Origin: a virus
Direction: 5' to 3' (one strand)
DNA: 64,000 nucleotides
IMG/VR virus record: IMGVR_UViG_3300030108_006260
Coordinates: 157,816 to 221,815 of that record
Below, piece by piece: positions 1 through 64,000 of the stretch; the first letter of the stretch is position 1, and every line of letters begins with the position of its first letter. The notes beneath the pieces were generated by a model. The model saw only the letters and a program-made list of their open reading frames with translations, made no database searches and was not told the origin of the DNA. A program made the position numbers and the translations under genes.

Positions 1-235
1 CACTCTGTCCATAGTCCTTCAGGGTCTGATTTATCTCTTCTTCCCTCTTATTCTGTTTCTCATATATCTTCTCAAGAGTTGCCGCTTGAGAAGATAGTAT
101 ATCCTGGATCTTCTCGTTAAGTTCTTCTATTCTCTCTTTGGACTGCTTCTTTTCATCTATATACATTTTTAAAAGAACAGCCGCCACTATACCTATAGGA
201 CCGTTAGTAAGAAGAGATGTTATAAGGTCAGTCAT
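1..235 (-). CDS. Partial small membrane/coiled-coil protein (runs off left edge)
   Basis: The first 78 residues can be read from an ATG at 235; the gene continues past base 1. Residues about 4-24 form a hydrophobic segment (it includes GPIGIVAAVLLKMYI) that could span a membrane. Residues 26-78 are charged, Lys/Glu/Gln-rich and heptad-like, so probably coiled coil. The start codon directly follows the TAA of the upstream gene (236-238), so translation is likely coupled. One membrane segment followed by a coiled coil is the layout of inner-membrane spanins and some holin-associated phage proteins. I infer a lysis or membrane role only weakly, and the C-terminus is not visible. Confidence 0.6.
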   Translation of the reverse strand, partial: MTDLITSLLTNGPIGIVAAVLLKMYIDEKKQSKERIEELNEKIQDILSSQAATLEKIYEKQNKREEEINQTLKDYGQS

Positions 236-2365
236 TTAAGACTTACCAGAGGAAAGAGATGATATTCCTTCATTAGACCTTAGAGCTAAGTCTAGTGTAT
301 CGTCTATAGAAAGAAACAAATATCCAAAAGCTTGTATAGTTAGAGGAAGGGAGGGGTATTTATTTTTAGCCTTGTACGACGTCTGAATAAGCTTATTTGC
401 CAGTTTTGCTATCCTATCCGAGTGCCGCAGTAACTCCCTCTCTAGGTCTGCGTCGTCAGGTATAAGAGCAAGGTGCGAAAGAAGACGGGGCTTCAAGTCC
501 TCCATTAACCTAACAGCCTGCTCATAATCAGATTTATTGGGACGGGATGCTTGTTCTTGTCCCGCCATAGCACCTCCAGAAGGAAGTGCTTCGAGGCCGT
601 CGCGTATTACATCCCTTTGCTTTCCTATAAGGTCCGCTTGTTGTTGCATTTCCTGCATAGCTCTTTCTATTCTAGCTACTTCATTAGGGTCATTACCCCT
701 TTTAGCTTCTTCCAAAAGAGAATCTGCACGATCCAGTTGCTGCCTCAGGTCTAGTTCGACACGGGAAAGATGCTGGAGGTGCTTACGAGCATCTTCGAGA
801 GGTTTACCGAAATCTCTTCTAGGACCTTTGTCTTCCGTCTTGAACTTCTGCTTATCAACAAGGTCGGAGGCACGATCATAGATGTCCTTGCCTTTATCCC
901 ATACCTTTCGTGCAGTATCATGCGTGTCCTTAGCAAAGTTCTTAATCGAGTTTCCTACTTGCCGAGACTTGTCCATAATTTCTTTGAAGGATAGAGCCTC
1001 TTTTATGTGACCCGCTTCGAGGAGATCAATGTAGATGTAAGAAGCCTCCTTAGACTGACTGGACACGGCCGCTAACATAGATTTAGCAATAATTTCATAG
1101 AGAAAAGGAACTAGTATGATAGATGTTCTATGCATGTCGTTCCTAGAATATTTATCTGCCAGAGAACGCATACTGTCTGCCCTCTTAGCTATACCCTCGC
1201 TGGCTATCCTTATGGCCTTGTCAACGGATTTATCAACGGGGATGTCAGGAGCAATAAAGTCTGTAACAAACCCTCGCAGGGCAGGCTCCGCTCCCTGCAA
1301 AAAGAGCTGCATGTCCTTTGACTTTTCCTTTATATTGTCTGACTTGGATCGTATGTCAGTCTTTTCGTCTTTCTCTATAAGATCCTCTGAATCTTTTGAC
1401 ACATCTTCAAAAGAAGGCATGTCATACACCTCTTCGATCTCACGAAGGGACTCCTCTACTTTTTTGCTCTTAAGAGTGTTCTCTTTTTTAAGAATCTTTC
1501 TGACAAGTGTTTTCATTTGCTTGTTTAGAATGAAAACCTCTACATTCAAAGAGTCAGACTTCATATCAAGCTCGTTGAATGATCGTAGTCTCCCTCCAAG
1601 GAGAGACTTCTCCTGGTCTCTTCTTATCCTGGACAACTGGTTTAGGTAGTTTTGGAGCTTTCTGTCCTTCTCAGCTAGCTCTTTCCGCAGAGATCCGATG
1701 TCCCTAATTATTTTTGTCCGCTCGTTTATTCTCTCTAGGAGGAGTTCATCATCCTCAGGGCCAGAAGTTAGGGTTGCTGTCTCGTTTATCTCTTGCAGCT
1801 CCTCAAGGAGAGCATCTTCGTGTGAAACAATAGAAGAAATCATTTTGTTTTGAGCACGAATTTGATCTTCGATTAGAGTAAGATTACGCTCTGTCTCTTC
1901 TCTCAGGTCCTCAAAGTGCTCAATACGACGGTGAGAAATGTCGGACCCGTCGTTTTCTTCTTCCATAGATTCGATCCTGTCATAAAGGGAATCTATGAAC
2001 TCTTGAGTTGCCTTTTGTTTCTTGTTAAGAAGGTCCAGTCTCTTCTTAGCCTTATCAAGCTCCTTCTGAACAGCAGCATCGTGCTTGTCTAGAAGATATT
2101 CTCTCTTATCGTCAGACTTCTTCTTATTTTCAAAGGTAAAGTCTGATTTGAGAATGTCTCGGGCCTCTTCTGGCCCCATCTTTGAAATGAAGTCGTCGGG
2201 CCATCCGAGCAGAGACAGGTTCTTTTTATCCTCTTCGGATAGGAAGGAAGACTCCGCAGAAACAGATCGGGGCCCTCTTAAAGACGCAAGGACACGTCGC
2301 CTCTTTTTGTGTAAGGCCGACATGTCTCGGTTCAGAGAGGTAGGAAAAAAGGTACTTCTTGCCAT
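236..2365 (-). CDS. Coiled-coil protein, 709 aa, probably virion-associated
   Basis: I recognise no family. Roughly residues 85-310 are a long, highly charged Glu/Lys/Arg/Leu coiled-coil region, and a second coiled-coil stretch lies near 520-600. Between them is a helical region with several hydrophobic patches; the last 80 residues are more hydrophobic and end Ser/Gly-rich. The N-terminus is basic (KKRRRVLASLRG near residues 20-31). It is the penultimate readable gene of the baseplate/tail operon, starting two bases after the neighbouring structural gene stops. It is too short and too late in the operon to be an obvious tape measure, though a structural rod role is possible. Function unknown. 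Confidence 0.75.
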   Translation of the reverse strand: MARSTFFPTSLNRDMSALHKKRRRVLASLRGPRSVSAESSFLSEEDKKNLSLLGWPDDFISKMGPEEARDILKSDFTFENKKKSDDKREYLLDKHDAAVQKELDKAKKRLDLLNKKQKATQEFIDSLYDRIESMEEENDGSDISHRRIEHFEDLREETERNLTLIEDQIRAQNKMISSIVSHEDALLEELQEINETATLTSGPEDDELLLERINERTKIIRDIGSLRKELAEKDRKLQNYLNQLSRIRRDQEKSLLGGRLRSFNELDMKSDSLNVEVFILNKQMKTLVRKILKKENTLKSKKVEESLREIEEVYDMPSFEDVSKDSEDLIEKDEKTDIRSKSDNIKEKSKDMQLFLQGAEPALRGFVTDFIAPDIPVDKSVDKAIRIASEGIAKRADSMRSLADKYSRNDMHRTSIILVPFLYEIIAKSMLAAVSSQSKEASYIYIDLLEAGHIKEALSFKEIMDKSRQVGNSIKNFAKDTHDTARKVWDKGKDIYDRASDLVDKQKFKTEDKGPRRDFGKPLEDARKHLQHLSRVELDLRQQLDRADSLLEEAKRGNDPNEVARIERAMQEMQQQADLIGKQRDVIRDGLEALPSGGAMAGQEQASRPNKSDYEQAVRLMEDLKPRLLSHLALIPDDADLERELLRHSDRIAKLANKLIQTSYKAKNKYPSLPLTIQAFGYLFLSIDDTLDLALRSNEGISSLSSGKS

Positions 2366-2367
2366 GA

Positions 2368-3432
2368 TTACCTAGATAAGCTACCGTCCCAGTCAATGGC
2401 AATGCCTCCTCCTAAACTTAGTAAAAGACGTCCATTATCAACAAAACTACGGTAGGGAATAAGTGGTGAAATGTATCTATAGCCACGAAGGTATCCGCGA
2501 TCATCCTCTTCGAATCCTGCATCCTCTGTACCTAGTGGAATTCTAGCTGAGTCCCTACGGATGTCGAAAACACTATCAGGAAGAGCGGTAAACATATTTT
2601 GCTGGGATGAATCTCCGTATGTGACAGCAGAGTATGTAAGTGCGTTGCTCAGGGACTGGTCCAGAGCGTCTACGGAAGCAAGAGCCCCAGTAGGAGACAG
2701 TGCAGGGCTTCCTCCGAACGAGACAACGAACCTGTCATCATTTGCGGGGCGGCGTGGCTCTCCTGCTCCAAGATATCCTATTTCAAATACTCCCGTAGCT
2801 GCTGTGTTCTGAGTGAATAATCTAACGTTAGTGTCATCTATTAGCGCGTACCAAGTCTGTGTCGTATCTGCCGACACACTGCGGGCAGGAAGAACAGGAA
2901 GAGTCCATCCAGCGGACCATCCACCCTGAGGTGAGACCTCAAAGTCAATGCGGTCAGTGATTCCACCCGTAACAAATATCCTGGCCTGCCAAAGAGGTGA
3001 TGCAGACCCTGACAATCCCTGAACAACGTACTCGCTGGCTCCAGCACTATTAAGTGAGGGATCTACTACTCTAAACGATATGTTTATGTCATCAACAAAG
3101 CTAGCACCGTAGAGTCCTCCCTCTACCACCACTTCGTCAGCAGATGGGACACCTATAATTCTGTACACGCCATTATTTGAAAATTCCGACCCGTAAACCG
3201 TAAGCCACATTCCTACATGAGCAGGAAGAAATGGACTGGCACCTGACCTGATGCGGTTAGGCTGTGTAGAGGTAGCTTCACCATCATTGCCAGAAGCTAG
3301 GGGTGCTTCAAAAACACCTAGCGGTGTTGCCTCTACACTTGACCACCCTTGAGAGTAAACTAGTACCTCACGAAGTAGGAGGTGAAACTCCCTCGCAGGT
3401 ACATTAAATCTTTTCATAATTTTAGTGGGCAT
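2368..3432 (-). CDS. Virion structural protein, 354 aa, unknown fold
   Basis: Beta-rich composition (Gly, Ser, Val, Thr, Asn) without signal peptide or membrane segment, typical of phage tail or fibre proteins. It lies directly downstream of the 1693-aa structural protein, and its ATG follows that gene's TGA by three bases. A second in-frame ATG five codons in (MKRFNV) is an alternative start. No enzymatic motif is visible. Membership of the baseplate/fibre operon is the only functional clue; a short fibre, adaptor or decoration role is inferred. Confidence 0.7.
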   Translation of the reverse strand: MPTKIMKRFNVPAREFHLLLREVLVYSQGWSSVEATPLGVFEAPLASGNDGEATSTQPNRIRSGASPFLPAHVGMWLTVYGSEFSNNGVYRIIGVPSADEVVVEGGLYGASFVDDINISFRVVDPSLNSAGASEYVVQGLSGSASPLWQARIFVTGGITDRIDFEVSPQGGWSAGWTLPVLPARSVSADTTQTWYALIDDTNVRLFTQNTAATGVFEIGYLGAGEPRRPANDDRFVVSFGGSPALSPTGALASVDALDQSLSNALTYSAVTYGDSSQQNMFTALPDSVFDIRRDSARIPLGTEDAGFEEDDRGYLRGYRYISPLIPYRSFVDNGRLLLSLGGGIAIDWDGSLSR

Positions 3433-3435
3433 TAA

Positions 3436-6400
3436 TCAAGAATCTTTCGTGTACAACGGCCTACCTACAGGGTAGAATGCATCAATTGCAGCTTCTCTTC
3501 CCGTCCTGACTCTCAATATTGAAGACCTGTCAGCTGAGGAGGAGTTTAGTATGGAATGACTCACAACAAGAGAGATAAGACCGCTTGGGTCCTTTATTAG
3601 GTACGTAAATGAAGCACCAACAAAAAGGGAATCTGATAGAGAAGAAGAGGTAGTGTCGGGGGAATGTGCCCCGTACACTTCTTGTGTTGATGATGCAAAG
3701 GAGGAAGGTAGAGTACGAGATCTAGGACTGTCTGCAAAAGGCCATGAGATGTAAACTCCTAGCCTATCAAGGACAGAAAGGCTATCCTGTGCTTCTAAGT
3801 CGGACAGTGGAACATAGTACAAGAAAGATCCCAAAGAGGAAGAAGCACTTGCTACACCGAGGTCTAGAGAGTACCTAGATACTTTACCGCGAGGCACAGA
3901 CCCATAGGAAGAATCTCCGTTTGCGAAAAATGAAGATTCAAGAGTAGCAAAATCAGGTGCAGACCACGGGTTAGAAAGAACCGCCCCTGTATGTAGGAGA
4001 GACCCAGCTCCTTGTCCTTCGTATTCAGTCCTAACTAATCTGGAATACTTTCGTCTAGACGAGTTAGAAGAAGGAACAGAAGGATCTCTATAATAGACAG
4101 TTACAGTGTATACGAAGTGTTCTGCTCCAGGCGTGAGGCTTCGTATACGTAAAACATAGTTGTTAGAAGACTGCTTTAGAGCACCTACACCATCAAATTC
4201 ATATACCCTTACTTCTTCATCTGAAGAACTAGTAGATATTGTAGCTGTTGCTACAGTAGAGGAGGAGGGAGGATTTATGTTAAGAAGGTCTAGCTCGAAC
4301 GAAGCAGAAGTAGCAGTACCTACTCGTACAGTTACTCCATTTATGTATGCACCATCAGGGACTATAAGAGGATAATAAGCGTATCTGTCTGCTACGCTAG
4401 GTGCACGCCATGCACCTAGCGAGTACTCCATACCTACAAGAGCACCCACATCGTCACCCCGTGCTTCCTCTGGGTGGATGACCCGCGACACAGTAGCAGG
4501 TCGATCAAATAGAAGGGTGTTTTCCACGAGGGTCTCTGCTTCCGAGACACCGTAGACTGATCCCCCTGTAGGTAGCCTTCGAGTCAGGGCCCCTATAGAG
4601 CGAGTTCCTGCATCATGAGTGGAAGAAGACTCAAGAACTGCACTACCATGAGAGTTTCTTAGCTGAAGAAGGTCCTGACCCCGACTGGCGGGAGATCCTG
4701 TATCTTGAGCAAGTACTACTTCTCCTCTAAAATCCCATGACAAGGATCTAGGAGATATCCAGGGCATGTTAGTTCCCATGGTGTGAACGTCAACGTCACC
4801 TACCTTAAGAACAGTACCAGTAGTCTTATCCTGGAGTGGATAAGCGTCTGCTAGTCCCTGGTATGGGGTCATGTCGTAGTAAACGGTCAGAGACTGGGCT
4901 GCGGTAAGAGGAACGCGACAAGGAGATACCAAAAGTACCTCGAAATCAAATCCAGGATAACCAGAGTAGTCAAAAGAGGCAAAGGCACTATACCCCGAAG
5001 TATACAAGGGGTCCGAGAGGGCGTCTTTGACACCTACAGTAATAGTGTTAACTCCTCCAATGTTTGTATTGTCTCGAAGGCCAGGGTCAGTCCATAAGCG
5101 CCACTGAGGTGACGAGGTGGTTACGTTACGAGCGTAAGCCATTAGCTCAGACCCTCCCCAAGAAAGAGAAGAAATTTCTGACCCGTTACTTGTTCCGAGG
5201 AAGAACCCAGAATAACCAGAATCTCTAACAGGCACCAAGAAGTTCCTGCTAGGAAGCGCAGTAGGATTTCGAGTGGGCTGTACTTGTGATGCTCCGGAAC
5301 TTCCTCCTACAAAAGTAGGACGAATGGCGGAGGTAGACCATGAATACAGGCCCCGTACACCCCTATTGAATGGACTTACTATAGCCCACCTGTTTATAAG
5401 GTCACCATCGAATGCTACAGTGAAAGTAACAGGAGTAGCAACCGATCCAGGATCGAAACTTACTACTATTTGCTCGAATCCCTGAGCCAACCCAGCAGCA
5501 TTTTGAAGATCAACATAAGTTATCTTGGGAGATCCGGAAGGGAGGGCTAAAGAAGAACCCTGTATGGACACATCAAGAATACCATACATACGTAACTGAG
5601 AAGCTACGGAAGCATACTTGTTACCTGCCCCTCCCAAAGCAGCAAATAGGTCCGCTTGAGTAATAGTAATCTGATCACCTACAGGAGACGCAGTTACCTG
5701 AGCAACAAGAGGTGAAGAGTCAACCTCAACGGTAGATACACCGTTAAAGAAGTCTATGCGGTGTACGTTGTCCGCTACTTCGAACATACCACCGTTGTTA
5801 GAGTAGGTTGGGCCCCTACCACGAGAAGGACGTCGTGCCCATACCTGAACATGAACGACTCCAGCAGAAGAGGCTCCAGCAGGAAGTGGTATGGCAATAC
5901 CACCAGATGCCGCCGATGCAAGATTACCCTCAGCATCAAAAGAAATAGACCCTGGACTGAAGGCGGCTGCATACGGGATATCGGTTGCGGTGTTCGTTCC
6001 TACTGTGTGAGTAATAACTTGCACGCCACCAGGCCCTAACAAAGTATTTGTTCTATCGTTATCCAGATTTAGAACATACCCAGGAGGAGCATTTATAGTA
6101 AGGAACCCCTCGGTAGGAGTACCAGACCAGGTGAATGTAGGGGTAGAGCTTCCATCTGTAACTGCTACACCACTGTTCCAGACTGGAAAAGTAGCAGATA
6201 GTAGTACTGCCTCATCAGAGTCTCCCCAAAATGTCACAGACCCGTTTGGTGCCCCTGGTATAGTGAAAGTGCCTGCTGCGGGGGCCGATGCTACCCTGTC
6301 TACCTGTAGGTATTGTGTTCCTGCGACATCACTGGAAAGGGAGGACTCTCGCATCCTAGTTCTTAAGTCTCCACGGTACAAAAGGTCTCTGCTCTCTTCT

Positions 6401-8517
6401 AGAATTGAAGATGCTTCTTCCTTAGAAGTGAGGGTGTGACGTATGTCAAGTACCTCTTTCTGTGCGGGATTTGAGGAAGAGGTAATACCGTCTGGGCGTC
6501 CTGATGACCCATTCTGGAAAGACGGAGGACTGGCTGCCCAAGTCTGTGTGTTCCTTCTGTGAACTAGAGAAACAGGTATAGCGTACACAACACCTGTAAG
6601 ACTAGGATCCTCCCCTCCTGCGTCCTCGTGGGGAAGCGTAGCTCGTTCCCATAACCCAGGATCTTCTGAAGAAAGAGTGTATCCTGCCGCAGTCATGGCG
6701 TCAGATGTGTCCATGGCAGATCCGACAGAAAAAGTGCGAACCCTTCCTAGCCACTGGGCAGATCTTAGGCCCATTCTGTTGTATCTAATAAGCTCGGAAG
6801 GTCCCCTGAACTGAGGATTGCCGTGTGGATGAATTGTCTTTTCTACTTCTACCACCACCAAGTCACGACGGCTACCCGTAGCTGGAGCAGAAGGGAGAAC
6901 CACAGAAATAGGGTTCTCAGTCCTTAAATCACTTCCTTTTACCCGTACAACACACGGAGAAAGAGTAATGCCACCGGCCGAGGGCACTAGCGGAGAAAAG
7001 GTGCTCTTGTAGAATCCGGAAGGACCCTTAGAAGAAGAAATAGAGGTAGAAAGAGAGGACTGCTCGCCTCCTACAGTGGACATCTCCTGAATACCCGCAC
7101 CTAGCTCTGCTCTAGGCGCAACGTCAAAAACATACCTGTCGTTGTTGTCGTCCGACCTTGTTGATAGCACGTAAGAAGAAGGTCCAGTCTCACTTAGTGT
7201 GCGTCTAATAAGAATGAGGGGGATGGCCCAGCTTACCCCGTCAACAGAAGTTACAGAAGAAGCAGACCACAACCTCTGATCATTCTGGGAAGCAGATGTA
7301 CCAAAGGGATTACCGTCAATATTAGTGACAGAGGGGGCTGCTAGTAGGATGTTGTTCAGTGAGTTCGAAGATACACCCGACTGTACCCCTATCTGCCACC
7401 TAGTGGCTACAAAAGACGAGTCGTATGCCTCGATAGATCCAAACCCTATATTTGGAGAGGTAAACTGCTCTAAAAGCTGTTCCAAGTTTGCTCGAAGCTG
7501 GGAATACGTAGAGGTCCCGCCTACGGTAGGATCATTAGGAAACGATTCGGAAGAAACAGAGCCAGGGATAACCTCTCGCCACACCTCCAAGTACACAACG
7601 TCATATCTACCTGCTGTAGGAGCAGACAGTGATACTTCAGTATAGGGGGTCTTGACAAGGTGACCGTTAACTATCGAGTGAAGAGGCCCTAGGTCTATAC
7701 GATCTGCGGTAGTTGATTGTACTACAATAGGAAGAGAAGAATCAGGTCCTCTGTGCGAGAACCCTCCTGCGAAACCGTACCCTCCCTGAAGGAAAGAGTC
7801 GTTGTTGGTAGATCCTATGATACCAGATCCGTTTAGTGCCCTACTTTGAATGGACGAGCTTTGCTGTGATACCTCCACTGCACTTGCTAAATCTGTAGCC
7901 CCTCCTACTGCGTTCCATGTTTCAGAAGAGGAATCCCACGCGTAAGGAGTGAGAGTGTCTAGTACTATACGTACGTCACCGTCCCTATTTCCTAGGTTGG
8001 GACCTGATGCAGAGATGGAGGGAAGGGACGCAAAATCTGCTACAGGAGACCTCCATCCGGACTTTCCTGCTTTCTCTGCCCAGTCACCGATGGAGTAGTC
8101 AATTACAACGCCAGGATCCTGAAGGGACGTGGCACCGAAAGGAACTTCAATTCTAGCAAATGCTACAAAATATTCCTTGCTTATAGACGTAAGAAAGGTA
8201 GTCTCAGGTACTACCTGGAGATTTGCGATAGAAGAAGTTAGAGATCTGTATTCTAGGTGAAGAATAAGGTAACTTACACGAGAGGGACCAGCAGCAGCAG
8301 GAGCAGGAACCGTACGTGTCTCATTAGAGTCAGATATGGCAACAATTCCATCGTACCCTGCGGCAACAAATGGAGCGATACCCATCGTAAGAGAAGTAGA
8401 CGAAGGACTCAAATGTCCTCCATCGAAAATACCTCTATCAACAATTCTAGCAAACCTGCTGTTCAAATCAGCAGTGCTATCGGAGTTACGGTAAATTAGT
8501 ACGGGTTTAATTGCCAC
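3436..8517 (-). CDS. Giant virion protein, 1693 aa (baseplate/fibre type)
   Basis: A very long, Ser/Gly/Thr/Val-rich, beta-strand-dominated protein with no membrane segment. It contains several lengthy beta domains joined by Ser/Pro-rich linkers. Size, composition and position between a collar-fibre-like protein and a smaller structural protein indicate a large baseplate or tail-fibre component. I do not recognise a named domain. The ATG at 8517 is preceded nine bases earlier by the stop of the upstream gene. It could be a baseplate-proximal fibre or a host-range determinant. Confidence 0.7.
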   Translation of the reverse strand: MAIKPVLIYRNSDSTADLNSRFARIVDRGIFDGGHLSPSSTSLTMGIAPFVAAGYDGIVAISDSNETRTVPAPAAAGPSRVSYLILHLEYRSLTSSIANLQVVPETTFLTSISKEYFVAFARIEVPFGATSLQDPGVVIDYSIGDWAEKAGKSGWRSPVADFASLPSISASGPNLGNRDGDVRIVLDTLTPYAWDSSSETWNAVGGATDLASAVEVSQQSSSIQSRALNGSGIIGSTNNDSFLQGGYGFAGGFSHRGPDSSLPIVVQSTTADRIDLGPLHSIVNGHLVKTPYTEVSLSAPTAGRYDVVYLEVWREVIPGSVSSESFPNDPTVGGTSTYSQLRANLEQLLEQFTSPNIGFGSIEAYDSSFVATRWQIGVQSGVSSNSLNNILLAAPSVTNIDGNPFGTSASQNDQRLWSASSVTSVDGVSWAIPLILIRRTLSETGPSSYVLSTRSDDNNDRYVFDVAPRAELGAGIQEMSTVGGEQSSLSTSISSSKGPSGFYKSTFSPLVPSAGGITLSPCVVRVKGSDLRTENPISVVLPSAPATGSRRDLVVVEVEKTIHPHGNPQFRGPSELIRYNRMGLRSAQWLGRVRTFSVGSAMDTSDAMTAAGYTLSSEDPGLWERATLPHEDAGGEDPSLTGVVYAIPVSLVHRRNTQTWAASPPSFQNGSSGRPDGITSSSNPAQKEVLDIRHTLTSKEEASSILEESRDLLYRGDLRTRMRESSLSSDVAGTQYLQVDRVASAPAAGTFTIPGAPNGSVTFWGDSDEAVLLSATFPVWNSGVAVTDGSSTPTFTWSGTPTEGFLTINAPPGYVLNLDNDRTNTLLGPGGVQVITHTVGTNTATDIPYAAAFSPGSISFDAEGNLASAASGGIAIPLPAGASSAGVVHVQVWARRPSRGRGPTYSNNGGMFEVADNVHRIDFFNGVSTVEVDSSPLVAQVTASPVGDQITITQADLFAALGGAGNKYASVASQLRMYGILDVSIQGSSLALPSGSPKITYVDLQNAAGLAQGFEQIVVSFDPGSVATPVTFTVAFDGDLINRWAIVSPFNRGVRGLYSWSTSAIRPTFVGGSSGASQVQPTRNPTALPSRNFLVPVRDSGYSGFFLGTSNGSEISSLSWGGSELMAYARNVTTSSPQWRLWTDPGLRDNTNIGGVNTITVGVKDALSDPLYTSGYSAFASFDYSGYPGFDFEVLLVSPCRVPLTAAQSLTVYYDMTPYQGLADAYPLQDKTTGTVLKVGDVDVHTMGTNMPWISPRSLSWDFRGEVVLAQDTGSPASRGQDLLQLRNSHGSAVLESSSTHDAGTRSIGALTRRLPTGGSVYGVSEAETLVENTLLFDRPATVSRVIHPEEARGDDVGALVGMEYSLGAWRAPSVADRYAYYPLIVPDGAYINGVTVRVGTATSASFELDLLNINPPSSSTVATATISTSSSDEEVRVYEFDGVGALKQSSNNYVLRIRSLTPGAEHFVYTVTVYYRDPSVPSSNSSRRKYSRLVRTEYEGQGAGSLLHTGAVLSNPWSAPDFATLESSFFANGDSSYGSVPRGKVSRYSLDLGVASASSSLGSFLYYVPLSDLEAQDSLSVLDRLGVYISWPFADSPRSRTLPSSFASSTQEVYGAHSPDTTSSSLSDSLFVGASFTYLIKDPSGLISLVVSHSILNSSSADRSSILRVRTGREAAIDAFYPVGRPLYTKDS

Positions 8518-8526
8518 GGGGCTGCC

Positions 8527-9003
8527 TTAGAGTTGTACGAACACTTCGTATTCGAAGGTGTCGGTGGGGGTCTTAAACTTTAGAGGAAAGTTAGCTATAG
8601 CAAATAAAAATTGTGTCCCTATCTCAGGGTCCCCTATAGTGGGACTGTACACTACAGTACCTATCAGACACAAAGAGCTTACTGCTCCTGTTGCTTCACC
8701 TGCACCAGCAGTACATGTGAATACAGGACATGACAAACTAGCAAAACTAACAGAATCAACTGAGTCTGCGAAAGAACAACCTCCCACAGTGGTTATTGCC
8801 TCTACTACCGAACCTACAGGACCACAATAACACCCCGTCCTGGTTGGATCGGGGGTAAGGGCCAAAGTTGGATCGGCAGGGCTGTGACCATTTGATCCTA
8901 ATACAAAAGAGTCAACAACAAAACTTTTACCTGTAGCCAGCATTTCAGCAATACGGGCTTTTCCCTGGTTAGTAACCAGGGCTAAGGCCTCAACGGTAGG
9001 CAT
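8527..9003 (-). CDS. Tail-collar fibre-like protein, 158 aa, Cys-rich
   Basis: The N-terminus (LVTNQGKARIAEMLATG, then FVVDSFVLGSNGH) matches the general pattern of the N-terminal domain of phage tail-collar and fibre proteins, where a 'T..G...IA...A.G....I..FA.G.' motif anchors the fibre to the baseplate. The whole protein is little more than that domain. It holds seven cysteines (around residues 58-60, 76, 91-96 and 112), unusual for a phage fibre and possibly forming disulfides or a metal site. It starts a new transcription segment after a 131-base gap containing a hairpin. Assignment is by pattern only. Confidence 0.55.
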   Translation of the reverse strand: MPTVEALALVTNQGKARIAEMLATGKSFVVDSFVLGSNGHSPADPTLALTPDPTRTGCYCGPVGSVVEAITTVGGCSFADSVDSVSFASLSCPVFTCTAGAGEATGAVSSLCLIGTVVYSPTIGDPEIGTQFLFAIANFPLKFKTPTDTFEYEVFVQL

Positions 9004-9053
9004 AGACTATCTCCATAAAAATCAGCACACAAGGCAAAAGTAACACTTATAGA

Positions 9054-9079
9054 GCTAGATAATGCTCAGAGTATCTAGC
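9054..9079. promoter_or_regulatory. Perfect 8-bp inverted repeat in the 9.0-9.1 kb gap
   Basis: GCTAGATA (9054-9061) is perfectly complementary to TATCTAGC (9072-9079) with a 10-base loop. It lies in the 131-base gap between the end of the 493-aa gene (9135) and the start of the collar-fibre gene (9003), both minus strand. There is no U-run right after the stem on the minus strand, so it is not a classic intrinsic terminator. It may be a weak terminator, an RNA-processing site or an operator. A TATA-like sequence on the minus strand (complement of 9045-9055) overlaps its edge. Confidence 0.4.
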
Positions 9080-9134
9080 GTTTAGGTCCCCATATGCCAA
9101 AATGAGGTATAGATTACTTTTACCGTATCTTGTG

Positions 9135-10616
9135 CTAGGTAGAAATTAAACTAGCAAAAGATGTAATTGGAGTTGACAGGGATATAGTAGCTAGAGAAGA
9201 ACCAAGAAGAGTAGCTTGAGGCCGATCAAAACAGCATTCAAGGTCCTCAAAGAGAGAAGTCTCGGGTACGGTAGTATCTAAACAAGATCCACCGTCAAAG
9301 CGGTTAACAAGTGGAGTTCCATACCACCCGTCACAAAGTGGATCAGATTCCTCACAGGAGTCTAAGGCAAGTCCTATATCAAAAGGAATTGATGTTTCAT
9401 ACCTTACGGTAATATCTCTTCCAGGATTTCCTGAAACTAAAACAAGGGTCCTGGTGCCAGGAATGAAAAAACTAGAAAGGAGAGACGCTCCTAGGGGGTC
9501 TGATGAAGTTACCGAGGAAATTCTTCTAGGAGGACGAGAAAGAGTAACGTAGGAGGATCCGGGTATGCCAGTTACAGACCCCGTAATGTCGTCTAATATA
9601 GAACCAAAGGGAACACTTTCAGAAAACGGAGTAAAGTTATCTAGGCGAGATCGCCCTAGCGCAAGCTCGGAAACTACGTCAAAGGGGTATCTCCACGCAC
9701 AGAAGGCGAAGGACGACAGGGACCTAAGAGATACTGACACTGTTATAGGTAAACAGTCAGTTGTCAAAAGGGGAATTACGGAACAAAGACCTGCTTCCGT
9801 GTCGAATATGTGAGACTCTGGTAGTCCTAAATAGTTTAAGGAAACTTTTTCATCAGAAACCGAGGTAAGCTCTGCAATGGACGGGTCCAGGTTATCCATT
9901 AGCTTAACAAAAGCAGCCCATGTTCCTATGCATAGGTTAGGGACCCACACATGAAATTCATACCCGCCACTGTCGTGCGCTTGGCTATATACCGTGTATA
10001 CGCTAGGCTCATACAGAACCCTGTTTACTACTGTTTCCCTTACTAGAGGAGTAGTATTGGATACAGCAGTAACAATGTCATCCACACCACGAGTAGACCC
10101 TGTCTCATTTATAAGAGATCTGACAGCTAGTTTACCAGCGAGCACACGAGTTGCACGAGTAGAAGGAAGGTACTCCTGAAATTCTATCTGATGCTCAGTA
10201 TGACGTAACGAAAGGTCACTGTTGAGCTGGGCCTCTGCGTCATTGAAGTTTATCTCGGAATTAAAGAAGTACTCCTGAGCCGCACCTTTTGTAATTGTAG
10301 CAAAATCAGTAGCTACAACGAGTATGAGCCACTGATCTGTTTCCGACCTAACAGATAGAAAGTTCTTTCCTCTTTCTAAGAAAAGGTCTATAGATTGTTT
10401 GGAACTAGATAAAACGACACGTGTTACAAGGGTGCCATTCCTGGAGACCTCAACTACGTCTCCCTCGTTTCCCTCAAGTATGAAGGAAGTACGATCCGCA
10501 CTAAGGGGTAGAGTCACAGGGCCCAGATGCCACTGTCTTCCGGAAGGAATAGAGGCTAGCAAGGACTCGTATGTACTGTCATACGGAGTAGGTGCAGGAT
10601 ATAGTCTAAGTGTCAT
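9135..10616 (-). CDS. Baseplate/tail structural protein, 493 aa
   Basis: A beta-rich Ser/Leu/Val/Thr protein without signal peptide or membrane helix. A cysteine-rich C-terminal part (residues about 430-470, with paired Cys such as ECC) may bind metal or form disulfides. It sits between the Dps-like gene and the collar-fibre gene and is the last gene before a 131-base intergenic gap, so it may end a transcription unit. No named family is recognised; a baseplate role is inferred from position. Confidence 0.65.
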   Translation of the reverse strand: MTLRLYPAPTPYDSTYESLLASIPSGRQWHLGPVTLPLSADRTSFILEGNEGDVVEVSRNGTLVTRVVLSSSKQSIDLFLERGKNFLSVRSETDQWLILVVATDFATITKGAAQEYFFNSEINFNDAEAQLNSDLSLRHTEHQIEFQEYLPSTRATRVLAGKLAVRSLINETGSTRGVDDIVTAVSNTTPLVRETVVNRVLYEPSVYTVYSQAHDSGGYEFHVWVPNLCIGTWAAFVKLMDNLDPSIAELTSVSDEKVSLNYLGLPESHIFDTEAGLCSVIPLLTTDCLPITVSVSLRSLSSFAFCAWRYPFDVVSELALGRSRLDNFTPFSESVPFGSILDDITGSVTGIPGSSYVTLSRPPRRISSVTSSDPLGASLLSSFFIPGTRTLVLVSGNPGRDITVRYETSIPFDIGLALDSCEESDPLCDGWYGTPLVNRFDGGSCLDTTVPETSLFEDLECCFDRPQATLLGSSLATISLSTPITSFASLIST

Positions 10617-10622
10617 GAGATA

Positions 10623-11072
10623 CTAAATAAGACTCCGCCTGCTCAGGAAGTATCTAAAAGAAGATATCTCTCCAGCAGACGAAGTAAGAAGATCTTCCAG
10701 TCCTAGAGGCGTATCACCTCCTCCATGAAATGGAATTTCTGTTAAAATAGCTCGTATGTTACGTACCAGCTTATCCAGCTGACGCTGAAAGAACAACGAA
10801 AAGTCTGGAGAACTATCTCTAAACTCTCCGGAGTATTCTAACATTCGTGTAAGAATGTAGCGGCTCTGATTAACAGGATCTACGTCTGATCCGTAGAAAA
10901 CTGCCTGCTCCGCTATCGGGTCTAGAAGACTGTCAAGTTTTACGTAAAGTTCCCTGTATAACTGGTGGTCCGAGTAGCTAGAGGGACCTGAAGCGAGCCA
11001 GTGAGCTGTCTGGGCCAAAGAAGAAAGATATCTAAGCTCCCAAGCAAGCTGGGATAGAAGAGGTCCTATCAT
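10623..11072 (-). CDS. Dps-like ferritin-fold protein with ferroxidase ligands
   Basis: The 149-residue all-helical protein carries the Dps signature: HW at residues 24-25, Gly29, His36, then LYRELYVKLD, Asp51 and IAE with Glu55. The spacing His24-His36-Asp51-Glu55 (12, 27 and 31 residues from the first His) equals that of ferroxidase ligands His51, His63, Asp78 and Glu82 of E. coli Dps. The ligand equivalent to Asp67 is Arg40 here. The C-terminal segment (DLLT then SSFRYFLSRRSL) resembles the last Dps helix. Dps proteins form 12-mers that oxidise and store iron. Here the gene is embedded in a baseplate operon, overlapping its upstream neighbour by four bases, so the protein may be a virion component or be made late. 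It lacks the Lys-rich N-terminal DNA-binding tail of E. coli Dps. Confidence 0.72.
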   Translation of the reverse strand: MIGPLLSQLAWELRYLSSLAQTAHWLASGPSSYSDHQLYRELYVKLDSLLDPIAEQAVFYGSDVDPVNQSRYILTRMLEYSGEFRDSSPDFSLFFQRQLDKLVRNIRAILTEIPFHGGGDTPLGLEDLLTSSAGEISSFRYFLSRRSLI

Positions 11073-11287
11073 CGTGGTACTCCTCTTGGAGGTATGTAGT
11101 TTTCTACTGATTTAAAATCAGAAGTCTCCCCAGTTCCTAATCCTTTTTCCAGGTCATCAACGTCCTTGACTTTACGACCCTGGTTGTTTTGGGGTACTGT
11201 AAAGTTTTCTGCTTCAGGCTCTGGATGAAGCTTGGCGTCAGCGGTCATGTCTACTTTAGAGAAATCTAAAAATCTAGAGGAACTCAT
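11069..11287 (-). CDS. Small hydrophilic baseplate-operon protein, 72 aa
   Basis: No family is recognised. The protein is polar and charged, with few predicted secondary-structure elements, and ends in a Pro/Arg-rich tail (PPRGVPR). It overlaps both neighbours by four bases (J-like gene upstream, Dps-like gene downstream), showing translational coupling. It is probably a real gene because the two overlaps fix both ends. A linker or assembly role in the baseplate is possible. Confidence 0.65.
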   Translation of the reverse strand: MSSSRFLDFSKVDMTADAKLHPEPEAENFTVPQNNQGRKVKDVDDLEKGLGTGETSDFKSVENYIPPRGVPR

Positions 11288-12684
11288 CGTCGTACATCTA
11301 TCTGTGTAAGGGAAGAATCTGAAACTGGGTACTCATACGGCTTAAACTCAATAACCTCCACAGGTATGGTTCCTCCTGAGTTCCTAGTAAACTCTGTGAC
11401 TGTGATGGACGCTACGCCTGCTACAGTAGAAGTAAGCTTAGAGCGTAGGTCGTTAGGAAACAGCAAAGAAACAAACTGTTCCGGATTAAGGAATTCAGCT
11501 GTTGTAGCATATGCGAAAGATGCCGCATCTGTCTCATCAAAAGAGCTGAGTACTTGTACTAGTATCCTAGATCTAACTTCTACGGGTATAGCTTTCCTGA
11601 CTAGGATATCGGCCCTGTATAGCTTTACACCAACTCTATCTACGTAGTCCTGAGTGTCTCTAACGAGCCTATCATACTGGTACGTTATGGTTACGGTGGA
11701 ATTCAGCCCAGGAATACTAGACAAGGAAACCTGGTCATTAGCCCTGGTAGAGCCCCTAAATCCGTCAGAAGTATCCGGGATAAAGGTGTAATCTACACTG
11801 GACCCGTCCACTAACACAGAAGAAACTGACAACACCGGAGTGTTAGGTATACTAAAGCGTTGCGTAAGTCCGTCTGAAATGTAGGATATATCTGCTGTTT
11901 CTGCTTTTGATCCTATCAAGTATACATCCCACGCAGACCTCCGGGTTCTTCTACGAAAGTTGTCGTAGTCCGTACTGAATATCAGTACAACATCTTGTAT
12001 GGACCCAGGGTCATAGTTACGTATCAGCTGCTCAAGACCAGATCCAGAACCTTGACCAAGCCCGTTAAATTTGGACCTTATTCTACGTCCAAATCTTGAG
12101 TTAGACTCACGCTCTGTTCCCCCAGAAATTCTTTCAAAGTTTATAACACCATCTATTCCAGGAACATCAACCAGTATGTTGTTGACCCTTCGAGCAGGTA
12201 CTTCGAAAATACTTCCTGAACCAAGTGCCTCTACGGGGACCTTGACCTCATACCTACGACGTGCAGCATTGAAGAAAGCAGGTAGACTAGACCCGAATAT
12301 GAAGGCATCCCGAACTGTTCGATAAGCGATAGACGGGTCTGATGTTGTTACTACGGTACCAGCCGGTATTACTGTTACATCCGAAGAGGATATAGCAGAA
12401 GAAGTAAAAAATACTACATTACCGGTAGAAGGACGACCTGCGTCGGGACGAAGTCCGTGATTAGCTCCGTACAGAACGAGGACGTCCGAACTTTGAGTAA
12501 GTACGTAGTCAAGACTAAACCTGCGGCTTAGATCATCGTATTTTAGTTCGACTGATCTAAGCTGTGCACTATACGGACGTATCAATAAGTCGAATACAGG
12601 ACCTTTGACTGTGTCAATTGAGGAGTCCTGCTGCTCTATGGAAGAAGCCAGTGAGGCTTCAATTTGTGCTAAGGTTCTAGCCAC
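11284..12684 (-). CDS. Baseplate J-like (gp6-type) wedge protein
   Basis: 466 residues with the J-like baseplate pattern. A helical N-terminus (residues about 5-60) leads to the segment 'YGANHGLRPDAGRPSTGNV' and then a beta domain with 'IPAGTVVTT' (a hallmark: V.IPAGT.....). Further on are 'VPVEALGSGS' and 'ISGGTERESNSRFGRRIR', equivalent to the conserved 'G.D.E.D..yR.Ri' element. Proteins of this family form the ring of wedge subunits around the hub of contractile tails (gpJ of P2, gp6 of T4). It lies next to a gp25-like gene, the usual arrangement. A strong marker of a contractile tail. Confidence 0.85.
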   Translation of the reverse strand: MARTLAQIEASLASSIEQQDSSIDTVKGPVFDLLIRPYSAQLRSVELKYDDLSRRFSLDYVLTQSSDVLVLYGANHGLRPDAGRPSTGNVVFFTSSAISSSDVTVIPAGTVVTTSDPSIAYRTVRDAFIFGSSLPAFFNAARRRYEVKVPVEALGSGSIFEVPARRVNNILVDVPGIDGVINFERISGGTERESNSRFGRRIRSKFNGLGQGSGSGLEQLIRNYDPGSIQDVVLIFSTDYDNFRRRTRRSAWDVYLIGSKAETADISYISDGLTQRFSIPNTPVLSVSSVLVDGSSVDYTFIPDTSDGFRGSTRANDQVSLSSIPGLNSTVTITYQYDRLVRDTQDYVDRVGVKLYRADILVRKAIPVEVRSRILVQVLSSFDETDAASFAYATTAEFLNPEQFVSLLFPNDLRSKLTSTVAGVASITVTEFTRNSGGTIPVEVIEFKPYEYPVSDSSLTQIDVRR

Positions 12685-12692
12685 GGTACTTC

Positions 12693-13187
12693 CTAGATAA
12701 TGGTAGTATCATCTGTGCGAATAGACCCAGGCAACCCTGGTTTTGAACTACTCAAAGATTGATGTCGTAAATTTACCCTAAACGATAGAGGAATTCTGTC
12801 TAGACCCCCAGAGGGGACAATGTTTACAGTAAAAACAAATCCTGTTTTACTTGCCTGATACACACGGACGGTTCCTATTTCACCCACAGCTTCAAAAGCA
12901 GTAAGTTGGTCTGACCTTTGTCGCTGTATTGACTGTAGCCTCTCAAGAGAGTCTCTGACTTCTTGTCGTATAAATCCCCTATTAAATATGAGGGCAACAC
13001 TTCTGTTTGAGTTTGCTAACTCAAGACTAGATATCCTCGATCCATATCCTCTCTCGGGGTCATAATCGGTTAAAAGAGAGTCTGCGGCGTCCTGTGCGAG
13101 TTTTTCGTTACCAGAAATTAGAAGTGCCCTTCCATTACTGGGTTGAAGAAAGATATCCCCGTCTACCTTTTTTAAAGTTCTAGACAC
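12693..13187 (-). CDS. gp25/GPW-like baseplate wedge protein
   Basis: 164 residues. The N-terminal half fits the gp25/GPW pattern, in which a short strand 'GRALLISGNEKLAQDAADSL' precedes a region that normally reads as 'R....FG..l..', here 'YDPERGYGSRISSLEL'. It then continues with a long helix containing 'RQEVRDSLERLQ', as in the family's 'I..A...EPR' helix. The gene directly precedes the J-like gene in transcription order, as in many contractile tails. The conserved arginine/EPR core is diverged, so the assignment rests on pattern and synteny together. Confidence 0.55.
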   Translation of the reverse strand: MSRTLKKVDGDIFLQPSNGRALLISGNEKLAQDAADSLLTDYDPERGYGSRISSLELANSNRSVALIFNRGFIRQEVRDSLERLQSIQRQRSDQLTAFEAVGEIGTVRVYQASKTGFVFTVNIVPSGGLDRIPLSFRVNLRHQSLSSSKPGLPGSIRTDDTTII

Positions 13188-13732
13188 TAGTCATACTCCA
13201 TAAGAAGTCTAATCCATGATTCTAACTCTCTAAAGAACAGAGTGGACCCCGAGGCATCTGATCTAGACAGCAAGACATTAAGGGCAGCGTAGTTAAAAGT
13301 TAGACGATCCCTTTTTTCTGCCAGGCTCCCGAGACTTTGTGTAATAGCTTCTTGTAGACCTATTACTTCTCCTACGTCCGTAAATCCGTCTATAGTTCCT
13401 CCATAGGAATCTCGTACGCTGTCATAAAGACTTGTTAGGGCATCAAATTGTGTGTTACCTTCGTTTGTGTTTCGTATCTCTTCTTCTATAAATTCCTGCA
13501 ATAACTCGTTGTAAGTACCCAAGTCATTGGGGTTATTGTCTATAATTGTCTGAAAAAACGAAGCTATCTGTGTTTTGACAGAGGAGTCAGTCAGTATGAG
13601 ATAAACTTCGAAGTCAGATGATATTTCCGCTTCTGTGTCGGATAAAGACGAATATAGAACAGGACGACTGCCCGGAGTGCGAGCCTTCCTGGATACTATG
13701 TCCGCCTCTTCCGCTGATAAACCACGTGGCAT
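13187..13732 (-). CDS. Baseplate-operon protein, 181 aa, unknown
   Basis: A mostly helical, acidic protein (Asp/Glu-rich, ending in WIRLLMEYD). No membrane segment or catalytic motif is apparent. Its start overlaps the stop of the 612-aa gene by one base and its end overlaps the gp25-like start by one base, so it is co-translated within the baseplate cluster. The position between wedge components suggests a structural or assembly role, which is inference only. Confidence 0.65.
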   Translation of the reverse strand: MPRGLSAEEADIVSRKARTPGSRPVLYSSLSDTEAEISSDFEVYLILTDSSVKTQIASFFQTIIDNNPNDLGTYNELLQEFIEEEIRNTNEGNTQFDALTSLYDSVRDSYGGTIDGFTDVGEVIGLQEAITQSLGSLAEKRDRLTFNYAALNVLLSRSDASGSTLFFRELESWIRLLMEYD

Positions 13733-15570
13733 TAGGTGTTATCCCCACTAAAAGAAGCTTGTGCCCTCTGCTGTAGGAGCTGGGACAAGCGTGCTGTTTC
13801 TGGTGAAGAACAGGTTCCTCCAGGGGAAGAGCCTGTACCAGAAGAACTCATTGACATTCCAGTTTCTAGTTCAGACCTCAGGGACAAGGCCAAGTTTTTA
13901 GATGCAAGTCTTAGGGCCCTAGAGTTAGATATACTGAAGTCAAACAAGGTACTTGCAAAGTCCATAGCCTGCTTGTGCAGTCCCACAACCTCTTGAATGG
14001 AAGAAGGAAGTTCAAATCCAAAGTCAATGGATTCCTCTACTAAACAAGATAGAGGAGCAGAAGGTAATCTAGGAACTGAGACTAAGGAGTTTGAAATAAA
14101 TGACCCTGCGCATGAAACGGAAGAAAGTGATCCCATCAAGTTGTTGAATTTACTAGAGAAATCTCGTATCATTGTTGATTGATTCTCTATGGTTGTTATA
14201 ATGTCTTCTAGGACGTTAGAATCAGTTATTCCAAGTGTTCCGGGTGTTCCAGGGCCTCCTACGCCTCCTATGCCATCAACGAGAGAAGATACTCCCGCAT
14301 CTGGGTAGGAGAAGGAGGGGGAAAATCCAGACCCAAAGACACAGTCCATTAGTCCAGTAGACCTATTACCCAGAAGGTTGTATACTAGCGTCTGAACATT
14401 TGATAGTTCTATAAAAACGGAAGAAACAAACTCTTGGGCCTCCGACAATGCGGATTTAAGGGCCAGTAGCTGCGATCTTAAGGTTCCTACTATGGCAGTA
14501 ACAATTGCTCCTGCCTCAGGGGATAGAAGAGGTATCTCGTTCTCTAGAGTGGAAAGACTATCACTAAGAGAGAACGTAGCGTCTAAATCGATAGAGGATA
14601 CGAGAGCGGGAGCACTGGACGTAAAGTCCCTAAATCCAGTAGGAGTAGAAGATCCAGAGGATCTACTAAGAGTATCTCTTAGGTCAGAAACTAGAGTAGC
14701 GGGATCTATCTCAGTCGAAATAGGACGGTCAGACCTCTCAATAACAGAGTCGGAGTCAAGTCCAAACGAAAGAAATATTCGAACTATACTTAGTGGGTCA
14801 CTTATGCGATACACTACTAAAGATTCAGTGGACCTTAAACTTAGTGCGTCTATAAACTGTGACTTAGACAAGCCAAGACTTGTTGCCTTGTTTCTATTGA
14901 GGGGACTAGGGTCTGGTTGACCTAACCAAAACAGGTGTCCTGTAAGGTCTTCTGGATCTTTATCTACTAGGCGGGCTGCGTCGGTCAAACTAGCGTCTAC
15001 TGCTGCTGTCCTAGTGAGTGTCTGAGTAAACTCTGGGGAACACTTGGTAGCAGGAACAACAGTTGTTTCCGTGTACGTTGTGACAAAAAGGAATCTGTTC
15101 TTTAGATCTGAGGACGATCTATAGGAATCTTCGGATCCCGATGATATGGGAACGTCCATGAGGTCGGGAGTATACCGAATAAGCTTTGATATACCACCAA
15201 CTAGACGTGTAAGTACCTTCAGAGAAGATACTTCTGTGTTTCCTGGAGGGATAACCCTACCGTTTACTATGTTTATTCCAAACCTGTCCCTGATGGATGA
15301 TTCCAGGTCTTCCCTAGAGTCTGTAACGGTGAGAGACATCACGTCTGATATATCAGAGGAACTTATGTTTCTTGTAGCAAGAAGCTTGTCCAATCCTGAC
15401 TTAAGAGGCTTAGTTACAGAACTCTCTAAAGATTCTCTTATGGACTCTAGCTCTAAGAGAGCAGCACTAGAAGCGAGGTACTGCTCTCCCATCCTCTCTT
15501 GGAAAGATAATAGGGCACTATCTAGCTCAGGGTCTACTCGACATCTGATGGTATACGCACTAAATGGCAT
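13732..15570 (-). CDS. Baseplate/tail protein, 612 aa, Ser-rich helical
   Basis: A long Ser/Leu/Asp-rich protein with alternating helical blocks. A short collagen-like Gly-X-X stretch (GIGGVGGPGTPG, near residue 430) separates an N-terminal region from a C-terminal helical region, and the tail is Gly/Ser/Thr-rich. There is no signal peptide and no membrane helix long enough to be convincing. It sits between the small tail-fibre-like gene and the 181-aa gene with one-base overlaps at both ends. No family is recognised; a structural role in the baseplate is inferred. Confidence 0.65.
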   Translation of the reverse strand: MPFSAYTIRCRVDPELDSALLSFQERMGEQYLASSAALLELESIRESLESSVTKPLKSGLDKLLATRNISSSDISDVMSLTVTDSREDLESSIRDRFGINIVNGRVIPPGNTEVSSLKVLTRLVGGISKLIRYTPDLMDVPISSGSEDSYRSSSDLKNRFLFVTTYTETTVVPATKCSPEFTQTLTRTAAVDASLTDAARLVDKDPEDLTGHLFWLGQPDPSPLNRNKATSLGLSKSQFIDALSLRSTESLVVYRISDPLSIVRIFLSFGLDSDSVIERSDRPISTEIDPATLVSDLRDTLSRSSGSSTPTGFRDFTSSAPALVSSIDLDATFSLSDSLSTLENEIPLLSPEAGAIVTAIVGTLRSQLLALKSALSEAQEFVSSVFIELSNVQTLVYNLLGNRSTGLMDCVFGSGFSPSFSYPDAGVSSLVDGIGGVGGPGTPGTLGITDSNVLEDIITTIENQSTMIRDFSSKFNNLMGSLSSVSCAGSFISNSLVSVPRLPSAPLSCLVEESIDFGFELPSSIQEVVGLHKQAMDFASTLFDFSISNSRALRLASKNLALSLRSELETGMSMSSSGTGSSPGGTCSSPETARLSQLLQQRAQASFSGDNT

Positions 15571-16172
15571 CAGATCTCAATAGGCTCCTGAATAGATATA
15601 ACAAGTTGATACGCTGTTTTTGCATACCCTACTTCTTGTACAAAACCTCCGGAAGGTGGGTTTGGAGACAAAGTTATTTCTCCAGAAGAAGAACTGATCC
15701 AGTACACACTGTCAGGAGTAAGGGGAAGAAAAGAGTAGGGGTCTTGAGCGGAATACGTGTAAGTCCCAGAGTTCTGAACAGTCACAGATCCCTGGGAGGG
15801 AACTCCCGTCACTACTCCGACTGATGGCCCGTCTGCGAAAGTGGACGCATCGGAAAGGCTAACAACGTTGGAAGAGGTTTGAACCACCCACTGGCCTATT
15901 GATATTGTTCCCTGAGAGGAGAACGTGAGAGAGGAATTTCCCTGTCCCCCACCGCTTCCCTGTGAGTTGAACAGAGTGTTGTCATTATTGTCAAAGTGCT
16001 GAAGACTAGGGTTCGCTGTCTGCGCTATTGCGTCTGCGAATCCTTTCACTACATCATAGTAGTCAGGGCGACCTGCTAAACCAGAGGCAGATCTACTTTT
16101 ATTCCTGTCTGCGATGTGAGTTTTTATAGCCTGAGCAAGTGTTTCAGGATCTAACAAAGGGAACTGTGGCAT
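15570..16172 (-). CDS. Small fibre/spike-like virion protein, 200 aa
   Basis: An N-terminal helical segment (residues 1-55: DPETLAQAIKTHIADRNKSR and a following amphipathic helix) is followed by a Gly/Ser/Asn-rich linker (residues 65-80). A beta domain then resembles phage fibre heads, with 'ISIGQWVVQTS' and a final 'GYAKTAYQLVISIQEPIEI' strand pair. That ending is like the C-terminal 'VG.A.s.t.l.i' strands common in tail-fibre and capsid-decoration proteins. The gene follows the spike-like gene with one base between. Likely trimeric, but unproven. Confidence 0.6.
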   Translation of the reverse strand: MPQFPLLDPETLAQAIKTHIADRNKSRSASGLAGRPDYYDVVKGFADAIAQTANPSLQHFDNNDNTLFNSQGSGGGQGNSSLTFSSQGTISIGQWVVQTSSNVVSLSDASTFADGPSVGVVTGVPSQGSVTVQNSGTYTYSAQDPYSFLPLTPDSVYWISSSSGEITLSPNPPSGGFVQEVGYAKTAYQLVISIQEPIEI

Positions 16173-16173
16173 T

Positions 16174-17571
16174 TTACACTACCGTTAAACTAGAGGATGA
16201 CGAGTTTTGAAGCTCAGAGTGAAGCTGTACTATATAGTTAATCAGTGCAGTAAAAACTGGTATAGTTCCGGCGTAAGGGGTAGCCGAAAAACCCGAAACA
16301 GTTGCCAATTGACTAGACACTAAAGCATTCAAGGGTGTAAGAACGGAAGAAAACTCCGGGCGTAGTCTAAGAACAGGAAGTGCTCCTATGGCACCCGTAG
16401 GAGAGTCGGCACCAGGACCCATAGAGATACTGCTGCTTGCCAGAGCGATAGAAGACCCCCCAAGAACGGCAGATCCTCCTGAAGTGGCAGAGAAAGACGT
16501 GTCTGCTGTGAGCTTAATAAGGGGTGAAGATATTTCTGCTGTAACACCAGAATCTACAGAAAAAGAGTTAGAGGGTTCGGCTAGGAAATCCGTTGATTCA
16601 AAACTTACAGTGCTGTCAACGTCATAAAGGACATTCCTACCAACATTGTGTACTTCGTCTCTTCCCAGTACTATAGTAATGTCAGTCTGTTCCACGTTTA
16701 TACTAAGTCCATAGGAGGAGTCACTAGGTATAGCAACAGAAACATTTCCCTCCTCGTCCACTTCTGCCACTGTGTCTTGGGAGGTAGCCGATCCCCAGCG
16801 AGTGATGCTACGAAGTTTCTTCCCTGTTACAGATGAAGTCTCCTCCTCTCCAGAGTCGGATATTACATGTCCTTCTCTATGGTCGACTAAGGTAAAAGGA
16901 GAGGCTTTACTTTGAATGTTACGTAGATATTCCTTTGCAAATACAGAGCCTTCTGTATTTGTTGGGGTTACTTTTATAAATTTGTCTTGAGTAGAATCTG
17001 ACTCGTTGAATCTCTTAACTACGCCAAAGCGTACTTCACTGCTTACTGTCCCGTAGAAATGATCTAAGGATCGTGTAATAACAGTAGGGGCCTTAGAAAC
17101 TATGTCTAATCCTTCTACACTCATAACGTGAGTCAGGGGACCAGCACGTAAAGACATTGTACCTCCCTGCGCTAAGTGCTGCTCTGCTATACCAGGGCTA
17201 GCCAGTGAGATCTCCCCCTCACGTAACCTTCTGTAATAGAACTGACTGTCGTCATAAGTAGCAGTCAGCCTACTCTGAGAGGAGTTTTCTGCAAGATAGG
17301 CAGACACGTAAGGCTCCCCTCCATCCACCCGCGAGTTTACTATCATCCTAGTAGTACGCTCAGGCATGACACGTATCCAGCTATTAGGCCCCAGGTAAGG
17401 GTGAGTAATAGGTATGGTACGTCCTGACCTCGGACCGTCAAAGGTAATTTGGTCTTTCTCTGGGTTAGTGTTGACTAGAACAACGCCGTAAGGACGCGTA
17501 GCATAAGCTTCATTAGAAGCCTCACGTTGTGCATTGTGATGGAGTATTCTTGCAGCTCTTCCCGATGTCAT
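16174..17571 (-). CDS. Baseplate spike-like protein (gp5/gpV type OB-fold plus beta-stalk)
   Basis: 465 residues. The N-terminal part contains an OB-like strand series (YGVVLVNTNPEKDQITF, then ITHPYLGPNSWIRVMPE), in the place and style of the OB fold of tail-spike proteins. The C-terminal half is Ser/Thr/Ala-rich with short repeating strands (about residues 300-400: SFSATSGGSAVLGGSS and similar) that suit a triple beta-stalk. It overlaps the hub gene's 3' end by four bases (17568-17571). The hub (gpD/gp27 type) and spike (gpV/gp5 type) pair is a standard neighbour arrangement. No lysozyme domain is present here; that role may be taken by the M23 domain of the hub. Confidence 0.55.
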   Translation of the reverse strand: MTSGRAARILHHNAQREASNEAYATRPYGVVLVNTNPEKDQITFDGPRSGRTIPITHPYLGPNSWIRVMPERTTRMIVNSRVDGGEPYVSAYLAENSSQSRLTATYDDSQFYYRRLREGEISLASPGIAEQHLAQGGTMSLRAGPLTHVMSVEGLDIVSKAPTVITRSLDHFYGTVSSEVRFGVVKRFNESDSTQDKFIKVTPTNTEGSVFAKEYLRNIQSKASPFTLVDHREGHVISDSGEEETSSVTGKKLRSITRWGSATSQDTVAEVDEEGNVSVAIPSDSSYGLSINVEQTDITIVLGRDEVHNVGRNVLYDVDSTVSFESTDFLAEPSNSFSVDSGVTAEISSPLIKLTADTSFSATSGGSAVLGGSSIALASSSISMGPGADSPTGAIGALPVLRLRPEFSSVLTPLNALVSSQLATVSGFSATPYAGTIPVFTALINYIVQLHSELQNSSSSSLTVV

Positions 17572-20500
17572 CCTTCTAGTTCCGTTCTTCTTCTATAGGC
17601 AGCACGTGCTTCCGACTGACGAATTCTACGCTGGTCGTCCAAAGGCTCTCCTGGCTGGCGGGGAACCGTTCCTTCGTAACTTGAAGGAGGGCATTCATCT
17701 GGAGGAACAGCATCCCTATAAAGGGCAATTTGCTGTTGTAGGAGTGCTCTCTTTCTCTCAAGCCTCTCCAGCTTCCTTTCGTTGGACGAAGTTATCTGTC
17801 GTTGCTGTCTCAAAATACGCTGAGACTGTCTCTCCGTGGCATTACTAGGGAGTTCAGGAATAGGATCTAAGGTCAGTCCTGACGGAGTTTCTGCCTGAGT
17901 TACCGTGGGTATTCCTTTAAGTAAGAAATCTTCAAAATACTGCCTCTGGGTTACAAGAGAACCTTTAGAGCTTCCTCCCCTAAGTTCAGCACCGGCAAAC
18001 GGATCGTCCTCTACACAAGAAGGGCTGTAGAACAAGAAGGCACGTGGTACTTGGTATCCTTGTGACGAAGATCTTAAGAAAGAGAGGGAAAATCTCCTAG
18101 CTAGGTCCGGAGATATGTGACCTATCGAGTTCCTAGCATTTCCTATTCCTGATACACATCGTGTGCTTGCAAGAACTTTACCTGAAGGAAGTTGTGACAA
18201 TAGCTGGGATCTCTCGGACGTTCCTTCATCTATAGATAGGGATGAATCATTTGATATGAGAGCCTGACGGGCAGACACAGCGAAGAATCTCTTGGTAGCA
18301 TTCTGCGCTCCCACATAGCGAGAATACGCTTCTGACCCTGCTATGGCGGCACACTCAAAGTGTAGGTGTGCCCGTGCGATTGAGGTAGCCTCACGCCCTG
18401 GCATTCCTATCTTAGCAATAGACTGGTTTCTCTTTACCTCATCTCCTATAGAAACCGAGACATCTTTAAGATGTCGGTAAAACGTAGCGTATCCAGCCTT
18501 GTGAAGTATACCTACGCTCTGCCCTTTACCGGAGTCGTCCACTATATTTATTACGATTCCGTCAGCAACAGAGTACACAAAGTCCCCCAAAGTAGCAGGA
18601 AGGTCGACACCAGGGTGCCAGCTATTCCTTCCCCTTCTTCCAAAAGAGCTTGTGACAATACGGGGAAAAGCACCCCTGGTCTGGAATATTCCTACGGAGG
18701 AGCTTATACCATCAAGGGGGTCACTTATGTCTCCTCTCGCGTACCTGATAAGAAAGTCAGACCTTCTTCTTCTTGTGAGGTTCAAATCACGGTCAATAGC
18801 ATTAAACCAATCAGCAAACTTTGGAACAACAGACAGAGACTGCCTTCCTAGAGGGTGACTAAACATGTTAGGGTCACCAGGAAAACAGGGCTCATCTTCG
18901 GAAGGAGGAGAAGCCGGGGTACGGTCAACTTCCTCGTGGTCTTCTAGAGTAGATCTTACACCAGACCTTCCTCTATCAGGGTTTGTTCCCTCAGGACCCT
19001 GTGTAGGATTGATAGTACTAGACCTATCTGATATCTGAGATCTAGCGTCCTCCACTAGACGAGCACACTCTTCTAACTGCTCATTGATCTCTTCCTGGGA
19101 GAAGGAGCCAGAGTTAAGTGCTATTTCCGTACAGAACTCCTGGGCACGCTGTAGGGTTGAAATTACCTCGTCCTCTGCTCCTTCGGGGAGATCAGACTGG
19201 GACCATATAGCAGCGCTAACAACGTTATAAGAGGACTGTCCTTGTGGAAGGATTGCGTTATACTGGTCCCGTAGCTGTGAGAGGTCCGCCTGGGTTATTG
19301 GAGAGTTAGAATCACGTAAAGAGCTTATGGCGTCAGAGAAGGTGCTTATACGACGAGATAGACTAGTTAAAATATCAGCTGCCCCTCCTCTCCTCTCACC
19401 AAAAAACATAGGCTGAGAGGGTCCTCCCGTGATGAACCTGGGTATCCCGAGTTCGTCTATGCTTCTAGTGTAGTTGAGTGTTATGGAATAATCCGGAACA
19501 GTAGAGCCTGCTACTGACCCCGAGGTAACGGGTAAGGACCACCTGATACTATCGATTAGTGCATACCTCTCCCGGTATGCATTAAAGATCGGTTTGTTTA
19601 ACAGCAACCACGGACGAAACGCCAGGCTTATCTGATAGTTGTCAGCAGCAGCCAAGAGCTTCTGAAACTCAAGCATTGCTAGCTTCTCAAGCCTAATTAT
19701 AGATGTAATCTGGAAATAATTTCTTACCTGAACCTTGATCCCGTGCCGGGAAGCAAGACTAGGACTCCACACGCCCACAGTCTTAGCAGGATTGTAGTTT
19801 CTTAATTCCGTTCCCTCCGATACGTCGGCTCTACCCACGAAAGATCCATTAGCAACAACAGCAGTAGTTATTTCGTTTCCTTCTTCATCAAAGGATTCAC
19901 TAAGGAGGTGATGGTCTAAAGTAAGAACCTCTTTGTAGGGCCCATAGTCCCGTGGATCAAAGTCATACTGAGCAAACTCAAATATCAAATCACCAGTTCC
20001 AGAAACCCAGAACCTGTAGTCTACCTTGTCACATGCGTCACTTATCATGTGAAGTCGGTTAGTCCAGTTCAGGTTAGTAGCGGCATTTGACTGTGAAATT
20101 AGGCCAAGCTCGTCTATAAGACCTAGAGTAGGTGATTGACGAGAGGGATAGATCATGTTTACTGTCTGAGCGTCTACCGCCCACAAACCTTCCCTTCTTG
20201 TCTCAACACCGGCAGCGTGGACCTCGTCCTCACTCCAGTATCGACGAAGTGATGGACTCTGGTCTAGTTGTCCGTCACGCACAGACAGAGGACGAGTTAA
20301 GGAAGAAGTACCTACTAAGTCAGTACCCCCGAACTCTTGACTGGACACATTTATCCTCTTTGGAGATCCAAACAGGCATAGGTTATACCAGTCCTCCCAC
20401 CACTCGGTTATGGCAGAGGATCCTTCTTCTGCCCTAGGGTAGATGGCACCAGAAACAGCGTAGGGGGGTCGAGTTTCTCCTTCAATTGAAGGTCTTCCCC

Positions 20501-22055
20501 ACGGATATACCCCAGGACGCATCCTACCAATTCTTCCGGCGCCCCTAGATGATGTCGAAGTCAAAGGACGAGATTGTACAGGAGTCCCTTCGGTACCAGG
20601 AGGAGACTCAGGATTCTGGTCCGAACGAACCTGGTCCAGTTGAGAGTCGATAGGTCTAGATACAGAGGAGTCTTGCTCGGAAGGGTCTCCAGAGGAAACC
20701 CCAGTGTCCTCAATCTCAGACAGGAGGCTGTTGTACCTATCTCTATCAGAGTCGGACAGTCTTCCTCTTCTCTCCAGTTTTCTTCTCAAAAAATGAAGCT
20801 CTGAGGCGGCGCTCCTTGAATTTCTTCTTCTTTCTGCGACTATTCTTCTCTCAACTGTTGTTCCTGCACGAGCAACTAAACCTTGAGCGTTGTCTATGAA
20901 GGTAAGTGCAGCAATCATCTCCCTAAACTTAAGGGCAACCCAGGGGTTGGTATAGTTGTTACTAACTACAAGGTCCTGAAAAAAAGATCTGCTGAATTCT
21001 ACGTTTGATTGCTCTCTGAATATCTGCAACCCTCTGAACGGCGTAGTATTAGTAGGGTCAGCCGCAGCAGTAGCTTGCTGGCCTGGAAGAACAGCCAGAA
21101 CTGTGTTAGTGTTAACACGCATGCTGTGCATTATGTGCCGTATATCACTGCACGACACAGAGACTATATTTTCTCCTGTGATGTAGTTCTCTGAAGTCGG
21201 CTTGTTTACTATCAGACCGGTAAACACGGGTAGCCACTCATCTGAATCAGAAGCAGGGTTGTGTATCCACACCCTAACGTGGTCTTGTTTATGGAAAATA
21301 CTAGACCAATAGTGCAAAGGAAATCGACGTCCCCCCGACTGAGGGTCTACAGGGTTAGATCCTGGGTTCTTCTTTCTGTCGTATATTTCCTTCTTAGCTG
21401 TCTCATCGTAGTCGATATGTGCTCCGCGAGATCTGGAAGAAGATGCTACAGTACGGAACTGATCCAGTTGTATGTTCTCTGGAGTAAGAGTAAACTTGTG
21501 ACCTGAGTTGTCCAGCCGTAGATCACATTTATTAGGGGAAGACCCAAGGCCATACGTAACAGATATTGAGCCTATAAGGTAGTCACTTACGTCCTGGCCC
21601 TCAATGTACACTATTGCATCATGGTAAAATACCTGATGTGGTTGCTCTTTAAAGTAGTGAGGAGGGTTTACTGGAGAGGGAAAAGCTTCTCTCTCAGGTG
21701 TAGCGTCTCCTGATCTCCTTGGATCCGGGTCTTCCTGTCTGTATAACGAAGAACTTCCTGTACCAACGGCGTCTGGGTCTACTCTAGGGTCTGGGGACCT
21801 TCCCTGGTTTCCCTGTCCCGACCTCTCTCCCCTGATTATTCTAAGAGCCTGCTCCTCGGCGGACCTTCGTCTTTGAGAAGGGCTTTGGCCCCCTGCAAGA
21901 GGAACATCGTCAACAGAAGGATCTGGAGAAGGAACTCCGTCCGTAGAAGCCAAAGAAGCAGAAGAATACGAACTCAGGTTGTCAAGAACATCCTGACCTG
22001 AAGGTACTAACCTCTCAGCCTGGTCCCCGCGTATCTCTTTGTCGTCTTCGGCCAT
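17568..22055 (-). CDS. Baseplate hub fused to M23 peptidoglycan endopeptidase, 1495 aa
   Basis: Residues about 1-130 are a disordered Pro/Ser/Arg-rich tail. From about 140 a hub-like beta domain begins (DAIVYIEGQDVSDYLIGSIS, typical of gpD/gp27-like tail hub proteins) and continues through roughly residue 950, interrupted by a Glu/Arg-rich helical insert near 400-520. A second disordered linker leads to an M23 metallopeptidase domain (about 1125-1245). Its zinc ligands are His1147 and Asp1151 in 'HPGVD', and the catalytic pair is in 'HLHFE' (His1230, His1232). The C-terminus is a charged coiled-coil tail. M23 enzymes cut peptide cross-links in peptidoglycan, so this protein probably opens the wall during injection. 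The ATG at 22055 follows a 55-base gap. Confidence 0.85.
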   Translation of the reverse strand: MAEDDKEIRGDQAERLVPSGQDVLDNLSSYSSASLASTDGVPSPDPSVDDVPLAGGQSPSQRRRSAEEQALRIIRGERSGQGNQGRSPDPRVDPDAVGTGSSSLYRQEDPDPRRSGDATPEREAFPSPVNPPHYFKEQPHQVFYHDAIVYIEGQDVSDYLIGSISVTYGLGSSPNKCDLRLDNSGHKFTLTPENIQLDQFRTVASSSRSRGAHIDYDETAKKEIYDRKKNPGSNPVDPQSGGRRFPLHYWSSIFHKQDHVRVWIHNPASDSDEWLPVFTGLIVNKPTSENYITGENIVSVSCSDIRHIMHSMRVNTNTVLAVLPGQQATAAADPTNTTPFRGLQIFREQSNVEFSRSFFQDLVVSNNYTNPWVALKFREMIAALTFIDNAQGLVARAGTTVERRIVAERRRNSRSAASELHFLRRKLERRGRLSDSDRDRYNSLLSEIEDTGVSSGDPSEQDSSVSRPIDSQLDQVRSDQNPESPPGTEGTPVQSRPLTSTSSRGAGRIGRMRPGVYPWGRPSIEGETRPPYAVSGAIYPRAEEGSSAITEWWEDWYNLCLFGSPKRINVSSQEFGGTDLVGTSSLTRPLSVRDGQLDQSPSLRRYWSEDEVHAAGVETRREGLWAVDAQTVNMIYPSRQSPTLGLIDELGLISQSNAATNLNWTNRLHMISDACDKVDYRFWVSGTGDLIFEFAQYDFDPRDYGPYKEVLTLDHHLLSESFDEEGNEITTAVVANGSFVGRADVSEGTELRNYNPAKTVGVWSPSLASRHGIKVQVRNYFQITSIIRLEKLAMLEFQKLLAAADNYQISLAFRPWLLLNKPIFNAYRERYALIDSIRWSLPVTSGSVAGSTVPDYSITLNYTRSIDELGIPRFITGGPSQPMFFGERRGGAADILTSLSRRISTFSDAISSLRDSNSPITQADLSQLRDQYNAILPQGQSSYNVVSAAIWSQSDLPEGAEDEVISTLQRAQEFCTEIALNSGSFSQEEINEQLEECARLVEDARSQISDRSSTINPTQGPEGTNPDRGRSGVRSTLEDHEEVDRTPASPPSEDEPCFPGDPNMFSHPLGRQSLSVVPKFADWFNAIDRDLNLTRRRRSDFLIRYARGDISDPLDGISSSVGIFQTRGAFPRIVTSSFGRRGRNSWHPGVDLPATLGDFVYSVADGIVINIVDDSGKGQSVGILHKAGYATFYRHLKDVSVSIGDEVKRNQSIAKIGMPGREATSIARAHLHFECAAIAGSEAYSRYVGAQNATKRFFAVSARQALISNDSSLSIDEGTSERSQLLSQLPSGKVLASTRCVSGIGNARNSIGHISPDLARRFSLSFLRSSSQGYQVPRAFLFYSPSCVEDDPFAGAELRGGSSKGSLVTQRQYFEDFLLKGIPTVTQAETPSGLTLDPIPELPSNATERQSQRILRQQRQITSSNERKLERLERKRALLQQQIALYRDAVPPDECPPSSYEGTVPRQPGEPLDDQRRIRQSEARAAYRRRTELEG

Positions 22056-22110
22056 AATTTCAGTATATCAAATAATCCACCACCTATAATTTTAGTAGAT
22101 AGCTGGGTAG

Positions 22111-22626
22111 CTAAGAGGAAGCAGAGTCTTCTTTACTGTGTAATAAATCTATAATTCTGGGTAGATCGTACGGACGACAAGAGTACCTAGTATGGTATGA
22201 GTCCCAAGGATTTATAAACGAAGTGTTTAGTACACCAATGGAAGGTATTCCCATAAACCCGGCGTAGGTTACTTCAGAAGACGAGAAGCTTTGCCCAAAT
22301 TCTGAAATAACTACGTCAGATCTGCAAAGAATCCATAAATCCATTAGCACTGTATTTTCAGTAGAAGGGTCACTATCCCTAGACGTCATTATATCCTCAA
22401 AAGATGAAGACATAACAGCATCAAAAAGACGTGATACATAAGTTCCCTCGAAAAGAGGAGCTGCTTTTTCTAGGCGTAGTGAAGGGTCCCTACCGGAAAC
22501 AGAAGAGGACAGTGAGGGTGAAACAGACCCTGACGATGCATAAAAAGTGTAGTCACCCAAAACGCTAGACCAAGAGTGGGGTCTACTCATGGGGTTTCTT
22601 GCCAAATAAATAAGAGGTGAAGTCAT
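22111..22626 (-). CDS. Nucleoside 2-deoxyribosyltransferase-like protein
   Basis: 171 residues. 'LIYLARNP' at the N-terminus and 'LCRSDVVISEFGQSFSSSE' followed by 'TYAGFMGIPSIGVLN' match the nucleoside 2-deoxyribosyltransferase fold, in which 'iYLAgP', 'i..cD.viA......S.Gt..EiG.A...gkPvi' are the key elements. The Glu in the 'SSSEVTYAG' segment is in the place of the catalytic Glu. These enzymes exchange bases on deoxynucleosides, and phage versions can serve in base salvage or modification. The gene begins the metabolic cluster and overlaps the next one upstream by four bases. The middle part is unusually Ser-rich, so it may be a relative with another substrate. Confidence 0.45.
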   Translation of the reverse strand: MTSPLIYLARNPMSRPHSWSSVLGDYTFYASSGSVSPSLSSSVSGRDPSLRLEKAAPLFEGTYVSRLFDAVMSSSFEDIMTSRDSDPSTENTVLMDLWILCRSDVVISEFGQSFSSSEVTYAGFMGIPSIGVLNTSFINPWDSYHTRYSCRPYDLPRIIDLLHSKEDSASS

Positions 22627-23222
22627 ATCTTTGTCTTTAATCCCTTTCTACCGAACTCTCTTTCGATAAGAAGCGAAACTATCTGGTCAGTTTCTCCCTG
22701 GGATAAGAAACAAGATGAAAGGTGCTTTATCATGCATATTTCATCTAAGGATGTCATGATTCCAAGTACCTTATTAGGGTCAATCTCGCAAACACTGTCC
22801 CCCATGTTTGTATTAATGTCTAATATAGTGCTCTCGCTAGACTTTACGGCAGAAAAATATCCCTGCTGCCTAGATAGGCGGTCTGAAAGAGCTGAATATA
22901 GTATATTCTCATAAACCTGGTGAGGTATCTGGTGCTGCTCTTCTTTCTCCTCTAATATTCTAGACCTTATCCCGTCGTATAAGTCCATACCGATCTGGGC
23001 GGTCTCGTGAGAGTGCAGGTCCTCTAGCTCTTCAAGAGACTCCTTTAGAATGGATTCTCTCTTTTTCTTATCCTCGTCAGTTTCACCTTCTGACGGAGGA
23101 GAAAACCTAGAAACAAGAGATGCCTTCTCTTTTTCGTACGTTCTGAACTCTTCCCTAAGCCTATTTTTCCACCTAGAGATCTCGTCAGTGGCATTAAATT
23201 TTTCCTTAAGAAAAGAACTCAT
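22623..23222 (-). CDS. Helical charged protein, 199 aa, unknown
   Basis: Highly charged N-terminal half (Lys/Glu/Arg, residues 1-100, probably coiled coil) and a more hydrophobic C-terminal half that ends Lys-rich. No motif is recognised. It is tightly coupled to both neighbours by four-base overlaps, within the recombination cluster (UvsY-like and SbcD-like genes upstream in transcription). A role as partner of the recombination proteins is possible but inferred from location only. Confidence 0.65.
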   Translation of the reverse strand: MSSFLKEKFNATDEISRWKNRLREEFRTYEKEKASLVSRFSPPSEGETDEDKKKRESILKESLEELEDLHSHETAQIGMDLYDGIRSRILEEKEEQHQIPHQVYENILYSALSDRLSRQQGYFSAVKSSESTILDINTNMGDSVCEIDPNKVLGIMTSLDEICMIKHLSSCFLSQGETDQIVSLLIEREFGRKGLKTKI

Positions 23223-23791
23223 AACTCTGTAGCCAATTTCTGGCCCCTCATTGCTTTAGTAAGACCCGCTTCGTATCGAAGCTCCTTGAGAATATCTACC
23301 TGAACACGAAGTATATTAAAAGACTGGTTTGCGTTTAGTACAACCCGCTGAGCTGCATCTAGTATTCTTGATATACGAATCAAAGCATCCTCGATCTCTG
23401 GGCAGGTAAGGGATACAATGCTTTGCCTCTGCGCATCGTTCTTAAGTCCCATAACCTCTCTTTTAGAGAAGAGGTGGGACCTGACAATGGAGTGAAGTCT
23501 CTCTAGCTTGCTTTTATGGTTAGTGTAAACAAGGGAAATGTATGATGATCTGTCTTTTATTGAAAGAAGACGTGCTGACACCTCAAGACCAACAGATAGG
23601 TCAGCTGGCCCTTGAATCTGCCTAATACTGGTGTCCGCGTCTTCCATGTAAGGAAAGTAGCCGGATAGTTCTTTGATTAGAGAAAGATCGGCCTTGAACT
23701 TCTTTGCTGATCGCAAGGATGCCTCTACTACGGGATCCTCTCGATACTCGGACACTTTTACGGTCCACCAGTTGTCGTCTTTTATACTCAT
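23219..23791 (-). CDS. Possible UvsY-like recombination mediator
   Basis: 190 residues, all helical. The part from about 70 to 180 (LEVSARLLSIKDRSSYISLV, then NDAQRQSIVS, then ISRILDAAQRVVLNANQSF) follows the layout of T4-UvsY-type recombination/repair proteins. These are small helical ssDNA-binding mediators that load UvsX onto gp32-coated DNA. The window also holds UvsX-like, gp32-like and SbcD-like proteins, which fits. Sequence identity to UvsY is not obvious by eye, so this is a hypothesis. Four-base overlaps on both sides. Confidence 0.35.
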   Translation of the reverse strand: MSIKDDNWWTVKVSEYREDPVVEASLRSAKKFKADLSLIKELSGYFPYMEDADTSIRQIQGPADLSVGLEVSARLLSIKDRSSYISLVYTNHKSKLERLHSIVRSHLFSKREVMGLKNDAQRQSIVSLTCPEIEDALIRISRILDAAQRVVLNANQSFNILRVQVDILKELRYEAGLTKAMRGQKLATEL

Positions 23792-24051
23792 AGAATCATA
23801 ACCTGAACGTTAGGGGAGTTGATTGACCCTATAGAGTGAGAGACTGATTTTCTTATACATAGCCATGTTTCATTTTTCATAAGTAAATCACTCTCACCAT
23901 AGTGAGCCTTTACAATAGGAGAAAACCACCGAATCAAATCATCTACTTTACCTTTGTATATGGAGGCATCTCCGTCGTCCCTCACAATAAGAAGGACGTG
24001 TTTTCCTTGAGACAAAGCTTTCCATATAATGTTGTATGCGTCGTCAGACAT
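23788..24051 (-). CDS. Small protein in recombination operon, 87 aa
   Basis: No family is recognised. An alpha/beta-looking sequence with a possible nucleotide-binding-like strand near the start (HVLLIVRDDGDASIY) and a basic middle, but no complete Walker motif. It overlaps the SbcD-like gene by eight bases and the UvsY-like gene by four. Probably part of the same recombination operon. Confidence 0.55.
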   Translation of the reverse strand: MSDDAYNIIWKALSQGKHVLLIVRDDGDASIYKGKVDDLIRWFSPIVKAHYGESDLLMKNETWLCIRKSVSHSIGSINSPNVQVMIL

Positions 24052-25078
24052 CTTGGAACGAAAGTAGTAAAGATTCTATTTCTTCTAGTGCCATATCCAT
24101 AACAGTACCTTCAGCACCCTGCTGTTTAACTCCATCGATAAGTAGCTGCTTAAGTGATCCGCTCATATCGAGGCTCAGTGAGCTTAGTGTCTTTTTGACC
24201 TCATACTTCACTACGTTTGTAGGAATATCCTCGGAAACCAAATCAGACTTACTGTCTAAAACTAACTTTACGTAAGCGTTTGAAGGAACACTGTCACCTA
24301 TTTTAGCTTTGACTAACTGGTTAGTATCAATAGGTATAAACTCAGGGGAGTCGGGGAAGTCAGTATCTACCAGTAGCACACCCTTAGGCCAATCACTGTC
24401 AAATCTAGTCTGGAGAGGACTACCTGGATAATAAGCACACGGACCTACCCTCTGCATCTTATGGATGTCACCTAGGGCCCAGTATGTTACATCAAGAGAC
24501 GGGTCAGGAGGAGACTCTCCCGTATCCATACGATAGTAATCTCCGGTAGAAAGCTTTATCTCTGTCTGAGAGCCACGAATAGTTTCGTGCGCAACCATAA
24601 CGAAGTTTTTTGCCCCAGTAGCTATGCTAGACTCATGGAAATCTATAACTGCTTTCCTAGATTCCTCAGGAAAGCATCCCTTATTGTGAAATAGTAAACA
24701 AAAGACAGTGTCATCTATCTGGTGATAAGTAGTACTGTCAACTATTACGGAGTTGGACAACCTCTCATGCTTGCACAACATACTAAGGTAGTTAAGAGCA
24801 GTATAGCCGCTGTGGTCTACCAGATCATGATTGCCAGGAATAACCAGTATGTTGTACCCAGCAGCGTCATAATCAAGTATTTTACGCTCTACAAGGTCCC
24901 TCTCTTCAGGGGAAGGGTCAGAAACATCAAAAATGTCTCCAGCAATGACCACAGTATTAACTCCTGCGTCTGCTGCTGTATCAAAAATCTGATCTAGGGC
25001 CTCCTCTTGTCTTTCGAGGAAGTTAGGCAAAAACCTAGACCCTCCTATGTGGAGGTCGCCTGTGTGTATGAACTTCAT
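24044..25078 (-). CDS. sbcD: SbcD/Mre11-type nuclease (T4 gp47-like)
   Basis: 344 residues with the full calcineurin-like phosphoesterase motif set in order: 'GDLHIGG' (residues 7-13), 'VVIAGDIFDV' (about 44-53), 'IPGNHDLVD' (about 79-87), a His in 'VAHETIRG' (about 163) and 'ALGDIHKM' (about 200-207). These bind two metal ions (usually Mn) and make up the Mre11/SbcD exonuclease-endonuclease. Normally it works with an SbcC/Rad50 ATPase (gp46), which is not encoded in this window. In T4 the pair resects DNA ends for recombination-dependent replication and degrades host DNA. The gene lies in the same run as the UvsX-like and UvsY-like genes. Confidence 0.9.
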   Translation of the reverse strand: MKFIHTGDLHIGGSRFLPNFLERQEEALDQIFDTAADAGVNTVVIAGDIFDVSDPSPEERDLVERKILDYDAAGYNILVIPGNHDLVDHSGYTALNYLSMLCKHERLSNSVIVDSTTYHQIDDTVFCLLFHNKGCFPEESRKAVIDFHESSIATGAKNFVMVAHETIRGSQTEIKLSTGDYYRMDTGESPPDPSLDVTYWALGDIHKMQRVGPCAYYPGSPLQTRFDSDWPKGVLLVDTDFPDSPEFIPIDTNQLVKAKIGDSVPSNAYVKLVLDSKSDLVSEDIPTNVVKYEVKKTLSSLSLDMSGSLKQLLIDGVKQQGAEGTVMDMALEEIESLLLSFQDV

Positions 25079-25720
25079 TTATATATTAGCTATTATTCTT
25101 TCATCCCGAAGATAGTTCAGTATGAGGGCCGACGCCTCTTCTCTTTTTATAAAAGATCTCTGCGTTCGGTCCCCATGTACATGGTAGCGACCCTCCCTAG
25201 ACATCCACAGTCTGATATGACTAATACCTACCCTTTCAGTAGATAGTTGTTCTTTAAAGTGAACGAGAACAACAGGGTGTCTCTTACATATTAGTACTAG
25301 ACCAAACCAAGAAGCTACGCCCTCTTCTACCTTAAGACCTTTCTGGTTTATCACTACGAATATACTCTTGCTCTGAATTGCAGCAAGAACACGGTCATAG
25401 GCATGTTCGTCTATGGGTACCACACCTATAGCATCCCCTAAAAATCTGGCTAGTGGAAGAACATACCTGTGCTCCGCCGATAGTATCTCTGTAGGGTGAG
25501 AAGGGTATGCATCCTGGGGACGGTAAGAGAAAGAGGGCTTCGAGTCTAGACCTATAATGTTAGGGTCGTCATTACCCATTTTAATGGGTTTACCGTCAAA
25601 ACCATACAAAGTAGTTTTGTCTGTCTTAGAAGAGGGGTCGGATCCCATGTACCCCTGGTCTACCATATCAGATGTAACTGAAGGAGTGCCAGAAAAATCA
25701 GGTCTTGTTTTTTCAGTCAT
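25079..25720 (-). CDS. Protein of unknown function, 213 aa
   Basis: A disordered, Asp/Ser/Pro-rich N-terminus (residues 1-70) followed by an alpha/beta domain with strongly hydrophobic strands (SIFVVINQKG, FGLVLICKRHPVVLVHF). No catalytic motif is recognised. It abuts the SbcD-like gene and overlaps the 155-aa gene by four bases. Conserved placement between SbcD and UvsX may point to DNA repair or replication; not identified. Confidence 0.6.
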   Translation of the reverse strand: MTEKTRPDFSGTPSVTSDMVDQGYMGSDPSSKTDKTTLYGFDGKPIKMGNDDPNIIGLDSKPSFSYRPQDAYPSHPTEILSAEHRYVLPLARFLGDAIGVVPIDEHAYDRVLAAIQSKSIFVVINQKGLKVEEGVASWFGLVLICKRHPVVLVHFKEQLSTERVGISHIRLWMSREGRYHVHGDRTQRSFIKREEASALILNYLRDERIIANI

Positions 25721-26184
25721 GATAGGCTCATTGAATCTAAGTATGATCTTAGAATTTTTCTAGCGGATTTAAGAGTCCTACACCTGGAAGTTATAAGCTC
25801 TCCGTCTATTTTTAGTGTTACACCAGAAACCCTGGTTCCCTTTGAATCATAGGTAGAACGTAAAGACCCTACCTGATCCCCACAAACAAAAATAGTTAGT
25901 GGAGCCCACGTACAATAAAGCGAAGAACCCTTAGTTCTAGATTCAAAGTCTGTATATCCGAAGACCATGTAAGATGTTTTACAAAGGGTAGCTTCCTCTA
26001 CAGAATCAATATCTTCCTGTAGGTATAGCTTCCAGCCAGAGTCCTTGCTCAAAGCAACAGCAGAAGACCACAATGAAGACTGAAATCTTCTAACGTGGAC
26101 CCCACAACGAGTGGCTCCAAAGTCAATAACACCAGGATTGTCTTCCAAAAAGACAAGGACTTCTGAGGGACAAAAAGAACTCAT
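25717..26184 (-). CDS. Protein of unknown function, 155 aa
   Basis: A mixed alpha/beta protein with six scattered cysteines but no CxxC pairs. No recognised family. It ends with a four-base overlap into the 213-aa gene and begins three bases after the UvsX-like gene's stop. Likely co-transcribed with recombination genes. Confidence 0.6.
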   Translation of the reverse strand: MSSFCPSEVLVFLEDNPGVIDFGATRCGVHVRRFQSSLWSSAVALSKDSGWKLYLQEDIDSVEEATLCKTSYMVFGYTDFESRTKGSSLYCTWAPLTIFVCGDQVGSLRSTYDSKGTRVSGVTLKIDGELITSRCRTLKSARKILRSYLDSMSLS

Positions 26185-26187
26185 GTT

Positions 26188-27498
26188 CTACACAGCAGTT
26201 ACTTCTTTTGCTTTAGTCTTTCTTTTACGCTTAGGGGTGCGATCACTACCCTCATTATCGCTTTCTTCCTCGTCAGAGGAAGAAGAGGAGTAATCTTTAG
26301 AAAAAGAGGAGTCACTAAACTGCTCGAATATGTTTTCCTCATCCTCTGACGCCTCAAGGTCTACCTCATCGTACAGAGATGCCCAGTCGTTTGCCTTAAA
26401 GAACAAGTCAAAAGCTTTACCTGAAATAAGCTGGCTCCTGCACAGCTCACGAAACTCATTTGTGGCAAATAAAGGAAGTATGTCCTTCTCATAGTGGTTT
26501 TTATTGTTCCATTCAAACTCACCAGGAACATCAAGAGATAGAGATCTATATTTTCCTGCCCTTACGAACTGACCAGTCATCTCAAGATATCCCTTTGTGT
26601 CTCGAACCCTCTCAAATCCACGACCAAAAGCTACACAAAGAGTGTCCTTTATATCCAAGAATGGAACAAATTGTTTATTCTTCTTGGTAGAGATATTGAT
26701 GAACCGCATTGAACGTCTTCTTTCTTCAAAGACCTTTCCTACAGCACTCATTCTAACCTGAAGATCGGGATAAAACCCTACAGCCTGTCCTCCCGGCTGG
26801 TACTCAGGGTTTCCGAATAACTGACCAGGGTTTAGGCGTAGCTGATTTGTAGCAAACCAGCTAACGTTTTTTCTTCCAAGCTTGGTCTTGATAAGCGGCA
26901 TATACTGAGAATGAACCGAAGCGCTTACGGCACGTCTACCATCAGTATCATCTATCTCATATGCCTCTGGCAACATAGCTGCCAAACTATCAACAATGAA
27001 TAGTGCCTGAGGCTTAGGTCTCGATCCGTCCTCATTAGGGTCGTAGTCAGGTAGAGCCCTCAAAAGCCTAGCCATCATTCGATAGGATGCCTCCCCCGTA
27101 GTGGGCTGGAAATAGTTAAAGTACGGGTTCTTTTTACCGTCGTTTGTTCTTATGCGAACACCTATGCTTCGCAGGTACTTAGAGTCAGCACTTGCTTCAT
27201 GATCAAAGACAAAAACAGGTACTTTCTCTTCTAAAGCTGATGCGATCAAATGGTAGCTCAAGGTGCTTTTTGCGGATCCCTGAGGTCCATAAGCAACAGT
27301 GAACTTACCCGGAGGAAGACCTCCTCCGGTAATAAGATCCATTATCAAAGATCCCATGGACAATGATCCAGCAACAAAGGATCCACGGTCCAAGTTAACA
27401 GGGGGATTGTCAAGACCGGGCCCCAGCCTTTCTGCTAAAGCAGCTAGCTCTATGGGGTCACTTACGAACTCTTGTTCTGGTTTTTTCTTTTTAGCCAT
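26188..27498 (-). CDS. UvsX/RecA-like recombinase, 436 aa
   Basis: The Walker A motif 'GPQGSAKST' lies near residues 70-78, preceded by 'ITGGGLPPGKFTVAYG', which is the standard RecA/UvsX entry. Next come 'VFVFDHEASADSKYLRSIGV' (RecA: the 'D.E.a.dp.ya...Gv' segment) and a Walker B-like 'ALFIVDSLAAML' near 165-176. 'FATNQLRLNPGQLFGNPEYQPGG' corresponds to the L1/L2 loop region. It forms filaments on ssDNA and performs strand exchange during recombination-dependent replication. The C-terminal 60 residues are acidic and Ser-rich and then Lys-rich (RKRKTKAK), an extension that may modulate DNA binding. It starts just after the TopA-like gene. Confidence 0.85.
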   Translation of the reverse strand: MAKKKKPEQEFVSDPIELAALAERLGPGLDNPPVNLDRGSFVAGSLSMGSLIMDLITGGGLPPGKFTVAYGPQGSAKSTLSYHLIASALEEKVPVFVFDHEASADSKYLRSIGVRIRTNDGKKNPYFNYFQPTTGEASYRMMARLLRALPDYDPNEDGSRPKPQALFIVDSLAAMLPEAYEIDDTDGRRAVSASVHSQYMPLIKTKLGRKNVSWFATNQLRLNPGQLFGNPEYQPGGQAVGFYPDLQVRMSAVGKVFEERRRSMRFINISTKKNKQFVPFLDIKDTLCVAFGRGFERVRDTKGYLEMTGQFVRAGKYRSLSLDVPGEFEWNNKNHYEKDILPLFATNEFRELCRSQLISGKAFDLFFKANDWASLYDEVDLEASEDEENIFEQFSDSSFSKDYSSSSSDEEESDNEGSDRTPKRKRKTKAKEVTAV

Positions 27499-27499
27499 C

Positions 27500-29212
27500 T
27501 TATGATTCTTTTACACTTTCAGAAGGAAGTATTCGGCCCCTACTGTCGAAGCTAACGTCACAGGACCATTTGTTAGAAGGAGAATATGCTCTGGGGTAAG
27601 GGTCAACCCAAACCCTAAGTGGTTCATTTGAGGGAGACTTAAATGATGGCCGGAGAAAAGAAGATCTTATCTTTTTCAGGTAAGGGGAAAACATAGAAAA
27701 CAAGTAAGAAGAGAAATCCACGTACGATAGTTCTCCAAGAAGTACCCTATCCAACTCCTCTTCTATCTCTGCATGAAAATCAGGGTCTATAAAATCAGGA
27801 AACACCTGTCTAAGAAATGTAACACATGCCTCTCCTTTAGGAGTTATTTGTATCAATCCTCTGGACATGGTCACCATGTCAAACTCTACTAGGGAATCTA
27901 ATATAATAGAAACGTTGGACGGCCTTAGAATAAGGGAAGAGTCTAAGAAACCTACGACGTCAGATAGGGACGTACCAAACTTATAAGGAGTCTTAGTGTG
28001 TAGAGAAGACTCTAATATTCCCGTCTCTTCACAAGAAACAGGTATACTAGGTGAGCTAAACAAGAAGCTGCTTACCTTGTGCCACCCCGGCTTTACAAGC
28101 TCAGTGCTAGTAGCCTCCACAATTAGGTCGCTACCTTCTAAAGGTCTATAGGTACAGATGTTTGTCTGAGTAATACTGGTGACCGACTGAGACGCGAGGG
28201 CCCTAAACCATATGGAAGCGTATACGGTTCTGAGGTCACCCTTTATGCCTGAGGAAGAAGGAGTGATGGAAGGGTCTAAGGGAAATAATCCAAAGTATCT
28301 ATCGGATGCATCTCCTATGAAGTCAGCACCAGCGGTTTTGGTTATGAAAGACACTCCCTTATCAAAGGACTGAATGGACGTTTCTTTTGTTTCAAAGTCA
28401 GAGTTACCTACCAACTTACGTGTCATGAGAGACTCTAACAGACCTGCACTATATGAAGGAGAAAATCCGTACCTTGATGAAAGGAACGAGCATAGAGAAA
28501 CTAGCCCAAAGCAGGAGGGAGGATCCTCTGCACTCTTTACTTCTTGGTACTCAGGTGTACATGAGGACAATAATTCCATGGCTCTCTCTGCCTTATCCCT
28601 ATCAGGGATAGGAGTAGATTCGGCCAAAGCGCCACTCTCAAGCAAAGAGGATATCTGATAGTCCACCGTAGACCTTGATAGTCTGGTGTTCTTGGCTAAG
28701 ATAGAAAGAACTACACCGCTGTGTCTTTCCAGGGCAACAGTGCCTATCCTGGAGGAGACTTCTTTAGAGGTCACAACAGAGGATAGATTCTCAACAAGAC
28801 GACAAGACAGATAGTATGAAACCAAGGAGGTAGAGACGTCTATATTCTCATAAGAGAGACCAGAAGAAAGGTCTCCCAATTTTATTCTGTAGAAGGACGC
28901 ACCACACTTGTTAGCCATAGATTCTACCCTAGAACTTATGAACTCTCCTAGGGGAGACCTATAAAAAGCTGAGTAGACTTTATCCCCTTCCGAGAAGGCG
29001 GAGGATAATCTAGAAAAAACACTAGAGTTAAGTATGCCTATCTTGGGCAGGAAGGATTTATCCTCTATTTTAAATGGCATTCCATCAGAATGTAATCCCT
29101 CAAAAACACCATCTGTAGATAAAACAGACCATGAAGAAGGGTCCTCAAAGCGATCTATACAAGAGACTATTAAAGATGCTCTGGAGATGTTCTCTACTAC
29201 TATGTAGTTCAC
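27500..29212 (-). CDS. Degenerate topoisomerase IA (TopA)-like protein without active-site residues
   Basis: 570 residues. The TopA order can be followed end to end. 'YIVVENISRASLI' (3-15) stands for the Toprim start 'lvIVESpaKa'. 'DKVYSAFYRSPLGEFI' (77-92) stands for 'DeVylAtDpDREGEAI'. 'RIGTVALERH' (155-164) stands for the 'SaGRVQ' strand. 'LESLMTRKLVGNSDFET' (259-275) replaces the 'GLITYMRTDS' tyrosine motif. 'VYASIWFRALASQ' (330-342), 'KPGWHKV' (374-380), 'RPSNVSIILDSL' (430-441, for 'GRPSTYAsIi') and 'EIEEELDRVLLGEL' (482-495) complete it. The three Toprim acidic ligands are Tyr, Ser and Leu (84, 86, 88), and the catalytic Tyr position is Asn270. No zinc ribbon follows. It should bind DNA rather than relax it. 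It overlaps the thioredoxin-like gene by four bases. Confidence 0.65.
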   Translation of the reverse strand: MNYIVVENISRASLIVSCIDRFEDPSSWSVLSTDGVFEGLHSDGMPFKIEDKSFLPKIGILNSSVFSRLSSAFSEGDKVYSAFYRSPLGEFISSRVESMANKCGASFYRIKLGDLSSGLSYENIDVSTSLVSYYLSCRLVENLSSVVTSKEVSSRIGTVALERHSGVVLSILAKNTRLSRSTVDYQISSLLESGALAESTPIPDRDKAERAMELLSSCTPEYQEVKSAEDPPSCFGLVSLCSFLSSRYGFSPSYSAGLLESLMTRKLVGNSDFETKETSIQSFDKGVSFITKTAGADFIGDASDRYFGLFPLDPSITPSSSGIKGDLRTVYASIWFRALASQSVTSITQTNICTYRPLEGSDLIVEATSTELVKPGWHKVSSFLFSSPSIPVSCEETGILESSLHTKTPYKFGTSLSDVVGFLDSSLILRPSNVSIILDSLVEFDMVTMSRGLIQITPKGEACVTFLRQVFPDFIDPDFHAEIEEELDRVLLGELSYVDFSSYLFSMFSPYLKKIRSSFLRPSFKSPSNEPLRVWVDPYPRAYSPSNKWSCDVSFDSRGRILPSESVKES

Positions 29213-29526
29213 GATACCTCCATAAGAGCCGATTCTGCAATCGAGGACGTAAGAATACCTTCTGACTTGAACTGTAGGTGACCTCCCCTAAATATACGTA
29301 GCTGGGGTACACGGACGCAACTAGTCTCTGGCAAACTGGATCCAAGCTCACTTGCTTCAGTAGACGCTACTAAATATCCAAGACCTGAAAATCTAGATTC
29401 GAACAAACTAAGAAGTGACAAAGACCTAGAACTCATAGAGTCGCCTGGTGTTACTAGTAGTAAAACTAAGGGTGTTTTAAGTCTAACCAGAGCTGACGCT
29501 GAATCGTAAGTTAATTTGGTGATCAT
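29209..29526 (-). CDS. Thioredoxin-fold protein lacking the CXXC active site
   Basis: 105 residues following the thioredoxin pattern throughout: a first strand 'PLVLLLVTPGDSMSSRS' (19-35), then the helix 'LSLLSLFESRFS', then 'VPQLRIFRGGHLQFKSEG' (73-90) with the cis-Pro at Pro74 and the 'lF.nG......G' hairpin. Where thioredoxin has A-P-W-C-G-P-C, this protein reads T-P-G-D-S-M-S (26-32), so neither catalytic cysteine is present; its only Cys is residue 70. It cannot be a normal dithiol reductase. Thioredoxin folds can be structural subunits (E. coli thioredoxin clamps T7 DNA polymerase). It is coupled to the TopA-like gene and follows a strong terminator. Confidence 0.6.
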   Translation of the reverse strand: MITKLTYDSASALVRLKTPLVLLLVTPGDSMSSRSLSLLSLFESRFSGLGYLVASTEASELGSSLPETSCVRVPQLRIFRGGHLQFKSEGILTSSIAESALMEVS

Positions 29527-29530
29527 AGCA

Positions 29531-29561
29531 AAAAGGGAAGGAGATAATCTCCTTCCCTTTT
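29531..29561 (-). terminator. Strong intrinsic terminator after the ssDNA-binding protein gene
   Basis: A 15-bp perfect inverted repeat: left arm 29531-29545, right arm 29547-29561, one central base (functionally a loop of 3-5). On the minus strand the stem is followed by a run of T residues. It lies between the stop of the ssDNA-binding protein gene (29583) and the ATG of the thioredoxin-like gene (29526), so it should limit read-through. Arms end in A/T runs on both sides, so it could act in both directions. Confidence 0.85.
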
Positions 29562-29582
29562 ACACTAAGGCACTACTTTTTA

Positions 29583-30617
29583 TTACAAATCGTCAAAGTC
29601 ATCGAAGTCATCGTCGAAGTCGTCATCCATGTCGTCGACGGGAGGACTCTTTTTCTTTGTCTTCTTGGGAGGAGTATCCTCCTCATCATCGTCGTCGAAG
29701 TCGTCGAAGTCATCATCGTCGTCTTCTTCTACAGGTTCGACCTTTTTAGGCTTTCGCCTCTTAGGTGAAGGAGGAACATCCTCTTCATCGTCCTCGTCGT
29801 CATCGTCCTCGTCGTCATCCTCTGGTTCAGGTTCAGGCTTTTTAGCCTTTCTCTTCTTCTTGGGGGATTTTTTAGCAGGAACGTCGTCGTCGTCATCATC
29901 ATCTTCGTCATCAACAGAAACAGATGCCTTCTTCTTACTTGGAAGAACTACCGAAGAGTCAGGGCCCCCAGAAGAGTCCTCTCCTTCGAAGTAACCGTGG
30001 CGACGCAAATCCATTCTAATTTTATCAAGGTCAGGCTCCAGCCAGTACTCGCTGAAGTCAACTACCTCTAGGGACAGTTCGCTCTCATCAAGAGGAGCCC
30101 TATCACCCTTCTGTACTTGCCACTCGATCCCACCTCTCTTTTTAGAGTTCTGCTTCATAAGATGAATGTCGCATCCATTTTTCTTATGGCTGACAGAATA
30201 AGGTGTTCCCTTGACAGAGTTTAGTTTCTTTAGGTCAACAAGCTGCCTCATGACAGTCGGGGAAATGTCTAGTGCTACCATAGGATCTGATGTACCTGAG
30301 CCCTGGGCCTCTCTGTCGATAGCATTCATCATGTATCGAACAGAAGGACGCATGCCAAGTTCACAACAAGGACATCCTCCCTTTTTAGAGGGGGATTCTG
30401 TCTCTTCGTCCCAGTTGTTGCAGTCTACGGGGTATCTCTTGATCTGACCGTCTTTGTTCTTGAACTCGATCCAATGCTGTGCGTAAGAAAAGACTCCTCC
30501 TACTACACGGAAGGTGTAGAACTCGTCTTTCTTAGGCATCTGAGCAATGTTAATGTCTTGCTTCCAGTTGTGGTCCTTTGACCGTGGTTTAACATCATCG
30601 AAATCTTTTAGTGCCAT
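29583..30617 (-). CDS. gp32-like single-stranded DNA-binding protein with block-charged tail
   Basis: 344 residues. The N-terminal 200 residues resemble phage gp32/ssb proteins: a zinc-type 'GGCPCCELG' near residue 80 and an OB-like part with 'EFYTFRVVGG'. The last 120 residues alternate acidic blocks (runs of Asp/Glu) with basic blocks (KKSPKKKRKAKK, SPKRRKPKK, KKTKKK) four times and end in 'DDFDDL'. An acidic C-terminal tip is the usual docking site for partner proteins. The tail is much longer than normal and its DNA is low-complexity (tcgtcgtcatc-like), so length may vary. It starts the transcription unit after the sigma-like gene and is followed by a strong terminator. Confidence 0.75.
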   Translation of the reverse strand: MALKDFDDVKPRSKDHNWKQDINIAQMPKKDEFYTFRVVGGVFSYAQHWIEFKNKDGQIKRYPVDCNNWDEETESPSKKGGCPCCELGMRPSVRYMMNAIDREAQGSGTSDPMVALDISPTVMRQLVDLKKLNSVKGTPYSVSHKKNGCDIHLMKQNSKKRGGIEWQVQKGDRAPLDESELSLEVVDFSEYWLEPDLDKIRMDLRRHGYFEGEDSSGGPDSSVVLPSKKKASVSVDDEDDDDDDDVPAKKSPKKKRKAKKPEPEPEDDDEDDDDEDDEEDVPPSPKRRKPKKVEPVEEDDDDDFDDFDDDDEEDTPPKKTKKKSPPVDDMDDDFDDDFDDFDDL

Positions 30618-30642
30618 TATTACCTGTTATACGTTTTACGTT

Positions 30643-31857
30643 CTAAAGTGTTTGATTCTCTTTTTCAAGTTGAACATCACGAGAATCCAAGTGTTGGTCT
30701 ACATACTCTGTCAACCCAAAAGATAGACAGACCATGTTCCTTAAGTCTGTTGGTAAGTTTTTAAGTAGAATCTTCACAGAGTCTGACGCCAGTTCATTTA
30801 CAGAAGAGGAGTCGGGTGGTGCCTCGATAAAACTAGCAAGTGTTGCTGTTTTAAGTGGATGGTCTAATGACCTTACCTGGCTGGCCCTGACCATTCCATA
30901 TATGGAGGATATATGACCTTCAGAATAGCCAGAAAGGGTGCTCAGTGCCTTGTTGTCAAGAGGGCCCCTTTTGGACTCGTGCTTACGCCTAACATCCTCT
31001 AGTTTAGAGTAATGTTGCCAGGTGTTTGAGGATACTTTTATTATGTTAGAGTCTTCCTTCAAATGTAGGAGCATTCTTTGACGAATCCACCATCTTGCAT
31101 GTCCTACAAAACGTGCATTAGAGATATGATCGTAAGAAGATACTGCTCTAAGAAGACCAAAACTACCATTCTGGTAACAGTCAAGGGAATGATCTTCACT
31201 TATCGCTTGTGACTTAGCCTGCTTGAATATTACCCTAGCATACGCCTCAAAAATTCTATCATAAATCTTACGTAGTGATTTTATCCTAAGACCTATGTAT
31301 CGAACCACACCAAAGGCAGTACGTGGCTCTAGACCAGAGTCTAGTTCTATTTTATTACAAGAAGAATCAAATTTAGAAGCAGCAACAAAGTCCTCTGCAA
31401 TAGTAGCTTTAAGTCCAGATATTGAAGCATCTACGTACCCCTCGGTCATAGAATACCACTCTGTAAGTATTTGCTCGAAAACCATTCGAGTGAGAGGAAG
31501 ACTTAGTACAATTTCAAGCTGTCTCTGCTTGTCATCGTTTAACATAGCAAGCTGTAAGTCCATACATCGTGACAAGAAGTTGGCTTCGCGCGCTTCATTG
31601 TCTGCTGGAACGTCTTTTAACGTATCTTCAATATATGCTACACTTCTACGATAGATTGCCTTATTTCTATCTAAGTTAGAGGCTACTTCAGCACCCAAGT
31701 CTAATATACGAGACTGTACATAGGAGTTCTCTAGTATAAGAAGCCTAATGCAGTCCATTACTAGTGACGAACACTGAGCAAAAAGAGGAAACAGCTCCTC
31801 TTGGGTCAGGGTGTCACCAGAGTTTACCTTGTCTATGAATTTTCTGGCACTAAGCAT
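30643..31857 (-). CDS. Sigma-70-family factor with truncated region 4
   Basis: 404 residues. Region 2 is plain: 'SFGLLRAVSSYDHISNARF' followed by 'GHARWWIRQRM' (Trp256-Trp257), the -10-recognising segment. A region-3-like helix pair follows (residues about 270-330; KALSTLSGYSEGHISS). Near residues 365-388 the start of region 4 ('ILLKNLPTDLRNMVCLSFGL') appears, but the protein ends some 20 residues later. The helix-turn-helix of region 4.2 that reads the -35 element is therefore absent. The N-terminal 200 residues are unique. It could direct host polymerase to late promoters, as gp55 does in T4. It overlaps the SWIM-protein gene by one base (TAATG). Confidence 0.75.
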   Translation of the reverse strand: MLSARKFIDKVNSGDTLTQEELFPLFAQCSSLVMDCIRLLILENSYVQSRILDLGAEVASNLDRNKAIYRRSVAYIEDTLKDVPADNEAREANFLSRCMDLQLAMLNDDKQRQLEIVLSLPLTRMVFEQILTEWYSMTEGYVDASISGLKATIAEDFVAASKFDSSCNKIELDSGLEPRTAFGVVRYIGLRIKSLRKIYDRIFEAYARVIFKQAKSQAISEDHSLDCYQNGSFGLLRAVSSYDHISNARFVGHARWWIRQRMLLHLKEDSNIIKVSSNTWQHYSKLEDVRRKHESKRGPLDNKALSTLSGYSEGHISSIYGMVRASQVRSLDHPLKTATLASFIEAPPDSSSVNELASDSVKILLKNLPTDLRNMVCLSFGLTEYVDQHLDSRDVQLEKENQTL

Positions 31858-32303
31858 TATGTCAATCCTGAAAGCTTCTTATTAGGGGAGGATACGGCCT
31901 TCCTTGACTTCTCGTTGTTAGGGGACAAGATGGTCTCTGCAAGTTTCATGAGGTGAGGACATAATCCTATCTTCTGTGTCCCTGTGTAGGAAGTGGGAAT
32001 GTCTGATTTACGTATTTTTACTTCAGTTGCATCGTTTGATGCCAAACTAAGAGCAAGTCGGTATCTGAAATAGTTACAAGAGCACGATACGGTACACGGA
32101 GAAGTAGATGAAACTTTTTCGTCATATACCTTTATCTTTGGTACTCGTAAGTCCTTACCACCACTTACAACAGCTGAGAATAAAATAAACTCATCGTTGG
32201 GGTCATCGGACTCTGACCTTCCTAGCTTCTCTATTCTATAGTATGATTTCCACGATCTCTTATCGTTTTGACTCATGGCTACAAGCTGACCCAGATTAAT
32301 CAT
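31857..32303 (-). CDS. SWIM zinc-finger protein, 148 aa
   Basis: The motif CxC...CxH of SWIM domains is present: Cys74-Ser-Cys76, then Cys115-Pro-His117, in the typical setting 'C-S-C-N-Y-F-R-Y ... G-L-C-P-H-L'. SWIM domains bind zinc and DNA or protein and are found in MuDR-type transposases, SWI2/SNF2 helicases and Rad51 regulators. Here it is stand-alone. The N-terminal 65 residues are basic and beta-rich. It is coupled to the sigma gene by TAATG and overlaps the upstream gene by eight bases. A role in transcription or recombination control is inferred. Confidence 0.6.
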   Translation of the reverse strand: MINLGQLVAMSQNDKRSWKSYYRIEKLGRSESDDPNDEFILFSAVVSGGKDLRVPKIKVYDEKVSSTSPCTVSCSCNYFRYRLALSLASNDATEVKIRKSDIPTSYTGTQKIGLCPHLMKLAETILSPNNEKSRKAVSSPNKKLSGLT

Positions 32304-32553
32304 CTAGGTTACCTTGTACGATATCAAGGGTACGAAGGCATGCCTTTAGCTTACGTATAGCAAACTTATTTTTAGGGTGCGACATACCTCTTTTAAGATC
32401 AGATACAGTAGACCCCTGAATAAGGAAAGAAAGAGACTGTGCTATGTGGAATATAGCATCATCTTCTGTCACACCCTGTTTTAGGGTCACAAACCCTAAA
32501 AGTTCCTGTGCGTCCATTCCTGTTGCTACGTGTGCTTTTCTTCTCTTGCTCAT
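32296..32553 (-). CDS. Small basic protein, 85 aa, unknown
   Basis: The ATG at 32553 (MSKRRKAHV) is preferred; a TTG nine codons upstream (32580) would give 94 residues. The N-terminus is basic; the rest is helical with a possible HTH-like middle (TEDDAIFHIAQSLSFLI). No family is recognised. It precedes the SWIM gene with an eight-base overlap. It may be a small DNA-binding protein. Confidence 0.5.
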   Translation of the reverse strand: MSKRRKAHVATGMDAQELLGFVTLKQGVTEDDAIFHIAQSLSFLIQGSTVSDLKRGMSHPKNKFAIRKLKACLRTLDIVQGNLDD

Positions 32554-32613
32554 ACTATGGTTGTATTTCCAGGTAAGCAAAAGAAGAAAACACGTAAGGT
32601 GTATAAAGAATAG

Positions 32614-34551
32614 TCACGAACCAGTTTTTACAAGGTCCACAACTTCACATACACCACCAGAACACGCTAATGTGTGACTTCCAACCGTATTGTCCGTCTC
32701 CTCGTAAGAGGAAAGCTGAGACCAGTCTATATCTGGCATGCTTTCTACGAGTGAGTTGTAAGTTTCTACGTCTACTTCCTCGTAAGGAGCCTGCTCGTAA
32801 ACGTGGTCCGATTGGGGAAGGAAAGATATGCCAGACACAGTGTCAAAATTATCCCACAGCCACTGTCCTACTTCCATGAAGTCATCGTCCTTATAATAAA
32901 CAGTGCAAGATGGCTTGTGCTCACACCAGTGGTTCTGGTAAATCAACCATAGGTTCAACTGGTCTAGGGCAGATACGCTCTTGACCACCTTAGAAGACTT
33001 GGGGCTTTTTATTGGAAAAGAGAATACAAGAGCACTATCGTTAAATCCATCTTCCTCACAGGGAACACCTACGTCTTGTAGAAAAGTTCCGATTGGATCT
33101 TTCTTATCAATACGAACTCTCCTAATGTAATGAGAAGAGAAGCGTGCGTGAATTCCACTAGAGGAGTTTACTAACTGACTTACTGTGCCACTAGGTTTAA
33201 CTGCGGTAACTGCTACACTGGCATTAATTCCCAACATAGATGCCCACTTAGCATTAGTAGATACTGCATGGTCTCTTAGTCGTTCCAAAAGTGCAGGCAA
33301 GTCTTTGTTGTTTGCGTCTCCTAGAACAGGATGATCCATAATACCTGTGAGAGAAACTCCCAAAAGCCTCTCTTCCTCGGTGTTCTTCGACCATATTTTT
33401 CTAAGGTATCTAAATTTAGTAAGAGTACTTTGCAGAGTACCTAAAGCAGCAGCTACTGTTATCTTGTCCTTAAGTGTCTGCTCGGTGTCCTCGGACCTAA
33501 CAACAACTTCAGACAGGTTACAGAACTGATAAGGTCTAAGTATAATTTCTGAGCAAGGATTTGTGCCGAAGTCGCGGTCAGAGTCGCGTCTTCCATTCTT
33601 AGCAGCCTGCTTCTGAGCAGCGACTCTGCTGAACACGCCACGTTCTCCCGATTTGCTTTCGTAAAGGGATGTCCATTCATTAAGGAACACTCTGAAGTCT
33701 GGCTTCTCTGTGTAGCAAGCGGAGTTGTTAGCCAGTGACCTCTGCTTCTCTTCAATGTACCACTGCCCTGCCTTGGCTCCCCTCATCCTGTCGTCGCTAA
33801 GGTTGCTCAAACTAATAAGAGCAGACCTTCTAACTCCTCCAACTACCACTATTTCTGCTATCTTACATACAAGGTCATGACATTCAAGAGAGGAAAGCTT
33901 TCGACCCGCTGCTTTTTTGAACAGGGACACAGAAAAGTTGAACAACTTTTCTAAGGGCTCAGGACCTGATGACCTTCCTCCAAATGTCTTAAGTCTGGCT
34001 CCTGCCTTTCTGACCTTAGAAAGGTCCCATTGAGGTACCTGACCGTTGTACAACAGGCTTATGAGTGTCTTAAAAGAAGATGCCCATCCTATCCTAGAAT
34101 CAGCAACATGTATAATGGTTTCGGACTGGTAGAACTCTTCTGCTACATCAGGTAGCTTATTAACATATTGTCGTTCTACAGAGAATCCTACGCCTGTTCC
34201 GCACATCAAAATGTACATTATCTCGTCAAAGGCGAGTGGATGGTCGATAGGAAGGTAAGAGCAGTTATAACCAGCTACTGAGTCCCTCTTAAGGGCTGGA
34301 CCAGCAGTCATTAGAGCACGCATACTCGGCATGGTCTCGAAGCTTAGTATTTTAGGAGAAAGGGCTCTGATCTCTTTTTCTAGAGAAGGATTCCTCTCTA
34401 CAAAGAAAGATATGTACCTCTCTACGGTCTCTTCCCACGTCTCCCTACGTTCTTTTTCATCGATCCACCTTGCGTACCTAGATAGGTGAATAAATTGTGA
34501 GTAAGAAGGTGTCCCAGTTGCTGCGAAAAAACCAGTAGGCTCATGTGTCAT
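32614..34551 (-). CDS. nrdJ: B12-dependent class II ribonucleotide reductase (monomeric RTPR type)
   Basis: The protein matches adenosylcobalamin-dependent ribonucleoside-triphosphate reductase of the monomeric RTPR type. From the ATG at 34551 the key cysteines are Cys97 ('YNCSYL'), Cys333 ('NPCSEI'), Cys344 ('QFCNLSE') and the C-terminal pair Cys630/Cys635 ('ACSGGVC'). In Lactobacillus RTPR the equivalents are Cys119, Cys408, Cys419 and Cys731/Cys736, with the same 11- and 5-residue spacings. The reaction reduces NTPs to dNTPs using coenzyme B12 and thioredoxin. At about 645 residues it is shorter than the 739-aa reference. A TTG three codons upstream (34560) is possible, but a GGAG site 9-12 bases before ATG favours 34551. 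The phage thus relies on host cobalamin. The leader is structured. Confidence 0.92.
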   Translation of the reverse strand: MTHEPTGFFAATGTPSYSQFIHLSRYARWIDEKERRETWEETVERYISFFVERNPSLEKEIRALSPKILSFETMPSMRALMTAGPALKRDSVAGYNCSYLPIDHPLAFDEIMYILMCGTGVGFSVERQYVNKLPDVAEEFYQSETIIHVADSRIGWASSFKTLISLLYNGQVPQWDLSKVRKAGARLKTFGGRSSGPEPLEKLFNFSVSLFKKAAGRKLSSLECHDLVCKIAEIVVVGGVRRSALISLSNLSDDRMRGAKAGQWYIEEKQRSLANNSACYTEKPDFRVFLNEWTSLYESKSGERGVFSRVAAQKQAAKNGRRDSDRDFGTNPCSEIILRPYQFCNLSEVVVRSEDTEQTLKDKITVAAALGTLQSTLTKFRYLRKIWSKNTEEERLLGVSLTGIMDHPVLGDANNKDLPALLERLRDHAVSTNAKWASMLGINASVAVTAVKPSGTVSQLVNSSSGIHARFSSHYIRRVRIDKKDPIGTFLQDVGVPCEEDGFNDSALVFSFPIKSPKSSKVVKSVSALDQLNLWLIYQNHWCEHKPSCTVYYKDDDFMEVGQWLWDNFDTVSGISFLPQSDHVYEQAPYEEVDVETYNSLVESMPDIDWSQLSSYEETDNTVGSHTLACSGGVCEVVDLVKTGS

Positions 34552-34567
34552 TTGATACAAGTCTCCA

Positions 34568-34658
34568 TTTCTGCGAAGACGCAGAAAAACAAATACCTTC
34601 CCAGAATCATCCTCAGTAGGAGGGAGGGAAGGTCAATTTTTAACCTCTCTGAAGAGGT
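34568..34658 (-). promoter_or_regulatory. Structured 5' leader of the ribonucleotide reductase gene
   Basis: Three inverted repeats precede the reductase start. They are (a) 34568-34575 with 34580-34587, an 8-bp stem with a 4-base loop; (b) 34595-34602 with 34626-34633, an 8-bp stem enclosing an inner 4-bp hairpin at 34610-34613/34618-34621; and (c) 34643-34648 with 34653-34658, a 6-bp stem with a 4-base loop. Hairpin (a) sits next to the GGAG ribosome-binding site. I see no B12-box (AGYCAGGAGACCTGCC) and no classic cobalamin riboswitch core, so it is not called as one. A different ligand or protein control is possible. Confidence 0.45.
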
Positions 34659-34713
34659 ATAAAGTAGATAAGAGGATACAAGGTAAGAGTAAGTACAGTA
34701 AACAGGAAAAATG

Positions 34714-35169
34714 CTACAACCACTTATTAAGTGACTTCATGTACGCATTTAGGTGCTTTCTTAAGCAAGAAATGGCCAAGTCCAAAGATTTTTCATCCAC
34801 AGCAGATGATACTGTAGGTACGAGGTCAGATTGTGCAACTTTCCAAACCTTAGAATCTACCTTAAAGGCATGTGCAATCTGAAGATAACTGTTACTTACA
34901 GCAGAAAGAGTAACTGCTTTATCTGAAGCAGAGTAAGAACTAGACTTATCCAAGGTGACTAAGAGAAGGTTGCTGATCTTTAGCAGTTCTTGTGCTCTCT
35001 TTACTGTGTACGTGTTGTCCTCTCCACCAGAAGACTTGTGTCCCCTAGATTCAAGGGAGGATTTAAGTGAAGACACCAAAGTCATTAGCTCGTCCTTTTC
35101 ATCTTCAGGCAGAGAATCCGATAGTATCAACTTCTTAATCTCAAGAAGTGTATCCAAGGCACTAGTCAT
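34714..35169 (-). CDS. Helical protein, 151 aa, unknown
   Basis: All-helical, Ser/Leu/Lys-rich, with two amphipathic helical stretches and no recognised motif. It is located between the reductase leader and the Cas4-like nuclease gene, with three bases separating it from the latter. It may be a small partner of the replication proteins. Function not identified. Confidence 0.6.
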   Translation of the reverse strand: MTSALDTLLEIKKLILSDSLPEDEKDELMTLVSSLKSSLESRGHKSSGGEDNTYTVKRAQELLKISNLLLVTLDKSSSYSASDKAVTLSAVSNSYLQIAHAFKVDSKVWKVAQSDLVPTVSSAVDEKSLDLAISCLRKHLNAYMKSLNKWL

Positions 35170-35172
35170 TAG

Positions 35173-36009
35173 TCAAATCTTTTTCCTCAGAGAGGACACA
35201 GGAAGTAGCATAGAGTCTAGACTAGGACTGAAACATATTCCGGCATACGTACATCCTGACCAGGACCCCTCACTAGAGGATTTACATATACCGTCGGGTA
35301 TATGACCGGAATAGAGTGAGTCCCTCGCTTCAGAGTAAGATTCCACTGCATCGGTGTACGTGTCAGGTATAGGATCTACTACAAAAACCTTAAAATCCTG
35401 AGGACGGTCTCTACTTAGGTAGACAAAAACAATCTTGTCTAGATCCCAACCTTCTTGTAAGTTTATTCCCTCAAGGTAAGCTGATGCCTGTACATGGTGT
35501 TTTTTATAAGGAGAGGTAAGCTTTGGAAGATTAGAAGAACCTGTGGTCTTAAACTCCCACACCGCATTCATTGAAGGAACTATACCATCTACGTGGGCAC
35601 CTAGAGATCCTTCTATGTTGTATTCCTCATACATCTGAGGTCTACCGCAGACAGGACAGCTACGGGAACCTAACCTCTCCTTTTCTATAACACCACAGCA
35701 TGACCAATGGCCATACAAAACATTATTCATTCCTAAGAACTGCTGTATAACTTCGTGGACGGCAGTTCCTATGCCTACGTAAAACCTAAACCCATAAGAC
35801 TCTTCTCTGAGAGCTTCGTCAGGGTACCTGTGATGTATAACCATCTCCCTGGGACAGAATGGAAGCCTAGAAGCCCTGAACTCATACTTCTGGGGGTAGA
35901 AAATACCAGGGCTAGGATCTAGATCAGACTGCTTATTACTGCCTATAGAAGCAGAGATGAGGTCCGCTGCCTGTTTCTCAAGCTTGCTCTTCTTTTTAAG
36001 ACTAGACAT
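35173..36009 (-). CDS. Cas4/RecB-like nuclease with probable Fe-S cluster and extra zinc ribbon
   Basis: 278 residues with the PD-(D/E)XK order of the Cas4/RecB family: 'IGTAVHE' (His85), 'GAHVDGIV' (Asp141), 'WEFKT' (Glu152, Lys154) and 'HHVQASAYLEG' (Gln174). The four cysteines typical of Fe-S Cas4/AddB enzymes are Cys52 ('LPFCPRE') and Cys242, Cys253 and Cys259. An additional zinc-ribbon-like insert is Cys104-Cys105 ... Cys118-Pro-Val-Cys121. Such nucleases resect 5' or 3' ends at DNA breaks. It overlaps the primase gene by eight bases, which suggests a job in replication or recombination rather than CRISPR adaptation; no cas1/cas2 or array is present. Confidence 0.8.
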   Translation of the reverse strand: MSSLKKKSKLEKQAADLISASIGSNKQSDLDPSPGIFYPQKYEFRASRLPFCPREMVIHHRYPDEALREESYGFRFYVGIGTAVHEVIQQFLGMNNVLYGHWSCCGVIEKERLGSRSCPVCGRPQMYEEYNIEGSLGAHVDGIVPSMNAVWEFKTTGSSNLPKLTSPYKKHHVQASAYLEGINLQEGWDLDKIVFVYLSRDRPQDFKVFVVDPIPDTYTDAVESYSEARDSLYSGHIPDGICKSSSEGSWSGCTYAGICFSPSLDSMLLPVSSLRKKI

Positions 36010-36940
36010 TAGAAATCTTGGATTTTAGCCACTCAATCTGATTATCGTCTAGGCTTCCGGGGTCATCTCCATCAGGTAAACGAAGTACTGAGAACGAAGT
36101 AAATGACTTCAGACTCTTTTTTATTTCTGCTGCTGCCTTCTTTCCCGCTGCGTCACCGTCCATTAGTACGAAGACATGCTTTTTGCTAAGTAGCAGTAGT
36201 AGGTCTCTTTTTGAAAAGGACCAGTTAGTTGAACCAAGTATCGACAAAGCCGGTATGCCCTGACTTAGTAAGTAGAGAGCATCGAATTCTCCCTCAACGA
36301 GAACTACAAATGGATAAGATCCGTAGTGGTCTACAACAAAGTCAAAAGGGAATAGTACTTTACGGGCAGAACACCATGGTGCTCTATAGTACTTAACCTC
36401 GGGAGAAGTGTCTAGCCTTCGTGCAACATAACCAACTAGGGATCCCTGCTGGTAGTAGGGCCATAGTATACGGTCAACACCAGAATGGTCCCACCTAAAA
36501 CTTGGGACCTTGGATAAGAAGGAACTTGTAGTTCCTCTCCAGTCTCCCCCGTCCCAAATTGATAAATTCTTAGGGAGATGACCTTCTTCAGTAGAAGAAG
36601 ACCCCTCAAGCCTTGACTTAAGTCCTGAGAAAAGATTTTTATTTATTACTTTTTCGGTGAAAGTCTCAGACTCGAATGACATGGAGCTGAACTTAGCTAG
36701 ACCCATCTCGGGTGCGAGTTTGTTCCAACTACCTGACCAGTTACAGACCCAGCAGTGGCACTTTTTACCGTTACGAGTTATTTCAAGTTTATATTTAGAG
36801 TCACTTCCTTTGTCGTGAGGAAAAGGGCAGCATATTTTTATGTCTTTCCTACCGACTCTATAGTCAATACCAGCGCGACTAAGTTCGCTGGTGATATGAA
36901 GCTCAGCTTCTATCGGATTAGGCCATATAAACTTCTTCAA
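36002..36940 (-). CDS. DnaG-like primase with CHC2 zinc finger and Toprim
   Basis: 312 residues. An N-terminal zinc module 'ICCPFPHDKG ... CHCWVC' (about residues 30-70) corresponds to the CHC2 motif that reads the template start site. The Toprim part has 'VVLVEGEFDALYLLSQG' (Glu in the first strand) and 'FVLMDGDAAGKKAA' (DxD), the two acidic elements that hold magnesium. It would synthesise RNA primers for lagging-strand synthesis. No helicase domain is fused (unlike T7 gp4), and the total length is short compared with 580 residues for E. coli DnaG. Overlaps the Cas4-like gene by eight bases. Confidence 0.88.
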   Translation of the reverse strand: MKKFIWPNPIEAELHITSELSRAGIDYRVGRKDIKICCPFPHDKGSDSKYKLEITRNGKKCHCWVCNWSGSWNKLAPEMGLAKFSSMSFESETFTEKVINKNLFSGLKSRLEGSSSTEEGHLPKNLSIWDGGDWRGTTSSFLSKVPSFRWDHSGVDRILWPYYQQGSLVGYVARRLDTSPEVKYYRAPWCSARKVLFPFDFVVDHYGSYPFVVLVEGEFDALYLLSQGIPALSILGSTNWSFSKRDLLLLLSKKHVFVLMDGDAAGKKAAAEIKKSLKSFTSFSVLRLPDGDDPGSLDDNQIEWLKSKISNV

Positions 36941-36944
36941 AGAA

Positions 36945-37286
36945 TCACTCGCTGATGAGAGAGTCTTTCTCCTCGCTAGGACCTGATAGGATCAGTTCAG
37001 TCCTGGAGATAAGATCATTCCATCGCACGGCACCTAAGGGTGTGGAAGATGGGTCCATCTCTTTAGCGTGAGATAACCACTCTCCTAACAAGTTTAGGTG
37101 GGCATGAGGAGTAACAAAAATCTGAGTCAAAACAAGGAGAGGTGGATTGGAGTAATCCGAAATTGGTACATGTTCCTTACTCAAGGTAAGGTCCATTACC
37201 TTAGTGTCTCCTACTAAGTAGGTAACCAAGTGGTACTGGTCATCATGAGATGAAACCTGAACATTAACTAATGGAAGGGTCTTCAT
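36945..37286 (-). CDS. Protein of unknown function, 113 aa
   Basis: An alpha/beta protein with hydrophobic strands (LLVLTQIFVTPHAHLNLLGEW) and a His-rich short segment (HAH). No family is recognised. It begins the minus-strand run that leads into the primase, four bases upstream. It may be a small accessory replication protein. Confidence 0.6.
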   Translation of the reverse strand: MKTLPLVNVQVSSHDDQYHLVTYLVGDTKVMDLTLSKEHVPISDYSNPPLLVLTQIFVTPHAHLNLLGEWLSHAKEMDPSSTPLGAVRWNDLISRTELILSGPSEEKDSLISE

Positions 37287-37303
37287 GGTAGCCCTTTACA
37301 GTA

Positions 37304-38155
37304 TCAAGGAGCCAGTGCCACTACTCCCGTTCCTTGGTAGGCAGCACGCCAGCTGCTCACAAGTTGAGCACTGTTATAGAAAGGAGGCTCAGTGGAACGA
37401 ATCTTAAATGTGGATGTCCACTTAAGGTTCGCGGGATCCTGTGCGTTTTCCGAGAACTGGACTCCTTGCGGAGTGAAAAATCCTCGTAGGAAAATATCAG
37501 GATACACCAAGCTATGGTAGCTTATGAACACAAAGTTTGGTCTTCCATCCGGGAGTATCTTTTCCTCGTCTAAAAGTTCAAAAAATTCGTAGAAATCAAA
37601 TAATCCTTGAGGGAGAGCTACTACTTCTGCTTTTGTTTTTGAAATTGTACCTCCGTCTGAATCCCCTCTGCTTAGTCGTACAGGCATTATATTTCCTGCC
37701 TGGAAAGTTATATTCATCTCGGGTTCGTCAAAAAAAGTAGACCTAGAACCGTTTCTCCAAGTATGGAGTATGGTTCCCGACCTTGTTTGCTGCTGAGAGG
37801 CTCGTATAGGGAACTGCCACTGTACACTTTCTGGTCCTGCCCAAAATAATATGTACCTTCCTTGCGCAGCGAAACTTTCGGTAGTCATAATCATAGGAGC
37901 AGTACGCTGTACGTAGGGGCCCCGGCTTTGTCCCTGTCCAGATACCTTACCTGATACAATGGATCCTCCGGTAATAGTAGGAGGGTCTATTAGCTGTTCG
38001 AAACCTGCGTTCCTCTGACGAAGGAGGTCTAATATCCTCTCCTCATTTTCTACTAAGGATCTAAGACTGTCAAAACCAGATAGGTTATCCTCTGCGTTAG
38101 ATCCTATACCTGATTGGTTTTGTCCTGGTTGAAGTGGGTTGTTAGGTCCTGACAT
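37304..38155 (-). CDS. Virion/tail structural protein, 283 aa
   Basis: The N-terminal 70 residues are low-complexity (Gly/Asn/Ser/Gln), followed by a domain with 'ILFWAGPESVQWQFPIRASQQ' and 'GTILHTWRNGSRSTFFDEPEMNITFQAGNI', a beta-rich pattern that I associate with conserved tail or virion proteins of large phages. I cannot name the family with certainty. It is the last gene before the primase cluster and follows a terminator (38175-38205). Confidence 0.55.
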   Translation of the reverse strand: MSGPNNPLQPGQNQSGIGSNAEDNLSGFDSLRSLVENEERILDLLRQRNAGFEQLIDPPTITGGSIVSGKVSGQGQSRGPYVQRTAPMIMTTESFAAQGRYILFWAGPESVQWQFPIRASQQQTRSGTILHTWRNGSRSTFFDEPEMNITFQAGNIMPVRLSRGDSDGGTISKTKAEVVALPQGLFDFYEFFELLDEEKILPDGRPNFVFISYHSLVYPDIFLRGFFTPQGVQFSENAQDPANLKWTSTFKIRSTEPPFYNSAQLVSSWRAAYQGTGVVALAP

Positions 38156-38174
38156 TACTATTCTCTCTAAAAGA

Positions 38175-38205
38175 AAAGCCCCAGGGCAGTCATCCCTAGG
38201 GCTTT
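38175..38205 (-). terminator. Intrinsic terminator downstream of the 229-aa gene
   Basis: A 12-bp stem (38175-38186 with 38194-38205, one mismatch, about 7-base loop; arm core AAAGCCC...GGGCTTT). On the minus strand it is followed by a U-rich stretch (TTTTCTTTT). It lies between the gene ending at 38225 and the ATG of the next at 38155, in the proper position to end transcription of 38225-38914. Confidence 0.8.
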
Positions 38206-38224
38206 AGTTTCTATATAAGCAGTC

Positions 38225-38914
38225 TTATAGGGACTCGATGTGGGAGTCACCATCTGATGTGACTTCTGCCATCTTCTCCTTAGCAAACTTCTGAACAATA
38301 CCCACGGAATTTCCGATTATGAAAGTTAGGTCTTGTGCAGTAAGATCTAGGTTAGCCAACTCATTTTTAGCCTGCCTAGCCTTAAGATCACCACTAGCAA
38401 TGGCCTCAACGATTGCCTCCACGCGAGGAGAAGGTCCGCCTTCTTCCGATGACTCGAACTCTATGTCAGAGCTTACGTCATTCAATCCTGCATCAAACGC
38501 ACTAGAAGAATCGTCTGTGATCGATACAATTCCATTGTTTTTAGAAATTTCGTCACCAGACGATTTCATCCTAGCAATGTCCCTGTTCTTATAACCTATT
38601 TTCTTGTATGCTTCTGCAAGAGCTTCTTTAACCCCGTCCCGCATAAGTTCTTCCTCTGCTTGAGAGGCCGGAATTAGTTCGAGAGCCCCAGCATCAAGGA
38701 ACTGTCTAAGGCTAGAGCTATTCTTTATCATTGAGGGAGTAGCCTTGTTGCTTAGGCATACAGGGTACCTAGTATTAGGTATTGCTTCCCTATGAGTCTT
38801 TCCTGACCCATCGTTAAGAGTCAGGACAACAATTCCTCTTTCTTTAGAGGTGTTCCTCACATATATAGGCTCACCGCTGTCAATAACACTATCTAAGTAT
38901 ATGAAAGAACTCAT
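38225..38914 (-). CDS. Virion-associated protein with shared N-terminal beta domain, 229 aa
   Basis: Residues about 15-75 (IYVRNTSKERGIVVLTLNDG, then HREAIPNTRYPVCLSNKATPSMIKNS and GALELI) look like a remote copy of the small beta domain found at the start of three neighbouring proteins (40075-40605, 40635-41009, 41200-47808). The rest is helical and acidic, with 'AYKKIGYKNRDIARM' and a final helical segment. No enzyme motif. It is followed by an intrinsic terminator. Likely a structural or docking protein; the relation to the others is weak at the residue level. Confidence 0.55.
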   Translation of the reverse strand: MSSFIYLDSVIDSGEPIYVRNTSKERGIVVLTLNDGSGKTHREAIPNTRYPVCLSNKATPSMIKNSSSLRQFLDAGALELIPASQAEEELMRDGVKEALAEAYKKIGYKNRDIARMKSSGDEISKNNGIVSITDDSSSAFDAGLNDVSSDIEFESSEEGGPSPRVEAIVEAIASGDLKARQAKNELANLDLTAQDLTFIIGNSVGIVQKFAKEKMAEVTSDGDSHIESL

Positions 38915-38916
38915 AA

Positions 38917-39075
38917 TTAATCTTCATCCTTGCTTTGTTCTTGGTTAGAGGAAGTAGAAGAATCAATTTCCTTGTCTTCGTCTTTCTTATCGGAAGATTC
39001 TAATCTTTCCTTTAAGTTCTTCCCGTCAATTGTATTTTTAGACGAAACAACGTCTCCATATTTTACAATAGCCAT
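38917..39075 (-). CDS. Small acidic protein, 52 aa
   Basis: A complete minus-strand reading frame from an ATG at 39075 to TAA at 38917-38919, 52 residues. It starts MAIVKYGDVVSSKNTIDG and ends in a strongly charged Ser/Asp/Glu/Lys/Gln-rich tail (SSNQEQSKDED). It fills the gap between the lysozyme-like gene (39092) and the 229-aa gene (38914) with two-base spacing to the latter. Base composition and codon use look like the neighbours. Unknown function; the tight spacing argues it is translated. Confidence 0.6.
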   Translation of the reverse strand: MAIVKYGDVVSSKNTIDGKNLKERLESSDKKDEDKEIDSSTSSNQEQSKDED

Positions 39076-39091
39076 ACCGTGTTTTTACCTT

Positions 39092-40078
39092 TTACAGACT
39101 TCTTGGCATTATTCCAGATGAAGTAAACAACTCAGAGGGCCATAAACCCGATCTGGAAGCTATGAGGCGAGTCCTTGCCCATCTACCATTACGAACCGAG
39201 TGATTCCACCTGCCATAACTAGACCTTCCTAGCATAGCAAGTAACCTTTTAGAAAATACCTCTGGTTTTTCCAGAGGATCACTTATTTTTAGAGCAGCAG
39301 AAAGAAATCTCCACGCAATTGCAGGAGCATTGACGCTGTGGCTCCACAGCACAGACAGAGCAAGGTCTAGTTCGGGAGATTCCACAACAGGATTATCGTG
39401 TTTCCCTCCGTAGAGCCACTGACTTAGGGTCTTCTTATCACCCGCAGTTATAGTCTTTCGGGTACAATACCTATGAAAGTGTTCCATTCCAAAAGAAGTC
39501 TGTGCATGGAACCCTTTAGGGTCAGAGAAAAGATTATGAAATAAAATAGCCCATGAAACAGATCTGTCCCAATCAGGACCACTTCTTGGTACTTTACCCT
39601 GATTGGGGGTAAACTCTTCTCTTATTGAGAATCCATATACTAGGTCTCCTGCGGAGACTTTTTTATTCCTAGACCTGACCTTAACTGTGTCGTCGCTAAG
39701 ATACCTAAGGTCCCCCTTAGTAGAGACATACCAATTCTTTTCAGCCAGTGCACTCCATAACTCGTTTAGAGCAGGAATTCCGTGAACCAGTTCAAGCATT
39801 CGAAGAAGCTTCCACAAGCTTCCCTGGTCATCAGCTGCTGAAAAATCTTCGTGAGCTAGCTCCTTAGGGTAAACTGCAATTGCCTGGTGCAGACCAGCTG
39901 TCATAGCTGTGCCATCATACATGGTTATGGCACCAAACTTACCTCCGGATTCTACCTGAGAGGTAAGCCACAGTACCCTAGACCAGTGACTAGAGGCAGT
40001 ATTGGGTTCCCAGTCTACCGTTCCCTTGATAGAAGGGCCAGAATAGGAGTTGTACGAAACACGAGTTACTTTGGTCAA
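39092..40078 (-). CDS. Lysozyme-like peptidoglycan hydrolase, 328 aa
   Basis: Residues about 36-70 carry 'LTSQVESGGKFGAITMYDGT' and then 'AMTAGLHQAIAV', a pattern of lysozyme-like (glycoside hydrolase/lytic transglycosylase superfamily) domains, in which the Glu of 'VESGG' would be the general acid. The rest is helical with many Trp and aromatic residues. No signal peptide is visible, so it is either a holin-dependent endolysin or a virion-associated hydrolase. It sits between structural genes and overlaps the Ala-Lys-Glu repeat gene by four bases. Family assignment is by motif; the precise enzyme class is unknown. Confidence 0.6.
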   Translation of the reverse strand: MTKVTRVSYNSYSGPSIKGTVDWEPNTASSHWSRVLWLTSQVESGGKFGAITMYDGTAMTAGLHQAIAVYPKELAHEDFSAADDQGSLWKLLRMLELVHGIPALNELWSALAEKNWYVSTKGDLRYLSDDTVKVRSRNKKVSAGDLVYGFSIREEFTPNQGKVPRSGPDWDRSVSWAILFHNLFSDPKGFHAQTSFGMEHFHRYCTRKTITAGDKKTLSQWLYGGKHDNPVVESPELDLALSVLWSHSVNAPAIAWRFLSAALKISDPLEKPEVFSKRLLAMLGRSSYGRWNHSVRNGRWARTRLIASRSGLWPSELFTSSGIMPRSL

Positions 40079-40605
40079 GTGCTAGACTTCTTTCTCCTAC
40101 CTCTGCGTCGCTTCGGTGCTTCTTCAGCCTTCTCTTCAGCCTTCTCTTCAGCCTTCTCTTCAGCTTCAGCTCCAGATTTGGCTTCTTCAGCCTTCTTAGC
40201 CTCTTCAGCCTTCTTAGCCTCTTCAGCCTTCTTAGCCTCTTCAGCCTTCTTAGCCTCTTCAGCCTTCTTAGCCTTAGCAGCTTCTTCAGCTTCCTTAGCC
40301 TTCTTAGCCTCTTCAGCCTTCTTAGCCTTAGCAGCTTCTTCAGCTTCCTTAGCCTTCTTAGATTTGGCTTCTTCTTCAGCCTTAGCAGCTTCTTCAGCTT
40401 CCTTAGCCTTCTTGGCCTTAACGCTTCTCTTGTCCAGAGGCATGTTAGTGTCCTCTACGCAGGTAACAGAAACACCATACTTTTTAAGTTCTTCTACAGA
40501 CTGGCTGCTAAGGAAAGCAGTCCTCTTAGAGTAAGGAGGGACCCTAAGTCCCTTAACAAAAACCAGGGAACCGTTAGGGTTCTTTATCTCGTATCTTCTT
40601 GCCAT
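40075..40605 (-). CDS. Ala/Lys/Glu-repeat helical protein with basic tail, 176 aa
   Basis: Residues 1-52 form a small beta domain ('YEIKNPNGSLVFVKGLRVPP') resembling the N-terminal domain of the fibre at 41200. Residues about 55-160 are an uninterrupted Ala/Lys/Glu repeat (KKAEEA, KEAEEAAKA, EKAEEKAEE) predicted to be a single long charged helix. The last 15 residues are Arg/Lys-rich (PKRRRGRRKKSS). This combination recalls histone H1-like tails or rods that link a docking domain to a nucleic-acid-binding end. The DNA behind the helix is an 18-base tandem repeat, so length polymorphism is likely. Confidence 0.6.
   Translation of the reverse strand: MARRYEIKNPNGSLVFVKGLRVPPYSKRTAFLSSQSVEELKKYGVSVTCVEDTNMPLDKRSVKAKKAKEAEEAAKAEEEAKSKKAKEAEEAAKAKKAEEAKKAKEAEEAAKAKKAEEAKKAEEAKKAEEAKKAEEAKKAEEAKSGAEAEEKAEEKAEEKAEEAPKRRRGRRKKSST
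40120..40400 (-). repeat. Tandem 18-bp and 15-bp repeats coding for the Ala/Lys/Glu helix
   Basis: On the plus strand the block is made of near-perfect copies of 'ttcagccttcttagcctc' (about 40186-40270, several consecutive copies) and 'cttctcttcagc' units nearer the 3' end of the gene. Larger units containing 'gccttagcagcttcttcagc' repeat at about 40270-40420. All keep the reading frame of the repeat protein. They are expected hot spots for slippage. Confidence 0.8.
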
Positions 40606-40634
40606 TTCAATAAATCCTTGAATTAATGTATAGT

Positions 40635-41009
40635 TTACTTAGCTACCCACCCGGTATTAGTTGCAGACCCGGATTCTTTCACATAAAGAGTGGTCGATGC
40701 TCCACCCTCTTTATCAACATATAGATCACCAACTGACCCAATTACAGACCCATTTGGAGCACCCACCCCAGCAAGAACAACAGCCCCTCCTAATACAGAC
40801 TCTGCTCTGTTATCCTCGTTTGTGGACGTAGGAGAGGTAGACCACTCGATGTTGCCGCTAGCTGCCAGGCTTATAAGTTGGTCCCTACTGCGTTCGAGTT
40901 CGTCTGAGGTTAGTTGTAGTTGAATGGTCTTGTTGGGTCCCAAGACCCCTACTGTCGATCCAACAGGAAGACGACTTGATGTCTTGTTAGTAATAGTTAC
41001 TAGAGGCAT
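40635..41009 (-). CDS. Small fibre/decoration-like protein with shared N-terminal domain, 124 aa
   Basis: Residues 1-60 ('MPLVTITNKTSSRLPVGSTV', then 'LTSDELERSRDQLISLAASGNIEW') align with the N-terminus of the giant fibre at 41200 (RITNKTRSIIAV, then ISISDLDVLRPFLLSHREKGQIDF). The C-terminal part (GSVGDLYVDKEGGASTTLYV followed by KESG...NTGWVAK) is the strand module often found in phage fibre or capsid-decoration proteins. It is divergently transcribed from the giant fibre. Likely a head or tail decoration protein. Confidence 0.6.
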   Translation of the reverse strand: MPLVTITNKTSSRLPVGSTVGVLGPNKTIQLQLTSDELERSRDQLISLAASGNIEWSTSPTSTNEDNRAESVLGGAVVLAGVGAPNGSVIGSVGDLYVDKEGGASTTLYVKESGSATNTGWVAK

Positions 41010-41199
41010 TTTTTCTCCAAAAAAAAGTAGTTAGGGGGTGCTTCCCTGGATTTTCCAGTATATAACATCAGGGTCTCCCGTCTTTATCAATTAGGTACAG
41101 AAGCAGAGTAAGAGAGCCAGAGTAAGGTACCTAGTTACCCTTACTACTATGTAGTAAGCGCATGTTCCCTGTTAGTTTAGAATAACTTATATATCGTGC
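41010..41199. promoter_or_regulatory. Divergent intergenic region (190 bp)
   Basis: Separates the minus-strand 124-aa gene (start 41009) from the plus-strand giant fibre (start 41200). The minus-strand start has a good GGAGA ribosome-binding site about 7 bases away. The fibre ATG lacks a recognisable Shine-Dalgarno. Its last 17 bases contain an AT box (aacttatatatc) that resembles the TATA-like boxes upstream of other late genes. Divergent promoters are expected here, but I cannot fix exact -10 and -35 positions. Confidence 0.45.
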
Positions 41200-44100
41200 A
41201 TGAGTTTAAAGGTCAGAATAACTAATAAGACCCGCAGTATAATAGCGGTGAACAAGGTCAAGAGGAAAGTACCGCCTTTAAGTACTACTACTTTTGAAAT
41301 TAGTATATCAGACCTTGACGTACTTAGGCCATTCCTGCTTTCTCATAGGGAAAAGGGCCAAATAGACTTTGATGTTTTTAATGACCCGGGGTCTGTGGAC
41401 AGCAGTGACACTGAACTTGTTACACTAGCGGACATACCTGACGTAATACCGGGAGGTGGAGGATCATCTGACGCATTAGATATATCCTACGATAATACTG
41501 CATCAGGATTAACAGCTACCAACGTAAAGGAAGCCATTGACGAAGTGGTATCCGCAGGGGGCTCCGGAACGGACAACCAGACAGCGTCTGAAGTTCCTTT
41601 CACACCTGCTGGTAACCTGACGTCCACTAATACTCAAGCTGCGTTAGAGGAGCTAGATGCAGAAAAAATAGATGTTGCTCATTTAGGGACAGGAGGTGCA
41701 GCACACGCTAGTGCCACTACCAGCACTGCTGGCTTCATGTCCTCTACGGACAAAGTTAAACTAAATAGCATAGAGTCCGGTGCTGACGTAACAGACACTG
41801 CTAACGTCACGTCAGCCGGAGCGCTCATGCGCTCAGGCGGAACCATGACCGGCAATATTGTCATGTCTCCGTCACAAACAGTAGATGGCAGAGATCTGTC
41901 TGTAGACGGTGCCAAGTTAGATGGAATAGAGCCTGGAGCGGACGTAACAGACGCATCGAATGTCACTCTTGCTGGAGCGCTCATGCGTACTGGCGGTACC
42001 ATGACAGGTGATGTGGTATTTAGCGGGAGTCAAACATTCGACGGTCGTGATGTGTCCGTTGATGGATCCAAGTTAGATGGCATAGAACCAGGAGCCGAAG
42101 TTAACACAGTGGATACTGTGTTCGGACGCACCGGAAATGTAGTTGCAACAGCAGGAGACTACGAAGCAAGCGAGGTTAGCTATGACAACACTACTAGCGG
42201 ACTAACAGCTACTGATGTTAAGGCCGCTATTGATGAGGTAGCAGCAAGTGTAGGAGGGGGAGGAACTGACGACCAAACAGCAGCCGAAGTACCTTTTACA
42301 CCCTCCGGAAATTTATCGTCAACAGATGTACAAGATGCCCTAGAGGAGCTGGACTCTGAGAAGTTATCAACCACCCATGCAGGAACGGGCGGTACTTCCC
42401 ATGCAAATGCCACTACCGGCACTGCTGGCTTCATGTCTAGTGGAGACAAGACTAAGCTAAACAGTATAGAGACAAACGCTGACGTAACGGACACCGCTAA
42501 TGTCACGTCAGCCGGAGCGCTTATGCGCTCTGGCGGCACTATGACAGGCAATATTGTTATGTCAGGCGCCCAGACGGTAGACGGAAGAGACCTGTCTTCG
42601 GACGGTTCCAAGTTAGACGGTATCGAGTCCGGTGCTGACGTAACAGACACTGCTAATGTCACTTCAGCCGGAGCGCTCATGCGCTCAGGCGGAACCATGA
42701 CGGGTGACATTGTATTCAATGCCAGTCAAACGTTTGACGGTAGGGACCTTTCAGTAGACGGGTCCAAGCTAGATGGGATCGAGCCTGGGGCTGAAGTTAA
42801 CACGGTAGATACAGTTCATGGAAGAACTGGTGACATAGTTGCTGTTGCTGGAGATTATTCAGCAGACGAAGTCAGCTATGATAACGCAACGTCAGGACTA
42901 ACAGCCACTGACGTCAAAGCAGCTATTGACGAGTTAGCTGCGAGCGGAGGAGGGGGAGGTACCGATGACCAGACAGCAGCAGAAGTACCATTTACTCCCG
43001 CAGGAAACATAGCAGCAACTGACGTCCAAGATGCTATAGAAGAACTAGACTCTGAGAAGCTATCAGCTACCCACGCAGGAACAGGAGGAGCTGCCCATTC
43101 AAATGCCACTACTGGCACTGCTGGCTTCATGTCCAGTGGGGATAAGACTAAACTAGACGGTATCGAGTCCGGTGCTGACGTAACAGACACTGCTAATGTC
43201 ACTTCAGCCGGAGCGCTCATGCGCTCTGGCGGAACTATGACAGGCAATATTGTCATGTCTGGTTCCGAGACAGTAGATGGACGAGATCTATCTGTGGACG
43301 GTGCTAAACTAGACGGGATAGAGACAAACGCTGACGTAACTGACACCGCTAATGTCACGTCCGCTGGAGCGCTTATGCGCTCTGGCGGAACTATGACAGG
43401 AAACATTGTCATGTCTGGAGCAGAGACCGTAGATGGACGAGATCTATCTGTGGACGGTGCTAAGCTAGACGGGATAGAGTCCGGAGCTGAAGTTAACACA
43501 GTAGACACTGTTCATGGACGAACAGGAGATGTTGTCGCCGTAGCAGGAGACTATGCAGCAAGTGAGATTAGCTACGACAACACCACTAGCGGACTCACAG
43601 CAACAGACGTAAAAGCAGCTATAGATGAGGTTGTAGCAAGTGCAAGTACCGATGACCAGACAGCAGCAGAAGTACCATTTACTCCCGCAGGAAACATAGC
43701 AGCAACTGACGTCCAAGATGCTATAGAAGAACTCGACTCTGAGAAGCTATCGGCTACCCACGAAGGAACAGGAGGGGCGTCACACGCTAATGCCACTACA
43801 GGTACTGCTGGTTTCATGTCTAGCGGAGACAAAACTAAGCTAAACAGCATAGAGTCAGGGGCGGATGTAACGGACACTGCTAATGTTACATCAGCTGGAG
43901 CGCTAATGCGTTCCGGGGGGACCATGACTGGCAATATTGTCATGTCTGGAGCAGAGACCGTAGATGGAAGAGACCTATCGGTCGACGGGTCCAAACTAGA
44001 CGGGATTGAACCTGGAGCTGAGGTCAATACAGTAGACACTGTTTTCGGCCGAACAGGTAATATAATAGCAGTTTCTGGTGATTATGCAGCGAGTGAGGTC

Positions 44101-47100
44101 AGCTACGACAATACTACGAGCGGACTCACAGCCACTGACGTAAAAGAAGCTATTGATGAGTTAGCTGCAAGTGGTGGATCGGGAACTGACGACCAGACAG
44201 CGGCAGAAGTTCCATTTACCCCCGCTGGAAACATATCTGCAACTGACGTACAAGATGCCATAGAAGAGCTGGACACAGAGAAACTAGCAGCTACCCACGA
44301 AGGAACAGGAGGCGCGTCACATGCTAACGCAACTACCGGCACTGCTGGCTTTATGTCCAGTGGGGACAAGACTAAACTAGACGGTATTGAGTCCGGAGCG
44401 GATGTAACAGACACTGCTAATGTCACTTCAGCTGGAGCACTCATGCGCTCAGGCGGCACCATGACGGGTGACATTGTATTCAATGCCAGTCAAACGTTTG
44501 ACGGTAGGGACTTGTCTGTAGATGGCGCAAAACTAGACGGCATAGATCCAGGTGCTGAAGCGAATACAGTAGACACTGTATTCGGAAGGACAGGAGACAT
44601 TGTTGCTGTTGCAGGGGACTATGCAGCGAGCGAGGTTAGCTATGACAACACAACGAGCGGCCTCACAGCCACTGACGTAAAGGCAGCTATCGATGAGGTT
44701 GCTAGCTCTGTAACCGATGATCAGACGGCACTTGAGGTTTCCTTCACTCCGTCCGGAAATATAGCAGCGACAGATGTACAGAACGCTATAGAAGAACTAG
44801 ACTCTGAGAAGCTAGCGGCTACTCACGAAGGAACAGGCGGGGCTTCCCATGCGAATGCTACTACTGGCACTGCTGGCTTCATGTCTAGCGGAGACAAGAC
44901 TAAACTAGATGGCGTAGAGGCGGGAGCGGATGTGACAGACACTGCTAATGTCACGTCATCCGGAGCGCTTATGCGCTCTGGCGGCACCATGACAGGCAAT
45001 ATTGTCATGTCTAGCACAGAGACAGTAGACGGACGAGATCTATCTGTGGACGGTGCCAAGCTAGACGGAATTGAATCAGGGGCAGAGGTAAATACAGTAG
45101 ACACTGTTTTTGGAAGAACAGGAGATGTAATTGCTGTTGCGGGTGACTATGCGGCAGAAGAAGTCAGTTACGACAACACCACGTCTGGTCTTACAGCAAC
45201 CGACGTCAAAGCAGCTATTGACGAGGTAGCTGCTAGCGTAGGAGGGGGTACGGACGACCAAACAGCGGCAGAAGTCCCATTTACTCCTGCGGGGAACATA
45301 GCTGCAACAGATGTCCAAGATGCTATAGAAGAACTAGACTCTGAGAAGCTATCAGCTACCCACGAAGGAACGGGAGGAGCGTCACACGCAAATGCCACTA
45401 CGGGTACTGCTGGTTTCATGTCTGCTACAGACAAAGTTAAGTTGAATGGCATAGAGTCCGGTGCTGACGTAACAGACACTGCTAACGTCACGTCAGCCGG
45501 AGCGCTCATGCGCTCAGGCGGCACCATGACCGGAAATATTGTCATGTCAGGTGCCCAAACTGTAGATGGAAGAGATCTGTCGGTGGATGGCGCCAAGCTA
45601 GACGGAATTGAATCGGGAGCGGAAATAAATACAGTAGACACCGTTCACGGAAGAACAGGTGACGTGGTTGCTGTTGCAGGGGATTACTCTGACTCTGACA
45701 TCAGCGTAGATCCTTCTGGATTTAACGTAATCAGTTCGTCCGCAACTACACAAGCTCTCTATAACGCAGAAAATGACGCACGTCTTCTCGACGCTAGGTC
45801 CTCCGGAGTCAGGTTCTTCGACGGATTTGGATCAACAGGAGGCACTACAATAGCCGTTGGGGCAGGGTCAGGAGTTACATTAGATTTATCAACTGACCCT
45901 GTAAGCTATGCGACTCCTTCGTGGGGGGCCCAAACCCTAACTCCCCCTGCTAGCCAGATTAGTTTCTTGATATGCGATTCGGCAGGCACACTTTCATGGC
46001 TGTCAGCCGAGCCGACACCATCACAACGTAGAACATCCGTACTTATTGGAACCGTAGCTACTCAAGGAACCACCATAACGGCTGCAATCTCGAACGCAAT
46101 GCCCGTTCGTAACTCCATTCAGCAACTCCGAGATATGATGGAGGGTATGGGTAAGGTTAGGTTAGGGACAGGAACTGTCCCTCAACCTGTTACATCGACA
46201 CTGGGATTTACTGTAACCTCAGGTTCTATTCTGGTTCCTGGAATTTCAGTTGCATCAAACCCCAACAACCCTCACTCTTTTGTGTATCCAGGGTCTGCTT
46301 CTCCTGCTTCTTTTCAATATGCCACACCCTCAGGGTCTGACGGTGTAACTAGAACCGCAATAATACCTGACCAATACTGGAACGGTAGTACGTTGGTAAC
46401 GATAGGAGGAAACTCCAACAGGGCAGCAATACATACAATATATTTGTTCCCGTCTAGCAATATACGAGTAGCTAGGCCACAGCAGTTCTACTCTTCTATG
46501 TCAAGGGCACTTAGTGCCTTAGCTACACGCATATACACTACCCCTGCTGGTTATGAAGCTAACGGTTTTATCGTAGGTTACATCATAGCCAGAAGGAACG
46601 CTACAAACCTGGCTTCATCTTCGGATGCTCTATTTGTGTCAACAAACCAGTTTGGAGGAATTGGAGGAGGAACAGCAGGTATTATACAGGGAGTTACTAG
46701 CGTTAATGGTCAGGCGGGACCAGCTGTAACCCTAAACGAGTTTGTATCGGACGTGTTCCGCGTACAGGACAACACGGACACAACAAAAAAGATAGCATTC
46801 AATGCCTCTGCTATAACTACAGGAACAGTCCGTACAATTACGATGCCGGACGCAGACGTAGACCTTGGATCTCTCGGAGGAGGTGGAGGTGTTACCAGCG
46901 TAAACGGTGACTCTGGGCCTGCTGTAATTTTGAATGAATTTGAATCGGATGTATTCCGAGTTCAAGACAACACAGATACCACAAAGAAAATATCTTTTGA
47001 CGCGTCTGCAATAACCACGGGTACTGTACGAACGATTACGATGCCGGATGCTGATGTGGACCTGGGGTCTCTTGGAGGCGGGGGAGGAGGTCCGGAGGAA

Positions 47101-47808
47101 AGTACTGGCGCTAGAGACTTCAGCTCAGCGAACTACTATGCAGGAGCAGCAGGAACTGGTGTAGGAAACGCATCCGGATTTATAGGAAGCGCACTAGTAC
47201 GAATCAACGGAAGCTTTGCCGGATTAGGAAACCAAGTTTTCTTCGGAAATAACTGGTTCTTCATCAACGATGGTGGCTGGTACATCGGGATGAATGAAGA
47301 CAGATTTAAGTTTGGAGTAGGGCAGGCTAGCGATGGTGTGGTCCTTGAAAACTTCGTAAATGCGGAGTTACCTTCTTACAATATTTATGGAAGGCTATTT
47401 CTTGTAACTTTAGCCTACGATGGAACGGATGCACGCGGTTACGTTAATGGAGAACATTTTGTAACACTCACACCCTCAGGTGGATATGACACCAGCTTTG
47501 CATCTGACATGCTTATGCTAGGAAGAAGTAATAACGGAGGAGCAGCGGCTCCTTCGTCTGCCTGTTCCATACTTGGTGCCGGGTATTCCGAGGCCGTAAT
47601 AACGGAGTCAGAAGTTATCGACCATTTTGTAGCGTGTATGGAATCCGGGGCATTCGAAGACCTTCCGACTACAGGATTCGAAAATATGTATTCATTCGAG
47701 GGACTTAGCAGTGCGCCTGCTACCCTTAGTGATGTAGGATCTGCGGCTGACACAGACCTGACCCTGAACGGATCGTTGACTGTGTCCGACTTTACCACCA
47801 GGTGGTGA
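41200..47808 (+). CDS. Giant tail fibre, 2202 aa, seven tandem modules and a lectin-like tip
   Basis: Residues 1-60 are the docking-like domain shared with neighbouring proteins. Residues about 90-1500 are seven tandem modules. Each contains 'SYDN.TSGLTATDVK.AIDE', 'EVPFTPAGN', 'GTGG..HANATTGTAGFMS', 'GALMRSGGTMTGNIV', 'DGRDLSVDG.KLDGI' and 'NTVDTV.GRTG', motifs typical of long trimeric tail fibres (several are fibre/chaperone-family signatures). Two shorter 'GPAV.LNEF.SDVFRVQDN' repeats follow near 1835-1965. The C-terminus (about 1985-2202) is a concanavalin/LamG-like beta sandwich, likely the host-binding tip. No Shine-Dalgarno is seen before the ATG. Confidence 0.85.
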   Translation: MSLKVRITNKTRSIIAVNKVKRKVPPLSTTTFEISISDLDVLRPFLLSHREKGQIDFDVFNDPGSVDSSDTELVTLADIPDVIPGGGGSSDALDISYDNTASGLTATNVKEAIDEVVSAGGSGTDNQTASEVPFTPAGNLTSTNTQAALEELDAEKIDVAHLGTGGAAHASATTSTAGFMSSTDKVKLNSIESGADVTDTANVTSAGALMRSGGTMTGNIVMSPSQTVDGRDLSVDGAKLDGIEPGADVTDASNVTLAGALMRTGGTMTGDVVFSGSQTFDGRDVSVDGSKLDGIEPGAEVNTVDTVFGRTGNVVATAGDYEASEVSYDNTTSGLTATDVKAAIDEVAASVGGGGTDDQTAAEVPFTPSGNLSSTDVQDALEELDSEKLSTTHAGTGGTSHANATTGTAGFMSSGDKTKLNSIETNADVTDTANVTSAGALMRSGGTMTGNIVMSGAQTVDGRDLSSDGSKLDGIESGADVTDTANVTSAGALMRSGGTMTGDIVFNASQTFDGRDLSVDGSKLDGIEPGAEVNTVDTVHGRTGDIVAVAGDYSADEVSYDNATSGLTATDVKAAIDELAASGGGGGTDDQTAAEVPFTPAGNIAATDVQDAIEELDSEKLSATHAGTGGAAHSNATTGTAGFMSSGDKTKLDGIESGADVTDTANVTSAGALMRSGGTMTGNIVMSGSETVDGRDLSVDGAKLDGIETNADVTDTANVTSAGALMRSGGTMTGNIVMSGAETVDGRDLSVDGAKLDGIESGAEVNTVDTVHGRTGDVVAVAGDYAASEISYDNTTSGLTATDVKAAIDEVVASASTDDQTAAEVPFTPAGNIAATDVQDAIEELDSEKLSATHEGTGGASHANATTGTAGFMSSGDKTKLNSIESGADVTDTANVTSAGALMRSGGTMTGNIVMSGAETVDGRDLSVDGSKLDGIEPGAEVNTVDTVFGRTGNIIAVSGDYAASEVSYDNTTSGLTATDVKEAIDELAASGGSGTDDQTAAEVPFTPAGNISATDVQDAIEELDTEKLAATHEGTGGASHANATTGTAGFMSSGDKTKLDGIESGADVTDTANVTSAGALMRSGGTMTGDIVFNASQTFDGRDLSVDGAKLDGIDPGAEANTVDTVFGRTGDIVAVAGDYAASEVSYDNTTSGLTATDVKAAIDEVASSVTDDQTALEVSFTPSGNIAATDVQNAIEELDSEKLAATHEGTGGASHANATTGTAGFMSSGDKTKLDGVEAGADVTDTANVTSSGALMRSGGTMTGNIVMSSTETVDGRDLSVDGAKLDGIESGAEVNTVDTVFGRTGDVIAVAGDYAAEEVSYDNTTSGLTATDVKAAIDEVAASVGGGTDDQTAAEVPFTPAGNIAATDVQDAIEELDSEKLSATHEGTGGASHANATTGTAGFMSATDKVKLNGIESGADVTDTANVTSAGALMRSGGTMTGNIVMSGAQTVDGRDLSVDGAKLDGIESGAEINTVDTVHGRTGDVVAVAGDYSDSDISVDPSGFNVISSSATTQALYNAENDARLLDARSSGVRFFDGFGSTGGTTIAVGAGSGVTLDLSTDPVSYATPSWGAQTLTPPASQISFLICDSAGTLSWLSAEPTPSQRRTSVLIGTVATQGTTITAAISNAMPVRNSIQQLRDMMEGMGKVRLGTGTVPQPVTSTLGFTVTSGSILVPGISVASNPNNPHSFVYPGSASPASFQYATPSGSDGVTRTAIIPDQYWNGSTLVTIGGNSNRAAIHTIYLFPSSNIRVARPQQFYSSMSRALSALATRIYTTPAGYEANGFIVGYIIARRNATNLASSSDALFVSTNQFGGIGGGTAGIIQGVTSVNGQAGPAVTLNEFVSDVFRVQDNTDTTKKIAFNASAITTGTVRTITMPDADVDLGSLGGGGGVTSVNGDSGPAVILNEFESDVFRVQDNTDTTKKISFDASAITTGTVRTITMPDADVDLGSLGGGGGGPEESTGARDFSSANYYAGAAGTGVGNASGFIGSALVRINGSFAGLGNQVFFGNNWFFINDGGWYIGMNEDRFKFGVGQASDGVVLENFVNAELPSYNIYGRLFLVTLAYDGTDARGYVNGEHFVTLTPSGGYDTSFASDMLMLGRSNNGGAAAPSSACSILGAGYSEAVITESEVIDHFVACMESGAFEDLPTTGFENMYSFEGLSSAPATLSDVGSAADTDLTLNGSLTVSDFTTRW
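41485..45700 (+). repeat. Seven long direct-repeat modules in the fibre gene
   Basis: The 'GRTG' motif recurs at about 42124, 42823, 43519, 44048, 44586, 45116 and 45654. The intervals are near 700 bp for the earlier modules and near 530-540 bp for the later ones. Longer modules carry two copies of the 'GALMRSGGTMTG' block, shorter ones one copy, ten copies in all. DNA identity between copies is high: long identical or near-identical stretches at about 42965-43060 and 43655-43750, and about 42690-42750 and 44450-44510. That suggests recent duplication or gene conversion. Confidence 0.9.
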
Positions 47809-47822
47809 TAGAAATAGTGGTA

Positions 47823-48962
47823 TCAGACCAAACCGAGGCGAGAGAACAAAGGAAGTACTTGACTGTTTCCGCCGTTGACTGTCTGAACGCGAGTCACCAG
47901 GCTTGTTAGACCAAAATCGTAAGGACGGGTTGCGATGGCTCCGACAGAAACTCTACGTAAGGCGTTTCTCTTCGTCTTCTCTAGCTCAGAGTCCAGATAA
48001 TCCTTTAGACGACTCATAGCACTCTCGTAGATTCCTGTACGATCTACGTCAAGAGTAACAGTCTGACCAGAGAAACTGAAGCTAAGTTCTCCTTCACTGA
48101 GATACTGTGCTTGTAGTCCCCACCAGGCAGCAGCAGCGATAAGGAATGTGGTCATACCATATTGAGTAGGAAAAGAGTGCAGGCTCCATCCCGTAATGGG
48201 GTTGGTCTGGTTGATTATATCAACGCCTCTCTGAAGGTACCCGTACAGGTCTGCGTCAGAGTACGCCTGAACGTGGCCTATCTTTTTCTGTAGCTTGTCT
48301 ATTAGCATCCGGAAGTCAGGCTGTAGCTGCCAGAACAGCATCTCGGGGACCCGGATCTGCTGGATGAAGGTACTCGCAGGCGATAAGGGCGTCTGACGAG
48401 TGTTCCATACGACCATGTAGCTACCTGTTTGAGTCAGGGGAGCGGTATCTACGTAGTAGACGTAGTACTGACCCTGCTGCACTTCTTGCACAGTAGGCGA
48501 GAGGTCTGTCACTGTAGACCCACACATTAGGGATACCTTGACGCTATCTTGTCTGTCCTTGAACTTGATGAGGGACCGCTCAGATTGTCCACAGAAAGTA
48601 AGGTTGAAGTACTGTCTCTCGTCAGGAGTAGCTTCAATATTATCGCATATGACGAAGTTAGCAGATCGTGTAACTTGTCTGCCCCCGTTTGTGAGCATAA
48701 CCCACTCTATCTGCCAGGGAGTATCAGAAGTGGATAGCTCTGCGTCTGCTGGAACAAACCAGGAAAACTGCCAGCGACCGGGTGAGGCCGGGACTTGTGT
48801 AGCAACACCTGTCTGTATTGCCTCCTCAGTGGGAGACATGATTGAAAGAGAAGGATAAGCAGATGGGTCTGAAGGTAGAAGCGGCGTACCGTCCTCTTCT
48901 ATGAATAGCTCCTGAAATAGTACAGATGTACCGCGAACTACTTTTTGAGGTGAGGTGGCCAT
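47823..48962 (-). CDS. Virion structural protein with Ig-like part, 379 aa
   Basis: Beta-rich N-terminal half with two domain-like segments ('RWQFSWFVPADAELSTSDTP' and 'YYVYYVDTAPLTQTGSYMVVWN' fit Ig-like strands), then a helical C-terminal half with 'DYLDSELEKTKRNALRRVSVG'. The protein is in convergent orientation with the fibre gene, ending 14 bases from it. No family name is given. An adaptor or neck role is possible. A perfect CTTATAAAAG box lies 10 bases upstream of the ATG on the minus strand. Confidence 0.65.
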   Translation of the reverse strand: MATSPQKVVRGTSVLFQELFIEEDGTPLLPSDPSAYPSLSIMSPTEEAIQTGVATQVPASPGRWQFSWFVPADAELSTSDTPWQIEWVMLTNGGRQVTRSANFVICDNIEATPDERQYFNLTFCGQSERSLIKFKDRQDSVKVSLMCGSTVTDLSPTVQEVQQGQYYVYYVDTAPLTQTGSYMVVWNTRQTPLSPASTFIQQIRVPEMLFWQLQPDFRMLIDKLQKKIGHVQAYSDADLYGYLQRGVDIINQTNPITGWSLHSFPTQYGMTTFLIAAAAWWGLQAQYLSEGELSFSFSGQTVTLDVDRTGIYESAMSRLKDYLDSELEKTKRNALRRVSVGAIATRPYDFGLTSLVTRVQTVNGGNSQVLPLFSRLGLV

Positions 48963-48972
48963 ATCTAGAGAA

Positions 48973-48982
48973 CTTTTATAAG
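48973..48982 (-). promoter_or_regulatory. Candidate TATA-like late promoter box
   Basis: The minus strand reads CTTATAAAAG, ten bases upstream of the ATG of the 379-aa virion gene. The identical ten bases occur on the plus strand at 60208-60217 before the portal gene. No -35-like TTGACA is seen at the expected distance. T4 late promoters (TATAAATA) have this look and are read by a sigma lacking region 4. The resemblance is suggestive only. Confidence 0.35.
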
Positions 48983-49043
48983 GGTTATCCTACTGGTAAC
49001 AGGGACTAAATAAGTACCCAAACGAACAAGCTAAAGGTAAATT
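48983..49043 (+). promoter_or_regulatory. Divergent gap upstream of the TTG-start gene
   Basis: A short region between the minus-strand virion gene and the plus-strand 376-aa gene. It contains 'ctaaaggtaaatt' just before the TTG at 49044, a weak ribosome-binding site (AAAGG) at suitable distance. A TATA-rich core overlaps the box at 48973-48982, so divergent transcription from one spot is possible. Confidence 0.35.
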
Positions 49044-50174
49044 TTGGGCGCAAATGGCTACAGACCTCCGGATGACGATAGAGTCGTATCCAAAACTGAC
49101 ATCCTAGGGGACTTACCCCAGAGGCATGCCAGAGAGGATCTAATTCCAATAATCGCCAGGGCTTCCCAAAACGCCAGCAACGTAAACCCTACGTATTTTG
49201 AATACTTCCAGAGGATTAAAACTGGAAGAAGATGCTCGTGTTGGACCGTAGAAACGGAACCAGCAGGTATATGCCCTTGTTGCTTTGGAACTGGAGTTGT
49301 TGGGGGCTACAACAAAAGGGGAACTAAGACACATGTGTTTGATGTCACACACCCTAAAACGAGCACAGCGAACATAAGTCCTGACTATAACCAAGTAACA
49401 CGTCCTTGTTACTGGTCCCTCATCAAAAGTGCTGTCTATGGGGTCATGGACTTTGACTTCGATATACGAAAAAACATAGGAGTCCTTGATACACTAGACA
49501 TCAAGGACTATTCCCCTGAGGGGACAGAAATTAACTACTGGGTCAAATCCCCTAGTGAGACAGAGTACAAGAGACTCACACACGAAGAGATCCAATGTAG
49601 ACTTGGACAGAAGAGAATTCAAATCAGAGTAGAGATGAAGAGAGTGTCACCTTCCTCACCTCTGCCTAAGTTAGTGTGCATAAGAGTAGCATATAGAATT
49701 ATACCTCTAACAGAGATACGCGTCAACATACCAAGAGCACAAGAGTCCCTAACACTTGAAGAGTTGGGAATATATCAAAGCTTCTCTAGCCAATCTTTCT
49801 GGCTAGACAACACTCTAAAAAACATCTCTACCGAAGACTGGCTATACAACACTTTAGACGGTACTCGGTGGAAAGTAATAGAGTCATCTGACAACAAGCC
49901 GCATGGGATACTTACGTCTTGGGATCTTACATGTAGGCTTATACAGAGCTACGAATCTTACTCACTCATACCCATAGGTAAGACAGTAACAAGTAAGCTA
50001 CCGGAGGCCGTAAAGTCAATACAAACTGATAAAGAGCTAGAAGATTTCGTCTACAAAAGTGACTCAAACCACCTTAGAAAGCCAGGTAACAGAGCACAGA
50101 CCTCCCAACCTGACGGTCCATACGTAACTCCACCCGGACAAACTGACGTTAGCAACAAGAAGAGAGAAGTGTAG
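49044..50174 (+). CDS. Virion/neck protein with zinc-ribbon, TTG start, 376 aa
   Basis: Starts with TTG after an AAAGGT-like site; no ATG in frame is closer. Residues about 62-86 form a zinc ribbon ('RCSCWTVETEPAGICPCCFG', a CxC...CxxC set). The rest is a beta-rich domain ('NYWVKSPSETEYKRL', 'IRVAYRIIPLTEIRVNIPRAQ'). The C-terminus is Pro/Lys/Thr-rich and flexible. Zinc ribbons of this kind are seen in several large-phage head/tail connector proteins. The role is inferred from its placement ahead of late small genes. Confidence 0.6.
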   Translation: MGANGYRPPDDDRVVSKTDILGDLPQRHAREDLIPIIARASQNASNVNPTYFEYFQRIKTGRRCSCWTVETEPAGICPCCFGTGVVGGYNKRGTKTHVFDVTHPKTSTANISPDYNQVTRPCYWSLIKSAVYGVMDFDFDIRKNIGVLDTLDIKDYSPEGTEINYWVKSPSETEYKRLTHEEIQCRLGQKRIQIRVEMKRVSPSSPLPKLVCIRVAYRIIPLTEIRVNIPRAQESLTLEELGIYQSFSSQSFWLDNTLKNISTEDWLYNTLDGTRWKVIESSDNKPHGILTSWDLTCRLIQSYESYSLIPIGKTVTSKLPEAVKSIQTDKELEDFVYKSDSNHLRKPGNRAQTSQPDGPYVTPPGQTDVSNKKREV

Positions 50175-50175
50175 T

Positions 50176-50382
50176 ATGAAAACTTCAAAAATAAAAAGAT
50201 ACCAGAGTAATCTTATGGAGTTAAGAAGACTACGGAATCCTGAAAACTACGACAAGGAAAAAGAGAAGGTAATACTTGATTTAATGTCGATTATTTGGGA
50301 GTCCATGAGCGTTGAAGAAAGGGATTTCTTCCACAAGAACAGTGCATTGTCTTGGCCGCCACCTGTCACCGAAGAAGATTGA
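50176..50382 (+). CDS. Small helical protein, 68 aa
   Basis: A basic N-terminal helix (MKTSKIKRYQSNLMELRRLR) followed by a second helix (WESMSVEERDFF) and an acidic end. No family recognised. It lies two bases after the previous stop and four bases before the next start region, inside a plus-strand late block. Probably a structural or chaperone-like small protein. Confidence 0.55.
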   Translation: MKTSKIKRYQSNLMELRRLRNPENYDKEKEKVILDLMSIIWESMSVEERDFFHKNSALSWPPPVTEED

Positions 50383-50385
50383 TCT

Positions 50386-50799
50386 ATGACGTACTACATT
50401 TTTAGAGCAGACCCAGAAACAAGCCCGCCACCTAGCAATGTGGCAGCTTCCTCAGTTCCCCTTGCAGCTCCCGACCGTACAGTCATCACAATTGGAGCCA
50501 AGATGTTCTCCTCGTCTGACGTTGCAATTATCAGCCGAACTGAACAAGCTCGAAGGGTAGGACGTAGGTCGAACGATCGTTTTGGAGACACTTCTCGTGT
50601 CCAGCCTTCTCACGGAAAAACCATCAACGTCGGATTCGACGGGATAGAGCTGGAGGACCTCGTATTCGAGAACCTAGACCAGTACACACAGGATGCTGTA
50701 GCGGACCTCGTTTACGCCAGGTACCTCATTGTCAGTCAGGACCCAAATAGGGCAAATACGGCTGCTTATCTAGATCCACCCGACATACGGGCTCTGTAG
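50386..50799 (+). CDS. Virion-associated protein, 137 aa, unknown
   Basis: The N-terminal 45 residues are Pro/Ser/Ala-rich and probably extended. The remainder is an alpha/beta region with 'FDGIELEDLVFENLDQYTQDA' and a C-terminal Pro/Asp-rich tail. No enzyme motif. Embedded in the late plus-strand block; a head or neck role is plausible by location. Confidence 0.55.
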   Translation: MTYYIFRADPETSPPPSNVAASSVPLAAPDRTVITIGAKMFSSSDVAIISRTEQARRVGRRSNDRFGDTSRVQPSHGKTINVGFDGIELEDLVFENLDQYTQDAVADLVYARYLIVSQDPNRANTAAYLDPPDIRAL

Positions 50800-50803
50800 T
50801 TCC

Positions 50804-51211
50804 ATGTCTTCTCTTGAGATAGATCTCAGGCATCATGAAGACGGCTCTTACATGCTTGAGATCCGAACAAGGGGAGGCAAGTCGGACATCAACATCACAG
50901 GAATTATACACGATATTGTCGTGGACAAAATCAGGTATCTACAGAAAAAGCTAGATATATCGGAAAAGTATAAGGACTGGATGTTATCTTCTACTACAGA
51001 GACACACGAAAGTCTAACAACTCTTAAGATTCGATATGACAGCATCTACAAGAGGCTGAGCTTGACGACTGAAGCGGTGTCGGAGTTGGTTTCATCGTGG
51101 GAAGAAGGAAAAGAAAGCAGTCTAGTGCTAAAGAACCTGAGGCAGGTTCTTGCTCAAAACGAGAGCTTCTTAGAAGAAGATCTCTCCCTCCAGAAGGAGA
51201 GCGGCAAGTAA
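50804..51211 (+). CDS. Helical protein, 135 aa, overlapping a RuvC-like gene
   Basis: N-terminal beta hairpin (LEIDLRHHEDGSYMLEI) followed by coiled-coil helices to the end (DISEKYKDWMLSS, KNLRQVLAQNESFLEEDL). No recognised family. The last 115 bases overlap the RuvC-like gene in another frame. Since coiled-coil residues extend to the end, the overlap is probably real for both proteins. Confidence 0.5.
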   Translation: MSSLEIDLRHHEDGSYMLEIRTRGGKSDINITGIIHDIVVDKIRYLQKKLDISEKYKDWMLSSTTETHESLTTLKIRYDSIYKRLSLTTEAVSELVSSWEEGKESSLVLKNLRQVLAQNESFLEEDLSLQKESGK

Positions 51212-51648
51212 GAATACTTGCCATGGACCCTGGGCGTAAGAACTTTGCCTGGGCCCTAAGAGAAGAAGGAGAGGTCACACGAGTAGGGTGGGTAGATCCC
51301 ATCGACACTGTGACAGAGGACACTGCTTTCATTAATAGCTGCATCGAGCTTCTTGTCGATACTCAGCCAGACTTTGTTGTGCTAGAGAGGTTCATGGTGA
51401 GGGGAGGAGGCCAGTCAATGTTGGCTGAGACTCTAAACCAGATGATCGGAAGAGTAGCTGTCCTAACCCGTACCTACGCAGGCGTAGAGCTGATCCAGAT
51501 TACGTCGGCTCAGTGGAAGAACTGGTGGAACAAGTCCATCAAAGAGGACTGGCATGAAGCCTATGCAAACGTGGAAAGCATACACCAACGAGACGCCTGC
51601 GGTATGAGCGAGTACATCCAAAACTACTGGATCGACAAGAACCTGTGA
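51097..51648 (+). CDS. RuvC-like Holliday-junction nuclease (RNase H fold)
   Basis: 183 residues from a GTG start. 'VRILAMDPGRKNFAWAL' (first strand with catalytic Asp), 'PDFVVLERFMVRGGG' (Glu) and 'SIHQRDACGMSEYI' (terminal Asp) are the RuvC-like catalytic positions in order. Such enzymes cut four-way junctions and are widespread in phages that pack branched DNA. The preceding 115 bases overlap the upstream gene. The first strand would be lost if the ATG at 51223 were used, so the GTG at 51097 (basic 'MGRRKRKQ' start) is favoured. It lies near recombination-linked late genes. Confidence 0.82.
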   Translation: MGRRKRKQSSAKEPEAGSCSKRELLRRRSLPPEGERQVRILAMDPGRKNFAWALREEGEVTRVGWVDPIDTVTEDTAFINSCIELLVDTQPDFVVLERFMVRGGGQSMLAETLNQMIGRVAVLTRTYAGVELIQITSAQWKNWWNKSIKEDWHEAYANVESIHQRDACGMSEYIQNYWIDKNL

Positions 51649-51659
51649 CTGGCTCAGCA

Positions 51660-51677
51660 AGTTTTTTTTTAAAAAAT
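51660..51677. terminator. T/A tract between convergent genes
   Basis: A run of nine T followed by A-rich sequence separates the RuvC-like gene (ends 51648) from the convergent lipoprotein gene (ends 51678). A short imperfect stem (within 'ctggctcagcaag') precedes the T run. It could be a bidirectional terminator, though the stem is weak. Confidence 0.35.
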
Positions 51678-51974
51678 TTAGTTCCGGCAGACGTGCTCTG
51701 AGTTGAAGTCGAGTACAATATTTCCAGTAAGAGGGTCTACTGTAGGTGATACGGTACTTTCGGTCGACCACATACCTCCAGAATCCTCACACAGCTCTCG
51801 CTCCGTCTTGCTGCGACAAGAAGCACCTGTCCATACTCTTCCTCCTTGTACGCACTCAGAGATGCGCTCTTGAAGCAAAGCCTCCCTACACCCTGGAGAA
51901 TACTGACAAGCATCGCTCACAGTCTCCCTGGCGCAAGAGACAACAACAAGAAGTAGGATGAGTAGTGCTCTCAT
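51678..51974 (-). CDS. Small Cys-rich lipoprotein, 98 aa
   Basis: An N-terminal signal 'MRALLILLLVVVSC' with a lipobox (VVSC) that predicts lipidation of Cys14, followed by a mature part with six or more cysteines (residues about 23-53, 62 and the final CRN). It would anchor in the envelope of a Gram-negative host. Size and lipobox recall outer-membrane spanins (Rz1), but the Cys richness and Gly/Trp content are unlike them. A host-envelope or superinfection-exclusion role is equally possible. The convergent neighbour is the RuvC-like gene. Confidence 0.6.
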   Translation of the reverse strand: MRALLILLLVVVSCARETVSDACQYSPGCREALLQERISECVQGGRVWTGASCRSKTERELCEDSGGMWSTESTVSPTVDPLTGNIVLDFNSEHVCRN

Positions 51975-52369
51975 CGCAGGACCCTTAGGGACCCGAGTAT
52001 GTCCTGAAGAGTATCCTCGTTTGTCTCTGTAGCAAGAGCATGAGATTCTATGCGCTGCATAAGGCAGTCCCAGCTGCCCTGGTAGTGGCCTCTACACACT
52101 CTGGTGGCCATGAGTGCACCAATAGCTAACTGAGCCTCTACGTCCTCTACAGGGAAGCTGGAGAGCATCTCTGATATGCTGTCCCAATCCTTGACCCATA
52201 ACCTCTCGTCAGACCACATGAATACAGCATCTAGCTTTGCATCGTAAGACTGGGGGCTGGAAAGCTCCTCCAGTATCTCTTCAATTAAAGTAAACTCAAG
52301 GCTAGTGTCTACGTTAGGAGACATCTTGATGTCAGGTTGTTCGTCTGTAAGAGTGTTTCTCTTAGTCAT
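51971..52369 (-). CDS. Helical protein, 132 aa, unknown
   Basis: Helical and acidic (Glu/Asp/Leu rich), no recognisable motif. It overlaps the lipoprotein gene by four bases, so the two are co-translated. A 182-base gap lies upstream. Function unknown. Confidence 0.5.
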   Translation of the reverse strand: MTKRNTLTDEQPDIKMSPNVDTSLEFTLIEEILEELSSPQSYDAKLDAVFMWSDERLWVKDWDSISEMLSSFPVEDVEAQLAIGALMATRVCRGHYQGSWDCLMQRIESHALATETNEDTLQDILGSLRVLR

Positions 52370-52551
52370 ATCCTCTATTTACAAATAGTAAATGAATATG
52401 TTCTTAGTCTATAAGAGACTGATCTACGTACATGGGTAGCTTAGAGTCACTCGTACTCTGGATATGCCTATTGTTCCTCTCATGGAACACTACTAAGGAC
52501 TTAGGAGTAAGTGTCTACTTGGCCCACAGTGGCACAGTAGATCCAAGTGTG

Positions 52552-52782
52552 TCACTCGTTGAGGTAGAACTCATCGAAGTCGGAGGGGTCTTCTTCCTCA
52601 TCAAGGAATTCTCTACCCAGGTATCGGTTGAGACTTTGAAGTAGGGGAACTAAGGAATCTGGATCGGGATCACTGGGTTCCCAGTCATTTGCAAGTTGCT
52701 CATCCTCTATAGCGGAGGAGAGGAAGGTACGTATACGGAGGATCTGTTCCTCACTCATAGACTCTAGATCTTTTATTGCCAT
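52552..52782 (-). CDS. Small acidic protein, 76 aa
   Basis: A strongly acidic short protein (Asp/Glu-rich, 'DEEEDPSDFDEFY'). Could be a DNA mimic or a partner-binding protein, but no motif is seen. Its promoter region would share the non-coding gap at 52784-53187. Confidence 0.5.
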   Translation of the reverse strand: MAIKDLESMSEEQILRIRTFLSSAIEDEQLANDWEPSDPDPDSLVPLLQSLNRYLGREFLDEEEDPSDFDEFYLNE

Positions 52783-52783
52783 T

Positions 52784-53187
52784 AGATTACCTGGAAGATA
52801 AGTAAGTAGATATAATCTCTAATGGGAGATAGCAGGTATTAGATATTAGATGTGGGTGAGTGTAGCTTTGTCTCTCAGGCGGGGAGTAGATAGTGGGCCT
52901 TCGGCAGGTCATCAGCTCCCCCGCACCCCGGTTACTTGGCTCTAGACCCAGCGTCTAGTTAACTCTAATTCTAATTATTTAATTTAAGGATCCCTGGGGA
53001 GGGGAACCGCTTGAAGTGAGTTAATGAACGAATTAGGTTTACAATTCACGACCCCCAAAATCGTAACTTTTTTAGTTAAAAGTTGTAAGACCATGATATC
53101 ACTAAGGATAGTGCCTTAAACCTGGCTACCACTGGTATCTTCTAAATATTTTATATTTATTTTAACTATAAATGTAAATAAAATGGA
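52784..53187 (+). ncRNA. Non-coding gap with GC-rich hairpins; candidate structured RNA
   Basis: No protein-coding frame is convincing. It holds a GC-rich composite hairpin at 52879-52924: GCGGGG (52879-52884) pairs with CCCCGC (52919-52924), with an inner GAT/ATC pair and a GCC-TTC-GGC tip at about 52897-52905. A second hairpin lies at 52942-52958 (CTAGAC/GTCTAG, 5-base loop). Further inverted repeats follow near 53040-53060 around a GAATT/AATTC pair. AT-rich promoter-like DNA follows up to the next gene. It is not a tRNA (no T-loop). Strand is assumed from the downstream gene. It may be a regulatory RNA or a control region for two divergent genes. Confidence 0.4.
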
Positions 53188-53973
53188 GTGACTACAAATG
53201 TACGATGCCAGGTGCATGGCGAAATGATCCGAAGGGACTGCTCCCTTTCCAAGTGTGTCTTCTCTACAAAGTATCCGGGAGTCAAAAACTGCATCCTCGT
53301 GTATATGGCTAAGCAGGGCATAGACAGCTTGAAGCCCCTGGACATCTCCTTACTCAAGGGCATTCCCAGCAACCAAGTCAGCAGGAGCCTATCGAAGGCA
53401 ACGGTGCTGATGCGCAATAACACCCTCAAGGTTTCCAACCAGGTAGACATCGAACCTAAGTTCAAGGTTTTGATGGGAATGAATACTTGCTACCACTGTG
53501 AGACACCCATCACGAGTAAGAACCAGAGGCACAGCGTAGAGTCTAAAATCCCCCGGACAGGAGAGAAGGTGGTCTACTGCTCTTCTAAGTGTGCAGAGGC
53601 ACGTCCTGCTCAGTATGTTGCAGCAGAGGCTGCCTGCGGAACGGACATCAAGAACATCGTGTCCTGGGCCGTCAAGAAGTATTCCACCTTAGGAGGACTT
53701 GAGCAGGCACTCGGCATGAACAGGACACTTTTAGGTAAAACCCTGAAGGACTTGCTTGGCCTGGAGGCAGACACACTTTACTCTACCACTGAAAGAGTCA
53801 AGACTCGGTCAAAGTCTTTGGTACGTAGAACAGGGAGCCGACCTGAGTGGCTTACGTCTTTTCACGAGATACTCCAACCCCTGATAGACGACATGAGTGA
53901 CGAGCATGGCCCTCCTACAGTCGACCATTCTTCGTTGATAGAAAACGTCAATAATGTTATTGAATCTATCTAA
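53188..53973 (+). CDS. Zinc-finger/HTH protein, 261 aa, GTG start
   Basis: Starts with GTG at 53188, since the first zinc cluster ('RCQVHGEMIRRDCSLSKC', Cys7, His10, Cys18, Cys23) would otherwise be lost. A second zinc motif (about residues 101-135: 'CYHCETPIT' and 'YCSSKCAEARP') is an FCS/TRASH-like ribbon. Residues about 160-195 ('SWAVKKYSTLGGLEQALGMN', then 'LLGKTLKDLL') fit a helix-turn-helix. It may be a DNA-binding regulator. An ATG-GAG-TGA mini-ORF overlaps just upstream of the GTG and might affect initiation. The long leader is the structured gap at 52784-53187. Confidence 0.55.
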   Translation: MTTNVRCQVHGEMIRRDCSLSKCVFSTKYPGVKNCILVYMAKQGIDSLKPLDISLLKGIPSNQVSRSLSKATVLMRNNTLKVSNQVDIEPKFKVLMGMNTCYHCETPITSKNQRHSVESKIPRTGEKVVYCSSKCAEARPAQYVAAEAACGTDIKNIVSWAVKKYSTLGGLEQALGMNRTLLGKTLKDLLGLEADTLYSTTERVKTRSKSLVRRTGSRPEWLTSFHEILQPLIDDMSDEHGPPTVDHSSLIENVNNVIESI

Positions 53974-54057
53974 TCATTAGAGTCGCTAAAAAACTACTTA
54001 TCTAGTGGCGTTGGTACCAAACATTCGGGCAGATATCGCCCACCTTAGGAGATTTTC

Positions 54058-54876
54058 ATGAGAGATAACATTAACCACCGGATCCTTGCTCGTTTGAGCA
54101 ATGCAGTAGAGGACCGGAATCTTCCTCCCCGGTCGGACATGTATCTTGCCGATGTTCAACCCATTGACGCAACACAGTGTAAGATCCTCGTAGGATATGA
54201 CAGCCATGTAGCAGGAGAGCCTAGGCTTTCTCAGATTGAAAGGTTCGTAGAGTCTCGCTGGAACAACGCTGTTGTTGCACAGGCTACCACGGCCCGCAAT
54301 CATGACGGAGCAGAAGCTGTATCTATCCTAGTGACAGCCAATGTTCCTACTCGTAATGTTGCTGATGCTACAGTCATGCGTAGGATCACCGCAGGAACCT
54401 ACATGGATAACCAGACAGGTCATGTCTGGGTTGTCGCAGACAACGGAACCAATAAATATCTCATGAGGCGCCCTGAAAAGCCCATCGAGGAGATTGTTGG
54501 AGCCCCAGAGCGTGTTTCTAGGAAGCAAGCCCGCTTTGAAGATCTACGCACAGCCTCGGCTATGGTAGGTGAGGGTGACACTGTTCGTTTCTGGGACGGC
54601 TCTATGCCCATGGTAGGCAAGGTAACATCCTCAGCAGCAGACTCCTTGTCTGTATCTGCAAACGGCAGGTCCTACAAGATCAGCCCCGAGGCTGTTTTCA
54701 ATGTGGTCGAGCGCTCGGAGTCCAGGCTCAGCGGCGAACAGTCAACTCTAGAGGACTACTACGCCCGTGCTTTTGGAAGTGAAGACTTTGCTCGTAAGTT
54801 TACACGCAAGCTAAACAGGCAAGAAGATCCACTTTCTTCTGACACCGGCTGGTCCGGTGGTGGAAGTGAGGACTGA
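54058..54876 (+). CDS. Protein with SH3/KOW-like segment, 272 aa
   Basis: The ATG is preceded by AGGAG at the correct spacing. The middle and C-terminal part includes 'EGDTVRFWDGSMPMVGKVTS' and 'ADSLSVSANGRSYKISPEAV', consistent with a KOW/SH3-like beta barrel. The C-terminal 45 residues are polar and disordered (Ser/Gly/Asp). No family is named. Its place just ahead of the packaging genes makes a late role likely. Confidence 0.6.
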   Translation: MRDNINHRILARLSNAVEDRNLPPRSDMYLADVQPIDATQCKILVGYDSHVAGEPRLSQIERFVESRWNNAVVAQATTARNHDGAEAVSILVTANVPTRNVADATVMRRITAGTYMDNQTGHVWVVADNGTNKYLMRRPEKPIEEIVGAPERVSRKQARFEDLRTASAMVGEGDTVRFWDGSMPMVGKVTSSAADSLSVSANGRSYKISPEAVFNVVERSESRLSGEQSTLEDYYARAFGSEDFARKFTRKLNRQEDPLSSDTGWSGGGSED

Positions 54877-54898
54877 TTTATAGGCGTTATGCCTTTTC

Positions 54899-55159
54899 AT
54901 GTCAAAACGACTTAAAAGACTTAGAGTTCTATCTAAAAAGTTAGATTCTCTTCTGGATAGGGGTGAAAACCTCAGGTTTCCTCGTGATCCAGATAAAACA
55001 GTAGATGAGAATGTGCCCGTAAGCCCTCATGGGTTTCCGGGCATTCTCACTGATACCATGGGAGGCCCAGGTAGTGCCCGGCATAGGGAACACCAAGCTC
55101 CTGGGCCTCGTGGTATAGCCTCCTCGGAAGAAGAGGAAGAAGAGGAAAAGGATGACTAG
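54899..55159 (+). CDS. Small basic/Pro-rich protein, 86 aa
   Basis: N-terminus basic (MSKRLKRLRVLSKKLDSLLD); the rest Gly/Pro-rich with an acidic C-terminus of Glu repeats. It overlaps the next gene by eight bases. May be a small assembly or packaging protein. No recognisable motif. Confidence 0.55.
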   Translation: MSKRLKRLRVLSKKLDSLLDRGENLRFPRDPDKTVDENVPVSPHGFPGILTDTMGGPGSARHREHQAPGPRGIASSEEEEEEEKDD

Positions 55160-55757
55160 GGAAAATCCCTTTAAAAATCTATCATCTGACCAGAGAGAAC
55201 TTATAGAGAAAGCCTACGAGTCGGGACAGTCTCCTGAGGAGATAGGTATAAAGTTCGAGCTGGACTTTGACGATGTACGGTTTTATTGTGAAAACTTCAT
55301 CACACCTCCTAAATCTAGGTATGAGAGACTGCAAGAGATTGTATCAGATCTAGAAAGCACGACAGAGCAGTGTAGGCATCGTATTGACAGCGGGAGCCAA
55401 GACTCTGCAATGATGATACAGTCATATCAGAGGCTTATGTCCGAGTACCGTGTTGCACTTGCGGAGTTGGATGAAGTTAAGACCCCCACTGATGTAGTTG
55501 AGGACATCGTAAAGAAAGTCCTGAACCCATTTGTAATAGGAATAGCAAAGGTGTCCACAGAGGAGACTAAGAAGCTACAAGAGGAGCTGATTAAGCTAAA
55601 CGTACCTAGTAGAGATGCTAAGGGTATGTCTGAAGAGATTTTTCGTAGGCTAATGGCCAACGTAAAAACAAACTTGGTAGATGCTGAACGTGCATTGAAT
55701 GGGTACTATGGAATAAAGTCGAAGAAGAATGACGACATCATGGGAGGCATACGATGA
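55152..55757 (+). CDS. Candidate small terminase subunit (HTH), 201 aa
   Basis: Residues about 8-50 ('SDQRELIEKAYESGQSPEEI' and 'GIKFELDFDDVRFYCENF') form a helix-turn-helix like those in DNA-recognising small terminases. The rest is helical with a long coiled-coil-like segment. Two short genes upstream of the large terminase is a common place for the small subunit, which binds the DNA and helps the motor start. The assignment rests on HTH plus synteny; it could instead be a regulator. Confidence 0.5.
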   Translation: MTRENPFKNLSSDQRELIEKAYESGQSPEEIGIKFELDFDDVRFYCENFITPPKSRYERLQEIVSDLESTTEQCRHRIDSGSQDSAMMIQSYQRLMSEYRVALAELDEVKTPTDVVEDIVKKVLNPFVIGIAKVSTEETKKLQEELIKLNVPSRDAKGMSEEIFRRLMANVKTNLVDAERALNGYYGIKSKKNDDIMGGIR

Positions 55758-56056
55758 ATCCTCAGATAAAAGCTAGACTTGCCCATGTTGCTTCTAATGT
55801 CCGGTTACTAGAAAAATTTTCTAAAATTTTACTAGCAGAGATCAGTACGTCTGATGAAGTACTGAGAGATCTTGGAGTAGTCGAGGACACCGAGAACGAA
55901 GAAGATGAGTGCGACATGTCCCTGGATCCTATGGATTGTGGCATGGACGATGGATCTGTCCCTGCGGGCCCCAGGAACGAGCCAAACAAATCCATTTACC
56001 AGGTGTCCACAGGACATGGACAGTCTACAGTAGATATGTTCACTTCTGTTGCCTGA
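55754..56056 (+). CDS. Small protein ahead of terminase, 100 aa
   Basis: Overlaps the previous gene by four bases (ATGA). N-terminal helix ('QIKARLAHVASNVRLLEKFS') and an acidic, Asp/Met-rich C-terminal half. No family recognised. Ends 27 bases before the large terminase. Probably a packaging accessory. Confidence 0.55.
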   Translation: MNPQIKARLAHVASNVRLLEKFSKILLAEISTSDEVLRDLGVVEDTENEEDECDMSLDPMDCGMDDGSVPAGPRNEPNKSIYQVSTGHGQSTVDMFTSVA

Positions 56057-56083
56057 GACCTGTTGTCTTATTAGAGGATAATT

Positions 56084-59000
56084 ATGCTTGACTTTGAATC
56101 GTCATCTTTTGACGAAGAGAACAGCCATCTATTAGACTTAGATAGGCTTATCGAACAGGTAATAGAATCTGGACTAGATCCTAGTGTATTCGACCACGCC
56201 ATTGACATTGAATACGCTAAAAACGTAATAGACTTTGCACTTAATCCTGATTTCTTGGACACTGTTCTATGGGCTAAACAGGCCGAGCAAGCAGTAAGGC
56301 TATTTTCTGAGTATTGTCCCGAGTGTACCGACATGGACTTCTTCAATGATGTCCCTGTTGATGCTGTTATGGGAACATTCAAGTCTAAGGTAGTATTACT
56401 TGAGAACGGTGTCTGCCCAGTATGTTCTAAAAACAAGAAGGAGCTGTTCAAAGAGCTTCCTTTTGAGCTGGTTTCTTGTTTGGGTCAGCGCGCAGGAAAG
56501 ACTGCTCTTACCGGAGGAGTTCTTGCCCCTTATTACGTACACAAATTTCTACAAATACCTAACCCTGCGCGGCACTATGGTCTAATGAAAGGATCTTTCT
56601 TTCAGATGACCTTTGTTGCCGTTACAGCAGGACAGGCTTATGAGTCTGTGTGGATGGCGTTTAAGGGTGCTATCGCAAACAGCCCGTGGTTCCAGAAGTA
56701 CATAGCCAGACTTCATGCAATAGAAAAAGAAAGAAACCTCGAAAAGGGAGACCTCGTAAAGGTCCTTGACACTGGCATCTTGTTTAAAAACAAGATGCTT
56801 TCTTGCAGCTTTGCCGCAGCAGATATGAAATCTCTTCGTGGTAGAACACGTGTATTCTGTGTAAGTGGAGATACTAGTATTGTAACAAATAGTGGTATCG
56901 TTCACGCGAGAGATATATCTTCATTAGAAGATCCCTTGTTCCTTACAAAAGATGGCGGGTACAAAAAAGTCACACGTTCTTTTGAAAGAGAAACTGATAC
57001 ATTACGCATAGTAAGTTCTTGTGGGTATGAACTAACCGGGAGCACGGAACACCCTGTCCTAATCGCAAACCCTGACGCTACGTTACAGTACAAACCGCTC
57101 GGAGAATTGTCTGAGGGGGACGTTCTAGTTATATCGAGAGACCCCCAGCAGATGAGACCTGACGCAGACCCAGGACCACTTCCTGCTCCGCCTAAGAAAG
57201 GTCCACTGGGTCACAACAACAGGAAGTACATACCTACTGATAAGATGACAGCAGACCTTGCGTACCTCCTTGGAATCCTGGCAGCAGAGGGGTACCTTAC
57301 TAAAAAAGTGGTTAGGTGGCACACTTCCGATAAAGATATATTAGACAAGTCCTTAGCTTCTTTTGAGTCTGTTTTTGGTACCCTTCCTAAAGTTATACCG
57401 CATGATTCTCTTGAGGAAAACTGGTCCCCAGGTTGGTATATTGAGGCACAGAGCCCTATTGTATACAACTTCCTGAAGGGTATAGGGCTAAGTGGAAAGT
57501 CCCACGAGAAAACTGTTCCTTGGTCGATATTGAGGAGTAACAGTTCTTGTGTGAGGAGCTTCCTTGCTGGTTACCTAGACGGAGATGGCAACGTTGAGTT
57601 CGATTCTGAAGGAAAAGCCAAGGCTGTTACGGTTCATAGTAAGAGCGAGGACCTTCTTCGAGAAGTTCAGCTACTTCTTCTTTCTCTAGGTATCGTATCC
57701 CATAGGTCAAAATACACTAGGGAGATAAAAGGCAAAGAAGGAACATACTACAAACTACAGATGTTCGGTAAAAATGTAGGACTTTTTAGTCAGAAGGTCG
57801 AGTTGATACCAAGAAAAAGAGGAAGTTCCACTCCATCTGAGTACATAGACACTGACCGTGTTTACCTAGACCTAGGTGAATTACACACAATGTCAGAAGA
57901 AACCAACTTTGCACTATACTACAAGAGAAACTATCAAAACTCTGTCTATGCTTCGACTATAAAAAAGAAATTTTCTGTTCTTCAGGATAGTCACCCTGAT
58001 GTGGCAGGTAGATTGTCTGAGTTCTTTGAGCAGAACCTATTTTTCGATCCAGTAAAGTCGATAGAAGAAACAGGCATTCAGAAAGTGTACGACTGGACCG
58101 TAGAGGATGAGCATAATTTCATAGGAAATGGAATAATACAGCATAACTGCGCAATTGACGAATTGGGCTGGTTCAACTCATCTGATATGAAAAGGGCAAA
58201 TGCAGATGAAACCTACGCTGCTTTATCAAACTCACTGAGAACTATACGCTCTGCTTCAGACCGTCTGTGGGACCAGGGAAACTATAATACTCTCCCAGGA
58301 TACATGGCCAACTTTTCCTCACCCAGCTCTCAGTATGATAAGATTATGAGGCTCCTAAAAGAAGGAGAGCGAGATAAGAGAAAGGTTTGCTTTCACATGG
58401 CGTCTTGGGAGGCGTCACCGCTAATTACTAGAAAGAGTCTTTCTTCCGAAGAACTGAACGATCCAGTAAAGTTTTGGAGAGACTTTGGTGCCGTTCCTCC
58501 TCTTGCCAACAACCCGTTCATAGAATCGGAGAGTGCTATAAAGTCCACACAATCGGCTACTAAGCCTGTGATAAACTGGAGACCTAAATACGTACAGGAC
58601 AAGGTCAATCCTGATATGAGGTACATTGCTGCGGAGCTGGTGGGTAACGTAAAAGACAGGCTAACGCCTCGTCTGATAGCAGTGGATGGCGGAGAGAGGC
58701 AGAACTCCTTCGCTATTGGAATATTCCGAATGGAACCAAAGCCCGATGGAGGATTCCAGATCATACAGGATGCCATTATCGAAGCAAAACCAGAGAAGAT
58801 AGAAAGAACAAACGAGGTCATACCCGTTCACTTTCCTACCATGTTCGACCTTGTACTTAAGCTATCTGACAAATATAAGGGTCTGAACGTTTTAGCGGTT
58901 GTGTACGATAGGTGGCAGTCTACTGGAGAGGTTCAACGCCTCCGTGAGATGAAGGTTAAGGCAGAGAGATACTCTCCAAAAGAGTCAGATTTCAAGATAC

Positions 59001-59380
59001 TTCGTAACATGGTATACAGCGGTGACTTCAAGACACCAAAATGGGAACACAAAGAACTTTCAGACCTGGACATCAGCAACGTAGCTGAGGTCCGTAAAGC
59101 ACCCTATACACACCAAGCTATACAGTTTGCTACAGTAAGATCTGTCGGTAAGAAAATAGTCAAGCCTGAGGTTGGAGAAGATGACTTGTTCCGTGTATGT
59201 GTTCTTGGAGCACATTACCTCATAGACAATCAAAAGGACTTTATCTCTAAGAACTTCGGTGCAAGTAAAGATAGGGGATCTATAGGTACTGTAGCTATGA
59301 AGACGAGCAACAGTACATATTTTGGGGCGCGGTCAAAGACTAACATTGGGTCGGTTAGAGGTAAGTACAAGAAGTTTTAG
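56084..59380 (+). CDS. terL: Large terminase (T4 gp17-type ATPase-nuclease) interrupted by an intein
   Basis: 1098 residues as translated; removing the intein (residues 259-688) leaves 668. The ATPase has Walker A 'GQRAGKT' (134-140) and a Walker B whose strand reads RTRVF-CAIDELGWF after splicing (Asp692, Glu693). A CxxC pair near 78-81 and another at 111-114 may bind zinc. The nuclease half begins with 'LIAVDGGERQNSFAIG' (Asp868), followed by 'VVYDRWQS' and the C-terminal acidic region. It is the motor that moves DNA into the procapsid and cuts concatemers. The start has AGAGG at 10 bases. The gene is followed by a small zinc-ribbon gene and the portal. Confidence 0.95.
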   Translation: MLDFESSSFDEENSHLLDLDRLIEQVIESGLDPSVFDHAIDIEYAKNVIDFALNPDFLDTVLWAKQAEQAVRLFSEYCPECTDMDFFNDVPVDAVMGTFKSKVVLLENGVCPVCSKNKKELFKELPFELVSCLGQRAGKTALTGGVLAPYYVHKFLQIPNPARHYGLMKGSFFQMTFVAVTAGQAYESVWMAFKGAIANSPWFQKYIARLHAIEKERNLEKGDLVKVLDTGILFKNKMLSCSFAAADMKSLRGRTRVFCVSGDTSIVTNSGIVHARDISSLEDPLFLTKDGGYKKVTRSFERETDTLRIVSSCGYELTGSTEHPVLIANPDATLQYKPLGELSEGDVLVISRDPQQMRPDADPGPLPAPPKKGPLGHNNRKYIPTDKMTADLAYLLGILAAEGYLTKKVVRWHTSDKDILDKSLASFESVFGTLPKVIPHDSLEENWSPGWYIEAQSPIVYNFLKGIGLSGKSHEKTVPWSILRSNSSCVRSFLAGYLDGDGNVEFDSEGKAKAVTVHSKSEDLLREVQLLLLSLGIVSHRSKYTREIKGKEGTYYKLQMFGKNVGLFSQKVELIPRKRGSSTPSEYIDTDRVYLDLGELHTMSEETNFALYYKRNYQNSVYASTIKKKFSVLQDSHPDVAGRLSEFFEQNLFFDPVKSIEETGIQKVYDWTVEDEHNFIGNGIIQHNCAIDELGWFNSSDMKRANADETYAALSNSLRTIRSASDRLWDQGNYNTLPGYMANFSSPSSQYDKIMRLLKEGERDKRKVCFHMASWEASPLITRKSLSSEELNDPVKFWRDFGAVPPLANNPFIESESAIKSTQSATKPVINWRPKYVQDKVNPDMRYIAAELVGNVKDRLTPRLIAVDGGERQNSFAIGIFRMEPKPDGGFQIIQDAIIEAKPEKIERTNEVIPVHFPTMFDLVLKLSDKYKGLNVLAVVYDRWQSTGEVQRLREMKVKAERYSPKESDFKILRNMVYSGDFKTPKWEHKELSDLDISNVAEVRKAPYTHQAIQFATVRSVGKKIVKPEVGEDDLFRVCVLGAHYLIDNQKDFISKNFGASKDRGSIGTVAMKTSNSTYFGARSKTNIGSVRGKYKKF
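56858..58147 (+). mobile_element. LAGLIDADG intein inserted in the Walker B strand of the large terminase
   Basis: The 430-residue intein starts at Cys259 ('CVSGDTSIV') and ends '...IIQHN' before Cys689. The block A Cys, the TxxH ('STEHPVL'), the 'VYDWTVEDEHNF' block F and the terminal His-Asn followed by Cys+1 are all present, so splicing should be active. Between them lies a LAGLIDADG endonuclease with motifs 'LAYLLGILAAEGY' (392-404) and 'FLAGYLDGDG' (493-502). It interrupts the strand directly before the catalytic Asp-Glu, a usual place for selfish inteins because deletion must be exact. Confidence 0.95.
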
Positions 59381-59450
59381 GACAAACAACAGGTAACTTC
59401 AAGGTTCCTTCGGTTATTTACGTCTGGACCCTATACATCAGGAGCACAGT

Positions 59451-59807
59451 GTGGCTGGCAATATCGAAAAATTTATCAGGGATACTCATAAGCAGTACAA
59501 CATTAAGTATGCCCTTACAGGTGAGAGAATCCGTAAGATTAGGTATAAGCTAGCTGCGGCCGATATCGTAGATTCTGTACACCCTAACGACGAGAAATTG
59601 GCCCAGAACATAATCCTTGCGGATTACAATAAGGCGTCTTCTACTATGCGTACTGCTTCCGCTACAGGGCACACTACACATGGTTTTTCTCAGAAAAACG
59701 CGGGAATGTGCCCCCGGTGTGGCCAGGGAATGGTATTCGCTAACCTTGCTTCTCAGTCTGAAGCAAGATACTGTCACAGCTGCCACGTCTGCGTACCTGT
59801 AAACTAA
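59451..59807 (+). CDS. Zinc-ribbon small protein, 118 aa, GTG start
   Basis: Starts at GTG 59451 with AGGAG seven bases earlier. C-terminal zinc ribbon 'CPRCGQG...CHSCHVC' (about residues 86-114). N-terminal helical, basic. It lies between terminase and portal, a place where phages often have small connector or chaperone genes. Not identified to a named family. Confidence 0.65.
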   Translation: MAGNIEKFIRDTHKQYNIKYALTGERIRKIRYKLAAADIVDSVHPNDEKLAQNIILADYNKASSTMRTASATGHTTHGFSQKNAGMCPRCGQGMVFANLASQSEARYCHSCHVCVPVN

Positions 59808-59811
59808 TAGT

Positions 59812-60180
59812 ATGCCTTCCTATAAAATAGAAGCTGCTAGCTTAGAGCTGGTGGCTGGAGATCTACTTAAAGAGGGTCTTGTAGATGAGGCAGCTGAACT
59901 TCTTTCTCTTGCTTCTTCGTCAATGACGGAGAAGGATCAAGAGTTACAAATGAATGTGTTTGAAAGGGTCCTTTCTGACACCCCTGTTGATGTTTCTACT
60001 TTGTCTTTAGATCCTAAGACTAAGGTGATGAAGTTTTCAGTAACAGGAATGGACGTATTATCTCTTCCTAAGTTTTTGGATAAATTAATGCGCCGTTTGT
60101 CTAACTACGGTACCACCGATTATACCCTGGAAGGTGTAGACCGTGGTAGGTCTCTTGTGGCAAGGATCAAGATTGGGTAG
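59812..60180 (+). CDS. Small protein between terminase and portal, 122 aa
   Basis: An N-terminal helical part ('LVAGDLLKEGLVDEAAELLS', helical-repeat-like) followed by an alpha/beta segment with 'DVLSLPKFLDKLMRRLSNYG' and a C-terminal strand. No family is recognised; it has a well-formed start five bases after the upstream stop. A role in motor assembly is plausible. Confidence 0.6.
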   Translation: MPSYKIEAASLELVAGDLLKEGLVDEAAELLSLASSSMTEKDQELQMNVFERVLSDTPVDVSTLSLDPKTKVMKFSVTGMDVLSLPKFLDKLMRRLSNYGTTDYTLEGVDRGRSLVARIKIG

Positions 60181-60207
60181 CTGCGAACGATGAGTTCATT
60201 CCTCCTC

Positions 60208-60217
60208 CTTATAAAAG
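60208..60217 (+). promoter_or_regulatory. Candidate TATA-like late promoter before the portal gene
   Basis: CTTATAAAAG, the same ten bases found upstream of the minus-strand virion gene (complement of 48973-48982). It lies 18 bases before the portal ATG. There is no clear -35. It could be a late promoter for the portal and downstream head genes; the evidence is the repeated box only. Confidence 0.35.
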
Positions 60218-60234
60218 ACTCCTAACTGGTAACT

Positions 60235-63200
60235 ATGTCTAGCATTAAACTAAATTACAACAAAATGAAGATCGCATCCCTACGCAGGGCAGCTGTAGGG
60301 GGTAGTAGTTTTGGATTTGGTAATGGTGGAGGATCCGGTGGTAGTGGCGGGTTCTCAGGTCCCTTCAGTTATGGTGGAGGAGGCGGAGGAGGAAGGAACT
60401 CCCACAATAGGTACAACCCTGTATACGATGACCTTTCCGAGGGCACTATTATCGAGCAGTTCATGCCGGTGGACCCTCGTCGCCTGCATAGGATTTGGAG
60501 AAGAATTTATCTTCAGGACCCTGTTGCCGGTCCTGCTGTAGAGCTGTACAAAGACCTTCCTTGGTCTGACTTTGAACTCCTTGGTATTGATGACCCTGCT
60601 GTAGCGCGTTTATACACTGACGCAATGAACGCAATCAATATCAATGACCTTTTGCCTGAACTCTCAGCGGAGTTTCTGACAATGGGAAAGGTTATTGGTC
60701 ATCTTACAATGAATGAATCCAAAGGTCATTGGGATCGATGTATTATACATGATCCTGATTGGATTCGAGTAACTCCTATTCCTATTCCTGGATTCCAGCC
60801 TAAGCTAGACATTATTGCTACTCCTGAAATGAGAGCATGGTCCCACTCTAAAGATCCTAGAGACCTGCAAGCTCAAGAAGAAGTCGAAGAGCTGGTGGAA
60901 ATGATTCGTAGGGGGTTGGACATTCCTCTTCCTACAGAGCAGACGTTCTACATTCCTAGGAGAACCTCCCCCTATGATGTGATAGGTGCATCTGCCTATA
61001 CACGAATCATCATGTTCGTTGCTTATGAGAAGGCCCTCGTAAATGCAACAATCGCGGCTTCTAGAAGAAGAGCATCTCGTATACGCCACATCACGGCTGG
61101 AATCGACGACGTTTGGGAGCCAAGTCCGGACGAGATTAACGACCTATCCAACTTGTTCATGCAAGCGGACGAGGACCCTGTTGGAGCTATTGTTGTGACC
61201 AGAACGGGTGTCAATGTGAACGAAGTGGGAGGTAGCTCTCCACAAGACATTCTTAAGATCTCGGATGAGTGGCAGTTCCTTCTACAAGGTAAACTTAATG
61301 CTCTTGGTGTTAGCGAGGCGTTTCTTACGGGTGAGGCTTGCCTTGTCGGTGACAGTCTAGTTCCGACCTCTAAAGGTCTTGTTGAAATTGGTAGTTTCCG
61401 CAGCAGAGAAGACGGACAGTGGCAGGACCTATCTGAAGAAGTAAGTTCTAGGTACGGTAGTGCCCCCACGTCTAAATGGCTATACAACGGATACAGAGAA
61501 ACCTTCAAGTTAGAGACAAAGTCAGGGCACACACTTCAGAGTACTCCTAATCATCCTGTTCTTGTATTTGATCAAGAATCGGGAGTAGCTGATTGGAAGA
61601 GGACAGACGAATTGTCTCTGGGAGATTTGCTCTGCGTTTCAACCGCTAAGATGGTCAGGACGGAGCCTCTCCCCCTCAATTTGAGTCTACCCTCTGTTCG
61701 AAGTGCTTCCTGCAAAGTTCCTTCTACACCCTCTCACATGAATGCAGACCTAGCCTACTTGCTGGGGTGTGTTGTTGCTGAGGGATCTTCCACTAAACAT
61801 ATGGTTAGTGTGAGCAACTCTTCTCAAGACATACTGTTTAGGTATGAAAGATGCTGGTCATCCGTGTTTGGAATGACAGGGTCCCAATACCCAGTTAGTA
61901 AGGCTGGCGATACAGGTGTTATTAACGGAGTATCTTTTACCGTAAATAACGACTGTTACGACTACAGGGTACATAGCATCATTGCTAGCCAGTGGCTAGA
62001 GGACTTGGGCGCAGCTAACGTAAAGTCTAAGGATAAGAGAATTCCTTGGTCTGTGCTTCAAGCGGATGAGGAATCCCAACTGGCGTTTCTTGGCGCTTAT
62101 TTGGATTGCGATGGATCTATACACCACAACAAGGGTCAGATATCATTCCACTCAAGCAGTAAGAAGCTTCTACGTGACCTACAGGCCTTACTAAACTCAC
62201 ATGGTTACGTTTGTAGGCGTACTAAAAAGTCTGTAGAGCTTACCCGGAGGGACAGTAAGGACCTTTGGGAAAGTCTGAAAAAATACGTGGTAACTAAGTC
62301 TTACCCATCTGATGAGTCCCTCGCTACCAAATCCAGAAACAGGTTTGGCGTACCTAACAACTTCGTCAAGAAAATAATTTCGGAAAGAAAAATCAAGCAC
62401 AATCGTCATGGATCTTACTTCCTTAACGACGAAGGCAAAGAGATTCTCGTTCCTAGTGTAAGAAGCCCATTGAACGACGAGAAAAAGTTCCTTTACGACA
62501 GGTATTCCTCTGGTAACTACGATGAATGGCTTGATAACCTCAAGAAAATAAGCCCAAGTACCCACAAAAAACTTATAGGTCTCCTAGACCTTAGGTATGA
62601 CTTTACTCCCATTGTATCGCTTTCTACGGGAGGTAAGCAGCATGTATATGATATTTCTATGGAAGAAGGACACGAGCCTGCTTTTGTAGCAAACGCGCTT
62701 GTCGTCCACAACACTTACAATACCATGGAACAGCTCATGTCTGTCTTCTTGGAGAAGATCAAGGCGTTCCGTAACTTCTTTGTCAACCAGCTTTTGCTTG
62801 AGAAAATCATTAAGCCACTAGCTGTTAAGCACCACTTCGTCCACCGACGACAAGCGGACCTGGACCACAATGTACGCACTGGTGGAAGAAAAGATCCTGA
62901 GTACATCATACCCTCTATTGTATGGGAAAAAAGTCTCCGTCCTGTAGCTGACCGTGACTATCTAGAAATCCTAGATATGATGGAAAGCAAGGGGATTCCT
63001 ATCACTCTTCGCACGTGGGCAAGTGCTGCTGGCTTCGACGTCGAGGCCGAGACTGAGCAGTTTGTAGACGACATACGTGTTCGTCGAAAGATGGCAGACC
63101 AAAAGAAAAAGATCGTAGAGCAGGCTCCAGAGGCAGCGGGTGGATCTGGTGGTGGCGATGGACTCGGTGGCGACATGGGAGGACTAGGCGGTATAGGTGA

Positions 63201-63948
63201 TGACCTAGGCGGCCTCGGTGGAGATCTTGGCGGCCTCGGTGGCGATATGGGTGGCATGGGAGACCTTGGCGGTGACATGGGAGGCATGGGCGGAGGCGGA
63301 GGAGATGACCTCGGCGGCCTCGAACTACCTCAGGTAGGAGCATCCTTTAAGGAAGCACAAGCAAAGAGGTATGCTCAGGATCAAGAGTTCCTCACTAAAC
63401 TACGTGCCCTACCTTTTTGGGGAAATAAGAAAGAACTCCTAGGTGTAACCTACGATAGAGCAGAGCTTACGGTACGTAGGATTCTAGATCACATGGGGAC
63501 GCGAGAGGCTTCTGTCCTATCCACCCGTGAAGAAAGAAACATCTTAGGTACTAAGAACAAGGTTAGTACTGGCGCACTAAAATTTATTCTTAGTAGAATA
63601 GGTCTAGTCAAGAATGGGAGCTTGAACAAAGACACCGCTATAAAGATCCAAGAAGAACTATCTGCTCGTCTTGGTAGTCATCCTGGTGTACTTGCTAATG
63701 AACTTAGGCAAGTAGCTGTGTGCTTAGCCATGGGTAAGCGAGCTACTATGGAAAGATCCGCAGAAGACTACGAGGAAGAGGCGAGGAAAGCCATCGTAGA
63801 GGCAGACCAACGCCGCAGGAATCTAAATGTAAACTCTGACCTCGTAAACGCCACAATGAAGATGGCGGGAAGTGCAATAAAGGGCGAATCTAACGGAAAT
63901 CGTTTATTAACCGGTTATGTAGAGGACAGTAGCCTACTAAAGGAATAA
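60235..63948 (+). CDS. Portal protein (T4 gp20-type) interrupted by an intein, with Gly-rich segments
   Basis: 1237 residues as translated, 779 after intein removal (intein 369-826). The N-terminus has a Gly-rich stretch (residues about 20-55), then the portal core: 'EGTIIEQFMPVDPRRLHRIW', 'DPVAGPAVELYKDLPWSDFE', 'VALVNATIAASRRRASRIRH'-like crown/stem region and, after the intein, 'TYNTMEQLMSVFLEKIKAFR'. A second insert (969-1032) is a Gly-Asp-Leu-Met repeat (GGLGGDLGGLGGDMGG). A C-terminal extension of about 200 residues follows. The portal is the dodecameric DNA entry ring. Terminase lies two genes upstream. Confidence 0.92.
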   Translation: MSSIKLNYNKMKIASLRRAAVGGSSFGFGNGGGSGGSGGFSGPFSYGGGGGGGRNSHNRYNPVYDDLSEGTIIEQFMPVDPRRLHRIWRRIYLQDPVAGPAVELYKDLPWSDFELLGIDDPAVARLYTDAMNAININDLLPELSAEFLTMGKVIGHLTMNESKGHWDRCIIHDPDWIRVTPIPIPGFQPKLDIIATPEMRAWSHSKDPRDLQAQEEVEELVEMIRRGLDIPLPTEQTFYIPRRTSPYDVIGASAYTRIIMFVAYEKALVNATIAASRRRASRIRHITAGIDDVWEPSPDEINDLSNLFMQADEDPVGAIVVTRTGVNVNEVGGSSPQDILKISDEWQFLLQGKLNALGVSEAFLTGEACLVGDSLVPTSKGLVEIGSFRSREDGQWQDLSEEVSSRYGSAPTSKWLYNGYRETFKLETKSGHTLQSTPNHPVLVFDQESGVADWKRTDELSLGDLLCVSTAKMVRTEPLPLNLSLPSVRSASCKVPSTPSHMNADLAYLLGCVVAEGSSTKHMVSVSNSSQDILFRYERCWSSVFGMTGSQYPVSKAGDTGVINGVSFTVNNDCYDYRVHSIIASQWLEDLGAANVKSKDKRIPWSVLQADEESQLAFLGAYLDCDGSIHHNKGQISFHSSSKKLLRDLQALLNSHGYVCRRTKKSVELTRRDSKDLWESLKKYVVTKSYPSDESLATKSRNRFGVPNNFVKKIISERKIKHNRHGSYFLNDEGKEILVPSVRSPLNDEKKFLYDRYSSGNYDEWLDNLKKISPSTHKKLIGLLDLRYDFTPIVSLSTGGKQHVYDISMEEGHEPAFVANALVVHNTYNTMEQLMSVFLEKIKAFRNFFVNQLLLEKIIKPLAVKHHFVHRRQADLDHNVRTGGRKDPEYIIPSIVWEKSLRPVADRDYLEILDMMESKGIPITLRTWASAAGFDVEAETEQFVDDIRVRRKMADQKKKIVEQAPEAAGGSGGGDGLGGDMGGLGGIGDDLGGLGGDLGGLGGDMGGMGDLGGDMGGMGGGGGDDLGGLELPQVGASFKEAQAKRYAQDQEFLTKLRALPFWGNKKELLGVTYDRAELTVRRILDHMGTREASVLSTREERNILGTKNKVSTGALKFILSRIGLVKNGSLNKDTAIKIQEELSARLGSHPGVLANELRQVAVCLAMGKRATMERSAEDYEEEARKAIVEADQRRRNLNVNSDLVNATMKMAGSAIKGESNGNRLLTGYVEDSSLLKE
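61339..62712 (+). mobile_element. LAGLIDADG intein in the portal protein
   Basis: 458 residues from Cys369 ('CLVGDSLVP') to the terminal His-Asn ('LVVHN') before Thr827, so the +1 residue is Thr. The insertion is in 'LGVSEAFLTGEA|TYNTMEQ', the most conserved part of T4-type portals. LAGLIDADG motifs are 'LAYLLGCVVAEG' (506-517) and 'FLGAYLDCDG' (618-627). Block B is 'STPNHPVL', block F is 'VYDISMEEGHEPAF'. The layout and several segments (M-x-ADLAYLLG; SVFG; F-LG-YLD-DG) are shared with the terminase intein, so both belong to one family. Confidence 0.95.
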
Positions 63949-63954
63949 AACGGA

Positions 63955-64000
63955 ATGTTCAAAACTGGTGAAAACATCGGATCTTCTCGTGTTTTTGAGG
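63955..64000 (+). CDS. Start of next plus-strand gene (truncated at window edge)
   Basis: ATG at 63955 six bases after the portal stop, open to the end of the window (MFKTGENIGSSRVFE). A putative AAAGGAA/AAAACGGA purine-rich site lies before it. In T4-like order the next gene would be a prohead protease or scaffold. Too short to classify. Confidence 0.45.
   Translation, partial: MFKTGENIGSSRVFE

Follow-up and report, generated by a model that had tools for sequence, protein, structure and literature searches.

We have found that a 149-residue protein encoded by a large tailed phage is a genuine member of the Dps family, that its gene lies between a gene for a baseplate J-like protein and one for a conserved 493-residue protein in all seven phages of one lineage, and that the protein is maintained by purifying selection. 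The residues equivalent to His51, His63, Asp78 and Glu82 of E. coli Dps are kept, and the low-affinity metal site is changed. The explanation that we favour overall, with a probability of about 0.45, is that a protein of the Dps fold was captured once and fixed in the baseplate operon, and that it would be made late, associate with the baseplate and hold one metal at each interface site.

The gene was found in a window of 64,000 nucleotides, the whole stretch of DNA analysed, which belongs to a 240-kb virus record (Table 1). The original prediction gave its coordinates exactly and named its residues correctly (HW, that is His24 followed by W25, then Gly29, His36, LYRELY at positions 38-43 with Arg40 within it, Asp51, and IAE at 53-55, ending in Glu55); the strand, which it left unstated, is minus, the frame reading from 11072 to 10623, and the plus-strand frame there is full of stops. 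The motif H-x11-H-x14-D-x3-E occurs a single time across the six frames of the window. When the protein was compared with PDB sequences by phmmer the best match was a Dps (2.3e-4), as were nearly all others, and residues 12-64 align without gaps to residues 39-91 of E. coli Dps (1f30) at a constant offset of 27. His24, His36, Asp51 and Glu55 thereby fall on His51, His63, Asp78 and Glu82, with the spacing that had been claimed for them, and Arg40 falls on Asp67, also as claimed. PHROG 3636, a phage Dps family annotated as ‘DNA binding protein’, matches at 7.1e-6 (and matches 20/20 family members), and the NCBIfam Dps model matches at 7.5e-4, far below its cut-off. The evidence from the single sequence is thus modest. 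The Pfam ferritin match on which the original prediction was to be checked did not materialize: PF00210 (curated cut-off, 24.5 bits) gives no match to the window protein or in a search of the whole virus record, and matches 11 of 20 relatives at E values up to 0.1, the best being 2e-8.

Profiles give a firmer picture. A search of viral contigs with the window protein by itself found no relative, and a two-sequence profile made from it and its counterpart in LR745208, a 485-kb uncultured phage, led to 24 related viral loci. The phage-family profile (A2) matches solved Dps chains in the PDB at 1.1e-11 over positions 6-142, and on the whole virus record the family profile finds this copy only. 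A profile built from the distant phage relatives alone, the window’s own clade excluded, finds the window frame with an E value of 1.2e-20 among 969 frames and has no match among reversed frames. Part of the conservation of H24 and H36 across the wide family comes from the search patterns themselves, which contained these residues; D51 and E55, absent from those patterns, are also invariant. The AlphaFold2 model of the monomer is the anticipated four-helix bundle (pLDDT 90.6, pTM 0.86), with helices at 2-26, 32-59, 90-112 and 125-148 and, at 66-79, the short BC helix found in Dps. A structure search with this model returned Dps proteins for all of the best 50 PDB matches (TM about 0.7, E about 1e-3), and the best viral matches were phage Dps proteins, some of them inside larger proteins. 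A likeness in four residues arising by chance, which the lack of a PF00210 match might seem to allow, is refuted by the agreement of the sequence, profile and fold results, and we give it a negligible probability. We note that the likeness to bacterial Dps (E. coli Dps, D. radiodurans Dps2, Dlp-1/Dlp-2) extends to near full-length homology, the four-helix bundle with its BC helix, the HW...G...H...D..AE signature and the high-affinity ligands, whereas the window protein is only 12-20% identical to these proteins in structure alignments, its clade has no basic tail, and its gene is in a phage baseplate operon.

At the metal site the likeness to a ferroxidase is only partial. In E. coli Dps the high-affinity site is formed by His51 and His63 with Glu82 of the neighbouring subunit, and the low-affinity site by Lys48 and Asp67 with Asp78 of the neighbouring subunit (PMC9140674). 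H24, H36, D51 and E55 are conserved in 7/7 clade members, as a prediction of conserved ligands would have it, so that the equivalents of all three high-affinity ligands are present in each. The four residues are all among the 36 of 149 positions that are invariant in the clade, which for a random draw would have a probability of about 0.003, to be read as a rough guide. At the low-affinity site D51 is kept, position 21 (the Lys48 equivalent) is Gln in 7/7, and position 40 (the Asp67 equivalent) reads R, G, G, K, K, K and G, never acidic; among 17 distinct sequences from outside the clade, 14 have Glu there, two have Gln and one has Thr. Because of these replacements at the Asp67 and Lys48 positions, the low-affinity half of the centre is altered and the canonical two-site centre not intact, and from the sequence the simplest reading would be that a single-metal site was retained and the second site lost. 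The label ‘ferroxidase’ is therefore apt for the high-affinity ligands and probably not for the centre as a whole. Since the clade is monophyletic, the absence of Asp67 represents one retained loss, not seven independent losses. Variant ferroxidase sites exist within the Dps family (PMC7762939), and the change therefore limits the claim of ferroxidase activity more than that of family membership.

The neighbourhood of the gene is constant and no accident. J and Dps profile searches found six relatives: L008 (392 kb), L009 (164 kb), L034/L043 (424 kb), L036/L041 (388 kb), L037/L040 (32 kb) and L044 (95 kb). With the window these make seven phages, all of which have the order 200-aa, 612-aa and 181-aa proteins, gp25-like protein, J, small protein, Dps, 493-aa protein, 158-aa fibre-like protein and 1693-aa protein, although in some of them further genes separate the fibre gene from that of the 493-aa protein; the small protein of L009 was recognised by reading the frame. 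All five loci found in the J search also carry Dps, and the J-like/Dps-like pair that the original prediction had proposed to look for is present in these related phages. In the tree the Dps proteins of the seven phages group together as a single clade (support 93/95), and a comparison of L036 with L037 gives dN 0.008 and dS 0.25 (dN/dS about 0.03), from which we conclude that the protein is maintained. Relative to the window’s own proteins, the J proteins are 57-67% identical, the 493-aa proteins 56-64% and the fibre-like proteins 73-84%; Dps is 36-43% identical. A scan of genome contigs for J found no prophage.

Table 1. Features of the baseplate neighbourhood of the Dps gene (window positions)
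Feature	Position	Strand	Remarks
Dps-family (mini-ferritin) gene	10623..11072	-	149 aa; H24, H36, D51, E55 retained
Small low-complexity protein, 72 aa	11069..11287	-	4-nt overlaps with J and Dps genes
Baseplate J-like (wedge) protein, 466 aa	11284..12684	-	PF04865 4e-12, phrog_6 7.3e-22
Conserved protein, 493 aa	9135..10616	-	directly downstream of Dps; likely baseplate/tail
gp25-like baseplate wedge candidate, 164 aa	12693..13187	-	weak PHROG wedge matches; conserved directly before J
Tail-collar-fibre-like N-terminal protein, 158 aa	8527..9003	-	PF12571 E 0.0035, below cut-off
Likely fibre or large tail protein, 1693 aa	3436..8517	-	syntenic
Tail/hub protein, 1495 aa	17568..22055	-	peptidase segment at about residues 1131-1237; phrog_14988 peptidase 2.2e-16 and others

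The description of this region as a baseplate operon holds well for J and for the synteny kept in the seven phages, and less well for the gp25-like and fibre labels, which are weak in profile searches. Likewise, the Dps gene was said to be locked in place by overlaps; this is so upstream, through the 72-aa gene and J, but downstream there is a gap of 6 nt before the 493-aa gene, and across the seven phages the genes around Dps lie end to end or share a few bases. A Shine-Dalgarno-like GAGGAG precedes the ATG, this ribosome site lying within the last codons of the 72-aa gene, and a scan for sigma-70 promoters and terminators gave a signal near background. The AlphaFold2 model of the 493-aa protein is poor (pLDDT 48). 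The small upstream protein varies from 68 to 97 aa across the phages and has conserved ends (N-terminal LDF, C-terminal PR..PR or IPPRxVPR) around a variable proline-rich middle, a design that would suit a connector, and it is possible that it acts as one in the baseplate. We considered whether its IPPRxVPR end is conserved merely to hide the Dps ribosome site and rejected the idea, because the codons for IPPRxVPR vary between phages and because two phages start Dps several bases past the stop of the small gene.

Elsewhere in the window, a 2202-aa protein at 41200-47808 (+) has many near-identical repeats (TSAGALMRSGGTMTGNIVMSG...VDGRDLSVDGAKLDGIE) and is likely a fibre; a terminase-like ORF at 56084-59380 (+) contains an intein with a LAGLIDADG endonuclease; a portal-like ORF at 60235-63948 (+) also looks intein-split, by reading only; and a ribonucleotide reductase of the B12-dependent type, with a TTG start and partial Pfam coverage, is encoded at 32614-34560 (-).

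In more distant phages the association with J dissolves. The wider huge-phage Dps proteins (DUF5856/PF19174-like; L010-L031 and LR745208) are of the same family, 23-30% identical to the window protein, and share with it the SY(S/G)DH.L(F/Y) motif and a C-terminal YLL.QR; unlike the window clade they mostly have Glu at the Asp67 position, and they occupy other neighbourhoods or are fused into large proteins. Dps and J lie tens to hundreds of kb apart in these distant relatives, and Dps is absent from two contigs, both of them fragments, whose J is 30% identical. The neighbours of Dps are instead terminase and portal genes (L012, L018), a major capsid gene (antisense beside it in L024, 7944-8381; two genes past a similar-looking capsid gene, identified by reading, on the same strand in L016, 8001-8447) or a SET-domain gene directly upstream (L017 7075-7566, L019 7456-7947, L029 7419-7919 and L004), with a chaperonin (Cpn60) gene after Dps in L019 and L029/L004. 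A Dps domain is found inside a 1024-aa phage protein in L020/L021 (ORF from 7029) and inside a 1382-aa one in L022 (5178-9326), which has an InPase domain (PF18823) too. We also note an N-terminal motif like ARRVALRYxA / MASRVVTRYLRS that recurs in different phage proteins (L010 7893-8426; L012 5034-5660 and 7875-8474) and is possibly a targeting or processing signal. The phiEco32/7-11-type podophages (PHROG 3636; Privateer, SU10, Salmonella phage 7-11, Aeromonas phage 4_4572) also encode Dps. In the two examined, 7-11 and 4_4572, its gene is among nucleotide-metabolism genes and, unlike in the window clade, no acidic ligand is missing from the protein, the Asp67 position being Asp. Because elsewhere Dps is far from J or among nucleotide-metabolism genes, its baseplate position looks derived, and because the two genes are so far apart in distant relatives, that position looks like the outcome of a single capture event at the root of the lineage.

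A structural role at the baseplate is the leading but unproven explanation for these observations. A lineage of large tailed phages would have captured a four-helix protein of the Dps family once and fixed it in the baseplate operon, where it would be made late, together with the wedge proteins. The protein may form the usual two-fold dimer or cage and attach to the baseplate, the disordered protein encoded just upstream perhaps serving as the link, and the metal ion at each interface site would serve mainly for structure or redox buffering and not for a full two-iron ferroxidase reaction. The narrower proposal, that this metalloprotein is a fixed baseplate component, held between J and the 493-aa protein with the small disordered protein as its tether, and that its two-site ferroxidase centre has shrunk to an interface site for a single metal, is one that we hold tentatively and at somewhat below even odds. 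Counting towards a baseplate role are the constancy of gene order in 7/7 phages in spite of the low identity of their Dps proteins, and the reports of Dps from phage particles: mass spectrometry revealed that of phage Privateer in virions purified on CsCl (PMC7881722), and SU10 CDS67 was found by phage proteomics with six peptides (PMC4281155). Phage-encoded Dps, even in virion preparations, is thus already known, and the Dps seen in preparations of other phages could be a cage that was carried along during purification. For the window clade we infer membership of the virion, the metal and any catalysis; operon position by itself is no proof of the first, and faster divergence than that of the neighbouring genes is unusual for a core part of the wedge.

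It is possible instead, though we think it the less probable course, that the protein is a mini-ferritin free in the infected cell, where it would bind up iron or remove peroxide, and that it shares no more than a transcript with the baseplate genes. An intact high-affinity site would fit a plain iron-sequestering protein equally well, the family occurs in several different neighbourhoods in other phages, and DPS-like enzymes noted in Lactobacillus and gut phages have been published as aids against oxidative stress (PMC8008677; PMC6669764); nevertheless, the unvarying place of the gene between J and the 493-aa gene and the alteration of the low-affinity site are not what such a role would lead one to expect. 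The loss of the second site and the rapid divergence might point further, to a purely structural part of the baseplate whose ligands are free of metal or hold a structural metal such as zinc, but this is unlikely given that all four ligand residues are among the invariant positions. The original prediction had also raised an iron-loaded tail component and iron-receptor mimicry. In one form of this, such a component would mimic iron cargo and so dock on siderophore or iron receptors. This Ferrojan-horse idea is discussed in the literature and would suit a neighbourhood of baseplate and fibre genes. Dps, however, does not display its metal, which sits within the cage or at the two-fold interface, and we regard such docking as very unlikely. 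Still less can be said for a Dps that would coat the packaged phage DNA and so protect it, protection being another role that had been suggested: DNA binding has precedent in the family, but the clade proteins are acidic (pI 4.9-6.3 in 7/7, net charge -1 to -11), they have no basic DNA-binding tail, the first helix of the model beginning at residue 2, and the gene is among baseplate and not head genes. Protection of DNA by binding is disfavoured on account of that acidity and the missing tail.

In the literature searched we found neither a ferritin-like baseplate protein nor any Dps that combines a fixed place in a baseplate operon with a changed low-affinity site. The usual interpretation of phage Dps proteins is that they help the host cell under stress, and the matter of metals in phage tails is a live one. 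The presence of Dps between baseplate genes with one iron site changed suggests that an iron-handling fold may have been recruited to serve within the injection machine or next to it, and a Dps that is linked to the baseplate throughout a lineage and has an altered metal site makes this alternative of recruitment directly testable.

Follow-up and report, generated by a model that had tools for sequence, protein, structure and literature searches.

The window analyzed here, a 64-kb stretch of a 240-kb IMG/VR viral record, carries a gene on its minus strand (27500..29212, stop codon included) for a 570-amino-acid protein that is a type IA topoisomerase homologue by its PF01131 match, AlphaFold2 model, and structure matches, and that should be a pseudo-enzyme by its active-site residues. 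We favor, with a probability of roughly 55%, the reading that this pseudo-topoisomerase has been retained as a structural component of the replication and recombination gene cluster in which it sits, a role suggested by its genomic setting. Few DNA enzymes are as conserved as the type IA topoisomerases, and our searches of the open-access literature turned up no account of a catalytically dead family among them.

The independent evidence for homology is the sequence-profile match. The window protein scored 60.7 bits against PF01131 (Topoisom_bac), above the gathering cut-off of 35.1 (E=1.7e-16), and phmmer matched it to TopA chains in the PDB with E values of 6e-5 to 2e-3. It also matched TIGR01051 (E=2e-12), but its score of 46.9 against an equivalog cut-off of 456.4 places it outside the equivalog. 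Of the two profiles proposed as a check in the original prediction, only PF01131 was matched; the Toprim model, PF01751, stayed below threshold in the profile search, and the Toprim fold is visible only in the predicted model and through relatives. The AlphaFold2 model (mean pLDDT 88.5, pTM 0.82) is not independent of homology because its 42-row input alignment included TopA rows. When that model was used in Foldseek, the best solved structures were all type IA topoisomerases (E down to 2e-31), and the TopA enzymes of E. coli, M. tuberculosis, and S. mutans aligned over 484 to 549 residues at a Z score of about 26; across the TopA matches, Z ran from 24 to 27 over 482 to 552 residues. Chance resemblance to TopA is ruled out by the PF01131 match, the confident fold, and this Z score. 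Sequence and predicted multidomain type IA core together confirm the window protein as a full-length homologue with similarity to TopA well above chance, as had been predicted. The TopA signatures had been followed from residue 3 to about 500; the similarity held up, and the end point moved, since homology reaches the C terminus at residue 570.

The gene has a GTG start and a single open frame over 570 codons, and that frame, with collinear homology over residues 1 to 570, rules out a sequencing or frameshift artifact. A probable ribosome-binding site, GGAGG (29217..29221, minus strand), read from the sequence, lies 4 bases upstream of the GTG. The gene overlaps the stop of the preceding thioredoxin-fold gene by 4 bases, and the UvsX gene starts 1 base past its own stop. 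At the C terminus, residues 521 to 570 (27503..27652, minus strand) form a ribbon that lacks the zinc-ribbon cysteine pairs and is the best-conserved part of clade 1, at 35 to 46% identity. The zinc-ribbon cysteines are still present in homologues from contigs L032, L033, and L009. Unlike E. coli TopA, the window protein has no long C-terminal region.

The neighboring genes on the same strand encode a UvsX/RecA-family recombinase (26188..27498; PF00154, E=1.2e-25; phrog_97, E=2.3e-42), a single-strand DNA-binding-like protein (SSB) with an acidic tail (29583..30617; phrog_15004, E=1.2e-21), and an SbcD-like nuclease (24044..25078; phrog_100, E=3.2e-30) that synteny makes a member of the conserved cluster. 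The placement beside UvsX and SSB genes, pointed out in the original prediction, is real and recurs in six further large viral contigs, L002 (424 kb), L007 (392 kb), L029 (95 kb), L009 (133 kb), L032 (68 kb), and L033 (153 kb), each with a syntenic homologue between the two genes. The shared order is sigma factor, SSB-like, thioredoxin-like, topoisomerase-like, UvsX, and SbcD. The family was reached mostly via the neighboring UvsX of the window; using the window protein itself as the query against viral contigs gave no match, megablast against phages gave none either, a two-member profile found no relatives in the bacterial genomes scanned, and an extra scan for clade 2 members returned only those already in hand. 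Matches by tblastn in a "phages" collection, labeled Listeria, Acinetobacter, Enterococcus, and Microcystis, were rejected as kin, as those aligned have intact TopA active sites. Several of them look bacterial or cyanobacterial by their neighbors, and they were used only as intact TopA references. Two such records, CAKLQH020000005 and CAKLQH020000051 (L024 and L025, "Acinetobacter phage MD-2021a"), carry uup, topA, and rep along with conjugal transfer and streptomycin-resistance genes and are probably bacterial contigs rather than phage.

In a tree with 36 bacterial TopAs, the phage proteins formed one clade (support, 100/100), with the window gene on the longest branch in the family; because branches are long, the inner order of the phage proteins and the donor are unsure. 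In the distant contigs L035 to L039, UvsX directly follows SSB with neither a topoisomerase-like nor a thioredoxin gene between them, and in L034, where about 600 bases separate SSB and UvsX, neither gene was detected. The contiguity of SSB and UvsX in these distant relatives indicates that the ancestor of this clade probably acquired the thioredoxin and topoisomerase genes by insertion.

Catalytic residues were read against E. coli TopA as the ruler, in multiple alignments that included the six homologues. The original prediction had the Toprim DxDxE replaced by Y-R-S-P-L and the active-site Tyr by Asn, and both substitutions were read correctly. In the window protein, FYRSPLGE lies opposite E. 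coli TDLDREGE, so that residues 84 to 88 (28949..28963, minus strand) carry D111→Y84, D113→S86, and E115→L88 next to an invariant G89-E90. An ungapped alignment of L262 to E274 with the six homologues and E. coli TopA places Asn270 (28403..28405, minus strand) at the position of the catalytic Tyr319. The former active-site segment (28391..28429, minus strand) reads LMTRKLVGNSDFE, against LYEAGYITYMRTD in E. coli, and within it VGNSDFE stands for ITYMRTD, giving Y319→N270, R321→D272, T322→F273, and D323→E274. The His at 365 is also gone, and the GRPS-type segment reads LRPS. Retained are Glu7 (29192..29194, minus strand; E. coli E9) and Arg109 (28886..28888, minus strand; E. coli R136), both kept in all seven phage members, and the Arg195 equivalent. 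The catalytic Tyr, the Toprim triad, and R321, which mark a working type IA enzyme, are all absent. With the Tyr, the Toprim acids, R321, D323, and H365 lost, the known chemistry should not allow relaxation, and on these residues the window protein should form no phosphotyrosine bond and bind no Toprim metal. An active topoisomerase with a relocated nucleophile, such as Tyr84 at the D111 position, would draw on that Tyr and on the remaining E9 and R136 equivalents; however, a Tyr at this position is unique to the window member, no metal ligand of the triad is left, and R321 has become Asp, and we find this idea barely credible.

Catalytic sites are altered in all seven phage members to differing degrees, and the window copy is the most eroded. 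The His at 365 is absent from all six syntenic relatives. The L032 and L033 proteins keep the Toprim triad and Tyr319 but show R321K, D323N, and Gly at 365, and the L009 protein has D111N, Y319F, R321K, and D323N. The L007 protein (D113S and R321Y) and the L002 protein (D111L, R321Y, and D323Q) keep Tyr319 and Glu9; the L029 protein has D113S, R321M, T322V, and D323S. Since the window and L009 proteins belong to different clades, the replacements of Tyr319 were independent. This series suggests that catalysis was lost in stages and that something other than untangling DNA accounts for the retention of the protein. The clade 2 members (L009:6089-7927, L032:6176-8005, and L033:6179-7984) have an active-site motif, (Y/F)(Y/F)KTNR...NR.FAE, with Tyr at 319, 320, or both, which may mark an altered yet still selected chemistry.

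E. coli TopA mutants with D111N, or with an aromatic side chain in place of R321, still cleave but cannot reseal, and they are lethal (PMC7587558). By analogy, some relatives might trap DNA, and the window member would not be among them. A family of DNA-trapping or nicking enzymes, in which lasting covalent complexes might arise in those relatives that combine Tyr319 with R321Y, would fit those mutants, the L007 and L002 residues, and the KTNR motif and aromatic pair at 319/320 of clade 2, whose active-site domain is its best-conserved part. Nonetheless, positions 319 and 320 of the window protein both lack Tyr and its Toprim acids are all gone, which means that such chemistry fails to explain it and would at best apply to some relatives; the L009 protein has Phe at 319 (Tyr at 320). 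We consider this reading very improbable. As E. coli mutants at some of the altered residues are lethal (PMC7587558), the natural series offers a test of the loss of chemistry without toxicity. Its variants, whose active sites range from nearly complete to empty, could also be used to ask what the TopA ring can do without cutting.

Conservation has shifted within the protein as well. Bacterial TopAs are best conserved in D3, the active-site segment, and in D4a, with a D3/mean ratio of 1.11. Clade 1 reverses this, with D3 the least conserved domain (0.80), while clade 2 still has D3 as the best conserved (1.34). Between the window and L007 proteins, identity is 15% in D3 versus 46% in the C-terminal ribbon. 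The family includes no close relative of the window gene, and silent sites are near saturation. Constraint was read from codon-position agreement. Against clade 1 relatives, codon positions 1 and 2 lay about 6 and 12 to 16 standard deviations over the shuffled null, versus only 1.7 to 3.6 for position 3. By this measure of its coding sequence, the window protein has been selected for much of its history; the signal is one of past constraint and is compatible with recent relaxation. Residues conserved in clade 1 but rare or absent in TopA, such as H378, L520-R521-P522, and W549, are, with the conserved ribbon, candidate contact sites.

These data bear on the main rival reading, in which a dispensable topoisomerase gene is slowly decaying and has no present role, catalysis being redundant given a type IIA enzyme. 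Indeed, the record that contains the window encodes a GyrB-type subunit (ATPase and Toprim domains) and a GyrA-type subunit, as do the other large clade 1 records; these genes were not seen in shorter contigs, which may be fragments. A second, active type IA gene was not found in the window's record, which is possibly incomplete. The window gene has the family's longest branch and retains only 29 of 96 near-invariant bacterial TopA residues, compared with 40 to 52 in relatives. The 388-kb contig L031 has the cluster without the topoisomerase-like gene; its UvsX falls inside clade 1, and thus the gene was probably lost there and is dispensable at least in L031. The site of the missing gene in L031 holds a 106-amino-acid open reading frame (7653-7973, plus strand) with no clear Pfam match. 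Slow decay is, however, harder to reconcile with a 570-codon open frame that follows a strong ribosome-binding site and is tightly coupled to its neighbors, with a confident full predicted fold, with the clade-specific residues, and with the constraint at codon positions 1 and 2, itself compatible with recent relaxation. We judge decay rather unlikely, though a serious contender.

The gene immediately upstream (29209..29526, minus strand) encodes a 105-amino-acid protein whose AlphaFold2 model (pLDDT 92.6) has a predicted thioredoxin fold, with a Z score of 15 and a root mean square deviation of 2.0 over 102 residues to thioredoxins. The alignment shows CxxC in none of the eight clade members, with MSSR in the window and CxRA-, CxRS-, or SxRA-like sequences in the others. 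A VRVPQLR-type motif is kept in all eight, including that of L031, which has no topoisomerase-like gene. Judged by its sequence, this protein is a second pseudo-enzyme beside the topoisomerase-like one. The two proteins (27500-29526, minus strand) are serine rich, at 18 to 19% versus 7 to 11% in neighboring genes. The phage also encodes a family A DNA polymerase, and a link between that polymerase and the thioredoxin-like protein is, by analogy, a lead only. The polymerase open reading frame, outside the window (L132:862-5010, minus strand, equivalent to G000:C1:123861-128009), is 1,382 amino acids long, compared with 950 to 967 in relatives, and has an in-frame insertion of ∼430 amino acids that looks intein-like by eye (CLPAGTRI...VVHN|S). 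Its N terminus, also by eye, resembles uracil-DNA glycosylase.

The original prediction further proposed a DNA-binding scaffold or partner evolved from a topoisomerase. Descent from a type IA enzyme is borne out; the DNA-binding half of the proposal is weakened. At a net charge of −15 and a pI of 5.0, the window protein is acidic, compared with +5 and 8.8 for the E. coli 67-kDa core. Inspection of DNA-contact and catalytic-site positions showed only some of them retained (R169, R195, R493, and S495), and the equivalents of R168, R173, R321, and R507 are gone. This charge and these losses make DNA binding by the old route doubtful, and from its residues binding looks weakened. The same acidity, together with the missing C-terminal region of E. 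coli TopA and the embedding of the gene in the SSB-UvsX cluster, speaks against a decoy of host topoisomerase I that would engage and block TopA partners or DNA sites. A decoy would be consistent with a full predicted TopA core shape without activity residues. A jumbo-phage review states that nucleus-forming phages import host-derived topoisomerase I into their nucleus (PMC13282480), which means that host TopA matters to some jumbo phages and lends the decoy some relevance; we nevertheless consider it improbable.

In the structural role that we favor, an ancestral phage, from which a clade of large phages descends, would have acquired a bacterial-type topoisomerase I gene, placed next to the gene for the thioredoxin fold in the interval from SSB to UvsX. 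Catalysis would then have been lost stepwise with the fold retained, topoisomerase activity probably coming from the phage's own type IIA enzyme. The TopA-shaped ring would dock in an SSB/UvsX recombination-replication complex, possibly by way of its conserved ribbon at the C terminus and together with the thioredoxin-like neighbor, itself inactivated. The shared gene order speaks for docking, although synteny by itself does not demonstrate that proteins are physical partners; it is from gene order that we infer a partner role toward a polymerase or recombinase. The window protein is thereby a candidate accessory factor for phage recombination. More tentatively, topoisomerase I and thioredoxin may both have been turned into a noncatalytic two-protein SSB-UvsX accessory, with the stages of conversion visible in living relatives; such an accessory might act in loading or as a clamp, in a part akin to that of T4 UvsY.

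Compared with bacterial TopA (PF01131 and TIGR01051; E. coli 1ECL and 4RUL), the window protein shares the core fold, domain order, GRPS-type segment, ribbon position, and the Glu9, Arg136, and Arg195 equivalents. It differs in lacking the catalytic Tyr, the Toprim acids, R321/D323/H365, and the zinc-ribbon cysteine pairs, in being acidic, and in scoring far under the TIGR01051 equivalog cut-off. Topoisomerase III and reverse gyrase share the core fold (Z about 18 to 24), but the window protein has no helicase domain and is closer in sequence to TopA. In the TopoIII-RMI system of RecQ-topoisomerase complexes, a type IA protein acts alongside recombinases (PMC8813930); TopoIII, however, works as a topoisomerase, and the phage protein lacks the residues for that. 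The processivity factor of T7 DNA polymerase is thioredoxin, in a structural role independent of redox chemistry (PMC3997047). The neighbor in the window likewise has a thioredoxin fold in a phage replication setting, but it is phage encoded and has lost CxxC, and its possible tie to the phage family A polymerase is a lead.
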